In this document: positions 1 to 64,000 of the stretch, piece by piece
Layout: each line of letters begins with the position of its first letter
Position numbering within the stretch: position 1 is the first letter of the stretch
Assembly (NCBI GenBank): GCA_002694745.1
Contig: NZMY01000002.1
Coordinates: forward strand, 186,001-250,000
Reading direction: 5' to 3'
From: Croceicoccus sp.
Lineage (GTDB): Bacteria; Pseudomonadota; Alphaproteobacteria; Sphingomonadales; Sphingomonadaceae
DNA length: 64,000 nucleotides
Made by a program: the position numbers and the translations under genes
The notes under the pieces: generated by a model
The model's database searches: none
Told to the model about the DNA's origin: nothing
What the model saw: only the letters and a program-made list of their open reading frames with translations

Positions 1-50
1 GAAGCTGACCGAATGACGGTCCGCAATCGAACTCTACGCTGCGAACGCGC

Positions 51-437
51 CTATTCGGCGGAGCCAGCCAGCGGATCCGCGTCGGCGGGCGCAGCCGCAG
101 GTGCGGTATCGGCCGGCGGAACCGCAGCGGGTGCCGCCGGTGCCAGCGGATCGGGCGCTGCGGCCGGTATCGTGCGATCGAGCGACGTGTCGATTTCGCT
201 GCCCTGCGTCGTTTCCACGGCCAGCGCAGCAAGCACGATCGACAGCACCACGAACAGCACGGCAAGGATGCCGGTCGCGCGGGTCATGAAATTGGCCGCG
301 CCGCGTGCGCTCATCAGGCCGGACGGGCTGCCGCCTACGCCAAGACCGCCGCCTTCCGACTGCTGCATCAGGATGGCGCCGACCAGCGCCGCCGCGACAA
401 GCGCCTGAACGATGGTAAGAAACAGGAAAAGCGACAT
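51..437 (-). CDS. secG: Preprotein translocase subunit SecG
   Basis: SecG is the small accessory subunit of the SecYEG inner-membrane export channel. The protein is 128 residues from the ATG at 437; the longer ORF in the track adds 22 residues with no support. Two membrane segments are visible (about residues 2-25 and 50-72), joined by the typical Gly-rich loop with the family signature LMQQSEGGGLG. After the second segment comes a tail of about 50 residues rich in Ala, Pro and Asp, longer than in E. coli SecG but common in sphingomonads. It lies downstream of tpiA on the same strand, an arrangement common in alphaproteobacteria. Nothing codes in bases 1-50. Confidence 0.93.
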   Translation of the reverse strand: MSLFLFLTIVQALVAAALVGAILMQQSEGGGLGVGGSPSGLMSARGAANFMTRATGILAVLFVVLSIVLAALAVETTQGSEIDTSLDRTIPAAAPDPLAPAAPAAVPPADTAPAAAPADADPLAGSAE

Positions 438-563
438 CGTTTGATCCGGATACTCAGTCAGAAAACAAGGGTGCGAGATCGGGAGCAGCAGGTGCCCATG
501 CAAGGGTGCCGCGCTCCGAAGCCGCGGCCTTTACCGGCCGGGGCGCGATCTGGCAAGTTCGGT

Positions 564-597
564 GCCCTATTGCTCGTCCAGCCCTATTGCTCGTCCA
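564..597. repeat. Perfect 17-bp tandem duplication over the tpiA stop codon
   Basis: The unit GCCCTATTGCTCGTCCA occurs twice head to tail (564-580 and 581-597). The second copy contains the last codons and the TAG of tpiA; the first copy lies just past the stop. It looks like a small slippage duplication that left the reading frame of tpiA intact. Confidence 0.9.
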
Positions 598-1333
598 GCG
601 AAGCCGCCGCCGCGATGATCGGCACGAAACCGTCCGCAGTCAGGCTGGCCCCGCCCACCAGCGCGCCGCCCACTTCCGAAGCGGACAGCAACTCGGCGGC
701 GTTCTCGCCCTTTACCGAACCGCCATAGAGGATGCGGATGTCCTGCCCCTCGTCGCCGTAGCGGTCCATCAGGACGGCGCGCAGCCATTTGTGCATGGTG
801 CCAACCTCCTGCACCGCAGGCACGCGCCCGGTGCCGATGGCCCAGATCGGTTCATAGGCGATCGACAGGCGCTGCGGCGAATCGGGAAGGCAATCGGCCA
901 GCTGGCGCGCGACGATCTTCTCAGCCTCACCCGAATCGCGCTGTTCGGCGCTTTCGCCGACGCACAGGATCACGCCCAGATCGATGGCCTGCGCCGCTTC
1001 GGCCTTGGCCCTGACATCGGCATTGGTCTCGCCGTGATCGGCACGGCGCTCGGAATGGCCGACGATGACGAAATCCGCCCCGGCCTCGCGCAGCATGGGC
1101 GCGGAGATGTCGCCCGTGTGTGCACCCTTGTCGGTCCGGTGACAGTTCTGCGCACCGACGCCGATCTGCTTCACGGTTTCGCGCAAGGCCCCGATCAGCG
1201 TGGCAGGCGGCGCAATCGCCACCTCTACCTTGGGCAGGCGGGCAGCCGCCCGGTCAATCGCACGCGCCTCGTTGAGGTCCGCGCGCATGCCGTGCATCTT
1301 CCAGTTTCCGACCACATAGCAACGTTGTGCCAT
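584..1333 (-). CDS. tpiA: Triosephosphate isomerase
   Basis: Cytosolic glycolytic enzyme that interconverts dihydroxyacetone phosphate and glyceraldehyde 3-phosphate. The protein is 249 residues, the usual TIM-barrel length. Catalytic residues are all present: Asn10 and Lys12 in GNWKMHG, His93 in IVGHSERR, and the general base Glu161 in AYEPIWAIGTG. The phosphate-binding LYGGSVKGENA is at about residue 202. The ATG at 1333 gives the exact family N-terminus. It sits upstream of secG on the same strand and diverges from the ppiD-like gene. Tandem repeats flank it on both sides. Confidence 0.97.
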   Translation of the reverse strand: MAQRCYVVGNWKMHGMRADLNEARAIDRAAARLPKVEVAIAPPATLIGALRETVKQIGVGAQNCHRTDKGAHTGDISAPMLREAGADFVIVGHSERRADHGETNADVRAKAEAAQAIDLGVILCVGESAEQRDSGEAEKIVARQLADCLPDSPQRLSIAYEPIWAIGTGRVPAVQEVGTMHKWLRAVLMDRYGDEGQDIRILYGGSVKGENAAELLSASEVGGALVGGASLTADGFVPIIAAAASLDEQ

Positions 1334-1650
1334 CGATTACCGTTCGCCCCTCATCGTGAATCGCATTCGCCAGCTTTATGACCCAGCTTTATGACATCGT
1401 CAGCTTTATGACATCGCCTGTTCGAAGGAAGGGGCGATAGCCGAGCCAGTCGGCGGCGGCTAGCCCAAGGAGGGGCGTGTGTCAAAACGGTTGGGGACCG
1501 GTCGTGCCCCCTTTGCGGGGACGGTGTTGCAGCGGGGCGAACACCCGCCTAAAGCCGTCCGCCACGACGACGCGTGTCCGGCCTGCACGGGCGCGAGCGC
1601 GTGTCAGGAATGTCGGCCCGGTGGGGCCAAGTCACGGATTGCCAGTCGCC
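1334..1650. other. Divergent tpiA / ppiD-like intergenic region, 317 bp
   Basis: No gene is supported here; the ORFs crossing it are upstream extensions of the ppiD-like frame or shadows. Next to tpiA it holds three copies of a short direct repeat (1371-1417). Nearer the ppiD-like gene there is a possible small hairpin around 1505-1530 (CCCC, then GGGG after a TTTGC loop). The rest is GC-rich with no clear sigma-70 boxes, but both flanking genes must take their promoters from it. Confidence 0.6.
1371..1417. repeat. Triple direct repeat CAGCTTTATGAC upstream of tpiA
   Basis: CAGCTTTATGAC starts at 1371, 1384 and 1401. The last two copies are 17-bp units in tandem that differ only in the final base (CAGCTTTATGACATCGT and CAGCTTTATGACATCGC); the first is a 13-bp partial unit. 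The array sits 38-84 bp upstream of the tpiA start, where a repressor or activator could bind. It could equally be a slippage product. Confidence 0.85.
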
Positions 1651-3588
1651 ATGATTCAGGGTTTTCGCAAGCTTTTCCAATCGCCGCTCGGCCTTGTGCT
1701 GACGCTGGGCTTCGTGGTGCTGATCGCGCTGGCCTTTGCCAGTGCCGACATCACGGGTTCGGGCTTTGGCGGAATCGCGGGAAGCGAGCGCGTGGCGACC
1801 GTGGGCGACCAGAAGATCACGACCTCGCAGCTGCGCACCACGGTCGGCAGCGCGTTCGAACAGGCGCGCGAGGGCAATCCATCCGCCACGATGGAGGATT
1901 TCCTCGAGGCCGGAGCGATCGACAATATTCTGGACCAGATGATCGACAGGTCCTCGCTGTATGACTTCGGTCTGTCGAACGGGATCAGGATCGGCGAATC
2001 GCTGATCGGCAGCGAACTGGCGCAATTGCCCGCGTTCCAGGGGCCCGACGGGAAGTTCAGCCAGGATCTCTATAATCAGGCAATCTCTCGCCGCGGCCTG
2101 TCCGACCAGATGGTGCGCGAGGATATCGGCATGGGCCTCGTCTCGCGCATGCTGCTGGTTCCCACGACCGTCGGCGACAGGGCGCCAGCAGGAGTCGCCC
2201 GGCGCTATGCGGGGCTGCTCAACGAGACGCGTCATGGCGGCGTCGCACTGATCCCCAGCCCCGCCTTTATCGAGGATACGCCGGTCGCGGACGCCACGCT
2301 GAAAAGCTATCTCGCCTCCAATCGCGAACGCTACATGCTGCCGGAACGCCGGACGATTCGCTATGCGACCTTTGGCGCCGATGCGCTGGGCGCGTCGGCA
2401 GCGGCGACGGATGCCGAGATCGCCGAACGCTTCAACGCCAATGCAAGCCGCTATGCGGCGCGCGAGGAGCGCGAGATTGAGCAGCTTGTCGTACCGACCG
2501 AAGCGGCCGCGAATGCGCTGAAGGCGCAGATCAGCTCTCCTTCGCAGCTTCGCGCCGTGGCGGAGCAGCAGGGGCTTGAAACCAACGCCGTGACCGCGAC
2601 CAGCCGCCAGCAACTGGCGTCGAGTACGACCCCGCAGGTCGCCGCCGCCGTCTATGACGCCGCGCCCGGCAGCATTGTCGGTCCCGTTCGCGGGCCGCTC
2701 GGCTTCTATCTCATCCGTGTCGGCAATGTCAGCTCGGTCCCGGCGCGCAGCCTTGCCGATGTGCGCGGCGAGCTGGCGGAGGAAATTACCGAAGAGAAAA
2801 CCCGTCAGCTGCTGGCCGACCGCGCCTCGCAGATCGAGGAACGCCTTCAGTCGGGCGCAAGTCTCGCCGATGTGGCGAAGTCGGTGAACGCCGATATTTC
2901 CGTCACCCCGCCGCTGCTGGAAGACGGCACCGTATTCGGCGAAGGCGAAGTCGAACCGGCGGAGGCGCGGCTGGCGCAGACCGTGTTTGCGATGCAGGCC
3001 GATGGCGACGCGCAGATCGCGGCCGGCATGGACGGCCAGAGCTATGTGATCTTCGCCCCCGGTGAAGTGACCCGCGCCGCGCCCCCGCCGTTCGACGAAC
3101 TGAAGCCGATCCTGACCCGCGACTACAAGCTTGAGCAGGGGTCGAAGGAAGCGAAGGCCGCTGCCGACAAGGTGCTGGCCGCGATCAAGGGCGGAAAGTC
3201 GCTGAACGAGGCGCTGGCGGCGCTCGACATTCGTACGCCGCCCGTCGATTCGATCGATCTCACCCGCCGCCAGCTCATGGCCCAGCGCCAGCAGCGCGGG
3301 ATCGCGCCGCCGCTTGCGCTCATGTTCACCATGGCCCCCAAGACCGCCAAGAGGCTGGAGGCGCCCAACGGTCTCGGCTGGTTCATCGTCTCGCTCGACC
3401 GTATCGACGTGCCCGAAATTGCCGCCGACGATCCGATCATCGCGCAGACGCAGGGCGAATTGTCGCGCCTTCGCCAGCAGGAGCTGATCGACCAGCTTCG
3501 GCTTGCCATCGGCAAGGAAGTGCCGGTCAAGCGGAACGACAACGCGATCTCGGCGGTGCGCACGCAGCTTGCCCCGCAGTCGAACTGA
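1651..3588 (+). CDS. PpiD/SurA-like periplasmic peptidyl-prolyl isomerase
   Basis: Membrane-anchored periplasmic folding factor of the SurA_N/parvulin (PpiD) class, expected to help outer-membrane and secreted proteins fold. The 645-residue protein from ATG 1651 begins MIQGFRKLFQ, a short cytoplasmic stretch, then one membrane segment (about residues 13-31), the PpiD layout. A SurA_N-like helical region follows and a parvulin-type region at about residues 275-360 ends in GPLGFYLIRV. A C-terminal helical domain completes it. The track ORF adds 58 residues in frame from 1477; that extension is Arg-rich and not PpiD-like. The stop overlaps trpE by one base (TGATG), suggesting translational coupling. 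Confidence 0.88.
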   Translation: MIQGFRKLFQSPLGLVLTLGFVVLIALAFASADITGSGFGGIAGSERVATVGDQKITTSQLRTTVGSAFEQAREGNPSATMEDFLEAGAIDNILDQMIDRSSLYDFGLSNGIRIGESLIGSELAQLPAFQGPDGKFSQDLYNQAISRRGLSDQMVREDIGMGLVSRMLLVPTTVGDRAPAGVARRYAGLLNETRHGGVALIPSPAFIEDTPVADATLKSYLASNRERYMLPERRTIRYATFGADALGASAAATDAEIAERFNANASRYAAREEREIEQLVVPTEAAANALKAQISSPSQLRAVAEQQGLETNAVTATSRQQLASSTTPQVAAAVYDAAPGSIVGPVRGPLGFYLIRVGNVSSVPARSLADVRGELAEEITEEKTRQLLADRASQIEERLQSGASLADVAKSVNADISVTPPLLEDGTVFGEGEVEPAEARLAQTVFAMQADGDAQIAAGMDGQSYVIFAPGEVTRAAPPPFDELKPILTRDYKLEQGSKEAKAAADKVLAAIKGGKSLNEALAALDIRTPPVDSIDLTRRQLMAQRQQRGIAPPLALMFTMAPKTAKRLEAPNGLGWFIVSLDRIDVPEIAADDPIIAQTQGELSRLRQQELIDQLRLAIGKEVPVKRNDNAISAVRTQLAPQSN

Positions 3589-5138
3589 TGAATCACGCCA
3601 GCACTTTCGACACCGCCGACACCGATCGTGACGCCCACGCCGCCAGCCAACTGCGCGCCCGACGCGCGGGCGTCGTGTGGCGCAAGGTCATCGCGGATTG
3701 CGAGACGCCGGTCGCGGCGGCGGTCAAGCTGATCGAGCCGGGCCGCGGCGACTTCCTGCTGGAATCGGTCGAAGGCGGCGAGACGCGCGGGCGCTACTCG
3801 CTTGTCGGGCTGGATCCGGACCTCGTGTTCCGCGCAAGGGGCCGCAAGGCGGAGATCAATCGCATCTGGGCCAGCGACCGCGATGCCTTTGCGCCGCTGG
3901 ATGACGAGCCGCTGACCGCACTGCGCAAGCTGGCCGCCGATTGCCGGTTCGAAGTGCCAAAGGAACTGCCCCCCGCACTGTCATGTCTCGTCGGCTATTT
4001 CGGCTACGAGACGATCAGCCTGGTCGAGAATGTCGCCCGTCCCGAGCCCAACCCGCTCGACCTGCCCGACATGATCTTCGCGCGGCCGACGCTGATCCTC
4101 GTCTTTGACCGGCTGAAGGACATGCTGTTCTGCGTCGCGCCGGTCTGGCCGTCGGAAACCGATCCGCAGGACGCCGTCGCGGCGGCCCAGGACCGTATTG
4201 ACGCATGCCTCGCCAAGCTGCAGGGCGCGCGGCTGTCCCCGCCCCCGCAATTGCCCGGGGATGCCGAGGCGGCGCTGACGCCGCAATTGCCTGACGGGCG
4301 CTACCGCGAGATGGTGCTGGCGGCCAAGGAATACATCACCGCGGGCGACATCTTCCAGGTCGTGCTGGCGCAGCGCTTCACCTGCCCGTTCCCGCTGCCG
4401 CCATTGGCGCTCTATCGCTCGCTGCGGCGCGTGAACCCCTCGCCGTTTCTCTATTTCCTCGACCTGCCGGGCTTTGCGCTGATCGGGTCCAGCCCCGAGA
4501 TTCTGGTGCGCGTTCGCGGCGGATCGGCAGACCGTCCGGAGGTCACGATCCGCCCGATCGCCGGCACCCGTCCGCGCGGCAAGGATGCCGACGAGGACCG
4601 CGCCAATCGCGAAAGCCTGCTCGCCGACCCCAAGGAACGCGCCGAGCATTTGATGCTGCTCGACCTTGGCCGCAACGACGTGGGGCGCGTGGCGCGTCCC
4701 GGATCGGTGAAGGTGACGGAAAGCTATACGGTCGAGAATTACAGCCATGTCATGCACATCGTGTCGAACGTGGTGGGCGAACTGGCCGATGGGGCCGATG
4801 CGATCGACGCGATGTTCGCGGGCTTTCTGGCGGGCACGGTCAGCGGTGCGCCCAAGGTGCGCGCCTGCCAGATCATCGCAGAGCTGGAGCCGGAAACGCG
4901 GGGCGCCTATGCGGGCGGCGTGGGCTATTTCGCGCCAGACGGATCGGTGGACAGTTGCATCGTGCTGCGAACAGCGGTGGTCAAGGACGGGGTCATGCAT
5001 GTGCAGGCCGGTGCCGGCATCGTCGCCGATTCCGACCCGGCCTATGAACAGCGCGAATGCGAGGCCAAGGCCAGTGCCTTGCTGGCCGCCGCCAAGGAAG
5101 CGCTGAAACTGGCGGATGAGCCCGGCTATGGGCAATGA
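3588..5138 (+). CDS. trpE: Anthranilate synthase component I
   Basis: Converts chorismate to anthranilate with ammonia supplied by TrpG, the first committed step of tryptophan synthesis. The protein is 516 residues, normal for TrpE. The N-terminal domain carries the tryptophan-binding LLES motif (FLLESVEGGETRGRYS); the chorismate-binding domain includes the IAGTRPRG stretch, LLDLGRNDVGR and GTVSGAPKVRA. It begins at the last base of the ppiD-like stop codon. No leader peptide or attenuator is visible before it. It could be a para-aminobenzoate synthase, but the length, the LLES motif and the trpG-trpD-trpC neighbours favour TrpE. Confidence 0.96.
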   Translation: MNHASTFDTADTDRDAHAASQLRARRAGVVWRKVIADCETPVAAAVKLIEPGRGDFLLESVEGGETRGRYSLVGLDPDLVFRARGRKAEINRIWASDRDAFAPLDDEPLTALRKLAADCRFEVPKELPPALSCLVGYFGYETISLVENVARPEPNPLDLPDMIFARPTLILVFDRLKDMLFCVAPVWPSETDPQDAVAAAQDRIDACLAKLQGARLSPPPQLPGDAEAALTPQLPDGRYREMVLAAKEYITAGDIFQVVLAQRFTCPFPLPPLALYRSLRRVNPSPFLYFLDLPGFALIGSSPEILVRVRGGSADRPEVTIRPIAGTRPRGKDADEDRANRESLLADPKERAEHLMLLDLGRNDVGRVARPGSVKVTESYTVENYSHVMHIVSNVVGELADGADAIDAMFAGFLAGTVSGAPKVRACQIIAELEPETRGAYAGGVGYFAPDGSVDSCIVLRTAVVKDGVMHVQAGAGIVADSDPAYEQRECEAKASALLAAAKEALKLADEPGYGQ

Positions 5139-5198
5139 CGCCCCCTACCCCATTCGCCGCCTTGATCTGACCGGCAGAGGCGCGCAAAGGCGGGCATC

Positions 5199-5816
5199 AT
5201 GATCCTTGTCATCGACAATTACGACAGCTTCACCTGGAACCTCGTCCATTATCTGATGGAGATGGGGGCACCCGTGGACGTCGTTCGCAACGATGCGATT
5301 ACGGCGGCAGAGGCATTGCGCAGCGGGGCGAAGGGGTTCCTGATCTCGCCCGGCCCCTGCACGCCCGACGATGCGGGCGTCAGCCTCGATCTGGTCGGCG
5401 CCTGCGCAGAAGCCGGGATGCCGCTGCTGGGCGTGTGTCTGGGCCATCAGTCCATCGGGCAATATTTCGGCGGCCGGGTCGTTCGCGGCGGGCTGATGCA
5501 TGGCAAGACCTCGCCCGTCGATCATGACGGAACGGGCATATTCAAGGGCCTGCCCTCGCCGTTCACGGCCACGCGCTATCATTCTCTGGTGGTCGAGGAT
5601 GTGCCTGATTGTCTGGTGATCAACGCCACAACGCCCCGCCCCGAAGCCGATGGCACCCATGCGATGGGCTTTCGCCATGAAAGCCTGCCGATCCACGGCG
5701 TGCAGTTCCATCCCGAAAGCATCGCCACGCAGCACGGCCATGCGATGCTGGCCAATTTCCTCGCGATTTGCGGGATCGAGGCGAAGCTGCCCGCCGAAAC
5801 GGCCATCGTCGCATGA
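5199..5816 (+). CDS. trpG: Anthranilate synthase component II, glutamine amidotransferase
   Basis: Class I glutamine amidotransferase that hydrolyses glutamine and passes ammonia to TrpE; enzymes of this type often also serve PabB in folate synthesis. The 205-residue protein starts [16 protein letters not shown], the classic N-terminus. The nucleophile Cys is in [13 protein letters not shown] and the His-Glu pair in GVQFHPESI. The start at 5199 follows an AAAGGCGGG ribosome site 60 bp after trpE. Its stop overlaps the trpD start by four bases (ATGA). Confidence 0.96.
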
Positions 5817-6808
5817 TGGCGTCCTCCGGCCTCACGATGGACGAAGCGGAAGCGCTTTTCGGCCAGATGCTCGACGGGGGCATGGCCGATAACGCTATCG
5901 CCGAAGCGCTGGTCGACATGGCGGACCGCGGCGAAACGGCAGAGGAAATCGCAGGCGCGGTGCGCGCCATGCGGGCAAGGATGAAACCGGTGCCTGCCCC
6001 CGCGCTCTCCATCGACGTGTGCGGCACTGGGGGCGACGGGCAGCATTCGCTCAATGTCTCGACCGCCGTGGCGGTGGTGGTGGCGGCATGCGGCGTGCCG
6101 GTGGCAAAACACGGCAATCGCGCGGCCAGCAGCAAGGCTGGCGGCGCCGATACGCTGGAAGGGCTCGGCCTCGATCTCGACCGGGCGGGCGCCATGGCGG
6201 CGCAGACGCTGCCGGACCTGTCCATCGCATTCCTGTTCGCCCAGTCGCATCACCCCGCGCTTGCCCGCATTGCGCCGATCCGCAAGGCTTTGGGGCGCCG
6301 GACCATCTTCAACCTGACCGGACCGCTCGCCAACCCGGCGGGCGTCACCCGTCAGCTGGTGGGCGTGGCCGACCCTGCGCTCGTGCCGCTCTATGCGCGG
6401 GCCATGCGCGACCTTGGGGCCGAACGCGCCCTGGTGGTATCGGGCATGGAAGGGCTGGACGAATTGTCGATCGCCGGGCGAAGCAGGGTGGAAGCGATCG
6501 GTTTCGACTTTCCGGGCGAAGTCCATCCGTCCGATGCAGGGCTTCCCACGCATCCGCTCGACGCGATCAAGGGCGGCGACGCGGCCTATAATGCAGCCGC
6601 CTTGCGCGACTTGTTGACGGGTGCGACGGGCGCTTACCGCGACACCGTCGTCTTTAACGCGGCGGCGGCGCTGATCGTGGCTGGCGAAGCGGCTGACCTG
6701 CGCACCGGCGCGGAAGAAGCGGCCGAAGCCATCGACAAGGGACTTGCCAAGGCATTACTGGATTGCTGGATCGACATGGTGAATTCCGAAGCGAGCAGGT
6801 CGTCATGA
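5813..6808 (+). CDS. trpD: Anthranilate phosphoribosyltransferase
   Basis: Joins anthranilate to phosphoribosyl pyrophosphate. Starting at the ATG in the ATGA overlap with trpG gives 331 residues; the track ORF is 15 residues longer without support, and a second ATG follows at once (5816). Family signatures are visible: the PRPP-binding loop [34 protein letters not shown], and the HP-containing segment [12 protein letters not shown] followed by [16 protein letters not shown]. The stop overlaps trpC by four bases. Confidence 0.96.
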
Positions 6809-7641
6809 GCAACAGGCTGCTCGAAATCTGCGAGGTGAAGCGGGACGAGGTCGCGGCGCGCAAGAAACAGCGTTCGCTGCGCGATCTCGAAGTGCTGGCG
6901 CGCGCGCAGGAAGGTCCGCGCGGCTTTGCCAATCGCCTCGAACAGGCTTCGCGGCGCGGCTTTGGGCTGATTGCAGAAATCAAGAAAGCTTCGCCATCCA
7001 AGGGTCTGATTCGAGAGGATTTCGATCCGCCGGAGCATGCACGTCAATATGCGGCCGGCGGCGCCAGCTGCCTGTCGGTCCTGACCGATGCGCCGCATTT
7101 CCAGGGGCATGAGGATTATCTCGTCGCCGCCCGCGCCGCCTGCACGCTTCCGGTTCTGCGCAAGGATTTCATGGTCGATCCATGGCAAGTGACCGAAGCG
7201 CGCGCGATCGGCGCCGATGCGATCCTGATCATTCTTGCCGCTTTGGACGATACACTCGCGGCAGAGATCGAGGCCGCGGCCATCGACGCGCATATGGACG
7301 TTCTGGTCGAGGTGCATGACGAAGCGGAAATGGCGCGCGCGCATCTGCTGAAATCGCGGCTGATCGGCGTTAATAATCGCGACCTGCGCAGTTTCGTCAC
7401 CGACATCGATGCAACCGCCCGGCTGGCGCCGCTTGCCCCGAGGGATGCGCTGTTGGTGAGCGAAAGCGGCATCGCCAGCCATCAGGACGTGGAGGCCATC
7501 TGCCGATCTTCGGGCGTGCGCTGTTTCCTGGTGGGCGAGAGCCTGATGCGGAAAACCGATGTCGCGGGCGCAACGCGCGACCTGCTGGGCCTTCCGCGAC
7601 TGTCGCGTCAGCCGGGCGGATTGCAGGCCAGCGGCTCCTGA
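6805..7641 (+). CDS. trpC: Indole-3-glycerol phosphate synthase
   Basis: Closes the indole ring from carboxyphenylamino-deoxyribulose phosphate. The ATG at 6805 (ATGA with trpD) gives 278 residues and a normal N-terminus [20 protein letters not shown]. The active-site motif [12 protein letters not shown], the [11 protein letters not shown] strand, the [10 protein letters not shown] segment and [11 protein letters not shown] are all present in TIM-barrel order. No TrpF domain is fused. trpF, trpB and trpA are not in this window. The stop overlaps moaC by one base (TGATG). Confidence 0.96.
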
Positions 7642-8135
7642 TGGCGGACAGGCTGACCCATATCGACGAGGCTGGTAATGCGCGCATGGTCGATGTCGGG
7701 GGCAAGGTTCCGGCCCGGCGCGTCGCGGTGGCCAGCGGCACGATCGCCATGTCCGACCGCGCCTTGCAGGCCATCCGCGAAGGCAGCGTCAAAAAGGGCG
7801 ACGTGCTGGCCACCGCCCGCATAGCCGGGATCATGGCCGCCAAGAAAACCGGTGAACTCGTTCCTCTGTGTCATCCGCTGCCAATCGATGCGGTGAATGT
7901 CGAATTCGCGTTTGAGAACGCGGCCATAACCGCGACGGCAACGGCTTCCATCGAAGCCAAGACGGGCGTGGAAATGGAAGCGATTACAGCCGTTTCCGTC
8001 GCGCTCATCACGATCTATGACATGGCCAAGGCACTGGACAAGGGCATGGTCATCGGCGGGATCCGCCTGATTGCCAAGGATGGCGGCAAGTCCGGACGCT
8101 GGCGCGCCGAGGGTCATGAGGACCTGACGCTTTGA
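7641..8135 (+). CDS. moaC: Cyclic pyranopterin monophosphate synthase accessory protein
   Basis: Converts the MoaA product into cyclic pyranopterin monophosphate in molybdenum cofactor synthesis. The 164-residue protein matches the family length. The signature [13 protein letters not shown] and the active-site region [22 protein letters not shown] with KALDKGM are present. It is coupled to trpC by TGATG and to moeA by a TTGA overlap, so it belongs to the same transcription unit as the trp genes, a trp/moa/moe linkage I recall from related alphaproteobacteria. Confidence 0.96.
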
Positions 8136-9340
8136 CCCCCGGCCCGCTGTTGTCGCTTGAGGATGCGCAAAGCAGGCTTCTCGCGCTCGCGCATCCTCTC
8201 CCGGCAACTGATCTTCCGGTTGCCGAGGCATCGGGACGCTGGCTGGCCGGCGACGTCACCGCGCTGCGATCGCAGCCCCCTGATCCCATGTCGGCGATGG
8301 ACGGATACGCGGTGCGGCAGGCGGATATGCCCGGACCGTGGCAGGTCATCGGCGAAAGCGCCGCCGGTCATCCGTTTCAGGGCAAGGTGGGACCGGGTGA
8401 AGCCGTCAGGATCGCGACGGGCGCCGTCCTTCCCGCTGGCGCCGACATGGTGGCGGTGCAGGAAGATTGCCGGCGCGAGAGCGACAGTCTGTTCTTCAAA
8501 GGCGAAGCTCCCGAACCGCTGGGGCGCCACATCCGGCCGCGTGGACTGGATTTCATGGAAGGCGACATCGTTTGCGGTGCCGGCGAGCGTCTGACGCCCG
8601 CCCGGCTTGCGCTCGCGATCTGCGCGGGACACGGCCAATTGCCAGTGCACGTACGGGCAAATGTCGCGATTATCGAAAGCGGCGACGAATTACGGGCCGC
8701 CGGACAGGATCTGCCCCCCGGCGCCATTCCCGCCAGCAATGGCACGATGCTGGGTTCGCTGTTCGCCGATCTCGGCTGCAAAGTCATGCAGACCGGACCG
8801 GTGCCCGACCGGCGCGAGGCCTTGCGGTCGGCTTTCGAAGCCGCCGACGATGCCGATCTGATCGTGACCAGTGGCGGCGCATCGGTGGGCGACCACGATC
8901 TGGTCCTGCCGGTCCTTGAAGAGATGGGCGCTCGGATCGACTTCTGGCGCGTCGCGATCAAGCCGGGGAAGCCCATCCTCGTCGCCAGTCTGGATGGCCG
9001 CATGGTCATCGGCCTGCCCGGCAATCCCGTATCCAGCTTTGTAACGGCGCATCTTTTCGCGCTGCCCTTTGCCCGCGCCTTGATGGGGGCCGCCGCACCC
9101 TTGCCCGCCCTGCAGCCCATGTTTTGCGAGGCCGATCTACCCGCGACCGGGCGCAGGACCGAATTCCTGCGATGCCGATTTACGGACGCAGGCGTGATTC
9201 CGGTCACTGTACAGGACAGTTCGGCCCTCGGCGCACTGGCTGGTGCGGATGCGCTGCTCTTGCGGCCCGCAGGCGCTGCCGCGGTGGCCAAGGGCGATGT
9301 CGTGCAGACCATGCCGTTCGCACCCCGCTATCGAAGTTAA
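8132..9340 (+). CDS. moeA: Molybdopterin molybdenumtransferase
   Basis: Inserts molybdenum into adenylylated molybdopterin. The 402-residue protein has the MoeA order of domains: SAMDGYAV near residue 50, [14 protein letters not shown], the MoCF-like core IIESGDEL to [12 protein letters not shown], and KPGKPILVA with [12 protein letters not shown]. The start is a TTG whose last two bases lie in the moaC stop (TTGA), the third start type in this run of overlaps. The next gene, lexA, has its own promoter, so the transcript probably ends or weakens after moeA, although no terminator stem is evident. Confidence 0.95.
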
Positions 9341-9361
9341 CCGGGATAAGCGGCAAACGGC

Positions 9362-9389
9362 TTGACGCTGGGGCAGATGTTGCTTAATT
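9362..9389 (+). promoter_or_regulatory. Likely lexA promoter
   Basis: TTGACG at 9362-9367 is a near-consensus -35 box. TTAATT at 9384-9389 (16-bp spacing) or the overlapping CTTAAT could be the -10 box. The LexA operator follows directly, so bound LexA would block transcription start. Confidence 0.55.
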
Positions 9390-9404
9390 GTTCCGCATTC
9401 GTTC
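9390..9404 (+). promoter_or_regulatory. LexA (SOS) box, GTTC-N7-GTTC
   Basis: GTTC, seven bases (CGCATTC), then GTTC: an exact match to the LexA operator described for alphaproteobacteria. It lies 36 bp upstream of the lexA start and abuts the likely -10 box, as expected for autorepression. Confidence 0.85.
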
Positions 9405-9440
9405 GCGCCAACGGGCGCAAAGCGGAACAGGACACGCCCG

Positions 9441-10130
9441 ATGCTTACACGCAAACAGCATGAGTTGCTGCTCTTCATTCAACAGCGGCTGGAAGAATCC
9501 GGCATCTCCCCGTCTTTCGAGGAGATGAAGGAAGCGCTCGACCTGAAGTCGAAGTCGGGCGTGCACCGGCTGATTTCGGCGCTGGAAGAACGGGGTTTCA
9601 TCCGGCGCCTGCCCAATAGGGCGCGCGCGCTGGAGATTATCAGGCAACCCGACGACGTGACCGGCACGGCCAAGTCAGCGCCTGAGCCCAAGGCCGACAA
9701 CGTGGTCGAATTCAAACGCCCCATCCGCACCGCTTCGGCATCGGGCGACGTGATCGAAATTCCGCTGCACGGCCGGATCGCAGCCGGCGTTCCGATCGAG
9801 GCGCTGGAAGATAGCCAGGTCCTGCCGGTTCCCGCCGCTCTTCTGGGCAGCGGTGAGCATTACGCGCTCGAAGTCTCGGGCGACTCGATGGTCGAGGCCG
9901 GGATTTTCGACGGCGATTATGCGCTGGTTCGCCGCACAGACACCGCCCGCGATGGCGAGATCGTGGTCGCGCTGGTCAGGGGTGAGGAAGCGACGCTTAA
10001 ATATCTGCGCCGCATCAACGGTATGGTGCAGCTCGATCCCGCCAATTCCGCGTATGAACCGCAGATCTACGATCCCTCCGAGGTGCAGGTTCAGGGTCGG
10101 CTGGCCGGCTTGCTCCGGCGCTATCATTAG
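9441..10130 (+). CDS. lexA: LexA repressor
   Basis: SOS repressor and self-cleaving protease. The 229-residue protein has an N-terminal winged-helix DNA-binding domain (residues 1-65; [16 protein letters not shown]) and a C-terminal S24 peptidase domain. The cleavage bond is Ala115-Gly116 in [10 protein letters not shown]; the catalytic pair is Ser149 (SGDSM) and Lys187 (ATLKYLRR). The recognition-helix region [20 protein letters not shown] is the alphaproteobacterial form. An exact SOS box lies upstream. comEC converges on it from the other strand with a gap of only 11 bp. Confidence 0.98.
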
Positions 10131-10141
10131 AGGTGTGACGC

Positions 10142-12346
10142 CTACCAGCCGTGGCGGTCGCCCTCGGGTCTGACCGCTGCAATCGTGCCGTCGTCCAGAT
10201 CGACTGCGATGCCCCCGCGCCGTGCGAGGAAACTGCCGTCGGCCTTCAGCAGCGCGGGCCGGCAGTCGGCGGGAAGCCGCCTGCTTGAAATGACGATGTC
10301 GGCGCGTGCACAGGCCTTGACGATCGGACCATAGGCAACATCGGCAGGGCGCTGTGCGACGAGCAGGGTCCGACCCTTCGCATCAAGCTGGCAGAAGTCG
10401 CCATTGCAGCGCGCGCCGGGCCACTCGGAAAACTCGCGAAAGCCGGCTTCGGCGGCATTGTCCTGGCCCATCGCCTCGACCATGGCCTCGGCTCCAAAGC
10501 TTGAGCTGTTGCGCAGCAGGAGAACCTCTCCATCATTGGCGACCAGTGCGGCATTTCGTCCCGTTTGCTCGACAATCAGATCGGCCGGACGCGCCAAGAG
10601 GAAGGCCGGCAGGCCGATTGCGATGGGGAGCAGTCCCAAGAGTCTGAGGCGACCTTCCCATAGCGCGATCCAGAAACCTCCGGCCGCGCATACAAGCAAG
10701 GCGGTCAGCGACAGTTGCGGCATCTGCACGACCGCACCGGGAAGGCTCGACGCCCGATGCGCGATGGCGATGATGATATCCAGCGACTTGGCCGACAGCC
10801 ACCACAAGGGCGCGCCCAGCCCGATCAGATCGAACACCAGCCCGCCGATCAGCGCGGGAAGCGTGACCGCCGTCATCAAGGGAATCGCCATGAGATTGGC
10901 GATAGACCCGTAGAGTCCCGACCGCTGGAAATGGAACAGAACGATCGGCATCAATGCCATCTCGACCACGAGCCCGGTGAGGAACAGCAGAACGGCGGCA
11001 TGCAGCCAGCGTTCGACCCAGCCTTCGCCGCGATTTGCACGCAGCCATGCCACGAAACGGCTGTTATGAAACGCGACGATGGCGACCACTGCCGCAAAAC
11101 TGAGCTGGAAAGACGGACCGATTACCGCCTCGGGCCAGAACAGCATGACGGCCATGGCGGCCAGCGCGATCAGCCGCAGGGACAGTGCCTGCCTGCCCAG
11201 CGCAAGCGCGGCGGTCACCAGCAGGGCCGCGAGACATGCGCGTATGGTCGGCAGCGCTGCTCCCGTCAGGAGCGTATAGGCGATACCCGACAGTGCGCCC
11301 GCCCCCGCCGCGACCAGCGGCAGGGGCACGCGAAGGGCGAGCCAAGGCCACAAAGCACCCACCCGCACCACGATCAGCCATGCCATCGCCACGATCGAAG
11401 CCACGTGCAGACCGCTGATGGACAGCATATGCGCAAGACCCGAATCGCGCATCGCCTGCGCGTCATCCTCGGCAATCGCACCGCGATCGCCCGTGATCAG
11501 CGTGGCGGCAATGGCTGCTGAGCCGGCGCTGCCGGACCGGCCCACGGCTTCGCGCACATGCGATGCGATTCCACTGCGCCATCCGGCAGCACCTGCGCCG
11601 CCCGCCGTCATTTGCGGCGGATCCAGAACCGATCCCGACGCCGCGAACCCGTCGAACCATGCTTCCCGCGCAAAGTCATAGCCGCCGGGAACCGCGGCCC
11701 GCTGCGGCGGAACAAGCCGGACTTTCGCCGTGAACTGTGTGCCCGGTTGGAGCCGGTCCTTGTCCAGTTCTTCCGAAATATTGAGCCGCGCGCGAATGGG
11801 CTGCCCGTCGAGCGGATCGCGCGTCGCCACGATGAGCCGCGCGCGCTGGCGCGCCGGTTGCTCCTCGCGCTTCAGAACCCGTGCTTCGACCGTGGCCACG
11901 CGCGGCCCGGCGATGGGCGGCGTACCGACAAGGGTCGACCGCGCCCAGATCAGTGCGATGCCGGCCACCATCACGATCGAAAGCGCAATGACCGCGCTGC
12001 GCAGCAGCCCGTGCCCGCCGCCCGCCGCGTCGTCATCCGGCAAGAGTACCATGGCCAGCCCCGCGGGCATGCCGCAAAGCCCGATCGCGATCAGCCAGTC
12101 CGATGGTCCCGGAAGCAGGAACCACAGCCCGATCCCGGCGATCATCGCCACGGCCAGCCACGGCATGCGCTGAAAGCCCCGCTCGGCCAGGAACGCGTCA
12201 ATTCGCGCCGCGGCACTGGACAAATGCGCCTGCGTCCCCCATTTCCGCAACCGCGAAGGGAGCCGTGAATCGGCAGCCTCTTCGCCCGCTATCGGAACGA
12301 CGGTACTGGCACGGGCCTTCCCCATGGCGCCGCGCAAGTCATTCAT
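10142..12346 (-). CDS. ComEC/Rec2-family membrane protein
   Basis: Polytopic inner-membrane protein of the ComEC/Rec2 family, which in competent bacteria forms the channel for single-stranded DNA uptake. The 734 residues hold an N-terminal DUF4131-like part (two membrane segments, about 60-140, then a soluble OB-like part) and the Competence domain of many helices (about 270-540), with the signature [16 protein letters not shown]. The C-terminal region (about 560-734) is short and does not show the HxHxDH metal motif of the full metallo-beta-lactamase domain, so that domain is probably degenerate, as in many alphaproteobacteria. No other competence genes are in the window. Divergent from gltX. 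Confidence 0.88.
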
Positions 12347-12410
12347 ACAACGTCTTCTCCGGTCCCGGCGGATCGCTCATGGCATGCATAGAAAGAGGAA
12401 GCACGCGCAG

Positions 12411-13925
12411 ATGGCAAGCGGCCAGGCAGATGGAACCGACAGCGGCAACGCAGCAGCGCCCGCGAAAGAGACCGTCGTCACGCGTTTCGCGCCCTCGCCC
12501 ACGGGTTTCCTTCATATCGGCGGCGCACGCACCGCGCTGTTCAACTGGCTGTTCGCGCGCCATCACGGCGGCAAGGCGCTGCTGAGGATCGAGGATACCG
12601 ACAAGGCCCGCTCCACGACCGAAGCGATCGACGCAATCCTCGACGGGCTCGACTGGCTAGGGCTCGATTACGACGAGGCACCGGTGTTCCAGTCCGAACG
12701 CGCCGCGCGCCATGCCGAGGTTGCGAACCGCCTGCTGGACGCAGGCCATGCCTATCGCTGCTATGCGACATCGGAAGAGCTTGAGCAGATGCGCGCCGAG
12801 CAGCGCGCCGCCAAGAAGCCGCTGCGCTACGACGGGCGCTGGCGCGACCGCGATCCTTCCGAAGCGCCCGAAGGCGCGCCCTTTGTCGTGCGTCTGAAGA
12901 CGCCCACAGGCGGATCGATGGTGATCGAGGACAAGGTTCAGGGCCGGGTCGAGGTCAAGAACGCCGAGATCGACGATTACATCCTGCTGCGTTCGGACGG
13001 GTCGCCGACCTATATGCTGGCAGTCGTGGTGGACGATCACGACATGGGCGTGACCCATGTGATCCGCGGCGACGACCATCTGAACAATGCCTTCCGCCAG
13101 CTGCCGATCTATCGCGCCATGCAGGAGATTGAGGGCGGCTGGGACGATCCGGTCTATGCGCATATCCCGCTGATCCACGGCGCGGATGGGGCCAAGCTGT
13201 CCAAGCGTCACGGCGCGATGGGCGTCGATGCCTATCGGGACGAGCTGGGCCTGCTGCCCGAGGCCGTGGCGAACTATCTGCTGCGGCTTGGCTGGGGTCA
13301 TGGCGACCAAGAAAATTTCACCCGCGAAGAGGCGATTGCGCTGTTCGACCTGCCGGCGGTCGGCAAGAGTCCCTCGCGCTTCGACTTCAAGAAGCTGGCG
13401 AACATGAACGGCCAGTACATGCGCGAGGCCGATGATGCGCGCCTCGCCGATCTGGCCGCGCCGCGGATTGCGGCGCTTGAGCCGTCGTTCGATCCGGCAA
13501 GCCATCGCGGCTTGTTGATCGAGGCCATGCCCGCCCTCAAGGCCCGCGCCAAGAACCTTGACGAGCTGGCCGCCGGAGCCTTGTTCCTGTTCCGCCAGAG
13601 GCCATTGCCGATGGACGAGAAGGCGGGCGCACTGCTGCAGGGCGAAGGCGCAGGTGAATTGCTGTCCGACGTCGCCGAGCGACTGGACGCATGCAGCGAA
13701 TGGGCGATCGAACCGCTTGAAGCCGAACTGAAATCCATGGCCGAGGAACGCGAACTTGGCCTTGGCAAGATCGCGCAGCCATTGCGCGCGGCGTTGACCG
13801 GGCAATCGACTTCGCCCGGCATCTTCGACGTATTGGTGCTGCTGGGCCGCGCGGAGAGCCTTGCGCGCATTCGCGAAGGCGCCGCGCGGGCAGCGCTTGA
13901 CGAAAGCGCCGCTGCAGGAAACTAA
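12411..13925 (+). CDS. gltX: Glutamate--tRNA ligase
   Basis: Charges tRNA-Glu with glutamate. I start it at ATG 12411 (504 residues), which follows AAAGAGGAA by about 10 bases; the track start at 12324 would run back into comEC. After a variable 20-residue lead the class I core begins [21 protein letters not shown], with the HIGH motif as HIGG and the KMSKS motif as KLSKRHG. The C-terminal anticodon-binding helical domain is complete. Some alphaproteobacteria carry a second, tRNA-Gln-charging copy, and this could be either one. Confidence 0.96.
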
Positions 13926-13951
13926 GAACTTAGAGCAAGAGGAGTGAGTAA

Positions 13952-15235
13952 GTGGGCGATACGGCGAAACTGACCGCAGGGGGCGGCGATTACGAATTCC
14001 CGGTAAAGAGCGGCACGCTTGGGCCGGATGTCGTCGATATCGGCAAGATGTACGGCAAGACGGGCATGTTCACCTATGACCCCGGCTTCACCTCGACCGC
14101 CAGCTGCGATTCCGGGCTGACGTTCATCGACGGCGAAGAAGGCGTCCTGCTGCACCGCGGCTATCCGATCGGGCAGCTGGCTGAACATTCCAGCTTCATG
14201 GAAGTGTCCTATCTGATGCTGAACGGCGAACTGCCGTCGCAGGACGAGCTGGATCTTTTCACCTATACGATCACGCGGCACACCATGCTGCACGACCAGC
14301 TTCGCCAGTTCTATCAGGGTTTCCGCCGCGATGCGCACCCAATGGCAATCATGTGCGGCGTGGTCGGTGCCTTGTCGGCCTTCTATCACGACAGCACCGA
14401 CATTTCGGACCCCGAGCACCGCAAGATCAGTTCGCACCGTCTGATCGCCAAGATGCCGACCATCGCGGCCATGGCGTACAAATATTCGATCGGCCAGCCG
14501 ATGATGCAGCCGGACAACCGGCTGAGCTACACCGGCAATTTCCTGCGCATGACGTTTGGCGTTCCGGCCGAGGAATATGAAGTCGTGCCGGCTGTCGAAA
14601 AGGCGCTGGACCGCATCTTCATCCTGCATGCCGATCACGAGCAGAACGCATCGACCTCGACCGTGCGTCTTGCGGGTTCGTCGGGTGCCAATCCGTTCGC
14701 CTGCATCGCGGCGGGCATCGCCTGTCTCTGGGGTCCGGCGCACGGCGGCGCGAACGAGGCCGCGCTCAACATGCTTCACGAGATCGGCACCCCGGACAAG
14801 ATCCCGGAATATATCGCGCGCGCCAAGAACAAGGACGATCCGTTCCGCCTGATGGGCTTTGGCCACCGCGTGTACAAGAACTACGATCCGCGCGCGACCG
14901 TGATGCAAAAGACCGTGCGCGAGGTGTTCGACGCGCTGAAGGTCAACGATCCGGTCTTCGAAGTGGCGCTGCAGCTTGAGGAAATGGCGCTGAACGATGA
15001 TTATTTCATCGAGAAGAAGCTGTTCCCCAACGTCGATTTCTATTCGGGCGTGATCCTCTCGGCCATCGGTTTCCCGACCGAGATGTTCACTGCGCTGTTC
15101 GCCCTTGCCCGCACGGTCGGCTGGGTCGCTCAGTGGAACGAGATGATCTCCGATCCCGGCCAGCGCATCGGCCGTCCGCGCCAGCTTTACACCGGGCCGA
15201 CGGAACGCGATTATGTGCCTATCACTCAACGCTAA
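13952..15235 (+). CDS. gltA: Citrate synthase
   Basis: Condenses oxaloacetate with acetyl-CoA at the entry of the TCA cycle. The 427 residues match the hexameric type II enzyme of Gram-negatives. Catalytic motifs [12 protein letters not shown] and [14 protein letters not shown] are present, as are the [12 protein letters not shown] and [10 protein letters not shown] segments. The start is a GTG preceded by AAGAGGAG. It lies 26 bp after gltX. Confidence 0.97.
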
Positions 15236-15268
15236 ATTGGCGCTGATTCGGCAATGAAGGAAATGACG

Positions 15269-15478
15269 ATGCGGAGACTGGCTTTCACCATCCTCGGCAT
15301 CGTCATTTTTCTTTTGGGCGCGTTGTGGACCCTTCAGGGTCTGGGCTTTGTGGCATGGCCGCCCGACAGCTTCATGATCGGAAAACGCCAGTGGGCCTAT
15401 ATCGGCGTGCTGGCCATGGCCGCCGGTGTCATTCTGGTCTGGATTCTGCAAAAGCGCCGCAACGGACGCGGGCGATAG
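15269..15478 (+). CDS. Small two-helix membrane protein, unknown function
   Basis: A 69-residue protein with two hydrophobic segments (about residues 3-24 and 42-59) and a basic tail, KRRNGRGR. I chose ATG 15269 because AAGGAA lies six bases before it; ATG 15254 would add five residues without a ribosome site. The loop between the helices holds WPPDSFMIG, a motif I recall from uncharacterised sphingomonad proteins. It follows gltA by 33 bp and may be cotranscribed. I do not recognise a function. Confidence 0.75.
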   Translation: MRRLAFTILGIVIFLLGALWTLQGLGFVAWPPDSFMIGKRQWAYIGVLAMAAGVILVWILQKRRNGRGR

Positions 15479-15481
15479 CGA

Positions 15482-16894
15482 TCAGTCGGCGTCGTCGGCC
15501 CCGTTCGCATCTTTCAGTTCCGCAGCCTTCAGCTCCGCAGCCTTCAGGCGCAGCATAAAGCAATTGCCGCCATTTGTGCCGTGTGCGACCGTCAGGCTTC
15601 CGCCCATCGCCTCCGCAAGGCGGCGCGAAATATGCAGGCCAAGACCGCTTCCGCCGTCATCCTCGCGGCCCAGCCTTTCGTATTTGCCGAAGATCGCTTC
15701 CCTTTCGCGCTCTGAAAGAGGCTTGCCCTCGTCGGTCACGCTGATGGTCGCCCATTTGCCCGAGACGGTCGAATCGACGATGATCTCTCCTCCGCGCGGG
15801 CCATAATCGACGGCATTGCCCAGCAGGTTGAGCAGCACCTGCATGCACCAGCGGCGATCGCCCATGGCGGGCAGAGCGTCGTAGGTTATTGTGAAACGCG
15901 CCTGCCTGCGCGCCGCGCGCGTCGTCTGCAGACGGCAGGCGCTTTCGGCCACTTCGCCCAAAACGATGGGCTCCATTTCCGGTTCGGGATCGTCGGCCCC
16001 ATCGGCCAGCGAATGGGCAAGGCTGCGCAGATGCGTTCCCGCATTCACGATATCGCCGGCGTAATTCACATATTCGCGTGCCAGCGGACCCGCCAGCCGG
16101 TCACGCATGATCTCGCCCATCCGGATAATTCGCCTGACCGGCGCATCCAGCGCGGGTGCCAGCTGTTCTGACAATAAAGTTTCGGGAAGCAGATCTTCCT
16201 CGCTGGCGGGGCCGTCGGATACGATTTCCTCGTGCCGGCGGATCAGGATCTGCTGCCCTGCACTGCCACTGGACCCGCCGCTCAGCATAAGGTGCCAGCG
16301 GCGATCCGAACCCTCGATCCCCGCGATGATGCCGCTGCGAATGCCCCATTGCGACTGCAATGCGCCATCGGTCAGGAACAATGTCGACCAGTTCTGGCCG
16401 CGCTGACGCCGCGCCTGCGCCACCAGAGGTGACAATTCGACGCTTTCCGTCTCAAGCGCGACAATGTTCTGCTGCGCGTCCAGCCACAGCACTGCCTCGG
16501 CAAGCAATTGCTCGATCGCCAACCGCGTTTCGGCCGCCTCGTCGCTTTCGGCCGGTGCCGCCCTGCCTTCGGATGGCGAGGCGGTGTCGACGGCGTGCCA
16601 GTCCGACAGGCGGATCGAACAGCCATCCGCGTCCGGTTCGATCTCTGCCCAGCCCGATAGCGTACCGCCGCTGTACGCGATGGTCAGCGGCTGCGCGATC
16701 TTCATTCCATAGCTGCGCGCCTTGCGCACCAGTTTCAGCAGCGCCGATATCGCGATGACGCCAGGCAGATCGCCGCCGCTGGCCCGCTGCAGCGAGGCCA
16801 GCCGGCCATCCGCGCCCACCAGCCGGTCCTGCGCATCGCTGCGCGCGGTCAGGGGAACGGTCGCGCCGGTCGCCGCCAGAGTGCTTTCGGCCAC
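15482..16894 (-). CDS. Histidine-kinase-like protein lacking the phospho-acceptor His
   Basis: A 470-residue cytosolic protein with a PAS-like region (about 130-225), a HisKA-like helical pair (about 240-297) and a C-terminal HATPase domain. The ATP-binding boxes are intact: Asn360 in NLLGNAVDYG, Asp388 in VTDEG and GSGLGL at 415-420. At the H-box, where kinases have HELRTPL, this protein reads PALDAPV: the later Pro is kept but the His is Pro247. It therefore cannot autophosphorylate in the usual place. The GTG start sits behind GGAGGG, two bases after the upstream gene. The tail contains a small duplication, KAAELKAAEL. No response regulator is adjacent. Confidence 0.8.
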   Translation of the reverse strand: MAESTLAATGATVPLTARSDAQDRLVGADGRLASLQRASGGDLPGVIAISALLKLVRKARSYGMKIAQPLTIAYSGGTLSGWAEIEPDADGCSIRLSDWHAVDTASPSEGRAAPAESDEAAETRLAIEQLLAEAVLWLDAQQNIVALETESVELSPLVAQARRQRGQNWSTLFLTDGALQSQWGIRSGIIAGIEGSDRRWHLMLSGGSSGSAGQQILIRRHEEIVSDGPASEEDLLPETLLSEQLAPALDAPVRRIIRMGEIMRDRLAGPLAREYVNYAGDIVNAGTHLRSLAHSLADGADDPEPEMEPIVLGEVAESACRLQTTRAARRQARFTITYDALPAMGDRRWCMQVLLNLLGNAVDYGPRGGEIIVDSTVSGKWATISVTDEGKPLSEREREAIFGKYERLGREDDGGSGLGLHISRRLAEAMGGSLTVAHGTNGGNCFMLRLKAAELKAAELKDANGADDAD

Positions 16895-16896
16895 CC

Positions 16897-17865
16897 CTAT
16901 CCCTCCGGATCGTCGCCGGAACCGGTCGGCCCGCCGGTCAGCAGCGCCTGCGCATCGTTGCCGCGAAGCGCCGCGAAATTGTCGGGCAGGGTGATGTCGG
17001 GATGGATCGCAAAGAATTCGCGCTCGATCTCCTTGTCGCCCAGTCCTGCCGCGCGCAGCGACAGGGCCAGCCGGGCCAACTGGCTCTCCCCGGTCGACGA
17101 TGCGACGTCGTCGCGCGATTCGCCTGTCGTCGCGGCCAGCGCCGACAGGAACACCGCCACGCCCGCATGGCTGACCGACAGCGCGGCGAAGGCCCCTGCC
17201 CCCAGCGCGCGGACTAGCCGGTTGGCGACGGCGATTCGCGTCAGCGATTCGTCATATTCCGAACGGATCGCATGTTCGGCGGTGCGCGCATGCTGTTCGA
17301 AGTTCAAATCCCCCGCGACCACGCCGCGCAATGTGTTGATCACCGCGAACAGGACGTCGGCAGGCAGCTCGACCACGGGCAGCGTCATGCGCTGCATGTG
17401 ACGGACGAACCCGGCCTGCCCGGTCAGCAGATCCATCGCGATCGAGCTGGCATTGGGATCGTCCGCGCTGATCAAAGTCTGCAGCAGCGGCGACAGGGCC
17501 GGATCCATGCCCGCCCGCCGCTCAAGGCTTTCGGTCAGTTGCCATTCCATCGCCACGGCATGGAGATGTTCGAGCAGCATCGGCTCGTCGATCAGGGCGC
17601 CCGCCAGCGGTTCGGACAGATGTTCGACCCATTGCTCGGGATTCTTCTCGCCCGCGGCCTCGGCCAGCCTGATCGCCAGCTGGGCCGCGATGTCGTTTGC
17701 AAGGCCGCGCACCCGCGCGACGATCGCGTCCGAGAACATGGCGCGATCCTCGCACCCGATGATATGGCGCAGCACAACGCCGCGCGCGCCCAGCACCCGA
17801 TCTCCGCGCTTCAGTTCGGAGCGCATGGCGGAAGCGATTCCGCCGGTCTTTTCCAGTTCGCCCAT
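16897..17865 (-). CDS. Conserved helical protein of unknown function
   Basis: A 322-residue, Ala-rich and apparently all-helical protein with no signal peptide or membrane segment. I do not recognise the family. It is separated from the kinase-like gene by two bases, so the two are almost certainly cotranscribed and probably act together. The start at 17865 gives MGELEKTGGIAS; an internal ATG (MRSELKRGDRVL) is an alternative. A CtrA-like half-site pair lies about 25 bp upstream. Confidence 0.8.
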   Translation of the reverse strand: MGELEKTGGIASAMRSELKRGDRVLGARGVVLRHIIGCEDRAMFSDAIVARVRGLANDIAAQLAIRLAEAAGEKNPEQWVEHLSEPLAGALIDEPMLLEHLHAVAMEWQLTESLERRAGMDPALSPLLQTLISADDPNASSIAMDLLTGQAGFVRHMQRMTLPVVELPADVLFAVINTLRGVVAGDLNFEQHARTAEHAIRSEYDESLTRIAVANRLVRALGAGAFAALSVSHAGVAVFLSALAATTGESRDDVASSTGESQLARLALSLRAAGLGDKEIEREFFAIHPDITLPDNFAALRGNDAQALLTGGPTGSGDDPEG

Positions 17866-17888
17866 GGGCTTGGCTTATCACCGTGTGG

Positions 17889-17903
17889 TTAAAGGCGCGT
17901 TAG
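17889..17903. promoter_or_regulatory. Possible CtrA-type site, TTAA-N7-TTAG
   Basis: TTAA, seven bases, then TTAG, one base off the alphaproteobacterial CtrA consensus TTAA-N7-TTAA. It lies 24 bp upstream of the unknown gene that starts at 17865 and overlaps the stop of the next gene upstream. One mismatch and a single site make this weak. Confidence 0.25.
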
Positions 17904-19109
17904 TTTCGTGCGCCCCGTGCCCGTTTGGAACGTAAGCACAATCCAACCCAGCGCAATGGCTCCTGCGAGCAGCATCGAAAGCGTTACCGGCGCTGCCCAG
18001 ATGGCCGATATCGCCAGCGCCAAACACAGCAGGAACCGGTCGTCCAGCCATGGCCGAATCGGTGCATAGGGAAATTCGTGCGTCGCCAGCCTTAGCAGCG
18101 CGACCGCCATCAAGGCCGCGAACCACGCGGGCGGCCTTGCCAGTCCCGGCCCGCCGTTCACCGCGATGACGGCGACCAGCAGGCAATCGAAGGCCAGGAA
18201 CAGCACCGGCCCCATGTCGCGTCCGCGCGGGCGCATGCGCGACTGGCGGCGCACCGCCTGCAGCACCCGGTGCCCGCGCAGCACCATCCAGCTGAGCCCC
18301 ATGAACAGGAACGCCAGCCAGCCCAGCTGAAAACCGGTCGCCGCCAGCGCGCATCCGGCCAGCAAGAGCCCGACGGCACCCACCAGCATGTCACCGTGAT
18401 CCTGCTCCAGGAGGCGGCTGCCGAATTGCTGGGCGGCATGGCCCGCGATACGCGTGCCGACGGTCTGGCCGCTCGCCTCGGCGATGGTGCTGTCGAGGCG
18501 GCGCTTTTCGGCGGCCTGCGCATCGCCCTCGCTGCGGATGAGGTTCCAGCGTCCATCGGACAGCGCGGCGACATCGACGGGATGCGCCTGCAGCCGCGTC
18601 ATCAACGCAATGCGCAGCAGCGAGGACGCGATATCGCAGTCGCGCGGCAATTCGCGCAGCCGTTCGGCCAGCGAGCCGGGAACGATCATGATGCCCGCCC
18701 ACGCATATTCGGCGTCGATCCGCTCGAATCCGGCGGCGAGGCCCTGTTCGACCGGCAATGTCGCGACTCCGCGCCCGCTGCATAGGTCGAGCGCCAGCGT
18801 CGCGTCGGCCATCAGCGAATCGCCGAACACCAGCAGCTCGTCCGCGGCCGTCACCTCGGCGCAGAGGGCGGGCGCGTCCTGTATGATCTTGGCCGGAAGG
18901 CCCGCCACGCGCGCAGCGCCCAGCATCATCTCGACACGGTCGTCGCCCGGATCGCCCAGCACGAGTATGCGCCTGGCCCCGGCGGCGGCGGCGATTTCGA
19001 GCTGGTGCCGCGCCACCGGCTCACCCGCGACGCGCAGCGCGGCGGAAGGGCGATCGCCCCCCTCCACCAGCTCCAGCATTGGAATGACCGCTATGCGCAA
19101 GACCGACAC
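17889..19109 (-). CDS. Nucleotidyltransferase-like / membrane fusion protein
   Basis: A 406-residue protein from a GTG start. The first 200 residues look like a GT-A nucleotidyltransferase fold: RVAGEPVARHQLEIAAAAGA resembles the substrate loop of sugar or inositol phosphate cytidylyltransferases, and LLVFGDSLMAD sits where a GD metal motif is expected. The second half has about six membrane segments. The linker LDSTIAEASGQTVGTRI recalls the start of CDP-alcohol phosphotransferase domains in bifunctional inositol phosphate synthases, but the catalytic DGxxAR...GxxxDxxxD motif is absent. I infer a divergent, possibly inactive relative. Start and family are uncertain. Confidence 0.6.
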   Translation of the reverse strand: MSVLRIAVIPMLELVEGGDRPSAALRVAGEPVARHQLEIAAAAGARRILVLGDPGDDRVEMMLGAARVAGLPAKIIQDAPALCAEVTAADELLVFGDSLMADATLALDLCSGRGVATLPVEQGLAAGFERIDAEYAWAGIMIVPGSLAERLRELPRDCDIASSLLRIALMTRLQAHPVDVAALSDGRWNLIRSEGDAQAAEKRRLDSTIAEASGQTVGTRIAGHAAQQFGSRLLEQDHGDMLVGAVGLLLAGCALAATGFQLGWLAFLFMGLSWMVLRGHRVLQAVRRQSRMRPRGRDMGPVLFLAFDCLLVAVIAVNGGPGLARPPAWFAALMAVALLRLATHEFPYAPIRPWLDDRFLLCLALAISAIWAAPVTLSMLLAGAIALGWIVLTFQTGTGRTKLTRL

Positions 19110-19382
19110 TTCCCCATGCCCGTCCGGCGCGGCGGGCAGAGCCTCTCATGCGGCGTAAGGCCGGTCTTGCGCAAGATGGTGCGCGTCATCTGTGCATAGG
19201 GAGACGGGTTCCGTGCCGGGGCGACCGCGGCCCCGCTGCGTGGCTGCATGCGATGGTGAACGATTATCCACCGATCCTTCCCCATCGCCGCCGCCGGACA
19301 GCCACAAAACCGCGCGTCAGGCCTGTATCGCGCGGCATTCTGTGCTAGACCGCAAGGTTCAGGATCGGGACGGGCAGAGACC

Positions 19383-22300
19383 ATGAACAGACGGCGCAAT
19401 ATCATCCGCTTTGGACAGGAAGATCAATCGGATATGGCCGACAGCGTCGATGCGGCGGAAGATCGCGACAGCACTGCCGACACCTATGGTGAATCGGTCC
19501 GCAGCGACGGCGGCCAGTACGATCTGACCGAAGACATGGCCTATGCCGACCCCGCGTTCGATGCGGAAGAGCCGCGCCGCGCCGGCTGGATCGTTCCCGC
19601 GCTTGCCGTTGCGGCGATTGCCGCGTGGACCGGATTCTTCGCCTATGCGCAATTTATCGGCGGCGCGATGCCGACCGGCTTTGCGGACTGGTCGGCGCTG
19701 ATCGCGCAATGGTCGATGCCGGTCGCCCTGATCGTCGCCCTGTGGATGCTGGCACTGCGCCACAGCCGCGCCGAAGCCGGACGTTTCGCCGATGCCGCCG
19801 CGTCGCTGCGTAACGAATCCATCGCGCTGGAGCGCAGACTGGGCAAGGTGAACGCCGAATTGTCGATCGCGCGCGAATTCCTGACCTCGCAGGGCCGCGA
19901 CCTTGAATCGCTCGGCCGCATCGCCAGCGAGCGCCTGTCGGAAAATGCCGGGCGTCTGCAGGAACTTATCGTACATAATGGAGAGCAGGTCGACCGGCTG
20001 CATGGTGTGTCCGGCGCGGCGCTCGACAATATGGAGAAGCTGCGCGGGCAGCTGCCGGTGCTGACCAATGCGGCGCGCGACCTCGTCAATTCCGTCGGAC
20101 AGGCAGGCGAAGGCGCGCATGGGCAGATCCAGCGGCTAACCGACGGGTTCGGACGGCTGGGTCAGGCGGGCGAAGCCTCGACGCTGAAGGTGGACGAGAT
20201 GCGCGCCCGTGTGAACGAGGCGCTGGCCGAGTTCGAGCGCTGCGCCGATCAGCTTGGCACGATTGCCGCGGACCGTTTCGCCGCGCTCGATGCCGAGGGA
20301 ACGGTTCTGCGCGAACGGCTGGACCAGCAGGAAATCAACGCGCTGGCGAAGGTGCGCGAGCGTGCGGATTCGATGGAGCGCATCATCGACCAGGCGCGCA
20401 ACCGGCTGGCCGAGGCCGAGATAGAGGCAGTGGATGCACTGCGCGAACGCCTGGCAAGCCTCGATAGCGAAAGCGGCGACATCGCGGCACGCGTTGCCCG
20501 CGGCGAGGCGGAGGCGCTTGAGCGGCTGCGCGACCAGTTGGCCACGCTGGGCGAGGAGGCCGAGCGCCTGTTCGGCGGATTCGACCGTTCGGGCGAGAGC
20601 GCGATCGAGGGCTGGCGCAATCGTCTGGGTGCAGTCAACGACGAGGCGGACGCGCTGATGCATCGCTTTGCCGAAGTCGGGTCCGAAGCGGTCGCCGCAT
20701 GGCGCGAACGCATGGCCGAAGGCGGGCGCGAGGCCGCCACCATGTTCTCCGGCCTCGACCGCAAGAGCGAGGAAACGCTGGAGACCGTGGGATCGCGCGT
20801 CTCGCTGCTGTCGCTGGAAATCGGGCGGCTGCATGGCGAATTGCTCCAGCATGGCGAAACGCTGGAGACCGAGATCGCGGGCCGGATCGAACGCAGCGAA
20901 GCGGCGACGCGCACGCTTGCCGATCGCCTGCGCGCCGGTCTTGAGGCACTGGATGGCGAAATCGAGCAGCGCCGTCAGAAGGGCGAGGCCGCGGGCCGTG
21001 CGCTGACCGAAGCGCTGGCGACTCAGCTGGACGACGTCGACGGGCGGATCGAGGAACGCCGCCTCACCTATCTCACCGCGCAGCGCGAATTCGGCGATGC
21101 GGTCACCGGCCAGCTTGCCGATTTCGACGACCAGATCGAAAAGCGCCGTCAGGCCTATCACGACGTTCAGCGCGAATTCGGCGAAGCGATCGCGCAGCAG
21201 TTCGCCGCCATCGAGCAGGGCTTCGAAGAACGCCGCCTGCGCCAGCTTGCCGCGGGCCGCGAGATGAACGAGGCCGCCGCCGAACAGCTCGACGCGATCG
21301 ACCGCAGCTTTGAAGAGCGCCGCGAGGCGCGGATCGCCGCCGGTCAGGAAGTGCTGCAGACGCTGGACGCGCAGCTGGCCGAGATCGATGGCGAGCTGGA
21401 CGAACGCCGCCGCCGGCATCAGGCGACCAGCGAAGCGCTGGCCCGGCATGCCGAGATCATTGCCGGACGCATCGCCGATTTCGGCAAGCGCATGGAACAG
21501 GTCGCAGACACCGGGCGCGAGGCCGAATCGATCGTCGGCGCGAGCCTTGCCGAGCTGGCAGCCAAGCTGGCCGAAAGCCGCGATGCGCTGTCGGGCACCG
21601 ACAAGGCGGTCCTTGCCCTCACCGACAATTCCGTGCGCCTGCTCGAACTGATCGAGGCGAGTTCGCGGCACACCCGCGAGGCTCTGCCTGAATCGCTGGG
21701 CGAGGCGGAAACGCGCCTCACTTCGGTCGCGGAGCGGATGGAAGGCCTGCGTTCTTCGCTGGGCGAAGCGGGTGAGAACAGCAAGGCGCTCGACACCGCG
21801 GTCGAGACGGCGCGCGACAAGACCCGCGCCGCCATTGCCGAGCTTGAGACGCTGCATGACCGCCTGAGTGAACGCGGCAGCGAGCATGCCGCGCAGATCG
21901 CCGAGCTGCGCGATACGCTCGCCCTTGCGCGCAGCGACAGCGAGGCCATGGCCGAAGCCGCCGAGGCGACGCTGGGCGGCGCGATCAGCCGCCTGGCCGA
22001 GGCAAGCCGCGAAGCCGTCGCCAATATCGAGGGCACGTCGTCAGACGCCGTCCGCGCCATCGCCGAAAAGCTGGCGCATGAAAGCGGCATTGTCGTGCGC
22101 GAGGCCGTCGAGGCCAGCACGCGCGAAACGCTGGAATCGCTGGACGCCGCCGTGTCGCGGGCAACGGGTGCGGCGCGCGATGCCGCTGGCGAACTGGAAG
22201 AGCATCTCAACCGCGTTAACGAGATCACAGGCCACCTCGAATACCGGGTCGCCGAAGCGCGCCGACGGGCCGAGGAGGACATCGACGACCATTTCGCGCG

Positions 22301-22658
22301 GCGTGTGTCCCAGATCACCGAATCGCTGAACTCGACCGCAATCGACATCGACAAGGTGCTGTCGACCGATGTCAGCGACAGCGCATGGCAGGCCTATCTG
22401 AAGGGCGAACGCGGCATCTTTACCCGCCGCGCGGTGCGCCTGATCGACGGCGCGGATGCCCGCCTGATCGTCGAGCATTTCGAGGCCGACAGCGAGTTCC
22501 GCGAACACGTCAATCGCTACATCCACGACTTCGAGGCGATGCTGCGCAACCTGCTGTCCACGCGCGAAGGCAATTCGCTGGCCGTGACCGTGCTGTCGAG
22601 CGATATGGGCAAGCTCTATGTCGCGCTTGCCCAGTCCATCGAAAGGCTGCGTCGCTAA
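19383..22658 (+). CDS. Giant coiled-coil membrane protein, unknown function
   Basis: A 1091-residue protein: an acidic cytoplasmic start (residues 1-65), two membrane segments (about 68-90 and 108-126), then about 850 residues of Glu/Ala/Arg-rich helix predicted to be coiled coil, and a C-terminal conserved block (about 985-1085) with SAWQAYLKGERGIFTRRAVR and EFREHVNRYIHDFEAML. The rod contains a regular 29-residue repeat (residues 349-693). Similar proteins in alphaproteobacteria are labelled ATPase or apolipoprotein-like, but I see no Walker motifs. The layout suggests an inner-membrane scaffold or spacer. It stands alone, with 273 bp upstream showing no clear promoter. Confidence 0.85.
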   Translation: MNRRRNIIRFGQEDQSDMADSVDAAEDRDSTADTYGESVRSDGGQYDLTEDMAYADPAFDAEEPRRAGWIVPALAVAAIAAWTGFFAYAQFIGGAMPTGFADWSALIAQWSMPVALIVALWMLALRHSRAEAGRFADAAASLRNESIALERRLGKVNAELSIAREFLTSQGRDLESLGRIASERLSENAGRLQELIVHNGEQVDRLHGVSGAALDNMEKLRGQLPVLTNAARDLVNSVGQAGEGAHGQIQRLTDGFGRLGQAGEASTLKVDEMRARVNEALAEFERCADQLGTIAADRFAALDAEGTVLRERLDQQEINALAKVRERADSMERIIDQARNRLAEAEIEAVDALRERLASLDSESGDIAARVARGEAEALERLRDQLATLGEEAERLFGGFDRSGESAIEGWRNRLGAVNDEADALMHRFAEVGSEAVAAWRERMAEGGREAATMFSGLDRKSEETLETVGSRVSLLSLEIGRLHGELLQHGETLETEIAGRIERSEAATRTLADRLRAGLEALDGEIEQRRQKGEAAGRALTEALATQLDDVDGRIEERRLTYLTAQREFGDAVTGQLADFDDQIEKRRQAYHDVQREFGEAIAQQFAAIEQGFEERRLRQLAAGREMNEAAAEQLDAIDRSFEERREARIAAGQEVLQTLDAQLAEIDGELDERRRRHQATSEALARHAEIIAGRIADFGKRMEQVADTGREAESIVGASLAELAAKLAESRDALSGTDKAVLALTDNSVRLLELIEASSRHTREALPESLGEAETRLTSVAERMEGLRSSLGEAGENSKALDTAVETARDKTRAAIAELETLHDRLSERGSEHAAQIAELRDTLALARSDSEAMAEAAEATLGGAISRLAEASREAVANIEGTSSDAVRAIAEKLAHESGIVVREAVEASTRETLESLDAAVSRATGAARDAAGELEEHLNRVNEITGHLEYRVAEARRRAEEDIDDHFARRVSQITESLNSTAIDIDKVLSTDVSDSAWQAYLKGERGIFTRRAVRLIDGADARLIVEHFEADSEFREHVNRYIHDFEAMLRNLLSTREGNSLAVTVLSSDMGKLYVALAQSIERLRR
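20427..21461 (+). repeat. 29-codon (87-bp) degenerate repeat array inside the coiled-coil gene
   Basis: Translated units of exactly 29 residues run as 349-377, 378-406, 407-435, 436-464, 465-493, a 26-residue unit 494-519, then six units 520-693. The last six share a core IDxxxEERR or close variant followed by an AAxxE-like stretch and a final Q. Only the protein, not the DNA, is clearly repetitive, so the array is old and selected at protein level. Confidence 0.8.
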
Positions 22659-22726
22659 GGCCCGGCAAGCCTAGGTTATTGGCAGGATTGGTGCGCTGCC
22701 AGATAGGGCGACACGGCCCTGCCGCC

Positions 22727-23035
22727 TCAGTTCCCTCCGGTGGTGAGCGTCTGTTCGGCGCTGATGTCCGGGGGAGCGGGGAAGAAGTCGATGTCCTCTG
22801 CCGTGATCCAGCCCTGTTCGTAATTGATGTAGAACAGGACGAACAGCCCCGCCGCCACCAGCGTCGTGCGCCACACGATCCGCCATGGCCTGAAATTGAT
22901 CGGCGCGCTGTCGGCATGGCCGGTTTCAGGCACCGAACCCACATCATGATGGGTGCGGATTCCAAAAGGCATCACCATGAAAGCGCTGAAGATCCACAAC
23001 AGGAAGTAGATCGCGATCGCGGAAGTCCACTGCAT
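22727..23035 (-). CDS. DUF1467 family membrane protein
   Basis: A 102-residue inner-membrane protein with two hydrophobic segments (about 2-22 and 57-75). The family pattern is clear: MQWTSAIAIYFLLW at the start, then MPFGIRT and GHADSAPIN before the second helix. The ATG at 23035 removes 31 unsupported residues from the track ORF. Function is unknown. It is the last gene of the birA-coaX-rnj run, 16 bp after rnj, the position it holds in related genomes as I recall them. Confidence 0.88.
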   Translation of the reverse strand: MQWTSAIAIYFLLWIFSAFMVMPFGIRTHHDVGSVPETGHADSAPINFRPWRIVWRTTLVAAGLFVLFYINYEQGWITAEDIDFFPAPPDISAEQTLTTGGN

Positions 23036-23051
23036 GGAAGCGGCGTTAGGC

Positions 23052-24707
23052 TCAGGCCGCGTCCATCGCAAGCACCGCGACCTGCGGGTTCTTTCCCGAC
23101 CAGCGGCGGGCGGCACGGCGCGCCGCAAGGCGGGCCGCCTCGAACACGGCTTCGGGATCGCGGGCGCGGCCTTTCAGCCGTGCGATCGCCGTTTCGACAT
23201 CGCCTTTCGCTTCCTCGAGAAACTCGTCCATGTCCTCGACCAGCGGCAGACCGATGGCGTTGACCATGACCCCCGTGCGCGAACCGGCGGGCGGCAGGAC
23301 CACGGTGACATGGCCGTTCTGCGCGAGGCGGCGGCGCTCCACGATGGAATCGCCGTCAGCAGGCACGATGATATCGCCGTCGAGGACGAGCCGCCCTGCC
23401 CTGCTCTCGCCGATCTTGCCGGGTTTGCCGGGCGCGAGACGGATGATGTCGCCGTTCTTCTGAACCACCTGCCTGGGAATCCCGGCTGCTGCGCCGACAC
23501 GCGCTTGCTCGGCCATGTGGCGCATCTCGCCATGCACGGGGACGAGGATTTCGGGCCGGATCCAGCCGTAGAGCGCCTCGAGTTCCGGCCTGCCGGGATG
23601 GCCCGACACGTGGATCAGTTCCTGCCGATCGGTCACCATCTCGATCCCGCGGCCGGCAAGCTGGTTCATGATCCGTCCGATCGCCAGCTCGTTGCCGGGG
23701 ATCTGGCGGCTGGAGAACAGCACGACGTCGCCTTCGTCCAGATCGATCGGATGCTGTTCCGACGCGATCCGGGCCAGCGCCGCGCGCGGTTCGCCCTGCC
23801 CGCCGGTCGCGATGACAAGAACCTCGCCGCGCGGCAGCGACATGGCCGTGTCGAAATCGACCGTATCGGGAAAGTCCTGCAGATAGCCATTGGACTGCGC
23901 AGCACGAATGATCCGGTCGAGCGAGCGCCCGGCGACGCATAGCTGCCGCCCGGTATCCTTCGCCACCTGCCCCAGCGTGTGCAGACGCGCGACGTTGGAC
24001 GCGAAAGTCGTGACCAGAACGCGCTTGCCCTTGTGGCGGGCGACCTCGGCGTCCAGCCCGGCGCGCACGGCGCCTTCGCTGCCCGAGGCGCTGGAATTGA
24101 ACACATTGGTCGAATCGCACACCAGCGCGAGTACGCCCTGATCTCCGATCTCGGTCAGTTCCTCGGGCGTCGAGGGTTCGCCAATCTGCGGATCCTCGTC
24201 GAGCTTCCAGTCGCCGGTGTGGAAGACGCGGCCGAAGGGCGTCTCGATCAGCACCGCATTACCCTCCGCAATCGAATGGGCCAGCGGGACATAGCGGACC
24301 TGGAACGGCGAGATCGAGCCGCCGGGGCGGAAATTGTCGAGGTGGTCGATGACATGCATCTCCACCTCTTTCTCGATTCCGGCTTCCAGCAGCTTTTCGT
24401 GGACCAGCGACGCGGTGAAAGGCGTCGCATACAGCGGCACGCCGAGATCGGCGGCAAAGTAAGGCACCGCGCCGATGTGATCCTCATGCGCGTGGGTCAG
24501 CACGATGCCGACGAGGTCCTCGGCGCGCTCCTCGATGAAGTCGAGGTCGGCGAAGACGAGGTCGACGCCGGGATAGCCGGGGTCGGCAAAGCTCATGCCT
24601 AGGTCGACCATCAGCCATTTGCCGTCGCAGCCGTAGAGATTGACGTTCATGCCAATCTCGCCCGACCCGCCGAGCGCGAGAAATATCAGTTCGTTTTTAG
24701 GAGTCAT
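23052..24707 (-). CDS. rnj: Ribonuclease J
   Basis: Metallo-beta-lactamase/beta-CASP RNase with 5'-to-3' exonuclease and endonuclease activity in RNA decay and rRNA maturation. The 551 residues contain the zinc motif [10 protein letters not shown] (about residue 72), FHTGDWKLD, the beta-CASP part with DSTNVF and the C-terminal [10 protein letters not shown] and VHGEMRHM. The ATG overlaps the coaX stop (ATGA). Alphaproteobacteria use RNase J alongside RNase E, so presence here is normal. Confidence 0.95.
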
Positions 24708-25492
24708 CGATTAGGCATATCGGTACGCTCGGCCAGAATTGCGAGGCCCTGCAGAGTCAAATCCACGTCGATATGGTCGAAAATGTCGGTGCCCTCGTCG
24801 AACAGCACGGCAAGACCGCCCGTCGCGATCACCTTTGCGGGCCTGCCGATCTCTTTGCGCAGCCTTTCGACCAGCCCCTCGATCATCGAGACATAGCCCC
24901 AGAACACGCCGATCTGCATCTGGCTTTCGGTATTGCGGCCGATCACGCTGCGATCGCTGCCCGGCGATTCGATGGCGATGCGGGGCAGTTTCGCCGCCGC
25001 GCTGACCAAGGCATCGAGCGACAGATTGATGCCCGGCGCGATGATGCCGCCCTTGTAGGTGCCCGCGAAGTCGATGACGTCGAAGGTCGTGGCGGTGCCG
25101 AAATCGATGATGATCTGGTCGCCCTGCCACATGTCATGCGCGGCGACCATGTTGACCGCCCGGTCCGCGCCCAGCGAATCCGGTTCGTCCACGTCGGCCC
25201 TGATGCCATAGCCGACGGGCGGCTCCCCGGTGAACAGGGGCGTGCCGCCGAAATATTTCTCACCCAGAACGGTAAGATTGTGGCGGGCGCGCGGAACCAC
25301 GGTCGAGACGATCACCCGGTCGACCGCCTTGAAGTCGAGGCCTTCGAGCGCGAAAAGCTGCATCAGCCAGACGGCATATTCGTCCGCAGTGCGCCTTGCG
25401 TCGGTCGCGATGCGCCAGCGCGTGACGGCCTTGCGCCCCTCCATCAGGGCGAAAACGATATTCGTATTGCCGACGTCGCAGGCGAGCAGCAT
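24704..25492 (-). CDS. coaX: Type III pantothenate kinase
   Basis: Phosphorylates pantothenate, the first step of coenzyme A synthesis; the type III enzyme uses ATP and a monovalent cation and is not inhibited by CoA. The 262-residue ASKHA-fold protein begins [19 protein letters not shown] (phosphate-1 motif). [13 protein letters not shown] and [13 protein letters not shown] follow, with GGIIAPGI after them. The start directly follows the birA stop and the end overlaps rnj by four bases. Confidence 0.96.
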
Positions 25493-26245
25493 TCAGTTTT
25501 CCCCGTTGCGCAGGAGTTCGACCTCGCCCGCGTGAATGGCACGAACGGTGCCGCCCGCCAAGCGCAGCAGCAGCGCACCGTCCGGATCGAGACCGCGATA
25601 TTCGCCCGTCAACCGGTCCTCGCTGGCCGGGTTAACCGCGATCTTCGTGCCGGGTGCGGGACCGCGCGCGACCCAGCGGGCGACCGTTTGCGCCAATCCG
25701 GCCGAGCGCCAAAGCGCGATCTCGGCTTCGAGCGATGCCGCGAGAGCGCGTTCGAAATCCGCGCGCGGCACCTCATGACCAAGAGCCGAAAGGGCGATGG
25801 AGGGACGGTCCGGCAGGTCCGGCGCACTGGCGAGATTGATGCCGATGCCGATGACGACATGGTCGCGCTGTCTTTCGAGCAAGATACCCGCCAGTTTCGC
25901 GCCCTTCGCCAGCAGGTCGTTCGGCCATTTGAGGGCAAGATCGGCCCCGGCGCCTGTGAGCCCCGCGACCGCTTCATATACGGCCACGCCCGTGACCAGC
26001 GCCAGCGTATGGGGCGGCGGATCGCCCGCGCGGATTGCTACGCAGGTCGATCCCATGAAATTGCCCGCACCGTCCTGCCACACCCGGCCGAGCCGCCCGC
26101 GGCCCGCTTCCTGACGCTCGGCGATCAGCCAGTCGCCCTCTCGCAGCTGCTCCCCCCTGGAAAGCCGCGACAGCAGTTCCGCATTGGTCGATCCGATCCG
26201 GTCGACATGCTCGAACCGGCGCCCGGATTGCGGGGGCACCGTCAT
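25493..26245 (-). CDS. birA: Biotin--[acetyl-CoA-carboxylase] ligase
   Basis: Makes biotinyl-AMP and attaches biotin to the carrier domain of acetyl-CoA carboxylase and related carboxylases. The 250 residues contain the biotin-binding loop GRGRLGRVW, LKWPNDLLAKGAKLAGIL and GIGINLASAP. There is no N-terminal winged helix, so this is a pure ligase that does not act as the biotin operon repressor. It lies between nuoN (4 bp upstream) and coaX (adjacent) and is probably read from the nuo transcript. Confidence 0.95.
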   Translation of the reverse strand: MTVPPQSGRRFEHVDRIGSTNAELLSRLSRGEQLREGDWLIAERQEAGRGRLGRVWQDGAGNFMGSTCVAIRAGDPPPHTLALVTGVAVYEAVAGLTGAGADLALKWPNDLLAKGAKLAGILLERQRDHVVIGIGINLASAPDLPDRPSIALSALGHEVPRADFERALAASLEAEIALWRSAGLAQTVARWVARGPAPGTKIAVNPASEDRLTGEYRGLDPDGALLLRLAGGTVRAIHAGEVELLRNGEN

Positions 26246-26249
26246 GCGG

Positions 26250-27719
26250 TCACCCGATGAAGAACAGTGCCGCCGCCGCCTTGTTCGCCATCGCGCCCAG
26301 CCACGGCGTCAGCACATAGCCCAGCGGCGAGATCAGCAGGCAGGATACGAGCAGGATGATCTGGTGCGACAGCGGCCCGCTTTCCTTTGCGACACGGCCG
26401 CTGGGTTCGTCGAAGAACGCGATCTTGACCACCTTGATATAATAGAACGCGCCGATCACGCTGGCCGCGATGCCGATGGCGGCAAGCGCGATCATATTGG
26501 CATCGACCGCCGCCTGGAACACGACGAACTTGCCCCAGAAGCCGAACAGGGGCGGAATGCCGGCAAGGCTGAACATCACGGCCAGCAGCGCCCAGGCCAT
26601 CGCCGGACGGACCGACGACAGGCCCGACAGATCGGCAATCGCCTCTACCGGGCGGCCATCGACGTCGCGCAGCATCAGCACGACGGTGAAGCCGGCAATG
26701 CTCATCGCCACGTAAATCGCGAGATAGACCAGCATGGCCGAAGCGCCCTCAGGCGTCGCGGCGGCGAGGCCGATCAGCAGGAAGCCGATATTGTTGATCG
26801 ACGAGAATGCGAGCAGCCGCTTGATATTGGCTTGCCCGATCGCGCCCAAGGCGCCGACCACGATGGACGCGAGCGCGACGAAGATCACGATCTGCTGCCA
26901 TGCCCCGACCTGCGCGCCGAATGCGCCCAGCGCCACGCGCATGGTCAGCGCCAGCGCCGCCACCTTGGGCGCCGTGGCAAAGAAGGTGGTGACCGGCGTC
27001 GGCGCACCTTCGTAGACGTCGGGCGTCCACATGTGGAACGGCACCGCGCTGATCTTAAACGCAAGACCCGCCAGAACGAAGACAAGGCCGAAGACCGCGC
27101 CAATGCCGATCTCGCCCGTCATCGCAAGCCGGACGGCGGCAAAATCGGTGCTGCCGGTGAAGCCGTAGGTTAGGCTCATCCCGAACAGGATGATGCCGCT
27201 GGCAAGCGCGCCCAGCACGAAATACTTGAGGCCGGCTTCGGCCGAACGCTCATCCGTGCGCAGAAAAGCCGCCAACACATAGGCCGACAGCGAATTCAGT
27301 TCGAGCCCGATATATAGCGTCAGGAAATCGCCCGCCGACACCATCAGGTTCATGCCAAGCACCGCGAACAACACCAGCACCGGGAACTCAGCCCGCATCG
27401 CGCCATAGCCGTCGAGGAAGCGCGGGGCCACCATCAGCGTCACCGCGGCGGAGAGATAGATCAGCAGCTTGGCAAAGGCCGAAAAGGCGTCGGCATTATA
27501 CTGCCCAAGGAACGCGATCCGGTCGGGGCCTGCCATGCCGCCCGCCAGCGTCGGGATCGCGACCGCGGCGCAGGCCACCAGCGTGGCGACGGCAGCGATC
27601 GAGATGACCCGGCTGCCCTTGTCGCCAAGCCATGCGGCGGCAAGCAGCAGGACAAGGCCTGCAACGGTGAGGATTTCCTCTGCGACGATAAGCGCGAGGG
27701 ATTGCGAGAAATCGGTCAT
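26250..27719 (-). CDS. nuoN: NADH-quinone oxidoreductase subunit N
   Basis: One of three antiporter-like proton-pumping subunits in the membrane arm of complex I. The 489-residue protein has about 14 hydrophobic segments. Characteristic stretches are SAGDFLTLYIGLELNSLS with the conserved helix-5 Glu, the lysine-bearing helix around QANIKRLLAFSSINNIGFLL, and GIPPLFGFWGKFVVF. It is the last nuo gene; the start overlaps the nuoM stop by one base (TGATG). birA follows at once. Confidence 0.97.
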   Translation of the reverse strand: MTDFSQSLALIVAEEILTVAGLVLLLAAAWLGDKGSRVISIAAVATLVACAAVAIPTLAGGMAGPDRIAFLGQYNADAFSAFAKLLIYLSAAVTLMVAPRFLDGYGAMRAEFPVLVLFAVLGMNLMVSAGDFLTLYIGLELNSLSAYVLAAFLRTDERSAEAGLKYFVLGALASGIILFGMSLTYGFTGSTDFAAVRLAMTGEIGIGAVFGLVFVLAGLAFKISAVPFHMWTPDVYEGAPTPVTTFFATAPKVAALALTMRVALGAFGAQVGAWQQIVIFVALASIVVGALGAIGQANIKRLLAFSSINNIGFLLIGLAAATPEGASAMLVYLAIYVAMSIAGFTVVLMLRDVDGRPVEAIADLSGLSSVRPAMAWALLAVMFSLAGIPPLFGFWGKFVVFQAAVDANMIALAAIGIAASVIGAFYYIKVVKIAFFDEPSGRVAKESGPLSHQIILLVSCLLISPLGYVLTPWLGAMANKAAAALFFIG

Positions 27720-29275
27720 CAGTGGGCACCCTCACCCGCGTCATGGTGTTCTTCGGCAGCAGCCGCGGCGGCCGCCTGCTGTTCGGCGCTTGGCATGGCG
27801 AGATGTGCGTCGCCGGCGGGCGCCACGCTTTCAAGCCGCTGGTCCAGCCATTCGATATCGCCGCGCATCGGAGCGAGGAAGCTTTCGGGATAGATGCCCA
27901 TCCACAAAGTCGCGGCGGCAAGCGGCACCATCATCATCCATTCGCGCCCGTCCATGTCGGGCATGGCGGCGGCATCGGCGTTCTTCTGGTCTCCGAATGC
28001 CACACGCCGATAGAGATAGAGCATGTAACCCGCACCGAGGATGATGCCGGTGGTGCAGACCAGCGCGACCCAGCTGGATGCCTGATAGATGCCAGCAAGG
28101 CCTAGGAATTCGCCGATGAAATTGCTGGTGCCCGGCAGGCCGATCGAGGCCATGGTGAACAGCAGGAAAAAGATCGCGTATTTCGGCATGTTGATCGCAA
28201 GACCGCCGTAACGCGAAATCTCACGCGTATGCAGACGGTCGTAGATCACGCCGACACACAGGAACAGCGCGCCCGATACAAGGCCGTGGCCCAGCATCAC
28301 CATCATTGCGCCTTCGAAGCCCTGCACGTTGAACGCGAACAGCGCCGCCGTCACGATCGCCATGTGGGCGACCGAGGAATAGGCGATCAGCTTCTTCATG
28401 TCGTGTTGGACAAGCGCGATCAGGCTGGTGACCACGACCGCGATCATCGACAGCGCGAAGACCAGCCAGGCGAACTGGACGCTCGCCTCGGGGAACATCG
28501 GGATGGCGAAGCGGATGAAGCCATAACCGCCCATTTTCAGCAGCACGCCCGCCAGGATCACCGAGCCCGCGGTCGGCGCCTGCACGTGCGCGTCGGGCAG
28601 CCAGGTGTGCACCGGCCACATCGGCATTTTCACCGCGAAGCTGGCGAAGAAGGCAAGCCACAGCCAAGTCTGCGCCCCGGCCGGGAAGTCATAGGCCATC
28701 AATGTCGGGATGTCGGTGGTGCCGGCCTCGCGGACCATCCAGAACATCGCGATCAGCATCAGCACCGAGCCGATCAGCGTGTACAGGAAGAACTTGTACG
28801 CCGCGTAGATCCGGTTGTCGCCGCCCCAGATGCCTATGATCAGATACATCGGGATCAGCCCGGCTTCGAACATGATGTAGAACAGGAACAGGTCCTGCGC
28901 CGCGAACACGCCGATCATCAGCGTTTCCATGATCAGGAATGCGGCCATGTATTCGCCCACGCGCTTCTGGATCGAATTCCAGCTGGCCCCGATGCAGATC
29001 GGCATCAGGAACACGGTCAGCAGGATCAGCAGCAGCGCGATGCCGTCGATGCCCAGCGCCCAGCTGAAGCCCGCGAAAAGCTCGGCTCGCTCGGTAAATT
29101 GCCACTGCGCGCCGCCCACGTCGAACGCGCCCCACAGGACGATGCCGAAGGCCAGATCGACCAGCGTTGCCGCCAGTGCGATCACCCGCGCCGTCGGTGC
29201 CGATACGAAGAAGCATGCGATGGCGCCGACGAGCGGCACCAGAAGCATGAGCGAAAGGATCGGAAAGCCGTCCAC
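27719..29275 (-). CDS. nuoM: NADH-quinone oxidoreductase subunit M
   Basis: Antiporter-like proton-pumping subunit. I start it at GTG 29275, four bases after the nuoL stop, giving 518 residues and an immediate first helix (GFPILSLMLLVPLVGAI). The track ATG at 29326 would overlap nuoL by 47 bases and add an Arg-rich lead. The conserved helix-5 Glu is in LFYIMFEAGLIPMYLIIG; HTWLPDAHVQAPTAGSVILAG and KKLIAYSSVAHM are typical. The tail after the last helix is Ala- and His-rich and ends EEHHDAGEGAH. Confidence 0.96.
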   Translation of the reverse strand: MDGFPILSLMLLVPLVGAIACFFVSAPTARVIALAATLVDLAFGIVLWGAFDVGGAQWQFTERAELFAGFSWALGIDGIALLLILLTVFLMPICIGASWNSIQKRVGEYMAAFLIMETLMIGVFAAQDLFLFYIMFEAGLIPMYLIIGIWGGDNRIYAAYKFFLYTLIGSVLMLIAMFWMVREAGTTDIPTLMAYDFPAGAQTWLWLAFFASFAVKMPMWPVHTWLPDAHVQAPTAGSVILAGVLLKMGGYGFIRFAIPMFPEASVQFAWLVFALSMIAVVVTSLIALVQHDMKKLIAYSSVAHMAIVTAALFAFNVQGFEGAMMVMLGHGLVSGALFLCVGVIYDRLHTREISRYGGLAINMPKYAIFFLLFTMASIGLPGTSNFIGEFLGLAGIYQASSWVALVCTTGIILGAGYMLYLYRRVAFGDQKNADAAAMPDMDGREWMMMVPLAAATLWMGIYPESFLAPMRGDIEWLDQRLESVAPAGDAHLAMPSAEQQAAAAAAAEEHHDAGEGAH

Positions 29276-29279
29276 GAAC

Positions 29280-31349
29280 TTACTGCCCCGCCATCGTTGC
29301 AATGACCCAGCTGACCGCGGCGACAAGGCCCAGCAGCATGATCAGAGCATAGGAATAAAGATAACCCGTCTGCACCTTGCTCGCGAAGCGCGAGCTGGCC
29401 GCGACGAGCGACGCCGCACCATTGGGTCCGAAGCGATCGATGATCCCGATATCGCCGATGGTCCAGAACTTGCGTCCCAGCCAGAAGGCGGGCTTCACGA
29501 AGATCGCGTGATACAGCTCGTCGAAATACCACTTGTTCTTGAGGAACTGGTACAGGAAGCCGAACTGGCCCACGAAACGCGCCGGTGCCGAGGTGTCGCG
29601 GATATAATTGTTCCACGCGATGGCCAGCCCGATCAGCATGACCAGTCCCGGCGCGATCTTCACCCAGGCCGGAACCGCATGCATCGCATGGACCAGATGC
29701 TCGTTGTAATAGAGCGAGCCGCCCCAGAACTCCGCACTGTCGAGGAAAGCGTGGCTGAACACCGCGCCCGCGAACACCGCGCCGATCGACAGCACGATGA
29801 GCGGCAGCAGCATGACCGCCGGGCTTTCGTGCGGGTGATAGCCGCCGGTGCCGTCATGCGCATGCGCCGGGTTCGCCGGATGATGCGGGTCGTGGCCTGC
29901 ATCTTCCTGATGCGCGGGATTGTGCTCGTCCGGCTCGTCATGGCCATGGTGGACGGCGTGCTGGATGTGCTCGCTCTCGATCCAGCGCGGCTTGCCCCAG
30001 AAGGTGAGGAACATCAGGCGCCAGCTGTAGAAGCTGGTCAGCAGCGCCGCGAAAATGCCGAGGAAGAAGGCAACCTGCGACAGCTCGGTCCCGCGCGCGA
30101 ACGCGGATTCGAGGATCGCGTCCTTGGAATAGAAGCCCGCGAAACCGACATGCGCGAACCATAGGCCCACACCGGTGATCGCCAGCGTGCCGGCCATCAT
30201 CGCCCAGAAGGTGATCGGGATCTGCTTACGCAGCCCGCCGTAATAGCGCATGTCCTGCTCATGGTGCATCGCATGGATGACCGAGCCCGCACCGAGGAAC
30301 AGCAGCGCCTTGAAGAAGGCGTGGGTGAACAGGTGGAACATCGCTGCGTTATAGGCGCCGACGCCTGCCGCGAAGAACATGTAGCCGAGCTGCGAGCAGG
30401 TCGAATAGGCGATCACGCGCTTGATGTCGGTCTGAGTCGTGCCGACGGTGGCGGCGAAGAAGCAAGTCAGCGCGCCGATCGCGATCACGAAGCCGGAAGC
30501 GACCGGTGCCACCTCGAACATTGGGGAAAGGCGGCACACCATGAACACGCCGGCTGTCACCATGGTCGCCGCGTGGATCAGCGCCGACACGGGGGTCGGG
30601 CCTTCCATCGCGTCGGGCAGCCAGGTGTGCAGGCCAAGCTGCGCAGACTTGCCCATCGCGCCGACGAACAGCAGCAGGCAGAGGATGTCCATCGTGTAGA
30701 GGCGCATACCAAGGAAGGTGATCGTCGAACCCTGCATGCCCGGCGCGGCGGCCAGAATTTCGGAAATCGATGTGGTGTTGAAGACCAGGAACGTGCCGAA
30801 GATGCCCAGCATGAAGCCAAGATCGCCCACACGGTTGACCACGAAGGCCTTGATCGCGGCGGCATTGGCGCTGGGCTTCTTGAACCAGAAACCGATCAGC
30901 AGATAGGACGCAAGACCCACCCCTTCCCAGCCGAAGAACATCTGGACGAGATTGTCCGCCGTCACCAGCATCAGCATGGCGAAGGTGAACAGCGACAGAT
31001 AGGCGAAGAAGCGCGGCTGGTCCGGATCCTCGTCCATGTACCCCCACGAATAGAGGTGCACGAGCGCAGACACGCTGGTGATCACCACCAGCATCACGGC
31101 AGTGAGCGTATCGACGCGTAGCGCCCAGTCAAAGCTCATGTCGCCCGACTGGACCCATTTCAGCACCGGCGCGACATAGGCGCTGGCGCCGCCCGTCATG
31201 AAGGGCACGAAGATCATCCATGCCAGCGCGCAGGACAGGAACAGCGCGCCGGTGGTGATCACTTTCGCCGGAAAGGACCCGATCGAACGATTGCCCAAAC
31301 CGGCAACGATCGCCGCCAGCAGCGGCGCAAAGACGAGTATCTGGATCAT
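29280..31349 (-). CDS. nuoL: NADH-quinone oxidoreductase subunit L
   Basis: Distal antiporter-like subunit with the long lateral helix that braces the membrane arm. The 689 residues include [41 protein letters not shown] and [16 protein letters not shown]. Between about residues 465 and 500 there is a His-rich cytoplasmic insert ([20 protein letters not shown] and onward) that could bind metal; similar inserts occur in other alphaproteobacterial NuoL proteins. Eleven bases separate it from nuoK. Confidence 0.97.
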
Positions 31350-31360
31350 GGCGGGCGGCC

Positions 31361-31666
31361 TTATCCCTTCATCCGGTGGATGTCGTCCACCGCGATCGTG
31401 CCGCGGCCACGGAAATAGATGACCAGGATCGCAAGCCCGATCGCCGCCTCGCCCGCCGCGACGGTCAGGACGAACATGGCGAAGATCTGGCCGGTCAGGT
31501 CGCTGAGGAAGGCGCTGAAGGCGACGAAATTGATGTTCACCGCCAGCAGGATCAGCTCGATCGCCATCAGGATGACGATCACGTTCTTGCGGTTGAGGAA
31601 GATGCCCAGCACGCCCAGCACGAACAGGATCGAGCTGACGACGACGTAATGTTCGATTCCGATCAC
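31361..31666 (-). CDS. nuoK: NADH-quinone oxidoreductase subunit K
   Basis: Small three-helix subunit of the proton channel region. The 101-residue protein has the invariant glutamates in [16 protein letters not shown] and [13 protein letters not shown]. Length and hydrophobicity pattern are standard. Ten bases separate it from nuoJ. Confidence 0.97.
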
Positions 31667-31676
31667 GGCGCCCTCC

Positions 31677-32294
31677 TTACAGTTTCACGCCCGCGCCCAC
31701 TTCGGGACGGGTCTTGACGATGGCTTCTTCCGGACGGCGCTTCACCTGCTTCGAGATGTCCTGGCCGCGCACTTCGGGGCGATGACGCAGGGTCAGCACG
31801 ATGGCGCCGACCATGGCGACCAGAAGGATCACGCCCGCCGCCTCGAACAGGAAGAGATAGCGCGAATAAAGCAGCGCCCCGATGGAAGCGATATTGCTGC
31901 GGTCCAGCACCGGCGCGTTCATGCCGTCGGGCGTCCCCAGTTCCAGCCCGCCCGCGTTATAGGCGACGAGGCCGACGAACAGTTCGACGAACAGCACGAT
32001 AGCGATGGCCACGCCCAGCGGCGCGTTCTTCACGAAGCCGGCGCGCAATTCCGAAAAGTCGATGTCGAGCATCATGACCACGAACAGGAACAGCACGGCC
32101 ACCGCGCCGACATAGACGATGACGAGCAGCATCGCGATGAACTCTGCCCCCACCAGCACCATCAGCGCCGCGGCGTTGAAGAAGGCAAGGATCAGCCACA
32201 GGACCGAATGCACGGGATTCCTCGCCAGAATGACGAAGCAGGCCGATGCAATCACGAGGGCCGCGAAGAGATAGAAGGTGATGGTCTGGATCAT
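31677..32294 (-). CDS. nuoJ: NADH-quinone oxidoreductase subunit J
   Basis: Five-helix subunit near the quinone tunnel exit. The 205-residue protein starts [35 protein letters not shown] is the conserved helix-3 segment, where a pi-bulge is known in the family. The C-terminal 35 residues are polar and basic, giving a soluble tail. nuoI lies 27 bp upstream. Confidence 0.96.
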
Positions 32295-32321
32295 GGGTTT
32301 TGATGTCCCGCGAGCGCGCCC

Positions 32322-32807
32322 CTAGCGATACGGCGCATCGGCTTCAAGGTTCGCGGCAATCGCCCGCTCCCACTTGTCCCCGTTGGCCAGCAGTTTCGCC
32401 TTGTCGTAAAGCAGTTCTTCACGCGTTTCGGTGGCATATTCGAAATTCGGCCCCTCAACGATGGCATCGACCGGGCAGGCTTCCTGGCAGAAACCGCAAT
32501 AGATGCACTTCGTCATGTCGATGTCATAGCGCGTGGTGCGGCGGCTGCCGTCAGCGCGCGGTTCGGACTCGATGGTGATCGCCTGCGCGGGGCAGACCGC
32601 TTCGCAAAGCTTGCACGCGATGCAGCGCTCTTCCCCGTTGGGATAGCGGCGCAGCGCATGTTCGCCGCGAAAGCGCGGGCTCAGCGGGTTCTTCTCGAAC
32701 GGATAGTTGATCGTCGCCTTGGGCTTGAAGAAATACTTCAGCGTCAGCGTGTGCGCCTTCAGGAATTCCCACAGGGTGAACGATTTTATGAGATGAGCGA
32801 CGCTCAT
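32322..32807 (-). CDS. nuoI: NADH-quinone oxidoreductase subunit I
   Basis: Peripheral-arm ferredoxin-like subunit carrying two [4Fe-4S] clusters (N6a and N6b). The 161 residues hold both motifs: [16 protein letters not shown] and [16 protein letters not shown]. An N-terminal amphipathic helix docks to the membrane arm. The ATG overlaps the nuoH stop by four bases. Confidence 0.98.
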
Positions 32808-33847
32808 GAATACCTCGTCAGCATAAGCCAGCCGGAAACGAGCACGACGAACAGCAGGCTCATCGGCAGGAAGATCTTCCAGCCAAGACGCATCAGCTGG
32901 TCATAGCGGAAGCGGGGCACGGTGGCCTTTACCCAGCTGAAAATGAAGAAGAAAAACAGGATCTTCAGCAGGAACCAGACGATGCCGGGGATCAGATACA
33001 GCGGCTCCCAGTCGAACGGCGGCAGCCAGCCACCGAAGAACAGGATCGCGTTCAGCGCGCACATCAGCAGCACGTTGGCATATTCGCCCAGCCAGAACAG
33101 CGCGAAGCTCATCGACGAATATTCGGTCTGGTAACCGGCGACCAGCTCGCTCTCCGCCTCGGTCAGGTCGAACGGCGCGCGCGCGGTTTCCGCCATGCCC
33201 GAGATCAGGAACAGCACCCACATCGGGAACAGCAGGAGGTGGAACACGAACCCGTTGACGAAGCCGAGGCCAAAGCCGCGCTGCGCCTCGATCATTTCGG
33301 TCAGATTGTTGGTATTGGCGAACAGGATGACGCAGATCAGGATGAAGCCAATCGAGACCTCATAGGAAATCATCTGAGCGGCAGCACGCATCGCACTGAA
33401 AAACGGATATTTCGAGTTCGACGCCCAGCCCGCGATCACCACGCCGTACACGCCCAGCGAACTGATCGCGAGGATGTAGAGCAGACCGATATTGATGTCC
33501 GCCAGCACCATGCCGGGACCGAACGGCACCACCGCCCATGCCAGTAGCGCCACGGTAAAGGTGATGATCGGCGCGATCAGGAACAGGCCCTTGTTCGCGG
33601 CCGACGGAATGATCGTTTCCTGCAGGAACACCTTCAGACCGTCGGCAAAGCTTTGCAGCAGGCCGAACGGGCCGACCACGTTGGGACCCTTGCGCAGCGC
33701 CATGGCCGCCCAGATCTTACGGTCGGCATAGATGATCATGGCCACGCCCAGCATCAGCGGTAGGGCGATCAGCAGCACGCCTGCGATCGTGGCGAGGAAC
33801 CACGCCCATCCATATTGCATGCCGAGGGATACGAAGAAGTCGGTCAT
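32804..33847 (-). CDS. nuoH: NADH-quinone oxidoreductase subunit H
   Basis: Membrane subunit that forms the quinone-binding cavity together with NuoB and NuoD. The ATG at 33847 overlaps the nuoG stop (ATGA) and gives 347 residues; the track ORF adds 11 unsupported residues. Typical segments are [49 protein letters not shown] and the acidic loop [19 protein letters not shown]. Confidence 0.97.
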
Positions 33848-35850
33848 GCCGCGGCCTCCGCAACGGTTTCGCCGTGCCACAACTCGGACGAGCAGCGCTG
33901 CATCGTCGGGCTGGCGCGCAGGATCGGGTTGGTGAGATAGGGGTCGGCGATCGGATAATTCTCGATCACGCCCGAAGCATCACCGCCGCCCGCCGGAACC
34001 GACACGCGCAGATCGGCAAGCCCTTCGTGCGCCAGCGCAGGCGTATCCGCGAACATCGCCGCGCGAAGCTGGTCGAAGCCGTCGAAGCCGACCGAAACGC
34101 CCAGCGCATCCGCCAGCGCGCGCAGTATCGTCCAGTCCTCGCGAGCGTCACCCGGGGCAAACACAGCCTTCTCGGACCGTTGTACGCGTCCCTCAATATT
34201 GACGTAAGTGCCAGCCTTCTCGGTATAGGCGGCCGCGGGCAGGATAATGTCGGCGGCATGCGCGCCCTTGTCGCCGTGATGGCCGATATAGACCTTCAGG
34301 GCATCGCCGAACGGCGCATAATCCATCTCGTCCGCGCCCAGCGACAGCAGGACCTTGGGCTTTGCCGCCGCGATGTCCGCCATGCCGCCCTTCTGCGCAA
34401 GGCCGAGCAGCAACCCACCCATGCGCGAGGGCGAGAAATGCAACGCGTTGAAGCCGTTCCAGCCGTCCTTGACGACGTTGAACTCGGCCGCCAGCGCCAG
34501 CGCCTTGCCCAGCGCGCCGCGGCCTAGCGCCGCACCGCCGACGATGATCGCAGGCCGCTCGGCCCCCTTCATCGCGTCGACGACATCGCTGCCCAGCGCG
34601 TTCAGCACAGACAGATCATTGCCAAGGAACGTCGCCGCATAGGTCGTGTCGTATTCGGGACCGACGTGGAAGATCTTCGCGCCGCCCTTGGCCGCCTTGC
34701 GCAGGCGCACATTGAGCAGCGGCGCCTCGTGCCGGATCTGGCTGCCGATCACCAGCACGGCATCGGAATTCTCGATCTCTGCCAGAGTGGTGTTAAAATT
34801 CACCGCCGCGAGGTTCGAGGTGTCGTACACCAGACCGGTCTGGCGCCCCTCGATCAGGGTGGAGCCGCAGGCCTTCAGCAGCGCCTTGGCCGCGAACATC
34901 GTCTCGCAATCGACCAGATCGCCGTAGACGGCGGCGAGGCTACCGCCCGGCTTGGCGGCCTTGATCTTTTTGAACGCCTCGTCCCAGCTCGCCTGTTCCA
35001 GCTTGCCCGCCTTGCGGATCCAGACCTTGTCCAGACGGCGGCGGGTCAGGCCATCGACCGCATAGCGCGACTTGTCGGCGATCCATTCCTCGTTGACGTC
35101 ATCGTTGATGCGCGGCTGGATGCGCAGCACCTCGCGCCCGCGGCTGTCGATGCGGATATTCGCGCCGACCGCATCCATCACGTCGATGCCAAGCGTCTTC
35201 TTCAGCTCCCACGGACGCGCTTCATACGCATAGGGGCGGCTGGTGAGAGCACCCACCGGGCACAGATCGATCACATTGGCCGAAAGCTCGTGCTTGGCGG
35301 CCTTTTCCAGATAGGTCGTGATCTGCATGTTCTCGCCGCGATACAGCGCGCCGATCTCGTCCACGCCTGCGATTTCCTCGCTGAAACGGACGCAGCGGGT
35401 GCAGTGGATGCAGCGGGTCATGATCGTCTTGATCAGCGGGCCCATGTATTTCTCGGTCACCGCGCGCTTGTTCTCGTGATAGCGCGTGGCACCGCGGCCA
35501 TAGGCCATCGCCTGGTCCTGCAGGTCGCATTCGCCGCCCTGGTCGCAGATCGGGCAATCGAGCGGGTGGTTGATGAGGAGGAACTCCATCACCCCTTCGC
35601 GCGCCTTCTTGACCATTTCGCTGTCGGTGCGGATTTCCTGACCATCGGTCGCGGGCAGCGCGCAGCTTGCCTGCGGCTTGGGCGGGCCGGGCTTCACCTC
35701 GACAAGGCACATGCGGCAATTGCCGGCGATCGACAGCCGCTCGTGATAGCAGAAACGCGGGATTTCCTTGCCCGCAAGCTCGCACGCCTGCAGCACGGTC
35801 GCGCCCTGCGGGACCTCGATTTCCTGTCCGTCTACGGTAACCTTGGGCAT
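33844..35850 (-). CDS. nuoG: NADH-quinone oxidoreductase subunit G
   Basis: Large peripheral-arm iron-sulfur subunit. The 668 residues begin with a [2Fe-2S] ferredoxin domain ([15 protein letters not shown]). The His-Cys [4Fe-4S] region [19 protein letters not shown] follows, then HCTRCVRF and CPVGALTS, before a molybdopterin-oxidoreductase-like domain that no longer binds cofactor in this family. Length fits the alphaproteobacterial form. The ATG overlaps the nuoF stop by one base and the end overlaps nuoH by four. Confidence 0.97.
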
Positions 35851-37139
35851 TATTCGGCGGCCTCTGCCATGTTTCCTGCTGCCGCGATGCGGCGCTCAAG
35901 CTCGGGGCGGAAGTGTTTGATCAGGCCCTGGATCGGCCATGCGGCCGCGTCGCCAAGCGCGCAGATCGTGTGGCCTTCCACCTGCTTCGTCACCTGGAAC
36001 AGCATGTCGATCTCCTCGACCGCCGCCTCGCCGGTGCGCAGCCGTTCCATCACGCGCCACATCCAGCCGGTGCCTTCGCGGCAGGGCGTGCACTGGCCGC
36101 AGCTTTCATGCTTGTAGAAATAGCTGATGCGGCTGATCGCCTTCACGATGTCGGTGGACTTGTCCATGACGATCACTGCCGCCGTGCCAAGGCCCGAACC
36201 CACGGCCTTCAGCCCGTCGAAATCCATCGGCGCGTCCCAGATCTCGGCCGCGGGCACCAGCGGCACCGACGAACCGCCGGGGATCACCGCCAGCAGATTG
36301 TCCTTGCCGCCGCGAATGCCGCCGCAATGCCGCTCGATCATCTCGCCGAACGGGATCGACATCGCTTCCTCTACCACGCAGGGCTTGTTCACGTGCCCGC
36401 TGATCTGGAACAGCTTGGTGCCCTTGTTGTTCTCTCGCCCGAAGCTTGAGAACCACGCCGCGCCGCGCCGCATGATGGTGGGCGCGACCGCGATCGATTC
36501 GACGTTGTTCACGGTGGTCGGGCAGCCATACAGGCCCGCGCCCGCCGGGAACGGCGGCTTGAGCCGGGGCTGGCCCTTCTTGCCCTCAAGGCTTTCGATC
36601 ATCGCGGTTTCTTCGCCGCAGATATAGGCGCCAGCGCCGCGGTGGACGAAGACGTCGAAATCATAGCCCGAACCGGCGGCGTTCTTGCCGACCAGCCCGG
36701 CGTCATACGCCTCCTGCACGGCGGCGAACAGCACCTCGGCCTCGCGGATATATTCGCCGCGAATGTAGATATAGGCGGCGCGCGCGCGCATCGCGAAACC
36801 GGCGACCAGCGCGCCCTCGATCAGCTTGTGCGGATCGTGGCGGATGATCTCGCGGTCCTTGCACGAGCCCGGTTCGGATTCGTCGGCATTGATGACCAGA
36901 AAGCTGGGACGGCCGTCCGGGCTTTCCTTGGGCATGAACGACCATTTCAGGCCGGTGGGAAAACCCGCCCCGCCGCGTCCGCGCAGTCCAGAGGCCTTGA
37001 TCTCCTCAATGATCGCGTCCTGCCCCTTGGCGAGGATGTCCTTGGTGTTGTCCCAATCTCCGCGCTTTTGCGCAGCGGACAGGTTCCACGGCTGATAGCC
37101 ATAGACGTTCGTGAAGATGCGGTCTTTATCAGCCAGCAT
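35850..37139 (-). CDS. nuoF: NADH-quinone oxidoreductase subunit F
   Basis: NADH- and FMN-binding subunit with [4Fe-4S] cluster N3. The 429 residues include the NADH/FMN loop [30 protein letters not shown] and the cluster motif [12 protein letters not shown] with the later Cys in [11 protein letters not shown]. It starts three bases after the stop of a 46-residue membrane ORF that is not part of standard complex I. Confidence 0.98.
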
Positions 37140-37142
37140 CGG

Positions 37143-37283
37143 TCAAACTCCGAATCCGAATACGAAAATAGCGGCGGCGATCAGGATCGCGACCAGCGCG
37201 ACCGTCTTGACGACGCCCTTGAGGACTTTCCACGCGATAATCAGCCCAAGCAGGGCGACCGCGATGGGGATCAACCCTTCCAT
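37143..37283 (-). CDS. 46-residue membrane peptide between nuoE and nuoF
   Basis: An ORF of 46 codons beginning MEGLIPIAVALLGL and ending FVFGFGV, almost wholly hydrophobic, with two short helices split by KVLKGVVK. Its ATG shares one base with the stop of the preceding 55-residue ORF (TGATG), and nuoF starts three bases after its stop, so translation is probably coupled through it. The longer track ORF in the same frame (105 residues from 37460) is a shadow extension across the 55-residue ORF. Family unknown; it could be a small accessory subunit or assembly peptide of complex I. Confidence 0.65.
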   Translation of the reverse strand: MEGLIPIAVALLGLIIAWKVLKGVVKTVALVAILIAAAIFVFGFGV

Positions 37284-37450
37284 CACTCGCCATCCTGCTT
37301 CCCGCTTTTGCCGGACAGGACGATAAAAACCACGCCTAATGCAAGGAAGGTCGCGCCCATCGCAGTGTTTTGCGTGGCGAAGAAGATCGCTGCCGCGAAC
37401 AGGAAGCCCGCGCCCGCGAACCGGTAATTGCGTTGTTGCAGCGAGGCCAT
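37283..37450 (-). CDS. 55-residue membrane protein between nuoE and nuoF
   Basis: Too short for the ORF track. Reading the minus strand from ATG 37450 gives 55 residues starting MASLQQRNYRFAGAG, with two hydrophobic stretches and the polar tail SGKSGKQDGE. The start shares one base with the nuoE stop (TGATG) and its own stop shares one base with the next ORF. Two TGATG junctions in a row argue strongly for real translation. I do not recognise the family. Confidence 0.65.
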   Translation of the reverse strand: MASLQQRNYRFAGAGFLFAAAIFFATQNTAMGATFLALGVVFIVLSGKSGKQDGE

Positions 37451-38118
37451 CACCATTCACCCCGATAATCGTGGTTCTCGCCCACCATGGCGGTCAGCGT
37501 GGTCGGTCCGCCCACCGGCTCGACCGTGTGACGATCGGGATCCTGCGTGCCTTCCTTCGGCGTCTCGCCGCGGGCCAGCGCGTCGAGCACCGCATCGAAA
37601 CGCTCACCCGTCAGATCCTCGTAATTGCCGTCGTTGATCTGGACCATCGGCGCGCTGGCGCAATTGCCCATACATTCCACCTCGGTCAGGGTCCACAGGC
37701 CGTCGTCGGTGGTATGGCCCTTGGCCATGCCGCGCGCCTTGCAGCGTTCCATGATCTCGTCGCTGCCGCGCAGCCAGCACGGCGTGGTGCCGCAGACCTG
37801 CACGTGGAATTTCCCCACAGGGACAAGGTTGTACATGGTGTAGAAGGTCGCGACCTCAACCACGCGGATCACCGGCATGTCGAGATAGGCGGCGACATAT
37901 TCCATCACCGGGATCGGCAGCCAGCCCTGCGTGCCAGTATCCTCGCCCACCTGCCGCTGCGCGAAATCGAGCAGCGCCATCACGGCGGATTTCTGCCGGC
38001 CCTCGGGATAGCGGGCGATCGCGGCCTTTGCCTTTGCGTCCCATTCGGGCTTGAACGCAAAGCCGCCCCAGCGGGCGCGCAGTTCGGGCGTATCGGGTTC
38101 GATGTAACGGTCGGCCAT
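37450..38118 (-). CDS. nuoE: NADH-quinone oxidoreductase subunit E
   Basis: Thioredoxin-fold [2Fe-2S] (N1a) subunit that pairs with NuoF. The ATG at 38118 gives 222 residues. The cluster cysteines lie in QVCGTTPCWLRG and VECMGNCASAP. The N-terminal helical region contains YPEGRQKSAVMALLDFAQRQ. The C-terminal 35 residues are extra and polar. Both ends are coupled by TGATG to neighbours that are not standard nuo genes. Confidence 0.97.
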   Translation of the reverse strand: MADRYIEPDTPELRARWGGFAFKPEWDAKAKAAIARYPEGRQKSAVMALLDFAQRQVGEDTGTQGWLPIPVMEYVAAYLDMPVIRVVEVATFYTMYNLVPVGKFHVQVCGTTPCWLRGSDEIMERCKARGMAKGHTTDDGLWTLTEVECMGNCASAPMVQINDGNYEDLTGERFDAVLDALARGETPKEGTQDPDRHTVEPVGGPTTLTAMVGENHDYRGEW

Positions 38119-38450
38119 CAGCGGATGAACTCCACCCGAGAGCATTTGTCGCCCTCGAAACTATAGACTGCGAGCACGTCGAACGGCTCGGCATCGGCGC
38201 TGCGCCATACGCGCTCGTGCAAAGTGACAATGTCGCCGAACTGCTTCGCGTCGATTATCTCGGCGCGGTTCTGCGGGAACTCGGCGAACATCGCCTTGAG
38301 CCCGGCGCGGGTGCCTTCGCGGCCTTCGCGTACCACGGCGCCGCGATAGGCCGCCTCGCATGCGTCTTCGGTCATCAGCGCGACATAGGCGTCCGCATCC
38401 TGCGCATTGTAATGCGCGATCATCTGCTTTGCAGTATCCAACCTGGTCAT
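38118..38450 (-). CDS. NTF2/SnoaL-like protein inside the nuo operon
   Basis: A 110-residue protein from ATG 38450, starting MTRLDTAKQMIAHYNAQDADAY, a typical SnoaL/NTF2-like opening (helix, then the N-A-x-D pattern), and continuing with GREGTRAGLKAMFAEFP and FDVLAVYSFEGDKCSRVEFI. Proteins of this fold are small pocketed barrels that act as isomerases, hydrolases or plain binding proteins; no specific role can be assigned. The stop overlaps the nuoE start by one base. The longer track ORF runs back across the preceding 70-residue gene and is not used. Confidence 0.8.
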   Translation of the reverse strand: MTRLDTAKQMIAHYNAQDADAYVALMTEDACEAAYRGAVVREGREGTRAGLKAMFAEFPQNRAEIIDAKQFGDIVTLHERVWRSADAEPFDVLAVYSFEGDKCSRVEFIR

Positions 38451-38460
38451 AGTCCCGGTC

Positions 38461-38673
38461 TCAGCCACGCGGACCTCCGCGGCGGCGCTTCCAGTTGCGA
38501 TATTGCGATTGGCCGAACGAGAAGAACTCGAACGCCGCGACGCAGGCGGCCATTTCGGCCAGCCATTCGTTCGTTTCAAAGCCCAGCGCCAGCGAGCCGA
38601 AGAACAGGACGATCAGGGCAAGACCCGTCGCCGATGCCAGCACGCTCATCTGTTCGGAATGCGTCAGCCTCAC
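38461..38673 (-). CDS. 70-residue membrane protein between nuoD and nuoE
   Basis: Starting at a GTG that overlaps the nuoD stop (GTGA) gives 70 residues; an ATG eight codons on (38649, MSVLASATG) is the alternative. It has one clear hydrophobic stretch (about residues 10-32), a second weaker one with aromatic residues ([11 protein letters not shown]), and a strongly basic end ([10 protein letters not shown]). Ten bases separate it from the SnoaL-like gene. Family unknown. Confidence 0.65.
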
Positions 38674-39881
38674 CGGTCGCACTCCCCGAACACCACGTCG
38701 ATGGCGCCAAGAATGGCAGTCGCGTCGGGCAGCATGTGGCCCTTGCACATGAAGTCCATCGCCTGAAGGTGGCTGAACGCGGTCGGGCGGATCTTGCAGC
38801 GATACGGCTTGTTGCTGCCGTCGCTGACCAGATAGACGCCGAATTCGCCCTTGGGGCTCTCGGTCGCTACATAGACCTCGCCCGCGGGCACGTGGAATCC
38901 CTCGGTATAAAGCTTGAAGTGGTGGATCAGCGCTTCCATCGACTGCTTCATCTCGCCGCGCTTGGGCGGAGAAACCTTGCGGTCGTCGGACGCGATCGGC
39001 CCGTCCGGCATTTCGGCAAGGCACTGCTTGATGATGCGCGCCGACTGATAGACTTCCTCAACGCGGACCATGAAGCGATCGTAGCAATCGCCGTTGGTTC
39101 CCACGGGAATCTCGAAATCCATCCGGTCGTAAACGTCATAGGGCTGCGACTTGCGCAGGTCCCAGGCGATGCCGCTGCCGCGGATCATCGGACCGGAGAA
39201 GCCCCACTTCACCGCGTCGTCCTTGCTGACGATGGCGATATCGACATTGCGCTGCTTGAAGATGCGGTTGTCTGTAACCAAGCTCATCGCATCGCCGAAC
39301 AGCTCGGGCAGGCGCGTGTCGACCCAGTCGCCGATATCGGTCAGCAGCTTGAGCGGCACGTCCTGATGCACCCCGCCGGGGCGGAAATACGCGCTGTGCA
39401 TGCGCGCGCCGGACGCGCGTTCGAAGAAATTGAGGCAGTCCTCGCGCAGTTCGAACACCCACAGGTTCGGCGTCATCGCGCCGACATCCATGACATGCGC
39501 GCCGATGTTCAGCATGTGGTTGCAGATGCGCGTCAGCTCCGCGAACAGCACGCGCAGATATCGCGCGCGCAGCGGCACCTCGACGTTCAGCAGCTTTTCG
39601 ATCGCCAGCACATAGCTGTGCTCCATGCACAGCGGCGAGCAATAGTCGAGCCGGTCGAAATAGGGCAGCGCCTGCAGATAGGTCTTGTACTCGATCAGCT
39701 TTTCGGTGCCGCGGTGCAGCAGGCCGACATGCGGATCGACGCGCTCGATGATCTCGCCGTCAAGCTCCATCACCATGCGCAGCACGCCATGCGCCGCCGG
39801 GTGCTGCGGCCCGAAATTGATCGTGTAGTTCGAAATGACGTCGTCGCCGGTGGTCGGCGACTGTTCGAGTTGCAGGCTCAT
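38670..39881 (-). CDS. nuoD: NADH-quinone oxidoreductase subunit D
   Basis: 49-kDa peripheral subunit that lines the quinone site. The 403 residues include [14 protein letters not shown], with the conserved His of the quinone pocket, the quinone-site Tyr region within [20 protein letters not shown], and the hydrogenase-derived core [15 protein letters not shown]. The ATG overlaps the nuoC stop by four bases. Confidence 0.98.
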
Positions 39882-40774
39882 CGGTCCTTGCCCTTCCCGC
39901 CCTCTGCGTCGGCGTCGGGATCGTTCTTGTCGACTTCGGTCGCGCCCTCGGTATCGGCGGTGCGGCCTTCACGGCGCGGCTGCCCTTCCCGGCTTTCGGT
40001 CGGTTCGGGCGCGTCGGTCGCGGGGCCGCCCTCGTCGAGGTCGGGCGAACCGGGGCTTTCCGTTTCCGCCGCCTTGGCGTCGGTCTTCGCACCCGCGCCC
40101 GTGTCCTTGGGGCTTTCGGTCGTCTTCGGCTCGTCCACCTTGGGAGGAGCGGGATGCTCTGCCGCCTTCTCGTCACCCGGCAGCACGTAATCCGCGCCTT
40201 CCCACGGGCTCATGAAGTCAAAGCTGCGGAAGTCCTGCGCCAGTTCGACCGGCTGATAGACGACGCGCTTCTCATCCTCGGAATAGCGCAGCTCGACATG
40301 GCCGGTCAGCGGGAAGTCCTTGCGAAAAGGATGCCCTTCGAACCCATAGTCGGTGAGGATGCGGCGCAGATCGGTGTTGCCCGCGAACAGCACCCCGTAC
40401 ATATCGAAGACCTCGCGCTCCAGCCATCCGGCGACCGGCCAGATGTCGGTCACGGTCGGCACCGGCTTGGCCTCGTCGGTGCTGGTCTTGACGATGATGC
40501 GGTGGTTCTTCGTGAGCGAGAGGAGGCAATAGCACACCTCGAAACGCTCTGGCCGCGACGGATAGTCGACGCCCGCGATTTCCATCAGCTGCTGGTAATC
40601 GTGATCGTCGCGCAGCACGCGCAGCGCGGCGTTGAGCTGCGAACGCTCGACCACCAGGAACACTTCGCCGTGCTCCTCATGCGCGCTGACCAGCATGGAG
40701 CCGAGCGCGGAAGCGAGCGCGTCCTTCACGCCGGTGTTGGGCGCGAATTTGGGAGCGGAATGAACGACGGCCAT
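39878..40774 (-). CDS. nuoC: NADH-quinone oxidoreductase subunit C with long acidic tail
   Basis: 30-kDa peripheral subunit. The ATG at 40774 (TGATG with nuoB) gives 298 residues. The core (1-200) is standard: [12 protein letters not shown], the signature [12 protein letters not shown] and [20 protein letters not shown]. Residues 201-298 are a low-complexity tail rich in Glu, Asp, Lys, Pro, Ala and Gly with no resemblance to the NuoC core. The track ORF start at 40948 lies inside nuoB and is not used. Confidence 0.96.
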
Positions 40775-41424
40775 CAGCGCCTCACCGTGCCTTCGCGGCG
40801 GATCTTGCGCTGAAGCTGCATCACGCCATACAGCAGCGCCTCTGCGGTCGGGGGACAGCCAGGGACGTAAATGTCGACGGGCACGATCCGGTCGCAGCCA
40901 CGCACCACCGAATAGGAATAGTGGTAATAGCCGCCGCCATTGGCGCACGATCCCATGCTGATCACATATTTGGGATCGGACATCTGGTCATAGACCTTGC
41001 GCAGTGCCGGAGCCATCTTGTTGCACAGCGTCCCCGCCACGATCATCACGTCGGACTGGCGCGGCGAAGCGCGCGGCGCGACGCCGAAACGCTCCATGTC
41101 ATAGCGCGGCATGTTGACGTGGATCATCTCGACCGCGCAGCATGCGAGGCCGAAGGTCATCCACCACAGCGAACCGGTCCGCGCCCACTGGAACAGTTCT
41201 TCCGTGCTGGTCAGCAGGAAGCCCTTGTCGTTGACCTCGGTCGAGAGCGCATTGAAATAGTCGGAATCCGGCTGGCGCAGTTCGCCCGGCTGGGCCGCGG
41301 GATGCAGAGCCGGATTATGCGCCGCGCCCGACACCGTTGTCCCCGGCGGGTTCGGAGTTCGCGGCGTGGTCGCGGCTGCGCGGGCAGCCTCGGCCGGCGA
41401 TACGGATGTGTCGTTCACTCCCAT
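40774..41424 (-). CDS. nuoB: NADH-quinone oxidoreductase subunit B
   Basis: PSST subunit that holds cluster N2, the last electron carrier before quinone. From ATG 41424 it has 216 residues, about 30 longer than many NuoB because of a Pro/Ala/Thr-rich lead (residues 1-50). The N2 ligands are in [26 protein letters not shown] and [14 protein letters not shown]. The start lies within the last codons of nuoA, a 10-base overlap. Confidence 0.97.
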
Positions 41425-41789
41425 TCGAGAGCTCCCTTCTTCCAGGCATAGGCAAAGCCGACGATCAGTTCGAACAGGAACACCATCATCGTGATCCAGC
41501 CCGGCCATCCAGTCAGGTCCAGGCTGACCGCCCAGGGAAACAGGAATGCCGCCTCAAGGTCGAAGATGATGAACAGGATCGCCACCAGATAGAATCGCAC
41601 GTCGAACTGGCTGCGCGGATCCTCGAACGCAGGGAAGCCGCACTCGTACTCCGAGAGCTTTTCCGCATCGGGATTATGCGAACCCGTCAGGCGCGACACA
41701 CCCATCGGCAGGAAGACGAACAGGGCGGAAAGCCCCAGCGCGATCACCAGGAAGATGAAGATCGGCAGATATTGTGACAGGTCGACCAA
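41415..41789 (-). CDS. nuoA: NADH-quinone oxidoreductase subunit A
   Basis: Three-helix membrane subunit and first gene of the operon. The 124 residues include the quinone-loop segment [36 protein letters not shown], diagnostic for NuoA. The start codon is TTG at 41789 behind AGAGAGGG. The 128 bp upstream hold the operon promoter, which I cannot place with confidence. Confidence 0.97.
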
Positions 41790-41917
41790 AAGGCCCTCTC
41801 TGGCTGCATGCCGCGATAACGGACTTCAAGCTTTGCGGATACATCGCACCCGCGAAATGCGCCCTAGGCAAGGCCGCGCCGCTGCGCAAGGGGGCTGAAT
41901 GTATGTAGCAGGTCGGC

Positions 41918-42739
41918 TCAGGGTGTCAGAAGTGAAAATCCTGCAAATGTTACGGCAATCGTTGCAACCGAAATCATCGTGCCAAGCGGCAGCGCCCCTG
42001 CGGAATCGTCGCTGCGAAGGGAATTGTCAGGCCCGGATCCTGCGTTGCCGCGGACCATCGACAGCAGGGCAAGCCCGATTCCCAGGACCGCCGCCAGCAA
42101 CAGAATAAAACAAACGCCGGTCGGTCCAACCCATAATCCGGCCGCCCCCATCAGCGGGGGATCGGCGCTTCCCATCCCGTCGCGGCCGCGGATCGCGCGA
42201 AAGGCCAGCGCGGGCGCGGCGAGCAGGACATAACCGAGGCCCCCGCCCGCCAGCTGCCGAAGTACGAGCGTCTCCGCAGGTAGATCATGCGCAATTGCCA
42301 GCAGGGGCAGGATCGCGGCACTGACGGCCAGCAGGGCGATTCCCGTCGGCAGCAGGTGAAAGGCGCGCCAGTCGGACAGGCCAAGCACCAGCAATTGCCA
42401 GCCCAGCAGCGCCGCGACGACCGCCTGCGCCGGCGAGGCCATTGCGAGCCATGCCCCCAATCCGATGCCGGCGCCCAGAATTTCGGCTGCGGGCTGAAGC
42501 CGGTCGATGCGCGAGCCGCAAGTCCTGCATCGCCCCCGCAAGGCAGTGAAGGACAGGATCGGCACCAGATCGATGATCGACAGCGTGCGGCCACAGCCAT
42601 CGCAGCGCGACCGGCCGGTCACCACGCTCTCCCCTCGTCCGATCCGTATAGCGGCTGCGCCCGCAAAGCTGCCGACCACCGCCCCGATCAGGGCCAGCAG
42701 GACGGGCAGCAGCCAGCCGAAGCCCGGGGCCGCGATCAG
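41918..42739 (-). CDS. Prepilin peptidase (A24 family, GspO/PilD type)
   Basis: Inner-membrane aspartic protease that removes prepilin leader peptides and usually N-methylates the new end. Visible parts: first helix with GAVVGSFAGAAAIRIGRGE, the cytoplasmic zinc motif CDGCG...CRTCG, first catalytic Asp in GLSDWRAFHLLP, and second Asp in GMGSADPPLMGAAGLWVG, where the usual Lys after DP is Pro. The start is unresolved. No ATG, GTG or TTG gives a natural N-terminus, and I place it at the CTG that overlaps the SH3 gene stop (273 residues); ATG 42826 would give 302 residues and a 91-base overlap. No pilin or type II secretion gene is in the window. Confidence 0.82.
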   Translation of the reverse strand: MIAAPGFGWLLPVLLALIGAVVGSFAGAAAIRIGRGESVVTGRSRCDGCGRTLSIIDLVPILSFTALRGRCRTCGSRIDRLQPAAEILGAGIGLGAWLAMASPAQAVVAALLGWQLLVLGLSDWRAFHLLPTGIALLAVSAAILPLLAIAHDLPAETLVLRQLAGGGLGYVLLAAPALAFRAIRGRDGMGSADPPLMGAAGLWVGPTGVCFILLLAAVLGIGLALLSMVRGNAGSGPDNSLRSDDSAGALPLGTMISVATIAVTFAGFSLLTP

Positions 42740-43227
42740 GGCTCTCCCGGTCCCCAGAGCCGGTTTTCGGGCACCCAGCCTTCCTGCAATGGTCCCTCCC
42801 GCTCGCCAACGGCAAAGCGGCACCATCCATCCGAACAATCGCCGAGCCAGCCGGTGACGCCGGGCTCGACCTGCCAGAGCAGCTTGGCACCATCGTCCGG
42901 CATGGCGCGCATCATGACATTGTCGTCGCCGGTAACGATGGCGGTCCGCTCTCGGCTGAGGAAGCGGGAGACCAGCCATCCGCGCGTGCCGTCGGGATCC
43001 TCGACCAGCCGCCAGCCCGACAGGCGGCGGACCACTTTCAGCGGCAGGCCCTTGCGCTGATACACCCAGACGATCCGGTAGCTGCCGCCGGGACCCACGC
43101 GCATGTTCGCCTTGTCGGTGGTGAGCGATGCCCAATAGGGCACTTCGTCCGTATCCTGCGCCGCGGCTGGCATCGCCATGAACGCCAGCAGGACGAGCGA
43201 TATCCCCATGACGAGGATGCGCGCCAT
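42736..43227 (-). CDS. Secreted SH3-domain protein
   Basis: Starting at ATG 43227 gives 163 residues with a clean signal peptide (ARILVMGISLVLLAFMAMPAAAQD, cut after about residue 24). Two bacterial SH3-like repeats follow: KANMRVGPGGSYRIVWVYQRKG...RGWLVSRFL, and NVMMRAMPDDGAKLLWQVEPGV...GWVPENRLWG. Such proteins bind cell-wall or other periplasmic ligands; the exact role is unknown. Upstream in-frame ATGs exist (43269 and 43341), but the latter lies in a tandem repeat and none has a ribosome site. The end overlaps the prepilin peptidase. Confidence 0.8.
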   Translation of the reverse strand: MARILVMGISLVLLAFMAMPAAAQDTDEVPYWASLTTDKANMRVGPGGSYRIVWVYQRKGLPLKVVRRLSGWRLVEDPDGTRGWLVSRFLSRERTAIVTGDDNVMMRAMPDDGAKLLWQVEPGVTGWLGDCSDGWCRFAVGEREGPLQEGWVPENRLWGPGEP

Positions 43228-43322
43228 GCCGGTCGGACGATTGGCCGCTGGTGTCGGGACAGAATGCATGTGCAGCGCATAGACCCGCGCGGGTTTCGCG
43301 CCAAGATCCGTTCCCTCGCAAC

Positions 43323-43352
43323 CCACATCGAAAACGGCCACATCGAAAACGG
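43323..43352. repeat. Perfect 15-bp tandem duplication upstream of the SH3 gene
   Basis: CCACATCGAAAACGG occurs twice head to tail (43323-43337 and 43338-43352) in the divergent region between the SH3 gene and the dehydrogenase. Its length keeps frame, so the track ORF simply reads through it. Confidence 0.9.
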
Positions 43353-43428
43353 ATATCGCGGCGGAACATCCGTTCGCGCGGGCATCTTCTGTTGACCATG
43401 CCCCCCTGCCCGGCGTAGCGCCGCAGCC

Positions 43429-44478
43429 ATGGCAGACAGCATTCCCGAGGCAGCCGATCCGATGTCAGACCCCGCGATTGCAGCCACGAGGCGAATAGAG
43501 GGCAAGCCGCAAGTCTTCGTCACCCGCCGCCTGATGCCGGTCGTCGAACAGCGCATGGGCGAATTGTTCGATGCGCGGCTGAACGGCGACGATCATCCTT
43601 TGTCGCGGGATGAACTGGCCGAGGCGATGGCGACATGCGACGTGCTGGTTCCCACCGTCACCGACGAAATCGACAAGGCGCTGATCGACGTTGCGGGCGA
43701 CCGTCTGCGCCTGATCGCCAATTTCGGTGCCGGAACCGACCACATCGACCTTGCCGCCGCCCGCGCGCGCCGCATAATCGTCACCAATACGCCCAGCGTC
43801 TTTACCGACGACACGGCGGATCTGACGATGGCTCTGCTGATCGGCGTTATGCGCCGCATGCGCGAGGGGACGCGCATCGTGCGCCACGGCGAATGGAAAG
43901 GCTGGGGACCGACCGGCATGCTTGGCCGTTCGCTGGGCGGGAAGACATTGGGCATCATCGGCATGGGGCGCATCGGACAGGCGGTGGCCCACCGCGCCCG
44001 CGCCTTCGGCATGCAGATCATCTATCACAATCGCCGCCGCCTTCCCGAATCGGTCGAACGCATGCTGGGCGCGGAATTTGCCGCCGATGTCGACGATTTG
44101 CTGGCGAAATGCGACATCGCGACCCTGCATTGCCCAAGCACCGCCTCTACCCACCATCTGATCGACGCGCGCCGCATCGCGCTGATGAAGGACGGCGCGG
44201 TGATCGTGAACACGGGCCGCGGCGAGCTGATCGATCAGGAAGCGATGATCGCCGCGCTGGAAAGCGGGCATCTGTGGGGCGCAGGCCTCGACGTCTATCC
44301 GGAAGAGCCGGTGGTCGATCCGCGCCTCATCGCGCACCCCTATGTCATCACCCAGCCCCATATCGGCAGCGCGACCGAGGAAGGCCGCACCGCCGCGGGC
44401 GTGAAGATCATCGCGAATATCCGCAGCTGGGTCGACGGCCACAGCCCGCCCGACCGCGTGATCGAGGGCTATGCCTGA
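43429..44478 (+). CDS. D-isomer specific 2-hydroxyacid dehydrogenase (glyoxylate reductase-like)
   Basis: NAD(P)-dependent oxidoreductase acting on a small 2-oxoacid; sequence features are closest to glyoxylate/hydroxypyruvate reductase, but the substrate is not certain. The 349 residues contain the nucleotide loop GIIGMGRIGQAVAHRARAFGM, FGAGTDHIDLAAARARRI, and the catalytic Arg (NTGRGELID), Glu (DVYPEEP) and His (TQPHIGSAT). NRRRLPE after the second strand suggests NADP preference, an inference. An alternative start is ATG 43462. Divergent from the SH3 gene. Confidence 0.92.
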   Translation: MADSIPEAADPMSDPAIAATRRIEGKPQVFVTRRLMPVVEQRMGELFDARLNGDDHPLSRDELAEAMATCDVLVPTVTDEIDKALIDVAGDRLRLIANFGAGTDHIDLAAARARRIIVTNTPSVFTDDTADLTMALLIGVMRRMREGTRIVRHGEWKGWGPTGMLGRSLGGKTLGIIGMGRIGQAVAHRARAFGMQIIYHNRRRLPESVERMLGAEFAADVDDLLAKCDIATLHCPSTASTHHLIDARRIALMKDGAVIVNTGRGELIDQEAMIAALESGHLWGAGLDVYPEEPVVDPRLIAHPYVITQPHIGSATEEGRTAAGVKIIANIRSWVDGHSPPDRVIEGYA

Positions 44479-44644
44479 CAGGGCCGTGCGCTGAACGGCG
44501 CGCATTGCTGCGGGTCGAATTTTTCCCGATTCCGAACCCGGTTTTCGGCACCGCAAGTCGATTCGCGGCAATCCATCTTGCACCGCGCGGGCAAAACTTT
44601 CACAGGGGCGGCCGGAATTGAACACGAACTGCAAAGGTATTCCC

Positions 44645-45364
44645 ATGCGCCCATCCGGCCGCGCCGCCGATCAAATGCGGACCATCTCGATCGAGACCGG
44701 CTTTACCAGGCATGCCGAGGGATCGGTCCTCGTCAGCTTTGGCGAGACCAAGGTCCTTTGCACCGCCAGCGTCGAGGAGCGCGTGCCGCCCTTCCTGCGC
44801 GGCAAAGGCGAAGGCTGGGTGACGGGCGAATATTCGATGCTGCCCCGCGCCACCCACACCCGCGGCAGCCGCGAGGCGGCCAAGGGCAAGCAGTCGGGCC
44901 GCACGCAGGAAATCCAGCGGCTGATCGGCCGCTCGCTGCGTTCGGTCACCGATATGAAGAAGCTGGGCGAGCGGCAGATCACCCTCGATTGCGACGTGAT
45001 CCAGGCCGATGGCGGCACGCGCACGGCTTCGATCAGCGGCGCGTGGGTCGCGCTGCGTCTGGCGGTTCAGGGCCTGATGAAATCGGGTGCGATCAAGGAC
45101 GATCCGCTGACCCGCAAGGTCGCGGCCGTTTCCTGCGGCATCTATAACGGCACGCCGGTGCTCGACCTCGACTATCTGGAGGATTCCAGCGCCGACGCCG
45201 ATGCCAATTTTGTGCTGATCGAGGGCGGACACATCGCGGAGGTGCAGGCCACCGCCGAAGGCGCGACCTATGACGAGGAACAGCTGCTTCGCCTTCTGCG
45301 CCTCGCCCGCACCGGCTGCGACGAGATCTTCCGCGCACAGGCGGCGGCGGTCGCCGGCGCATGA
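44645..45364 (+). CDS. rph: Ribonuclease PH
   Basis: Phosphorolytic 3'-to-5' exonuclease that trims tRNA precursors. From ATG 44645, after AAAGG, it has 239 residues, the standard length; the track ORF adds nine. Conserved stretches: [53 protein letters not shown] and [16 protein letters not shown]. It overlaps rdgB by four bases, a common pairing. Confidence 0.97.
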
Positions 45365-45996
45365 ACGAAACGCCTCGCCTCGGTTCCGGTTCACTGGTCA
45401 TCGCCACCCATAATGCGGGCAAGCTGAAAGAGATTTCGGCCCTGCTCGCGCCCTATGGGATGAACTGCCTGTCGGCGGGTTCGCTGGGCCTGCCCGAACC
45501 GGCCGAGACGGGGAAGACCTTTGCCGAAAACGCGCTGATCAAGGCGCGCGCGGCGGCAGAGGCGTCGCAGATCGTGGCGCTGGCGGACGATAGCGGGCTG
45601 TCGGTCGATTCGCTCGGCGGCAGGCCCGGCGTCTACACCGCCGACTGGGCCGAGCGGCAATGGTTCGAAGGCGATCCGGGCCGCGACTGGTACATGGCCA
45701 TGGGCAAGGTTGAAGGCCTTCTGGCGCAGCAGGGTCCGGATGTGGACCGCAGCGCGCACTTCTCGTGCACGCTCGCGATTGCGTGGCCCGATGGACGGCA
45801 TGCCATCTATGAAGGGCGGATCGACGGTTCCCTGACATGGCCGCCGCGCGGCACCTTGGGGTTCGGTTACGATCCCGTGTTCGTACCCACCGGCCGCGAG
45901 CAGACCTTCGCGGAAATCGACCCGGACGAAAAACATGCGATCAGCCACCGTGCCGATGCGTTCAGGAAACTGGTCGCCGAACAGTTCGGCGTCTGA
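45361..45996 (+). CDS. rdgB: dITP/XTP pyrophosphatase
   Basis: House-cleaning enzyme that hydrolyses deaminated purine nucleotides (dITP, XTP) so they are not built into DNA or RNA. The 211 residues begin after a short lead with [34 protein letters not shown] and [23 protein letters not shown] are the active-site motifs, followed by [13 protein letters not shown] and [11 protein letters not shown]. The start overlaps rph (ATGA). Confidence 0.97.
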
Positions 45997-46031
45997 ATCG
46001 CCTGTTTGCAGGTACTTGGCCATCGCGGGCG

Positions 46032-46075
46032 ACTTTTGAAGGCAGCGATCATCGCGGTCGCTGGTAGCCAAAAGT
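46032..46075 (+). terminator. Imperfect hairpin downstream of rdgB, possible terminator
   Basis: ACTTTTG (46032-46038) pairs with CAAAAGT (46069-46075), and inside it CAGCGA (46043-46048) pairs with TCGCTG (46058-46063), with a nine-base loop. No T-run follows, so a Rho-independent terminator is not assured; it could also be an operator or an RNA element. Confidence 0.35.
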
Positions 46076-46172
46076 GCCCTGTCCGATCCTCGCCGGGACC
46101 CGCGCGTTAAGGAAATCTCAATAACCGCACCCGCACTATTCCCGTCAGAAATCTCGTGCTCAGGAGATTTGC

Positions 46173-46532
46173 GTGGGTCGTCACAACATCACTCCAATCA
46201 TCGACCAGCAGGCCATCAAGGCGCGCTGCCGGTATCGCATGGGAACGGGCATGTCGTTCCCCGCCAATCTCGTCGAACTGACGCGCGAAGGCGCGCGGAT
46301 CGAGGGGATTTCCCGCCAACTTGGTCCGCGCGACAGGCTGACGATTTCGTTCGGCGGCCTGTCCGCCATCGACGCCGAAGTGCAATGGATCGAGCGCGGG
46401 CAGTCGGCACATCTGCGCTTTCTCAACCCGCTCTATCCCGCGGTTCATACCTTCGTGATCGCGCGCCTGCGCGGGGCCCATTTCGAAGTGCGCCTGCCCA
46501 AGCCGAAACCGGTCGTACGGGCCTGCTGCTGA
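46173..46532 (+). CDS. PilZ-domain protein
   Basis: A 119-residue protein that is one PilZ domain. The first half of the c-di-GMP motif (RxxxR) appears as RCRYR; the second ([D/N]xSxxG) is only approximate as VELTREGARIEG, with Glu and Thr at the key positions, so nucleotide binding may be weak or lost. The GTG start follows CAGGAGA. The 176 bp upstream hold the rdgB hairpin and a TTAA-N7-TCAA pattern at 46107. Stand-alone gene. Confidence 0.82.
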   Translation: MGRHNITPIIDQQAIKARCRYRMGTGMSFPANLVELTREGARIEGISRQLGPRDRLTISFGGLSAIDAEVQWIERGQSAHLRFLNPLYPAVHTFVIARLRGAHFEVRLPKPKPVVRACC

Positions 46533-46620
46533 CCGTTCGATTGCCTGCCCGGCTGGAACCGCACGACTGCATTTGTTAGGACGCGCCGGTTTTCACAGAT
46601 CGTAAAGGCGGGTCGATCCG

Positions 46621-47352
46621 ATGTGCGTTGCCGCAGTGGCATGGGATTGCCATCCCGATCTCTTGTTGGTCGCAGTCGCCAACCGTGACGAGTTCCACGC
46701 CCGCCCCGCCGTACCCCTGGAGGAATGGAGCGACGATCCCGGCGTACTTGCGGGCCGCGACCTGCGCAGCGGCGGGACCTGGCTGGGCGTATCGCGTCAG
46801 GGGCAGTTCGCACTTCTTACCAATTTTCGCGATCCCGACGGGTTTGCGGAAGGCAGGCCGTCTCGCGGCAGCGTCGTCACCGATCTTCTAAAGGGCCGCG
46901 AACCTGCTGGATTATCGGCAATGAACCCGCTGAACGCGTTTCATGCGACACCGCACGACGCGTATTTCCTGACAAATTACCCCGGCCCGCAATACGCAAA
47001 GCTTGATGGCGGAATCCACGGCCTGTCCAACGGCGCCTTTGACAAACCCTGGCCCAAGACGCGGCAATTGGGGACGGCACTCGGGGCATGGCTGAAGGGC
47101 GAAACCGGTGATGTCGAACCGCTCTTTGCCGCGCTGCGTTCCGAAACACCGCGAGCCGACGAGCCGGCCCCGCTTCATGCGCCGGAACCGGGCTATGCGC
47201 CGATCTTCATTTCCAATCCGACCTATGGAACCCGCTGCAGCACGGTCGTCACCATCGCGCGCGACGGAACCGGCATGATCGCGGAACGCAGCTTCGATCC
47301 GCAAGCGCGGCCCGTGGGCGAGCGCCGCCTTGCCTTTGCCTGGCCGGTCTAG
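46621..47352 (+). CDS. NRDE (TANGO2-like) family protein
   Basis: The name comes from the motif NRDE, seen here as AVANRDEFHARPAVPLEEW. The 243 residues start MCVAAVAWD, with Cys2 where Ntn-type hydrolases have their nucleophile; GRDLRSGGTWLGVSRQGQFALLTNFRD and the closing GTRCSTVVTIARDG are typical. Eukaryotic TANGO2 is linked to heme and lipid handling; the bacterial function is not established. hemW lies two genes on, but on this evidence that is only a coincidence of position. Confidence 0.92.
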   Translation: MCVAAVAWDCHPDLLLVAVANRDEFHARPAVPLEEWSDDPGVLAGRDLRSGGTWLGVSRQGQFALLTNFRDPDGFAEGRPSRGSVVTDLLKGREPAGLSAMNPLNAFHATPHDAYFLTNYPGPQYAKLDGGIHGLSNGAFDKPWPKTRQLGTALGAWLKGETGDVEPLFAALRSETPRADEPAPLHAPEPGYAPIFISNPTYGTRCSTVVTIARDGTGMIAERSFDPQARPVGERRLAFAWPV

Positions 47353-47353
47353 A

Positions 47354-47932
47354 TTACAGCACCTTCTGCCCCATCGTATTGCCCGCCGGCCAGTACCGGC
47401 AGACCAGCCAGTCCTGCCCGCCGCCCGGCGCGACCGCGCAGCCGACTTTCTGGGTGCCGCGCCAGATCAGCTGCGTGTAATGCCCGACATCGCGCCATTG
47501 TCCGGTGGTGGAGACATCGGGAAAGGTCCCGCGCCGGAAATGGCGCTTTTCGTCGACGAAAGTGCCGATCATCTCCTCCGCGGTGTAATAGCCCTTGGTG
47601 CCGCGCCACAGGTTCTCCCCCGCTCCGCGCCGTGCGGCGTGGTCGGCATGGGTCATGCGCTGCTGGCGGGCGATCTCCTCGGCCCAGTCCTGCGCATCGG
47701 CGGCAAGCTGCGCGTCCCACGCAAGGGGCGGCACGCCGACGCGCCGGCGCTCCTCGTTATGGCGGTCGAGCAATCTTTGTGCGAAACTGCCCGAAGGCAC
47801 GCTGTCGATCCGGGGATATTTGCTGGAATAGCCCCATTGCTGCTGCGCAATTGCGGGCGCCGCCAATGCCGCGGCCAGTGCGCCCATGACCATCACTGCC
47901 GTCGCTGCCTTGTGTTTCATCCATCCGTCCAT
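47354..47932 (-). CDS. Secreted CAP-domain (SCP/PR1) protein
   Basis: A 192-residue protein with a signal peptide (start MDGWMKHK; cleavage near APAIAQQQ) and a full CAP domain: RLLDRHNEERRRVGVPPLAWDAQLAADAQDWAEEIA, the HADH and GENLWRG segments, and GHYTQLIWRGTQKVGCAVA with VCRYWPAGN. The conserved His and Glu residues of the CAP cavity are visible. Bacterial CAP proteins are extracellular and mostly of unknown function. ATG 47920 is an equally good start; the track ORF is longer without support. Convergent with the NRDE gene. Confidence 0.9.
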   Translation of the reverse strand: MDGWMKHKAATAVMVMGALAAALAAPAIAQQQWGYSSKYPRIDSVPSGSFAQRLLDRHNEERRRVGVPPLAWDAQLAADAQDWAEEIARQQRMTHADHAARRGAGENLWRGTKGYYTAEEMIGTFVDEKRHFRRGTFPDVSTTGQWRDVGHYTQLIWRGTQKVGCAVAPGGGQDWLVCRYWPAGNTMGQKVL

Positions 47933-47992
47933 GTGCACCAATCTTGCCGCCAAGCTTGACTCCGGGCGCTGAACAGGTGCTGAAACGCGGCC

Positions 47993-49147
47993 ATGGCGCT
48001 GGCGCTCTATATCCACTGGCCGTTCTGTCTGAAGAAATGCCCCTATTGCGACTTCAACAGCCATGTCCGCGATGGCGTCGATATGGCTGCGTGGGAAGCC
48101 GCATTGCTGGCCGACATGGCGTTCGAGCGGGCGGCGACCGGACCGGACATGCTGACCTCGATCTTCTTTGGAGGCGTCACACCATCGCTGATGCCGCCCG
48201 CGCTGGTCGAACGGCTGATTGGCGAGGCGACCCGGTTATGGGACGCGGCCCCCGATCTGGAAATCACGCTCGAGGCCAATCCCTCGTCGGTGGAGGCGGC
48301 GGCGTTTGCCGATCTGGCGAAGGCCGGTGTCAATCGCGTGTCGCTGGGCCTGCAAAGCCTCGATGACGAAGCGCTGCGGTTCCTGGGCCGGTTGCACGAC
48401 GCGCGCGAAGGGGTTGCCGCGCTGGAGGTCGCGCAGCGCGCCTTCGATCGGGTCAGCTTCGACCTCATCTATGCGCGGCCCGGCCAGTCCATCGCCGAGT
48501 GGCAGGCCGAACTCTCCCACGCTTTGTCGTTCGGGACCGGTCATCTCTCACTCTACCAGTTGACGATCGAGCCGGGGACGCGTTTCGCCACCGATCACCG
48601 ACTAGGCCGCTTCACCCTGCCCGAGGACGATGTGGCGGCCGAGATCTTCACCCTTACCCGCAGTATGACGGCAGAGGCCGGGCTGCCGGCCTATGAAGTC
48701 AGCAATCACGCGCGGGCCGGGCAGGAAAGCCGCCATAACCTCACCTATTGGCGCTATGGCGATTATGCCGGGATCGGTCCCGGCGCGCATGGCCGGCGGC
48801 GCTCCACCGCGACGCAGCGGCATCGCAAGCCGGAGAACTTCCTCTCGGCCACCGACCGCAACGGGCATGGCACGTCCGAAAGCCGCACCCTCCCCGCAAG
48901 CGAGCAGGCGGCGGAAGCGCTGATGATGGGCCTGCGGCTGGAGGAAGGCGTCGACCCGGGCGCCATGGCACGGCGGTTCGGAATCGATGCGGACGCGTTG
49001 ATCGATGCCGAAAAGGCGCGGCTTTTCGAGGATCTTGGCCTTATCCGCCGTGCCGACGCCAGATTGCATGTAACCGCTTCGGGCATGGTCGTGCTCGATG
49101 CGCTGCTGGGCGAGCTGGTCGGCGGCGCATTGCTGGATGCGGCATGA
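47993..49147 (+). CDS. hemW: HemW, heme chaperone (radical SAM)
   Basis: Radical SAM protein related to HemN; HemW proteins bind and deliver heme rather than oxidise coproporphyrinogen. The 384 residues begin MALALYIHWPFCLKKCPYCDFNSH, with the cluster ligands Cys12, Cys16 and Cys19. The upstream Cys found in true HemN is absent, which favours HemW. FFGGVTPSLMP, GLQSLDDEALRFLGR and the C-terminal HemN_C region follow. The stop overlaps the xerC start (ATGA). Confidence 0.94.
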   Translation: MALALYIHWPFCLKKCPYCDFNSHVRDGVDMAAWEAALLADMAFERAATGPDMLTSIFFGGVTPSLMPPALVERLIGEATRLWDAAPDLEITLEANPSSVEAAAFADLAKAGVNRVSLGLQSLDDEALRFLGRLHDAREGVAALEVAQRAFDRVSFDLIYARPGQSIAEWQAELSHALSFGTGHLSLYQLTIEPGTRFATDHRLGRFTLPEDDVAAEIFTLTRSMTAEAGLPAYEVSNHARAGQESRHNLTYWRYGDYAGIGPGAHGRRRSTATQRHRKPENFLSATDRNGHGTSESRTLPASEQAAEALMMGLRLEEGVDPGAMARRFGIDADALIDAEKARLFEDLGLIRRADARLHVTASGMVVLDALLGELVGGALLDAA

Positions 49148-50049
49148 ATCTGCGTGCCGACCTGCTGGAGCAGTGGCACGATCACCTCGCGTTCGCTCTT
49201 CGCCGATCGCCCCATACGGTGCGCGCCTATGGCGATGCGGCGCGGCGGTTCCTCGAATGGCTGGGCGACGATGCGGACTGGCGGCGGGTGGCGGGGTGCA
49301 AGGCGGCGGACATGCGGCGTTATCTGGCTTCGCGCCGGGGTGCCGGACTGTCCAACGCTTCGGCAGCGCGCGAATTGTCGGCGCTGAAATCGCTGATCAA
49401 GTTCGCGCTGAGCCAGTCCGGGAACGAGGATCTTGCCCCGCCCCGCCTGCGCGGGCCGCGCGTCGCCAAGGGCCTGCCCCGAGCGGTCACGCCCGACGAA
49501 GCGGTCAATCTTGCCGAGACCGCGGCGGAGAATGCGGATGTCGACTGGATCGGCGCGCGTGATCGGGCGGTGCTGCTGCTGCTCTATGGTGCGGGGCTGC
49601 GCATCGACGAGGCGCTGTCGCTCGATTGCGGAATCCTGCCGATCGGGGAGACGATCACCGTGCTCGGCAAGGGGCGCAAGCAGCGCGTGGCCCCGATCCT
49701 GCCGCTGGTGAAGCAGGCGATAGAGGATTACCTTGCCCGCCTGCCATGGCCGACCGGTCCGCGCGATCCGCTGTTTCGGGGGGCCAAGGGCGGGCGCCTG
49801 TCGCAAGGCATGGTGCAAAAGGCCACGGCCCGCGCCCGCGCCCTGCTGGGCCTGCCGCCGAGCGCGACCCCGCACGCGCTGCGCCACAGTTTCGCCACCC
49901 ATCTGCTCGCGGCCGGCACCGATCTGCGCAGCCTGCAGGAGTTGCTGGGCCATGCCAGCCTGGGATCGACGCAGATCTATACCAAGGTCGATGCGGCGAC
50001 ATTGCTGGACGTCTATCGCGACGCACATCCGCGGGAGCGGGAGGATTAG
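49144..50049 (+). CDS. xerC: Tyrosine recombinase XerC
   Basis: Site-specific recombinase that with XerD resolves chromosome dimers at dif. From ATG 49144 it has 301 residues: an N-terminal SAM-like core-binding domain (about 5-90) and a catalytic domain with Arg153, Lys176, His244, Arg247 (HALRHSF), His270 (LGHAS) and Tyr279 (IYTKV), all intact. The size and setting among housekeeping genes fit XerC, not a phage integrase. The track ORF upstream of 49144 is a shadow inside hemW. Confidence 0.93.
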   Translation: MNLRADLLEQWHDHLAFALRRSPHTVRAYGDAARRFLEWLGDDADWRRVAGCKAADMRRYLASRRGAGLSNASAARELSALKSLIKFALSQSGNEDLAPPRLRGPRVAKGLPRAVTPDEAVNLAETAAENADVDWIGARDRAVLLLLYGAGLRIDEALSLDCGILPIGETITVLGKGRKQRVAPILPLVKQAIEDYLARLPWPTGPRDPLFRGAKGGRLSQGMVQKATARARALLGLPPSATPHALRHSFATHLLAAGTDLRSLQELLGHASLGSTQIYTKVDAATLLDVYRDAHPRERED

Positions 50050-50151
50050 GCCTACCCGAAGCGGCCATCCTGGTGACAGGCTTATCTGGCCTGCTGCGAC
50101 GATCGTGAGGGCGAGATTGACCGGGATCGATACACTCGATAGCTCGTTGAT

Positions 50152-51024
50152 ATGCGCTCAAAATTACTGGCATCCATCGCCGCAATGTCACTTTCGGCCA
50201 ATCCTGCCCACGCGGGTGACGGCGATGTCATCAATTTCGAACCGTCGGTCGCATGGGCCCTCGATTATTCGAAGGACAGCTGCGCGCTTACGCGGGCTTA
50301 CACCGCCAAGGGTGAAAAGCTTTACATGCAGATGCGGCAATATTCTCCCAGCGGATCGATCAACGTCTTATTCTCCGCCGGAAGGAGAACCGGCGGAAAA
50401 GCGCTGAAGTTCCGTTTCGGGGACGAAGGGGATTATATCTCCGATCCTATCGTGCCGATTACATGGGCTCATCTTCCCGGCGGAATGTTCGCCGTCAGAC
50501 AGAGCGAACTCTTGGGCGTGTCTCCTTCCGACGTTCCCGATCGTCAATGGTCCGATGAAGAGCGCGATGCGCTGTTTTCCGGTATCGAAACAATCTCCAT
50601 GGTTACAGCCCGCAACGAAACATGGAACATCCATACGGGCAATCTGGTCGAACCGTTTCGCGCTCTGTCAAAGTGCATGACCGAACTGACATCACACTGG
50701 GATATCGATCACGCAGCGCATGAGAATCTAAGCCGCAAGGCAGATCCAAGAGACTTTCGCAATTTCATCTTAAACCTTCAGACCTATCCCAGGTACGAAC
50801 TCGTCGACGGCCAGGAAGCCATCATCGCGTTTCGCGTGGATGTCGATGCGCAGGGTAATGGCACGGCCTGTCATATCCAGAACGAAACCGACACGCAGCG
50901 GTTCAAGCCCTTTATCTGCAAGCGTGTTCTCGGAGACGGTCTCTATCTGCCTGCCCTGGATTCCGGCGGGAATCCGGTCAAGAGCTATTGGGCAGCCGTC
51001 ATATCGTACAAGCTGGGGAACTGA
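50152..51024 (+). CDS. Secreted protein with TonB-C-like C-terminus, unknown function
   Basis: A 290-residue protein with a short signal peptide (MRSKLLASIAAMSLSANPAHA, cut before GDGD). The middle (about 25-200) resembles nothing I know. The last 75 residues read like a TonB C-terminal fold: AFRVDVDAQGNGTACHIQNET, CKRVLGDGLYLPALDSGGNPVKSYWAAVISY, with the two-Cys pattern seen in stand-alone sphingomonad TonB-C-like proteins. There is no N-terminal membrane anchor and no ExbB/ExbD nearby. Local GC is lower than in the flanking genes (30 of 60 bases in 50761-50820), hinting at separate origin. Confidence 0.75.
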   Translation: MRSKLLASIAAMSLSANPAHAGDGDVINFEPSVAWALDYSKDSCALTRAYTAKGEKLYMQMRQYSPSGSINVLFSAGRRTGGKALKFRFGDEGDYISDPIVPITWAHLPGGMFAVRQSELLGVSPSDVPDRQWSDEERDALFSGIETISMVTARNETWNIHTGNLVEPFRALSKCMTELTSHWDIDHAAHENLSRKADPRDFRNFILNLQTYPRYELVDGQEAIIAFRVDVDAQGNGTACHIQNETDTQRFKPFICKRVLGDGLYLPALDSGGNPVKSYWAAVISYKLGN

Positions 51025-51037
51025 CCGACGGACGAAC

Positions 51038-51664
51038 TCACGATAGGTCTTCCATCTCGTCCGTTCGCTCCCGCGGCTTCCAGGTCGCCACACGGAAGAC
51101 ATAGCCGACCAGCATCAGGCCGATCAGCACCCAGGTTGCGATGCCGACCCAATATTCAAATTCGGCAAATAGCTTGGCTAGCAGGCTCGCCCCGGCGATC
51201 AGCAGCGCGTTCCAGATCGCGGCGCCGGCGGCGGTGAAGATCAGGAAGCGCCAGACGCCCATATGCGCAAGGCCCGCGGGCAGCGAGACGATGGTGCGCA
51301 TCAGCGGCGAAAAGCGCAGGAAGAACACGACCCACTGGCCATGTTTCTGAAAAAAGCGGCTCGTATCCTCGATGTGCTGCCAGTCCAGCGTCAGCCAGCG
51401 TCCGTGCTTTTCGATGAAGGGTTCCAGCCGCCGATAGCCGTATTTGTGGCCGACCCAGTACCAGACGAAATTGCCCGCCACCGATCCGGCCGTGCCCCAT
51501 ATCAGCAGCGGGACGAACGACATCGACCCGCGCGCAACGAGCAGGCCGCCCACGCCCATGATCACCTCGCTGGGGATGGGCGGGAAGATGTTTTCGATCG
51601 CCATCAGAAAGGCGATGCCGAAATAGCCGCCCCTCTCGATCATGGTGATGATCCAGTCGGTCAT
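51038..51664 (-). CDS. DedA family membrane protein
   Basis: Inner-membrane protein of the DedA/VTT family; members move lipids such as undecaprenyl phosphate or phosphatidylethanolamine and protect the proton-motive force. The 208 residues from ATG 51664 include the family features FLMAIENIFPPIPSEVIMG, GSVAGNFVWYWVGHKYG and FFLRFSPLMRTIVSLPAGLAHM. The track ORF adds 52 unsupported residues. It ends close to the convergent secreted-protein gene. Confidence 0.93.
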   Translation of the reverse strand: MTDWIITMIERGGYFGIAFLMAIENIFPPIPSEVIMGVGGLLVARGSMSFVPLLIWGTAGSVAGNFVWYWVGHKYGYRRLEPFIEKHGRWLTLDWQHIEDTSRFFQKHGQWVVFFLRFSPLMRTIVSLPAGLAHMGVWRFLIFTAAGAAIWNALLIAGASLLAKLFAEFEYWVGIATWVLIGLMLVGYVFRVATWKPRERTDEMEDLS

Positions 51665-51702
51665 TGCTGCACCAATGCTTGAGCGGGCCGAAGGCTCCGC
51701 AT

Positions 51703-52674
51703 CTATTGGGCCAGCCGTGCCTCTATCGCGTCCCAGATCATCGCCGCCGTATCGGTGCCGTTGAAATTGTCGATCGCGACGATGCCGGTGGGGCTGGTGA
51801 CGTTGATCTCGGTCAGCCACTTGCCGCCGATGACGTCGATGCCCACGAAGACAAGGCCCAGTTTCTTCAGCTGAGGCCCCATCGCGTCGCAGATCTCCTG
51901 CTCGCGCTCGGTCAGCAAGGCGCTTTCGGCATAGCCGCCCTGCGCGAGGTTGGAGCGGAACTCGCCCTCGCCCGGCTTGCGGTTAATCGCGCCCGCGACG
52001 ACGCCGTCGATCAGGACGATGCGCTTGTCGCCCTCGCTCACCTCGGGAAGGAAGGGCTGGACCATAAAGGGTTCGGGCCAGGTATTGTTGAACATCTCGA
52101 CCAGAGCGGACAGATTGCCGCCGTCGGCTTCCACCTTGAACACCGCCTTGCCGCCATTGCCGTGCAGCGGCTTGATGACGACCGCGCCGTGTTCGGCGAT
52201 GAAGCCGCGCACTTCCTCTATCCGCCGGGTGATCAGCGTGGGCGGCATGAAGCGCGCGAAGTCGAGCACATAGACCTTTTCGGGCGCGTTGCGGACCGAG
52301 ACGGGATCGTTCACCACCAACGTCTCGCCCTTCAGCCGCTCAAGCAGCCATGTGCCGGTGAGGTAGCCGATGTCGAAGGGCGGGTCCTGCCGCATCAGCA
52401 CCACGTCGACATCGCTGCCAAGGTCGATGGTGCGATGTTCGCCCATGTCGAAATGGTCGCCCTTCACCTTGCGGACCGTGACCGGCGCGGCCCATGCGGT
52501 GACGCGGCCGCTGCCGCTGCCATCCGAACGCCAGCTGAGCGAGCGCACGTCGTAGTGGAATATTTCGTGCCCGCGATCCTGCGCCGAAAGCATCAGGGCA
52601 AAGCTGGAATCGCCCGCGATATTGATCGATTCCATCGGGTCCATCTGGACGGCGACACGCAAGGGGTTGGGCAC
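51703..52674 (-). CDS. gshB: Glutathione synthase
   Basis: ATP-grasp ligase that adds glycine to gamma-glutamylcysteine. The 323 residues start at a GTG (PNPLRVAVQMDPMESI) and contain QDPPFDIGYLTGTWLLERL, VIKPLHGNGGKAVFKVE, MVQPFLPEVSEGDKRIVLIDG and GLVFVGIDVIGGKWLTEINVTSPTG, all standard for GshB. yraN lies 23 bp upstream. gshA is not in the window. Confidence 0.97.
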   Translation of the reverse strand: MPNPLRVAVQMDPMESINIAGDSSFALMLSAQDRGHEIFHYDVRSLSWRSDGSGSGRVTAWAAPVTVRKVKGDHFDMGEHRTIDLGSDVDVVLMRQDPPFDIGYLTGTWLLERLKGETLVVNDPVSVRNAPEKVYVLDFARFMPPTLITRRIEEVRGFIAEHGAVVIKPLHGNGGKAVFKVEADGGNLSALVEMFNNTWPEPFMVQPFLPEVSEGDKRIVLIDGVVAGAINRKPGEGEFRSNLAQGGYAESALLTEREQEICDAMGPQLKKLGLVFVGIDVIGGKWLTEINVTSPTGIVAIDNFNGTDTAAMIWDAIEARLAQ

Positions 52675-52697
52675 GGCGATTCCTTATTTGGCAGGCG

Positions 52698-53063
52698 TCA
52701 GAACTGGCCTGCGTTCTCCAGATGGCGCGGCGGATGGCCGGGCGCAAGCAGCAGCACGTCGATCCGCATGTCGTCCTCCGGACCCAGAAAGCGATGCGCC
52801 TCCGCCTCAGCCGCGGCGCAGACCCGTGCAAGGCGGCGCGCATCGATCGCGGTGTCGAGGCCTGCCGCCGTCTGCCGCCATTTCACTTCGACGAAGGCGA
52901 CGATCCGGCCTTTGCGGGCGACCAGATCGACCTCCCCCGCCGCATTGCGCAGCCTGCGCGCCAGAATGTCCCAGCCGGACGCGTGCAGGAACAGCGCCGC
53001 CTCATCCTCGCCCCGCCGGCCCTGTTTCTCGGCGCGGATGCGGCGGATGGCTTCGGGTTTCAC
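52698..53063 (-). CDS. YraN family (UPF0102) protein
   Basis: A 121-residue endonuclease-fold protein of unknown physiological role. The nuclease-like motif is clear: GRRGEDEAALFLHASGWDILARRLRNAAGEVDLVARKGRIVAFVEVKWRQ, with Glu, Asp, Glu and Lys in the PD-(D/E)xK arrangement. The GTG start overlaps the rsmI stop (GTGA). yraN next to rsmI and the LpoA-like gene is a widespread arrangement. Confidence 0.94.
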   Translation of the reverse strand: MKPEAIRRIRAEKQGRRGEDEAALFLHASGWDILARRLRNAAGEVDLVARKGRIVAFVEVKWRQTAAGLDTAIDARRLARVCAAAEAEAHRFLGPEDDMRIDVLLLAPGHPPRHLENAGQF

Positions 53064-53899
53064 GATTTCAGTTCCAGCGCGCGGGCATAGAGCGCCTTGC
53101 GGTCCAGCCCGTGCGCCTTGGCCAGCCGTGAGGCCGCTTGGCTGGGCTTGTCTGTCTTCAGCGCCTCGACCAGCAGCGCGTCGGCGTCGATGTCGGTTGG
53201 CTGTTCCTCGCCCGGCGGGCCGATCATCAGCACGATTTCACCGCGCGGCGGGTGCGCGGTGTAATGCGTGACCAGTTCCGTGGCCGTGCCACTGCGGCAT
53301 TCCTCGTGCAGCTTGGTGATCTCGCGCCCCACGGCAAGGGTGCGTCCGGGCAATGCCTCTTCGATCGCCTGCAGCGCCGACACCAGCCGGGGCGCGGTTT
53401 CGTAGAAGACGAGCGTAGCGCGAACGCCGCCCAGTTCGGCCAGCACGTCGGCGCGTGCCTTGGCCTTTTGCGGCAGGAAACCGGCGAACAGAAAACGGTC
53501 GGTCGGCAGGCCCGCAATGGAAAGGCCTGCGACCACCGCGCTCGGTCCCGGTACGGCGACGACATTGATGCCCCGCTCGCGCGCCTCGTGAACAAGGCGA
53601 TAGCCAGGGTCCGAGATCAGCGGCGTTCCGGCATCCGACACCAGAGCCACCGCGGCATTGGCGGCAAGATCCAGCAATCCGCCGCGTGCCCGCTCATCCG
53701 CGTGATCGTCGTATCGGATCAGACGCTGCTTCAGGCCGAGATGCTGCATCAGCCTCCCCGTCACCCGCGTATCCTCGCACGCGACCGCTTCTGCGCCGCG
53801 CAATGTCGCGGCGGCGCGCACGGTGATGTCACCAAGATTGCCAATCGGCGTGGCTACAATATAGAGACCCGGTTCGAGGGATTCATCGCGTTGGTCCAT
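53060..53899 (-). CDS. rsmI: 16S rRNA (cytidine(1402)-2'-O)-methyltransferase
   Basis: Methylates the ribose of C1402 in 16S rRNA, near the ribosomal P site. The 279 residues from ATG 53899 contain GLYIVATPIGNLGDITVRA, CEDTRVTGRLMQHL, LVSDAGTPLISDPGYRLV, VPGPSAVVAGLSIAGL and FYETAPRLVSAL, the tetrapyrrole-methylase-fold motifs. ATG 53920 is a possible start seven codons earlier. The long track ORF reaching 54622 runs through the divergent lipoprotein gene and is not used. Confidence 0.95.
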   Translation of the reverse strand: MDQRDESLEPGLYIVATPIGNLGDITVRAAATLRGAEAVACEDTRVTGRLMQHLGLKQRLIRYDDHADERARGGLLDLAANAAVALVSDAGTPLISDPGYRLVHEARERGINVVAVPGPSAVVAGLSIAGLPTDRFLFAGFLPQKAKARADVLAELGGVRATLVFYETAPRLVSALQAIEEALPGRTLAVGREITKLHEECRSGTATELVTHYTAHPPRGEIVLMIGPPGEEQPTDIDADALLVEALKTDKPSQAASRLAKAHGLDRKALYARALELKS

Positions 53900-53938
53900 G
53901 GCCGCGCTGATGCACGCCATACTCTGGGAGATGCAAGC

Positions 53939-55159
53939 ATGAACACGCGGGTCGCACCCATTTCCGCGCCTATCGACGACCGCGCCGCCGCCGGTCACAG
54001 TGCCGCCCGCCGCCGCGCCATCCGGCTGGGCGTGCTCGGCTTTGGCGCTCTGGTCCTCGCGGGCTGTAAGGGGATCATCCCCGATGGCGGCACGCCGCCG
54101 CCTTCCGGTCCCGCGCCGGTCGAGGGGCCTAGTGCCGGCGAATTGCCCGATGTGGACGAAGCGCGCCACCGCGTCGCGCTGCTGGTGCCGATGTCGGGCG
54201 ACAACGCGGCCGTGGGGCAGAGCGTGTCCAATGCCGCGACCATGGCGCTGCTCGACACCAATACGTCGAACATCCGCATCACCAGCTATGACACGGCGCG
54301 CGGGGCCGCCGACGCCGCGCGGCGCGCGGTCGCGGACGGCAACCGGCTGATCCTGGGCCCGCTGCTGGGCGACAATGTCGATGCCGTGAAGGGCGTGGCA
54401 AAGCCCGCGCGTGTGCCGATCGTCAGCTTTTCGAACGACAGCGAGGTTGCGGGCGACGGCGTCTATGTAATGGGACAGGTGCCCGCGCAGTCGATCGAAC
54501 GGACGATGCGCTATGCGCAGCAGAACGGCATCACCCGCTTTGGCGCGCTGGTCCCCAGCGGCGAATATGGCAAGCGCGCGTCGGACGCGATGCTGGCGAC
54601 CGCGCGGCGGACCGGCACGCAAGTCGCCGCGATGGAGACCTATGACCGCGACAATGCCTCTCTGGCGGCGGCGGTGCGGCGGGTGCAGGAAAATGGGGAC
54701 TATCAGGCGATCCTGATTGCCGACGGGGCCCGGATTGCCGTGCGCGCAGGCCCGTTGATCCGCGACGCCGACAAGATGGCAAAGATCCTGGGCACCGAAT
54801 TGTGGAGCGGGGACGCGCAGATCGCGCAGGCGCCTTCGCTGCGCGGCGCATGGTTTTCCGCCGTGTCGGATGCGCGGTTCCAGCGCCTGTCGGATAGCTA
54901 CAAGAGCCGGTTCGGATCGGCGCCCTATCGCGTATCAGCGCTGGGCTATGACGCGGTGCTGCTGACGATCAGGATCGCGCGCGACTGGAATCCGGGCGAT
55001 CCCTTCCCCGTGTCGCAGCTTGACGATCCCAGCGGCTTCCTCGGCCTCGACGGCGCGTTCCGCTTTGACGACGGCGTCGTTCAGCGCGCGTTTGAGGTGC
55101 GTGAGGTCACGGTCAACGGGATGAAGGTTGTCTCGCCCGCGCCAACCAGCTTCGAATAA
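53939..55159 (+). CDS. Penicillin-binding protein activator (LpoA-like lipoprotein)
   Basis: Periplasmic lipoprotein with a type I periplasmic-binding fold like the C-terminal domain of LpoA, which stimulates penicillin-binding protein 1A from the outer membrane. From ATG 53939 it has 406 residues. The signal peptide ends at the lipobox LVLAGC (lipidated Cys43). A Pro-rich linker follows (about 50-70), then HRVALLVPMSGDNAAVGQSVSNAATMAL and FGALVPSGEYGKRASDAML. LpoA's N-terminal TPR domain is absent, as in alphaproteobacteria generally. It diverges from rsmI; the earlier part of the track ORF is antisense to rsmI. Confidence 0.9.
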   Translation: MNTRVAPISAPIDDRAAAGHSAARRRAIRLGVLGFGALVLAGCKGIIPDGGTPPPSGPAPVEGPSAGELPDVDEARHRVALLVPMSGDNAAVGQSVSNAATMALLDTNTSNIRITSYDTARGAADAARRAVADGNRLILGPLLGDNVDAVKGVAKPARVPIVSFSNDSEVAGDGVYVMGQVPAQSIERTMRYAQQNGITRFGALVPSGEYGKRASDAMLATARRTGTQVAAMETYDRDNASLAAAVRRVQENGDYQAILIADGARIAVRAGPLIRDADKMAKILGTELWSGDAQIAQAPSLRGAWFSAVSDARFQRLSDSYKSRFGSAPYRVSALGYDAVLLTIRIARDWNPGDPFPVSQLDDPSGFLGLDGAFRFDDGVVQRAFEVREVTVNGMKVVSPAPTSFE

Positions 55160-55474
55160 GGCGCATCGGGGGCGGCGTTCGTCAGGGACGCCGCCTCGCG
55201 TTGAGGGTGGGGACAGGAGCGAGGCGGCGCCCCCTTACCGGCTTCCGAGCGGGGGACAGGGAAGCCTGAGGGACGAACCGCTGCGCGTTGCAATGGCCGC
55301 AATCGCGCTGGCCCTGTTCTTATGCCAGCACGTCGCTATTCGATAAAACGCAAAAAAGCTGCCACTCTTATCGACGCTGGCGATCAACCCGGATGGCAGA
55401 CCGGGTGATCGCGACTGCTCATAACTTTCGCGCAAAGCTTGATCGCAGCCCCGTGGGAGGCCTAGCCTTTCGTC
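55160..55474 (+). other. Structured intergenic region before parE, 315 bp
   Basis: No gene is supported. The first 110 bases hold three hairpins. A: GGCGGCGT (55171-55178) with ACGCCGCC (55188-55195). B: CGCCGCCTCGC (55189-55199) with GCGAGGCGGCG (55219-55229), an 11-bp perfect stem. C: GGCTTCC (55240-55246) with GGAAGCC (55260-55266). A and B share bases and exclude each other. None is followed by a T-run. The 200 bases before parE are less GC-rich and probably contain its promoter. Confidence 0.55.
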
Positions 55475-57496
55475 ATGCCACAGGACAATTCAGAAGACCT
55501 TTTCGACGCCAAGGCGACCGCCGCCGCGAAAAGCTATGACAGCTCCTCGATCGAAGTGCTCGAAGGGCTGGAACCGGTGCGCCGCCGCCCCGGCATGTAT
55601 ATCGGCGGTACGGACGAGCGTGCGCTGCACCATCTGGCCGCCGAGGTTCTCGACAACTCGATGGACGAGGCGGTGGCGGGCCACGCCAACCGGATCGAGG
55701 TCACGCTGGAAAAGGGCGAACCGGGCACGGCGGGCCGCATCACCATATCCGACAACGGGCGCGGCATGCCCATCGACGAGCACTCCAAATATCCCGGCAA
55801 GTCGGCGCTGGAAGTGATCCTGACCACGCTGCATTCGGGCGGCAAGTTCTCGGGCAAGGCCTATGCCACCAGCGGCGGCCTGCACGGCGTGGGCGTGTCG
55901 GTGGTGAACGCGCTGTCGACGCTGACCCGCGTGGAAGTCGCGCGCGACAAGAAGCTGTATGCGCAGGAATTTTCCAAGGGCCATCCCAAGGGGCCGATCG
56001 AACATGTCGGCGCGGCCCCCAACCGGCGCGGTACGACGGTCACCTTTACGCCCGACACCGAGATCTTCGGCGCGCAGAAGTTCAAGCCCGCGCGGCTGTT
56101 CCGCCTCGCCCGGTCCAAGGCCTATCTGTTCGCGGGCGTCGAGATCCGCTGGAAATGCGACCCCGACGTGGCGAGCGAGGATGTCCCGGCCGAGGCGGTG
56201 TTCCAGTTCCCCGGCGGGCTGTCCGACCATCTGAAGGAACAGGTCGGCAGCCGCGAATGCGTGACGACCGAGTTCTTCTCGGGCTCGCAGGATTTTCCCG
56301 CGAACGAAGCGGGCGATCAGCAGGGCCGCGTCGAATGGGCGATCGCATGGCCGCTGTGGTCCGACGGGTCGTACAGCTGGTACTGCAACACCATTCCGAC
56401 GCCCGATGGCGGCACGCACGAACAGGGCCTGCGCGCGGCGCTGACCAAGGGGCTGCGCGGCTTTGCCGAGCTGGTGGGCCAGAAGAAGGCCAAGGACATC
56501 ACCCCCGACGACGTGGTCACGGGCAGCGAGGTGATGCTGTCGGTGTTCATCCGCGATCCGCAGTTCCAGTCGCAGACCAAGGACCGCCTGACCTCGCCCG
56601 AAGCGGCGCGGCTGGTCGAGAATGCGGTCCGCGACCATTTCGACCATTTCCTTGCCGACAACATGGACCGCGGCAAGGCGCTGCTGGGCGCGGTGATGGA
56701 GCGGATGGACGAGCGCCTGCGCAGGAAGCAGGAGCGCGAAATCAAGCGCAAGACCGCGACCAATGCCAAGAAGCTGCGCCTGCCCGGCAAGCTGACCGAT
56801 TGCAGCGGCGAAACCGGGGCGGAGACCGAGTTGTTCATCGTCGAGGGCGATTCGGCAGGCGGCAGCGCCAAGCAGGCGCGCGACCGCAAGACGCAGGCGA
56901 TCCTGCCGATCCGGGGCAAGATCCTGAACGTCGCCAGCGCCAGCGCCGACAAGATCCGCGGCAACCAGGAAATCGCCGACCTGACGCTGGCCATGGGCTG
57001 CGGCATCCGCAAGGACTGCAACCCCGACGATTTGCGCTATGACCGCATCATCATCATGACCGACGCCGATGTCGACGGCGCGCATATCGCGACCCTGCTG
57101 ATGACGTTTTTCTTCCAGGAAATGCCCGAGGTTGTTCGGCGCGGTCATCTGTTCCTGGCCCAGCCGCCGCTGTACCGGCTGACCGCCGGGAAGGAGAGCC
57201 GCTATGCCCGCGACGACGCGCATCGCAAGGAGCTGGAGGAAACCGTCTTCAAGGGCAGGAAGGTCGAGGTTTCGCGCTTCAAGGGACTGGGCGAGATGAA
57301 CCCGCAGCAGCTTCGCGAAACGACGATGAACCCCGAAAGCCGGGGCCTGATCCGCATCACCCTGCCCACCGAATACGAACAGCGCGCGGGCGTGTCGCGG
57401 CTGGTGGACGAGCTGATGGGCCGCAATCCGGAGCATCGGTTCAATTTCATCCAGAACCGTGCGGGTGAACTCGACCGCGACATGATCGACGCGTGA
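55475..57496 (+). CDS. parE: DNA topoisomerase IV subunit B
   Basis: ATPase subunit of topoisomerase IV, which unlinks daughter chromosomes. The 673 residues hold the GHKL ATPase domain (EVLDNSMDEAVAG, SDNGRGMP, TSGGLHGVGVSVVNALS), the transducer domain, and the TOPRIM domain (FIVEGDSAGGSAKQARDR, MTDADVDGAHIATLL) and C-terminal FKGLGEMNPQQLRETTMNP. The length of about 670 and lack of the large GyrB insert support ParE, not GyrB. The stop overlaps the next gene (GTGA). Confidence 0.95.
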   Translation: MPQDNSEDLFDAKATAAAKSYDSSSIEVLEGLEPVRRRPGMYIGGTDERALHHLAAEVLDNSMDEAVAGHANRIEVTLEKGEPGTAGRITISDNGRGMPIDEHSKYPGKSALEVILTTLHSGGKFSGKAYATSGGLHGVGVSVVNALSTLTRVEVARDKKLYAQEFSKGHPKGPIEHVGAAPNRRGTTVTFTPDTEIFGAQKFKPARLFRLARSKAYLFAGVEIRWKCDPDVASEDVPAEAVFQFPGGLSDHLKEQVGSRECVTTEFFSGSQDFPANEAGDQQGRVEWAIAWPLWSDGSYSWYCNTIPTPDGGTHEQGLRAALTKGLRGFAELVGQKKAKDITPDDVVTGSEVMLSVFIRDPQFQSQTKDRLTSPEAARLVENAVRDHFDHFLADNMDRGKALLGAVMERMDERLRRKQEREIKRKTATNAKKLRLPGKLTDCSGETGAETELFIVEGDSAGGSAKQARDRKTQAILPIRGKILNVASASADKIRGNQEIADLTLAMGCGIRKDCNPDDLRYDRIIIMTDADVDGAHIATLLMTFFFQEMPEVVRRGHLFLAQPPLYRLTAGKESRYARDDAHRKELEETVFKGRKVEVSRFKGLGEMNPQQLRETTMNPESRGLIRITLPTEYEQRAGVSRLVDELMGRNPEHRFNFIQNRAGELDRDMIDA

Positions 57497-58194
57497 CGGG
57501 CGGCAAAAGCGCTCCAACTACCGAGAACATGCCCGATCCGCTGATCCGGCGGATCCACCTGATCATCGTGGGCGTGATGGAACTCGTCATGGCCGGCGAA
57601 CTCGCCGTGCTGGCGATGGAGCAGCGGTGGATGGGGATCTTCCTTGTCCTGATGCTGATGGCGGTCATCGGCGTCCCCGCCCTGTTTCCCGAAAAGCTGC
57701 CCGTGTTCATTCCGGCGGAAATCCAGGTCTTCGCCGTGCTGTTCATATTCGCCACGCTGTTCCTTGGCGAGGTGCGCGATTATTATGAGCGTTTCTGGTG
57801 GTGGGATCTGGTCCTGCACACCAGTTCGGGGGTTCTGCTGGGCCTGCTGGGTTTTCTGTTCGTCTATATGGTCAATGAAAACGAACTGGTCGACGTGACC
57901 ATGAAACCCAGCTTCGTCGCGCTGTTCGCGTTCTTTTTCGGCGTGGGGATCGGCGCGCTGTGGGAGATTGCCGAATTTGCGGCGGACCGGCTGCTGGGCA
58001 TGAACATGCAGAAACCGATGCTGGGCGATCCGTCAGGGCTGACCGACACAATGTGGGACCTGATCGTCGATACGCTGGGCTCTGCCATCATGGCGCTGGC
58101 CGGGTGGCGATACATGCTCCGCGCACGGCGCGACCGCACGGATTTCTGGCTGCGGCGCTTCGTTCGCCGCTATCCGCGCCTGTTCGGACGCTGA
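57493..58194 (+). CDS. YjdF-like (DUF2238) membrane protein
   Basis: A 233-residue inner-membrane protein with about six hydrophobic segments. The family features are RDYYERFWWWDLVLHTSSGVLLG, FFFGVGIGALWEIAEFAADRLLGMNMQ and DTMWDLIVDTLGSAIMALAG, close to the YjdF/DUF2238 pattern of conserved His, Glu and Asp in the membrane. Function unknown. The GTG start overlaps the parE stop by four bases, so it is coupled to parE. Confidence 0.82.
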   Translation: MTGGKSAPTTENMPDPLIRRIHLIIVGVMELVMAGELAVLAMEQRWMGIFLVLMLMAVIGVPALFPEKLPVFIPAEIQVFAVLFIFATLFLGEVRDYYERFWWWDLVLHTSSGVLLGLLGFLFVYMVNENELVDVTMKPSFVALFAFFFGVGIGALWEIAEFAADRLLGMNMQKPMLGDPSGLTDTMWDLIVDTLGSAIMALAGWRYMLRARRDRTDFWLRRFVRRYPRLFGR

Positions 58195-58288
58195 GCCTTA
58201 TCGTCCCGGCGCTTGCCATGCTGCGATGCAATATCTAGCTTGGCCCGCAAAACCGTTCATGCAGTATATTGGCAGGCAGGATATTGGG

Positions 58289-59134
58289 ATGCAGCGCTTT
58301 ACAGGCACCGAAAACTATGTCGCAACGGACGATCTGAAGGTCGCCGTCAATGCCGCCGTGACGCTGCGCCGGCCGCTGTTGGTGAAGGGTGAGCCGGGGA
58401 CCGGCAAGACGGTGCTGGCAAATGAAATCGCCAAGGCCATCGACGCGCCGCTGATCGAATGGGGCGTGAAATCCACGACCAAGGCGCAGCAGGGCCTGTA
58501 CGAATATGACGCGGTCGCCCGTCTGCGCGACGGCCAGCTTGGCGACGAGCGCGTTCACGATATCTCGAACTACATCCGCAAGGGCAAGCTGTGGGAGGCG
58601 TTCACCTCGCCCGAACTGCCCGTGCTGCTGATCGACGAGATCGACAAGGCCGATATCGAGTTTCCGAACGACCTGCTGCAGGAACTCGACCGGATGAATT
58701 TCGACGTCTACGAAACCGGCGAGCGGATCGAGGCGAAGGAGCGGCCCATCGTGGTCATCACCTCGAACAACGAGAAGGATCTGCCTGACGCCTTCCTGCG
58801 CCGCTGCTTCTTCCACTACATCAAGTTCCCCGATCCCGAGACGATGACCGAGATCGTCGAGGTCCATTTCCCCGGCATCCAGCAGCGGCTGGTGTCCAAG
58901 GCGCTGGAGATGTTCTACGAGATCCGCGACGTGCCGGGTCTGAAGAAGAAGCCCAGCACCAGCGAACTGCTCGACTGGCTCAAGCTGTTGCTGGTGGAAG
59001 ACATGCCGCTGGAGACATTGCAGCAAAAGGATCCGACCAAGGCGATTCCGCCATTGCACGGTGCATTGCTGAAAAACGAGCAGGACGTGATGCTGTTCGA
59101 AAGGCTGGCTTTCATGGCGCGGCGGGAACGCTGA
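58289..59134 (+). CDS. MoxR-type AAA+ ATPase
   Basis: AAA+ ATPase of the MoxR/CoxD class, chaperone-like proteins that usually act with a VWA-domain partner to insert metals or mature target complexes. From ATG 58289 (MQRFTGTENYVATDDL) it has 281 residues; starts at 58226 and 58259 would add up to 21. Walker A is GEPGTGKT, Walker B LLIDEIDKAD, sensor 1 ITSNNEKDLPDAFLRRC. The expected partner, a CoxE-like VWA protein, is 2.4 kb downstream on the same strand, with two genes between. Confidence 0.93.
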   Translation: MQRFTGTENYVATDDLKVAVNAAVTLRRPLLVKGEPGTGKTVLANEIAKAIDAPLIEWGVKSTTKAQQGLYEYDAVARLRDGQLGDERVHDISNYIRKGKLWEAFTSPELPVLLIDEIDKADIEFPNDLLQELDRMNFDVYETGERIEAKERPIVVITSNNEKDLPDAFLRRCFFHYIKFPDPETMTEIVEVHFPGIQQRLVSKALEMFYEIRDVPGLKKKPSTSELLDWLKLLLVEDMPLETLQQKDPTKAIPPLHGALLKNEQDVMLFERLAFMARRER

Positions 59135-60742
59135 ATGTCGCAGAATGGGCCTGCGAAAAGCGGAACCGATCGGGTGAAGCACCGACTGCGATCAGCTATC
59201 TACGACCGCTTATCGTCCTATCTGGTATGGCGATACCGTCGCATGGGTATGCGCATTGGCAAGGACTGCAAGATATCCCGCTTCGCGAAGCTTGATCTGA
59301 CATACCCCAAGGGTATCTCGATTGGCGACAACACCGCCATTTCCTTTAGGTTCGCGGTTCTAACCCATGATTTTATCAATGGACGCCACCTTTCTACACG
59401 CATTGGCGATAACTGCTTCGTAGGCGCACATTCGATCATCATGCCTGGCGTCAGCATTGGCGATAACGCGATCGTATCGTCGGGGAGCGTGGTCTACACC
59501 GATGTTCCGCCTAGAACCGTCGTCGCCGGGAATCCGGCGCGCGTCGTCGAAACCGATATCGTCAACGGCCGCTGGTGCATCCGTGATCCGGTCTTTCTGG
59601 CTGAAGAGAACATCTCTTCATCCGCGTCCACTGCCAAGGAACTGGCCGCGATCCCAGCCAGTCCGCCCCCAAGGATGCGTATCGATCAGGATGACCACCT
59701 GTCGTTTCTTGCCGCACGCCTGCCAGACGGCGCTTCTTTCGACACCGACTTCGACGCTCTCGGCATCGACAGCTTTGGAATGATCGCTTTGCGGGCCGAA
59801 GTGGAGGAACGCCTAGGCGAACAAATCGCGGATTCGGACTGGACGAAAGTCGAGCGGCCGTCCGAGATACTCGCTATGCTCGAACGGAAAGCAGGGGCTG
59901 CTTCAAATTCGAGTTCGGGAAATTGGCCGCTTTTGCGAGAATGTCCGATCGGAATGCCGCAGATGGCGATGGGCGGCTTGTCGGAAAGCTGGTTCTTCAA
60001 GGAAATCGGCGATCTGCACTGGTCGGGTCTGACAAGTGCCCTTGGCGTTAACAGCCGTTCGATCACCGGTCAGGATGGAGGCCGATTATACGCGACCTTT
60101 ACGCGGATCGGGTATCGGGCAAGCACATGTCTTGCGAACGTCGAGGAAAATGATGTTCTTCAGCTTGAGGGAGGTCAGACAAGAGTTGGTGCCGGAATTT
60201 TCCTTGCCACTATCGCAGGTAAAGTCGGCTCAACGTCGATCGAGGCATCGCTCATGTCCAGCTTCTCTCAGTTCGGCAAACGCGGAGATGCCCGCACATT
60301 GCAGCGGGGCCAGCCTGACCTGCCTGCCGGATTTCCGATTCCGGCATTGTCCGAGACACCGGAATTCGTACAGGGTTACCGCGATTTGCGGGCGAGCGAA
60401 CCGCCGGACATTCTTTTCGAAACGGAATATCGGCTTGTTCCACAGCATGACATCAACGGTGTCGGCCTGCTTTATTTCGCCGCCTATCCGACAATTTGCG
60501 ACATCTGCCTTGCCCGATACCTGCCCGATGGCGAGATCTGGTCACCGATGGCAAGGGACATCAGCTATTTCGCAAACAGCGGTTCGGACCAGTCGATTAC
60601 CTACCGATTGCATGAGATCCAACGCGATGGCTCCTGCCTGAAAGTGCTTGGCTCGCTCGTTCGGTCGGACGGGAAGACCATGGCCCTGTGCAGTGCCGAA
60701 TATGAATGGCGCGAAACCATGCTAGGCGCCGTGGACGGATAG
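59135..60742 (+). CDS. Three-domain protein: LbH acyltransferase - acyl carrier - LnmK-like double hot-dog
   Basis: A 535-residue protein. Residues about 40-140 are hexapeptide repeats of a left-handed beta-helix acyltransferase (ISIGDNTAIS, IGDNCFVGAHSIIMPGVSIGDNAIV, VVAGNPARVV) with a possible catalytic His78 in LTHDF. Residues about 185-253 are an acyl carrier domain; LGIDSFGMIALRAEVEERLG carries the phosphopantetheine site Ser213. Residues about 265-525 resemble the LnmK/Pnap_2097 family (CPIGMPQMAMGGLSESWFFKE, NGVGLLYFAAYPTICD), double hot-dog enzymes; LnmK itself is an acyltransferase/decarboxylase that makes propionyl-ACP. The gene starts one base after the MoxR stop. GC is low (27 of 60 bases in 59341-59400). 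Substrate and acceptor are unknown. Confidence 0.8.
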   Translation: MSQNGPAKSGTDRVKHRLRSAIYDRLSSYLVWRYRRMGMRIGKDCKISRFAKLDLTYPKGISIGDNTAISFRFAVLTHDFINGRHLSTRIGDNCFVGAHSIIMPGVSIGDNAIVSSGSVVYTDVPPRTVVAGNPARVVETDIVNGRWCIRDPVFLAEENISSSASTAKELAAIPASPPPRMRIDQDDHLSFLAARLPDGASFDTDFDALGIDSFGMIALRAEVEERLGEQIADSDWTKVERPSEILAMLERKAGAASNSSSGNWPLLRECPIGMPQMAMGGLSESWFFKEIGDLHWSGLTSALGVNSRSITGQDGGRLYATFTRIGYRASTCLANVEENDVLQLEGGQTRVGAGIFLATIAGKVGSTSIEASLMSSFSQFGKRGDARTLQRGQPDLPAGFPIPALSETPEFVQGYRDLRASEPPDILFETEYRLVPQHDINGVGLLYFAAYPTICDICLARYLPDGEIWSPMARDISYFANSGSDQSITYRLHEIQRDGSCLKVLGSLVRSDGKTMALCSAEYEWRETMLGAVDG

Positions 60743-60747
60743 CTTCT

Positions 60748-61326
60748 TTATTGGTGATTTCTTGCGCCGGCACACACTCCAAGGCCCCCCTTCCCCAGCA
60801 TCTGCAGCACGCCGACCGCGCGGTTGAACGGGATTTCCAGTATCGTCACCCGCTCTACATCGACCCGCACCGAGGCGCCCGAGAACACGGTGGGAGAGCC
60901 GGGCAGGAAAAGCATGGCATGGGTATCGTCCCGCTCGATCTCGAACGCGATTTGGCTGTAATCGTCGAAACGGACCAGCACGGGCGTCATGCCCGGTTCG
61001 CCCTGCGCGCCGCGGGCCGCCGTGCCCAGTGCGACCTTGGCCACCGCATAGGTCGGAATCGCAGCCACCACGAAGCGGTCGAACCGGTCAAGGCGGCCGG
61101 ACAGCGACGTCATGCGGGCGGCAACGCCGGCAAGGATCAACAGCGCCAGAATGGCCATCACCGCGAGGATATTGGCGACCGCCATCTCCCCGATCGTCTC
61201 GTGCGGCAAAAAGCGCCGTGCAGGCCCAGTGACGCGCAGCGCGAATTCGAAAAGCTTGGCGAAAATGATGCCGAGCGCCGCCAGCGGCACGAGCAGAAAG
61301 AGGCCGGCGAGGAGAAGCTTTTTCAT
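60748..61326 (-). CDS. Membrane protein, possibly DUF502-like
   Basis: A 192-residue protein with two N-terminal membrane segments (about 3-27 and 48-68) and a soluble C-terminal part containing LFLPGSPTVFSGASVRVDVERVTILEIPFNRAVGVLQMLGKGG. That pattern (P-x-P, SG, then a short strand and an S/G-rich end) recalls DUF502 membrane proteins, but I am not certain. It is on the opposite strand to its neighbours and converges on the three-domain gene, ending five bases from it. Confidence 0.7.
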   Translation of the reverse strand: MKKLLLAGLFLLVPLAALGIIFAKLFEFALRVTGPARRFLPHETIGEMAVANILAVMAILALLILAGVAARMTSLSGRLDRFDRFVVAAIPTYAVAKVALGTAARGAQGEPGMTPVLVRFDDYSQIAFEIERDDTHAMLFLPGSPTVFSGASVRVDVERVTILEIPFNRAVGVLQMLGKGGLGVCAGARNHQ

Positions 61327-61528
61327 CGAATGTTCCTTTCGGCCGCGCGGCGGCGCGTTTCAATCCGCGCCAAGTGTGCCACGGCGGCGGCGGCGGGCCA
61401 TCGGGCCTATTACCGATATGCCGAAGCGCCCTGCAGCCAACGCGCGCGGCACGGGCTTTCACAAGCGGGCCGGCTTTGCCTATGATGGCCGCCGACAGCC
61501 GTTCCCCAGCCTTGAGGCCGATCAAACG

Positions 61529-62710
61529 ATGTTTCTGAACTTCCTCGACGAATTGCGCAGCGCGGGCATTCCCGCCAGCCTGAAGGAGCATCTGCTCCTG
61601 CTGGAGGCGCTGGACCGCGAAGTGATCGAGCGCAGGCCCGAGGATTTCTATTATCTCTCGCGCGCGGTCTATGTGAAGGACGAAGGGCTGCTCGACCGGT
61701 TCGATCAGGTGTTTCAGAAGGTCTTCAACGGTGTGCTGTCCGACATGGGCGAGACGCAGGCCGACATCCCCGAGGAATGGCTGCGCGCTGTGGCTGAGAA
61801 ATTCCTGACGCCAGAGGAAATGGCCAAGATCGAGGCGCTGGGCGACTGGGACGAGATCATGGAGACGCTGAAGAAGCGTCTGGAGGAACAGGAAGGCCGT
61901 CATCAGGGCGGCAACAAGTGGATCGGCACCGGCGGGACCAGCCCGTTCGGCCATTCGGGCTATAATCCGGCGGGCGTGCGGATCGGCGGACAATCGAAGC
62001 ACAAGCGCGCGCTCAAGGTCTGGGAAAAGCGCGACTTCGCCAATCTGGACAACACCAAGGAGCTGGGCACGCGCAACATCAAGGTGGCGCTGCGCCGCCT
62101 GCGCCGGTTCGCACGCGAAGGAGCGGCTGAAGAGCTGGACCTCGACGCGACCATCGCGGGCACGGCGCGGCAGGGCTGGCTGGATATCCGCATGCGGCCC
62201 GAACGGCACAATGCGGTGAAGCTGCTGCTGTTTCTCGACGTCGGCGGTTCGATGGACCCGCATGTGAAGCTGGTCGAGGAATTGTTCTCCGCCGCCACGG
62301 GGGAGTTCAAGAACATGGAGTTCTTCTACTTCCACAATTGCCTGTACGATTTCGTCTGGAAGGACAATTCGCGCCGCTGGCAGGACCGCACCCAGACATG
62401 GGACATCCTTCACAAATACGGGCACGACTACAAGGTGATCTTCGTCGGCGATGCGGCGATGAGTCCCTACGAGATCTCGCACCCCGGTGGATCGGTCGAA
62501 TATATGAACGACGAGGCTGGCGCGGTGTGGCTGCAGCGCGTGGCCAACACCTATCCGGCGACAATCTGGCTCAACCCCGAGGCGGAGCGCGTCTGGGACT
62601 ATAGCCAGTCGAACCGCATGATCCGGCAATTGCTGAACGACCGCATGTACCCGCTGACGCTGGGCGGGATCGAGGAGGCGATGCGGCAATTGAGCCGGAA
62701 GCAGGGATGA
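61529..62710 (+). CDS. CoxE-like VWA-domain protein
   Basis: A 393-residue protein of the CoxE-like/DUF58-neighbour VWA class, the usual partner of a MoxR ATPase. I start it at ATG 61529 (MFLNFLDELR), preceded by GAGG; ATG 61418 would add 37 basic residues. The N-terminal part is helical and charged; the VWA domain begins at about residue 235 with LLLFLDVGGSMDPHV, where the first Ser of the DxSxS metal site is Gly, as I recall for this subfamily. FFYFHNCLYDFVWKDN and KVIFVGDAAMSPYEI follow. Confidence 0.9.
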   Translation: MFLNFLDELRSAGIPASLKEHLLLLEALDREVIERRPEDFYYLSRAVYVKDEGLLDRFDQVFQKVFNGVLSDMGETQADIPEEWLRAVAEKFLTPEEMAKIEALGDWDEIMETLKKRLEEQEGRHQGGNKWIGTGGTSPFGHSGYNPAGVRIGGQSKHKRALKVWEKRDFANLDNTKELGTRNIKVALRRLRRFAREGAAEELDLDATIAGTARQGWLDIRMRPERHNAVKLLLFLDVGGSMDPHVKLVEELFSAATGEFKNMEFFYFHNCLYDFVWKDNSRRWQDRTQTWDILHKYGHDYKVIFVGDAAMSPYEISHPGGSVEYMNDEAGAVWLQRVANTYPATIWLNPEAERVWDYSQSNRMIRQLLNDRMYPLTLGGIEEAMRQLSRKQG

Positions 62711-62720
62711 GCGCGAAGCC

Positions 62721-63938
62721 CTAGTAGAGCAGGAAGGGAGCGATCTCTTCGCGCCAGCGCGCTTCGTCGGCGCCCGCTATCTTTTCCAGCTCGGCGGGGG
62801 TCGATGCCGGGTCGTCGACCCATTGGCGCAGCGCCGGACCGCCGTTGATGACATCGATGGCCAGCCGGTCGAATTCGTACTCGTAGGGAAAATCGCGCCA
62901 CAACTCGTAATCCGGATACAGGCGGCGGATCGCCTTGAACGCTAGCGCCTGCAAACGCCACGGGCGGAAGGCGGAATGGTCGTAGAATGCGCCCTCTGCA
63001 TGGATCATCAGGCCCGCGCATAGCTTTCCGGCATGCTTGTGGAACGTCGGCTCGAACCAGCATTCGCGCAGAGCGCAGCCCGCCAGCCATTCGGGCGCGA
63101 ATTGCTGCATGTCGGCCAGTACGGCCTTGGCGTCGATGTCGGGTGCACCGAACAGGACCTCCAGCGGGCGCGTGGTGCCGCGGCCTTCGGACAGGGTCGC
63201 GCCCTCGATCATGACCGTGCCCGCATAGGCGCGAGCCATATTGAGGTTCGCGGCGTTGGGGCTTGGGTTGATCCAGATCCGGTCCGTGGGCCAGCCATGC
63301 CCCTGCGCGGCGTCGGGCTGCCAGCCATCCATCTCGATAACGCGGTATCCGACGTCGAGGCCGAAATGGCGGATAAACCAGTGCCCCATTTCACCCAGGG
63401 TCAGACCGTGGCGCATCACCATCGGGCCTGCGCCGACGAAACTCTCCTGACCGGGCAGAAGCAGCGTGCCTTCCACGGGCCGCCCCGCCGGATTGGGCCG
63501 GTCGAGCACCCAGACTTCCTTGCCCGCTTCGGAAGCAGCCTCAAGCATGTAGAGCAGCGTCGTCACGAAGGTATAGATGCGGCAGCCGAGGTCCTGCAGA
63601 TCGAACAGGAACACGTCGGCGGTCGACATCATCTGGCCGCTGGGCCGCCGTACCTCGCCGTAAAGGCTGAAGACGGGAATGCCATAGGCCGGATCGGTCT
63701 CGTCCGCCGTTTCGACCATATTGTCCTGCTTGTCGCCCTTCAGCCCGTGCTGGGGGCCAAAGGCGGCGGTGATGTCGATATCCTCGCAGGCCATCAGCGC
63801 GTCGAGCGAATGGGTGAGATCGGCCGTCACCGACGCCGGATGCGCGACCAGCGCCACCCGCTTGCCCTTCAGCGGTTCGCGAAGCGCCGGTTCGGCCAGC
63901 AGCCGGTCGATACCGAATTGAACGGAAGGATAGGACAT
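62721..63938 (-). CDS. namZ: Exo-beta-N-acetylmuramidase NamZ (DUF1343)
   Basis: NamZ-type enzymes release N-acetylmuramic acid from the end of peptidoglycan chains during cell-wall recycling. The 405 residues contain VALVAHPASVTADLTHSLDAL, AAFGPQHGLKGDKQDNM, the IPVFSLYG and DLQDLGCRIYTFVTTL stretches, DRPNPAGRPVEG, GEMGHWF and NPSPNAANLNMA. It has no signal peptide, so a cytosolic place in recycling is likely, unlike secreted NamZ of some other phyla. The start overlaps the preceding gene's stop by one base (TGATG). Confidence 0.93.
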   Translation of the reverse strand: MSYPSVQFGIDRLLAEPALREPLKGKRVALVAHPASVTADLTHSLDALMACEDIDITAAFGPQHGLKGDKQDNMVETADETDPAYGIPVFSLYGEVRRPSGQMMSTADVFLFDLQDLGCRIYTFVTTLLYMLEAASEAGKEVWVLDRPNPAGRPVEGTLLLPGQESFVGAGPMVMRHGLTLGEMGHWFIRHFGLDVGYRVIEMDGWQPDAAQGHGWPTDRIWINPSPNAANLNMARAYAGTVMIEGATLSEGRGTTRPLEVLFGAPDIDAKAVLADMQQFAPEWLAGCALRECWFEPTFHKHAGKLCAGLMIHAEGAFYDHSAFRPWRLQALAFKAIRRLYPDYELWRDFPYEYEFDRLAIDVINGGPALRQWVDDPASTPAELEKIAGADEARWREEIAPFLLY

Positions 63939-64000
63939 CAGGCAGGCTCGATCTGGTGCAGGAAGGAATCGGGATGGTGGAAATCGGGCCGCGCCTCTGG
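63938..64000 (-). CDS. C-terminal end of an unidentified gene (cut by window edge)
   Basis: Reading the minus strand in the frame that ends TGA at 63938 gives PEARPDFHHPDSFLHQIEPA and a stop. The TGATG overlap with namZ indicates a real, coupled upstream gene. Twenty residues are too few to name it; a cell-wall recycling function would fit the neighbour but is only a guess. Confidence 0.5.
   Translation of the reverse strand, partial: PEARPDFHHPDSFLHQIEPA

Follow-up and report, generated by a model that had tools for sequence, protein, structure and literature searches.

ORF A, a 46-codon gene lying between nuoE and nuoF in the complex I operon of a Croceicoccus species, represents a real, clade-specific family of small membrane proteins at this junction that is outside the libraries searched and whose link to complex I we infer. 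It is a genuine coding gene under constraint and changes faster than nuoE does. In the genomes searched, sequence comparisons place A exclusively at the nuoE-nuoF junction and exclusively in Sphingomonadaceae, where it is conserved yet dispensable. Its neighbor, ORF B, is also coding, with weaker constraint than A, and by its sequence is probably a lineage-specific two-helix peptide, drawn from replaceable families, that fills a variable slot beside A. The best explanation we can offer is that complex I uses A as an accessory or assembly peptide without depending on it, a reading to which we give somewhat less than an even chance.

Two short ORFs connect nuoE to nuoF

The window, by which we mean the whole 64,000-nucleotide stretch of DNA that was analyzed, carries the nuo operon on its minus strand, where it extends between nuoA (41789) and nuoN (26250). 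The features around the nuoE-nuoF junction are given below in the order in which they are transcribed.

38461..38673, minus strand: ORF with hydrophobic stretches, about 70 aa; its GTG start overlaps the nuoD stop by 4 nt
38118..38450, minus strand: SnoaL-like (NTF2-type) ORF, 110 aa; its stop overlaps the nuoE start by 1 nt
37450..38118, minus strand: nuoE, the upstream partner; ATG at 38118; its stop overlaps the B start by 1 nt
37283..37450, minus strand: ORF B, 55 aa, MASLQQRNYRFAGAGFLFAAAIFFATQNTAMGATFLALGVVFIVLSGKSGKQDGE; predicted two-helix hairpin; alternative in-frame start at 37456
37143..37283, minus strand: ORF A, 46 aa, MEGLIPIAVALLGLIIAWKVLKGVVKTVALVAILIAAAIFVFGFGV; predicted to form one long helix; residues A17, W18, K19, G23, and K26 nearly invariant
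35850..37139, minus strand: nuoF, the downstream partner; starts 3 nt past the A stop

The initial annotation had described nuoE and ORFs of 55 and 46 codons as joined by successive TGATG overlaps, with nuoF starting three bases on and with both products largely hydrophobic. The coordinates bear this out exactly. The stop codon of nuoE (TGA, 37452-37450) is followed by ORF B, which runs from an ATG at 37450 to a TGA at 37283, and then by ORF A, from an ATG at 37283 to a TGA at 37143, all on the minus strand. The nuoE/B and B/A joints are both 1-nt TGATG stop/start overlaps, a 3-base spacer (CCG) separates the A stop from the nuoF ATG at 37139, and the products of both A and B are hydrophobic. 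When the spacer was shuffled 20,000 times with its dinucleotides preserved, 145 shuffles contained a complete chain of overlapping ORFs, each >=40 codons long, and two hydrophobic chained ORFs appeared in 0 of the 20,000. The two other small ORFs of the window, at 38461-38673 and 38118-38450 (SnoaL-like), both lie between nuoD and nuoE, upstream of A and B, and each has relatives at the nuoD-nuoE junction in other members of the Sphingomonadaceae.

Both ORFs are under purifying selection

The closest relative found, a Croceicoccus MAG (L002) whose nuoE is 96% identical, has kept A and B with the same overlaps. Compared with this relative, A has accumulated 7 synonymous and 3 non-synonymous changes (dN/dS 0.14), and B has accumulated 21.5 synonymous and 13.5 non-synonymous changes over 42 and 129 sites, respectively, from which counts we derived a dN/dS of about 0.13. 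Over a wider sample of 21 independent pairs, the dN/dS of A was 0.36 versus 0.14 for nuoE in the same pairs. Among the changes in A, 298 of 550 were non-synonymous versus about 404 under neutrality (P about 4e-22), by a binomial test that ignores mutation bias and with pairs restricted to a synonymous divergence of <=0.42. The B-type ORFs gave a dN/dS of 0.52 in 9 pairs (P about 1e-6), a value obtained from a pool that mixes several families.

ORF A is restricted to one junction in one family

The distribution of A was determined by a six-frame search of 301 genomes of the order with a profile of 33 sequences, in 4 of which the start region is slightly off the genomic letters; a later profile (A2), used for structure prediction, omits these four rows. 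At E<1e-3, the search returned 93 matches in 92 of the 239 genomes from the window's own family and none in the 62 genomes from other families of Sphingomonadales. Across 192 genomes of the class, nothing was found at E<1e-3 except the window's own copy. A match could be checked against its surroundings wherever the genome had a listed nuoF coordinate, and all 62 of these checkable matches lie upstream of nuoF on the same strand, 2-379 bases away. Another 20 loci were retrieved using the coordinates of their A match, and in these A is flanked by nuoE and nuoF. We also considered A as a mobile or dispersed gene and rejected this possibility, as no other locus was found at E<1e-3 in the 301 genomes. 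In two family genomes that lack a nuoF match, no significant match to A was detected; this comparison with genomes lacking complex I is a small sample and rests on one genus, and linkage alone is no proof of interaction.

The relatives that could be named belong to Croceicoccus, Novosphingobium, Erythrobacter-type genera, Sphingomonas, Sphingopyxis, and Sphingorhabdus, and because of these genera we take the sampled family to be Sphingomonadaceae in the broad sense. In a tree built from NuoE and NuoF with 179 family rows, A-type ORFs are found on both deep sides. The presence label for A changes 27 times on this tree versus 61 times for shuffled labels, and at least 11 changes of state are forced by well-supported branches. 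The simplest reading of these sequence relationships is that A would have been gained early in Sphingomonadaceae and inherited vertically, with repeated loss, often in Novosphingobium. For the groups A2 and C, found in Sphingomonas and related genera, homology to A is only suggestive, because the iterated profiles, though they joined these groups, took in each other's members. In the nuoE-nuoF gaps of L209, L210, L213, L215, and L227, two different A-like helical ORFs stand in tandem, suggesting that A was duplicated and diverged in one lineage.

Predicted structure and comparison with known small subunits

With 40 aligned relatives, AlphaFold2 predicted A to be one helix spanning residues 4-42 (pLDDT 91), and with 11 relatives it predicted B to be two helices at residues 2-25 and 29-51 (pLDDT 72). 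The near-invariant residues of A form the motif AWKxxxGxxK. A helix of 39 residues exceeds the thickness of a bilayer, so that in this model A would either lie partly outside the membrane or be bent near the K/G segment. A conserved helix face was sought in A, and the conservation moment was not significant (P about 0.29).

Neither A nor B gave a match above the cut-off in Pfam or NCBIfam, the A profile gave no significant match against PDB sequences, and a search of the available literature found no paper on these ORFs. The nuo clusters of Paracoccus and Rhodobacter contain extra ORFs of unassigned function among the complex I genes, and A and B resemble these in being extra ORFs among the complex I genes of alphaproteobacteria. 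In Paracoccus denitrificans, complex I carries NDUFS4, NDUFS6, NDUFA12, and PIMT as extras (PMC11522691). Like the candidates A and B, these extras take alphaproteobacterial complex I beyond 14 subunits, but by published descriptions they are not tiny membrane helices, whereas A and B are predicted to be small helical proteins; neither A nor B matched such accessory subunits in Pfam or NCBIfam, nor did A in the PDB. As would be asked of an accessory subunit, A is encoded with complex I genes and restricted to them (62 of 62 matches), and the B families mostly are as well.

Cyanobacterial NDH-1, for which structures have been published (PMC6992706), offers a likeness in form. NdhP and NdhQ are single-helix peptides of <5 kDa in NDH-1L, and NdhP is required for the stability of that complex (PMC4131877). 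A shares their small size and single predicted membrane helix, which B with its two helices does not, and A is likewise a single-helix tiny peptide tied to a complex I-type enzyme, in its case by gene order only. NdhP, however, has been shown to be part of the complex, which needs it, whereas A comes from another lineage and is absent from many relatives, and homology to NdhP or NdhQ was not detected for A in any PDB chain, Pfam, or NCBIfam match. A second likeness is to CydX, CydY, and CydZ, small helix proteins of cytochrome bd operons that differ between lineages (PMC4325964). These and A and B are small helix proteins in the operon of a respiratory enzyme, clade-specific and often unannotated, but the Cyd proteins belong to another enzyme and are encoded after cydB, with CydX shown to act in the oxidase, whereas A and B lie between core genes. 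By analogy, NdhP (PMC4131877) and CydX (PMC4325964) may be regarded as precedents for tiny helper peptides in respiratory enzymes.

The junctions around nuoE and nuoF accumulate small genes

We compared 179 distinct nuoE-nuoF junctions from the family. An A-type ORF is present in 96 of them (76 when the strict class is applied) and a B-type ORF in 47; 47 lack any ORF. The 157 junctions that were fetched independently of A gave 75 with A-type ORFs, 41 with B-type ORFs, and 47 (about 30%) without an ORF. An occupied slot holds 1-4 ORFs whose order varies (A, B-A, A-B, B-A-B, and so on), and a 1- or 4-nt overlap with the previous stop was seen for 92 of 102 A-type starts and 53 of 57 B-type starts. 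At least four groups can be distinguished among the B-type ORFs, several families being merged in the pooled B set, and strong matches to the B3, B1, and B2 profiles are mostly at the nuoE-nuoF junction. One B1-type two-helix peptide gene (L306; genome G109, C1:2520247-2520390) was found outside the nuo operon, the remaining strong B1 matches lying at nuoE-nuoF. Other contents of the nuoE-nuoF gap include repeat-like short frames (such as RHPEL..GS and VIPAKAGTQ) in L068, L073, L074, L155, and L202, often open with stop/start overlaps, and a 288-aa methyltransferase-like gene (FkbM-like by eye) between nuoE and A in the 1045-nt gap of L028.

The spacing of the nuo genes was summarized by junction medians, into which some duplicate loci entered and which shift with the placement of the query start. 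In the family, these were 281 nt for nuoD-nuoE, 146 nt for nuoE-nuoF, and 47 nt for nuoF-nuoG, with 2, -4, and -4 nt for nuoB-nuoC, nuoC-nuoD, and nuoG-nuoH. The corresponding medians for nuoD-nuoE, nuoE-nuoF, and nuoF-nuoG were -37, -1, and 20 in other families of the order and -25, -1, and 14 in the class, and nuoE and nuoF mostly abut in the sampled genomes of the class. The nuoD-nuoE junction of the family contains a SnoaL-like protein and a hydrophobic family of 66-74 aa, both present in the window, the nuoF-nuoG junction of relatives contains proteins of about 220 aa whose N termini resemble signal peptides, and repeat-like frames occur as well. From these medians and contents, accretion is centered on the joints of nuoE and nuoF and extends beyond membrane peptides alone.

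In L014, L030, L032, L044, and L061, for example, nuoF and nuoG are separated by genes for proteins of about 200-270 aa that begin like signal peptides and show a two-part pattern that is repeated; they are at times found as two in tandem and are absent from the window. We also looked for compensation between junctions, in the sense of a small membrane ORF at nuoD-nuoE when nuoE-nuoF has none, and found no association (Fisher P = 1). In 24 of 163 operons, neither junction has a small membrane ORF.

Possible role in complex I

On the reading that A is an accessory or assembly peptide that complex I can do without, ribosomes ending nuoE would restart on B, then on A, and then on nuoF, and A would be made together with the electron-input (N) module. 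The A and B peptides would enter the membrane, where A would bind complex I or an assembly intermediate and either stabilize the enzyme or help to join it; B has a weaker claim than A to an accessory role. The exclusive linkage of A and the peptide-level selection on it favor such a role in complex I, and its repeated loss and the unrelated genes in neighboring joints favor a permissive site. Because 24 of 163 operons do without a small membrane ORF at either joint, complex I works without them, and because A is naturally absent from many relatives that carry nuo, it is not universally needed. A can thus be no more than an optional helper of complex I. The products of nuoE and nuoF belong to the peripheral arm, away from the membrane, so the position of the gene is no pointer to a binding site.

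The initial annotation had proposed A and B as possible new accessory or assembly peptides of complex I, distinct from its 14 core subunits, and had named conservation of the reading frames in relatives, with dN/dS, as a check. Neither ORF matches a Pfam or NCBIfam model of a core subunit, NuoA-N, and both frames are conserved under purifying selection, so that lack of conservation no longer counts against the proposal. The proposal itself stands in part: the ORFs are coding, non-core, and clade-specific, and A is bound to nuoE-nuoF, but a general role is not borne out, with about 30% of junctions free of ORFs, A lost repeatedly, B swapped, and neighboring junctions holding SnoaL-like, secreted, and repeat-like genes. 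A broader version, in which the junctions flanking nuoE and nuoF would form a slot for lineage-specific membrane peptides of complex I, with an ancestral A and interchangeable B hairpins delivered with the N module by overlapping translation and a composition that varies between close species, strikes us as rather unlikely.

A serious competitor, plausible although well short of even, is that the joints around nuoE and nuoF simply tolerate small genes of other functions, which settle there because they are expressed and impose little cost, A and B then being real membrane proteins with no action on complex I. Such tolerance would fit the SnoaL-like, approximately 220-aa secreted, and methyltransferase-like genes and the repeat-like frames in the expanded nuoD-nuoE, nuoE-nuoF, and nuoF-nuoG junctions, along with the repeated loss of A, the one B1 copy outside nuo, and the absence of compensation between junctions. 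A merely tolerated gene, however, would be expected in other operons as well, and the search of 301 genomes (E<1e-3) placed A nowhere else, A having been inherited with its junction through the depth of the family. It is also conceivable, although improbable, that the ORFs act as a relay that passes ribosomes from nuoE to nuoF and sets the amount of NuoF, with the peptides themselves mattering little. Chains of 1- or 4-nt stop/start overlaps do occur in nearly all ORFs of any family, even in non-membrane frames, but the selection on the A peptide (dN/dS 0.36) and its near-invariant AWKxxxGxxK speak against a relay, and in about 30% of the family, as in other genomes, a direct nuoE-nuoF overlap serves equally well. 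That A and B are chance open frames without coding function is scarcely credible: G+C-rich DNA often throws up short ORFs at random, and the nuoE-nuoF gap of some relatives contains repeat-like frames with plainly no homology, but the shuffled spacers never gave two hydrophobic chained ORFs, selection acts on both frames, and the conservation of A across Sphingomonadaceae refutes this reading for A.

Bacterial complex I is usually seen as a fixed minimum of 14 subunits. If A does act in complex I as an accessory or assembly peptide, the bacterial enzyme would also gain and lose tiny accessory parts, and close relatives with and without A would offer a natural comparison for the role of such parts. 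Even if the peptides act outside complex I, the joints of nuoD-E-F-G present a core respiratory operon that accretes small genes at particular joints.

Peptides like A and B are readily overlooked by gene callers. In the window, a GTG-start frame of 105 aa (37143-37460, minus strand) extends the frame of A upstream through B. We rejected it as a true gene, since in L002, the closest relative, the added upstream part has no open frame; as it covers both B and A, a gene caller could choose it over the two real ORFs.
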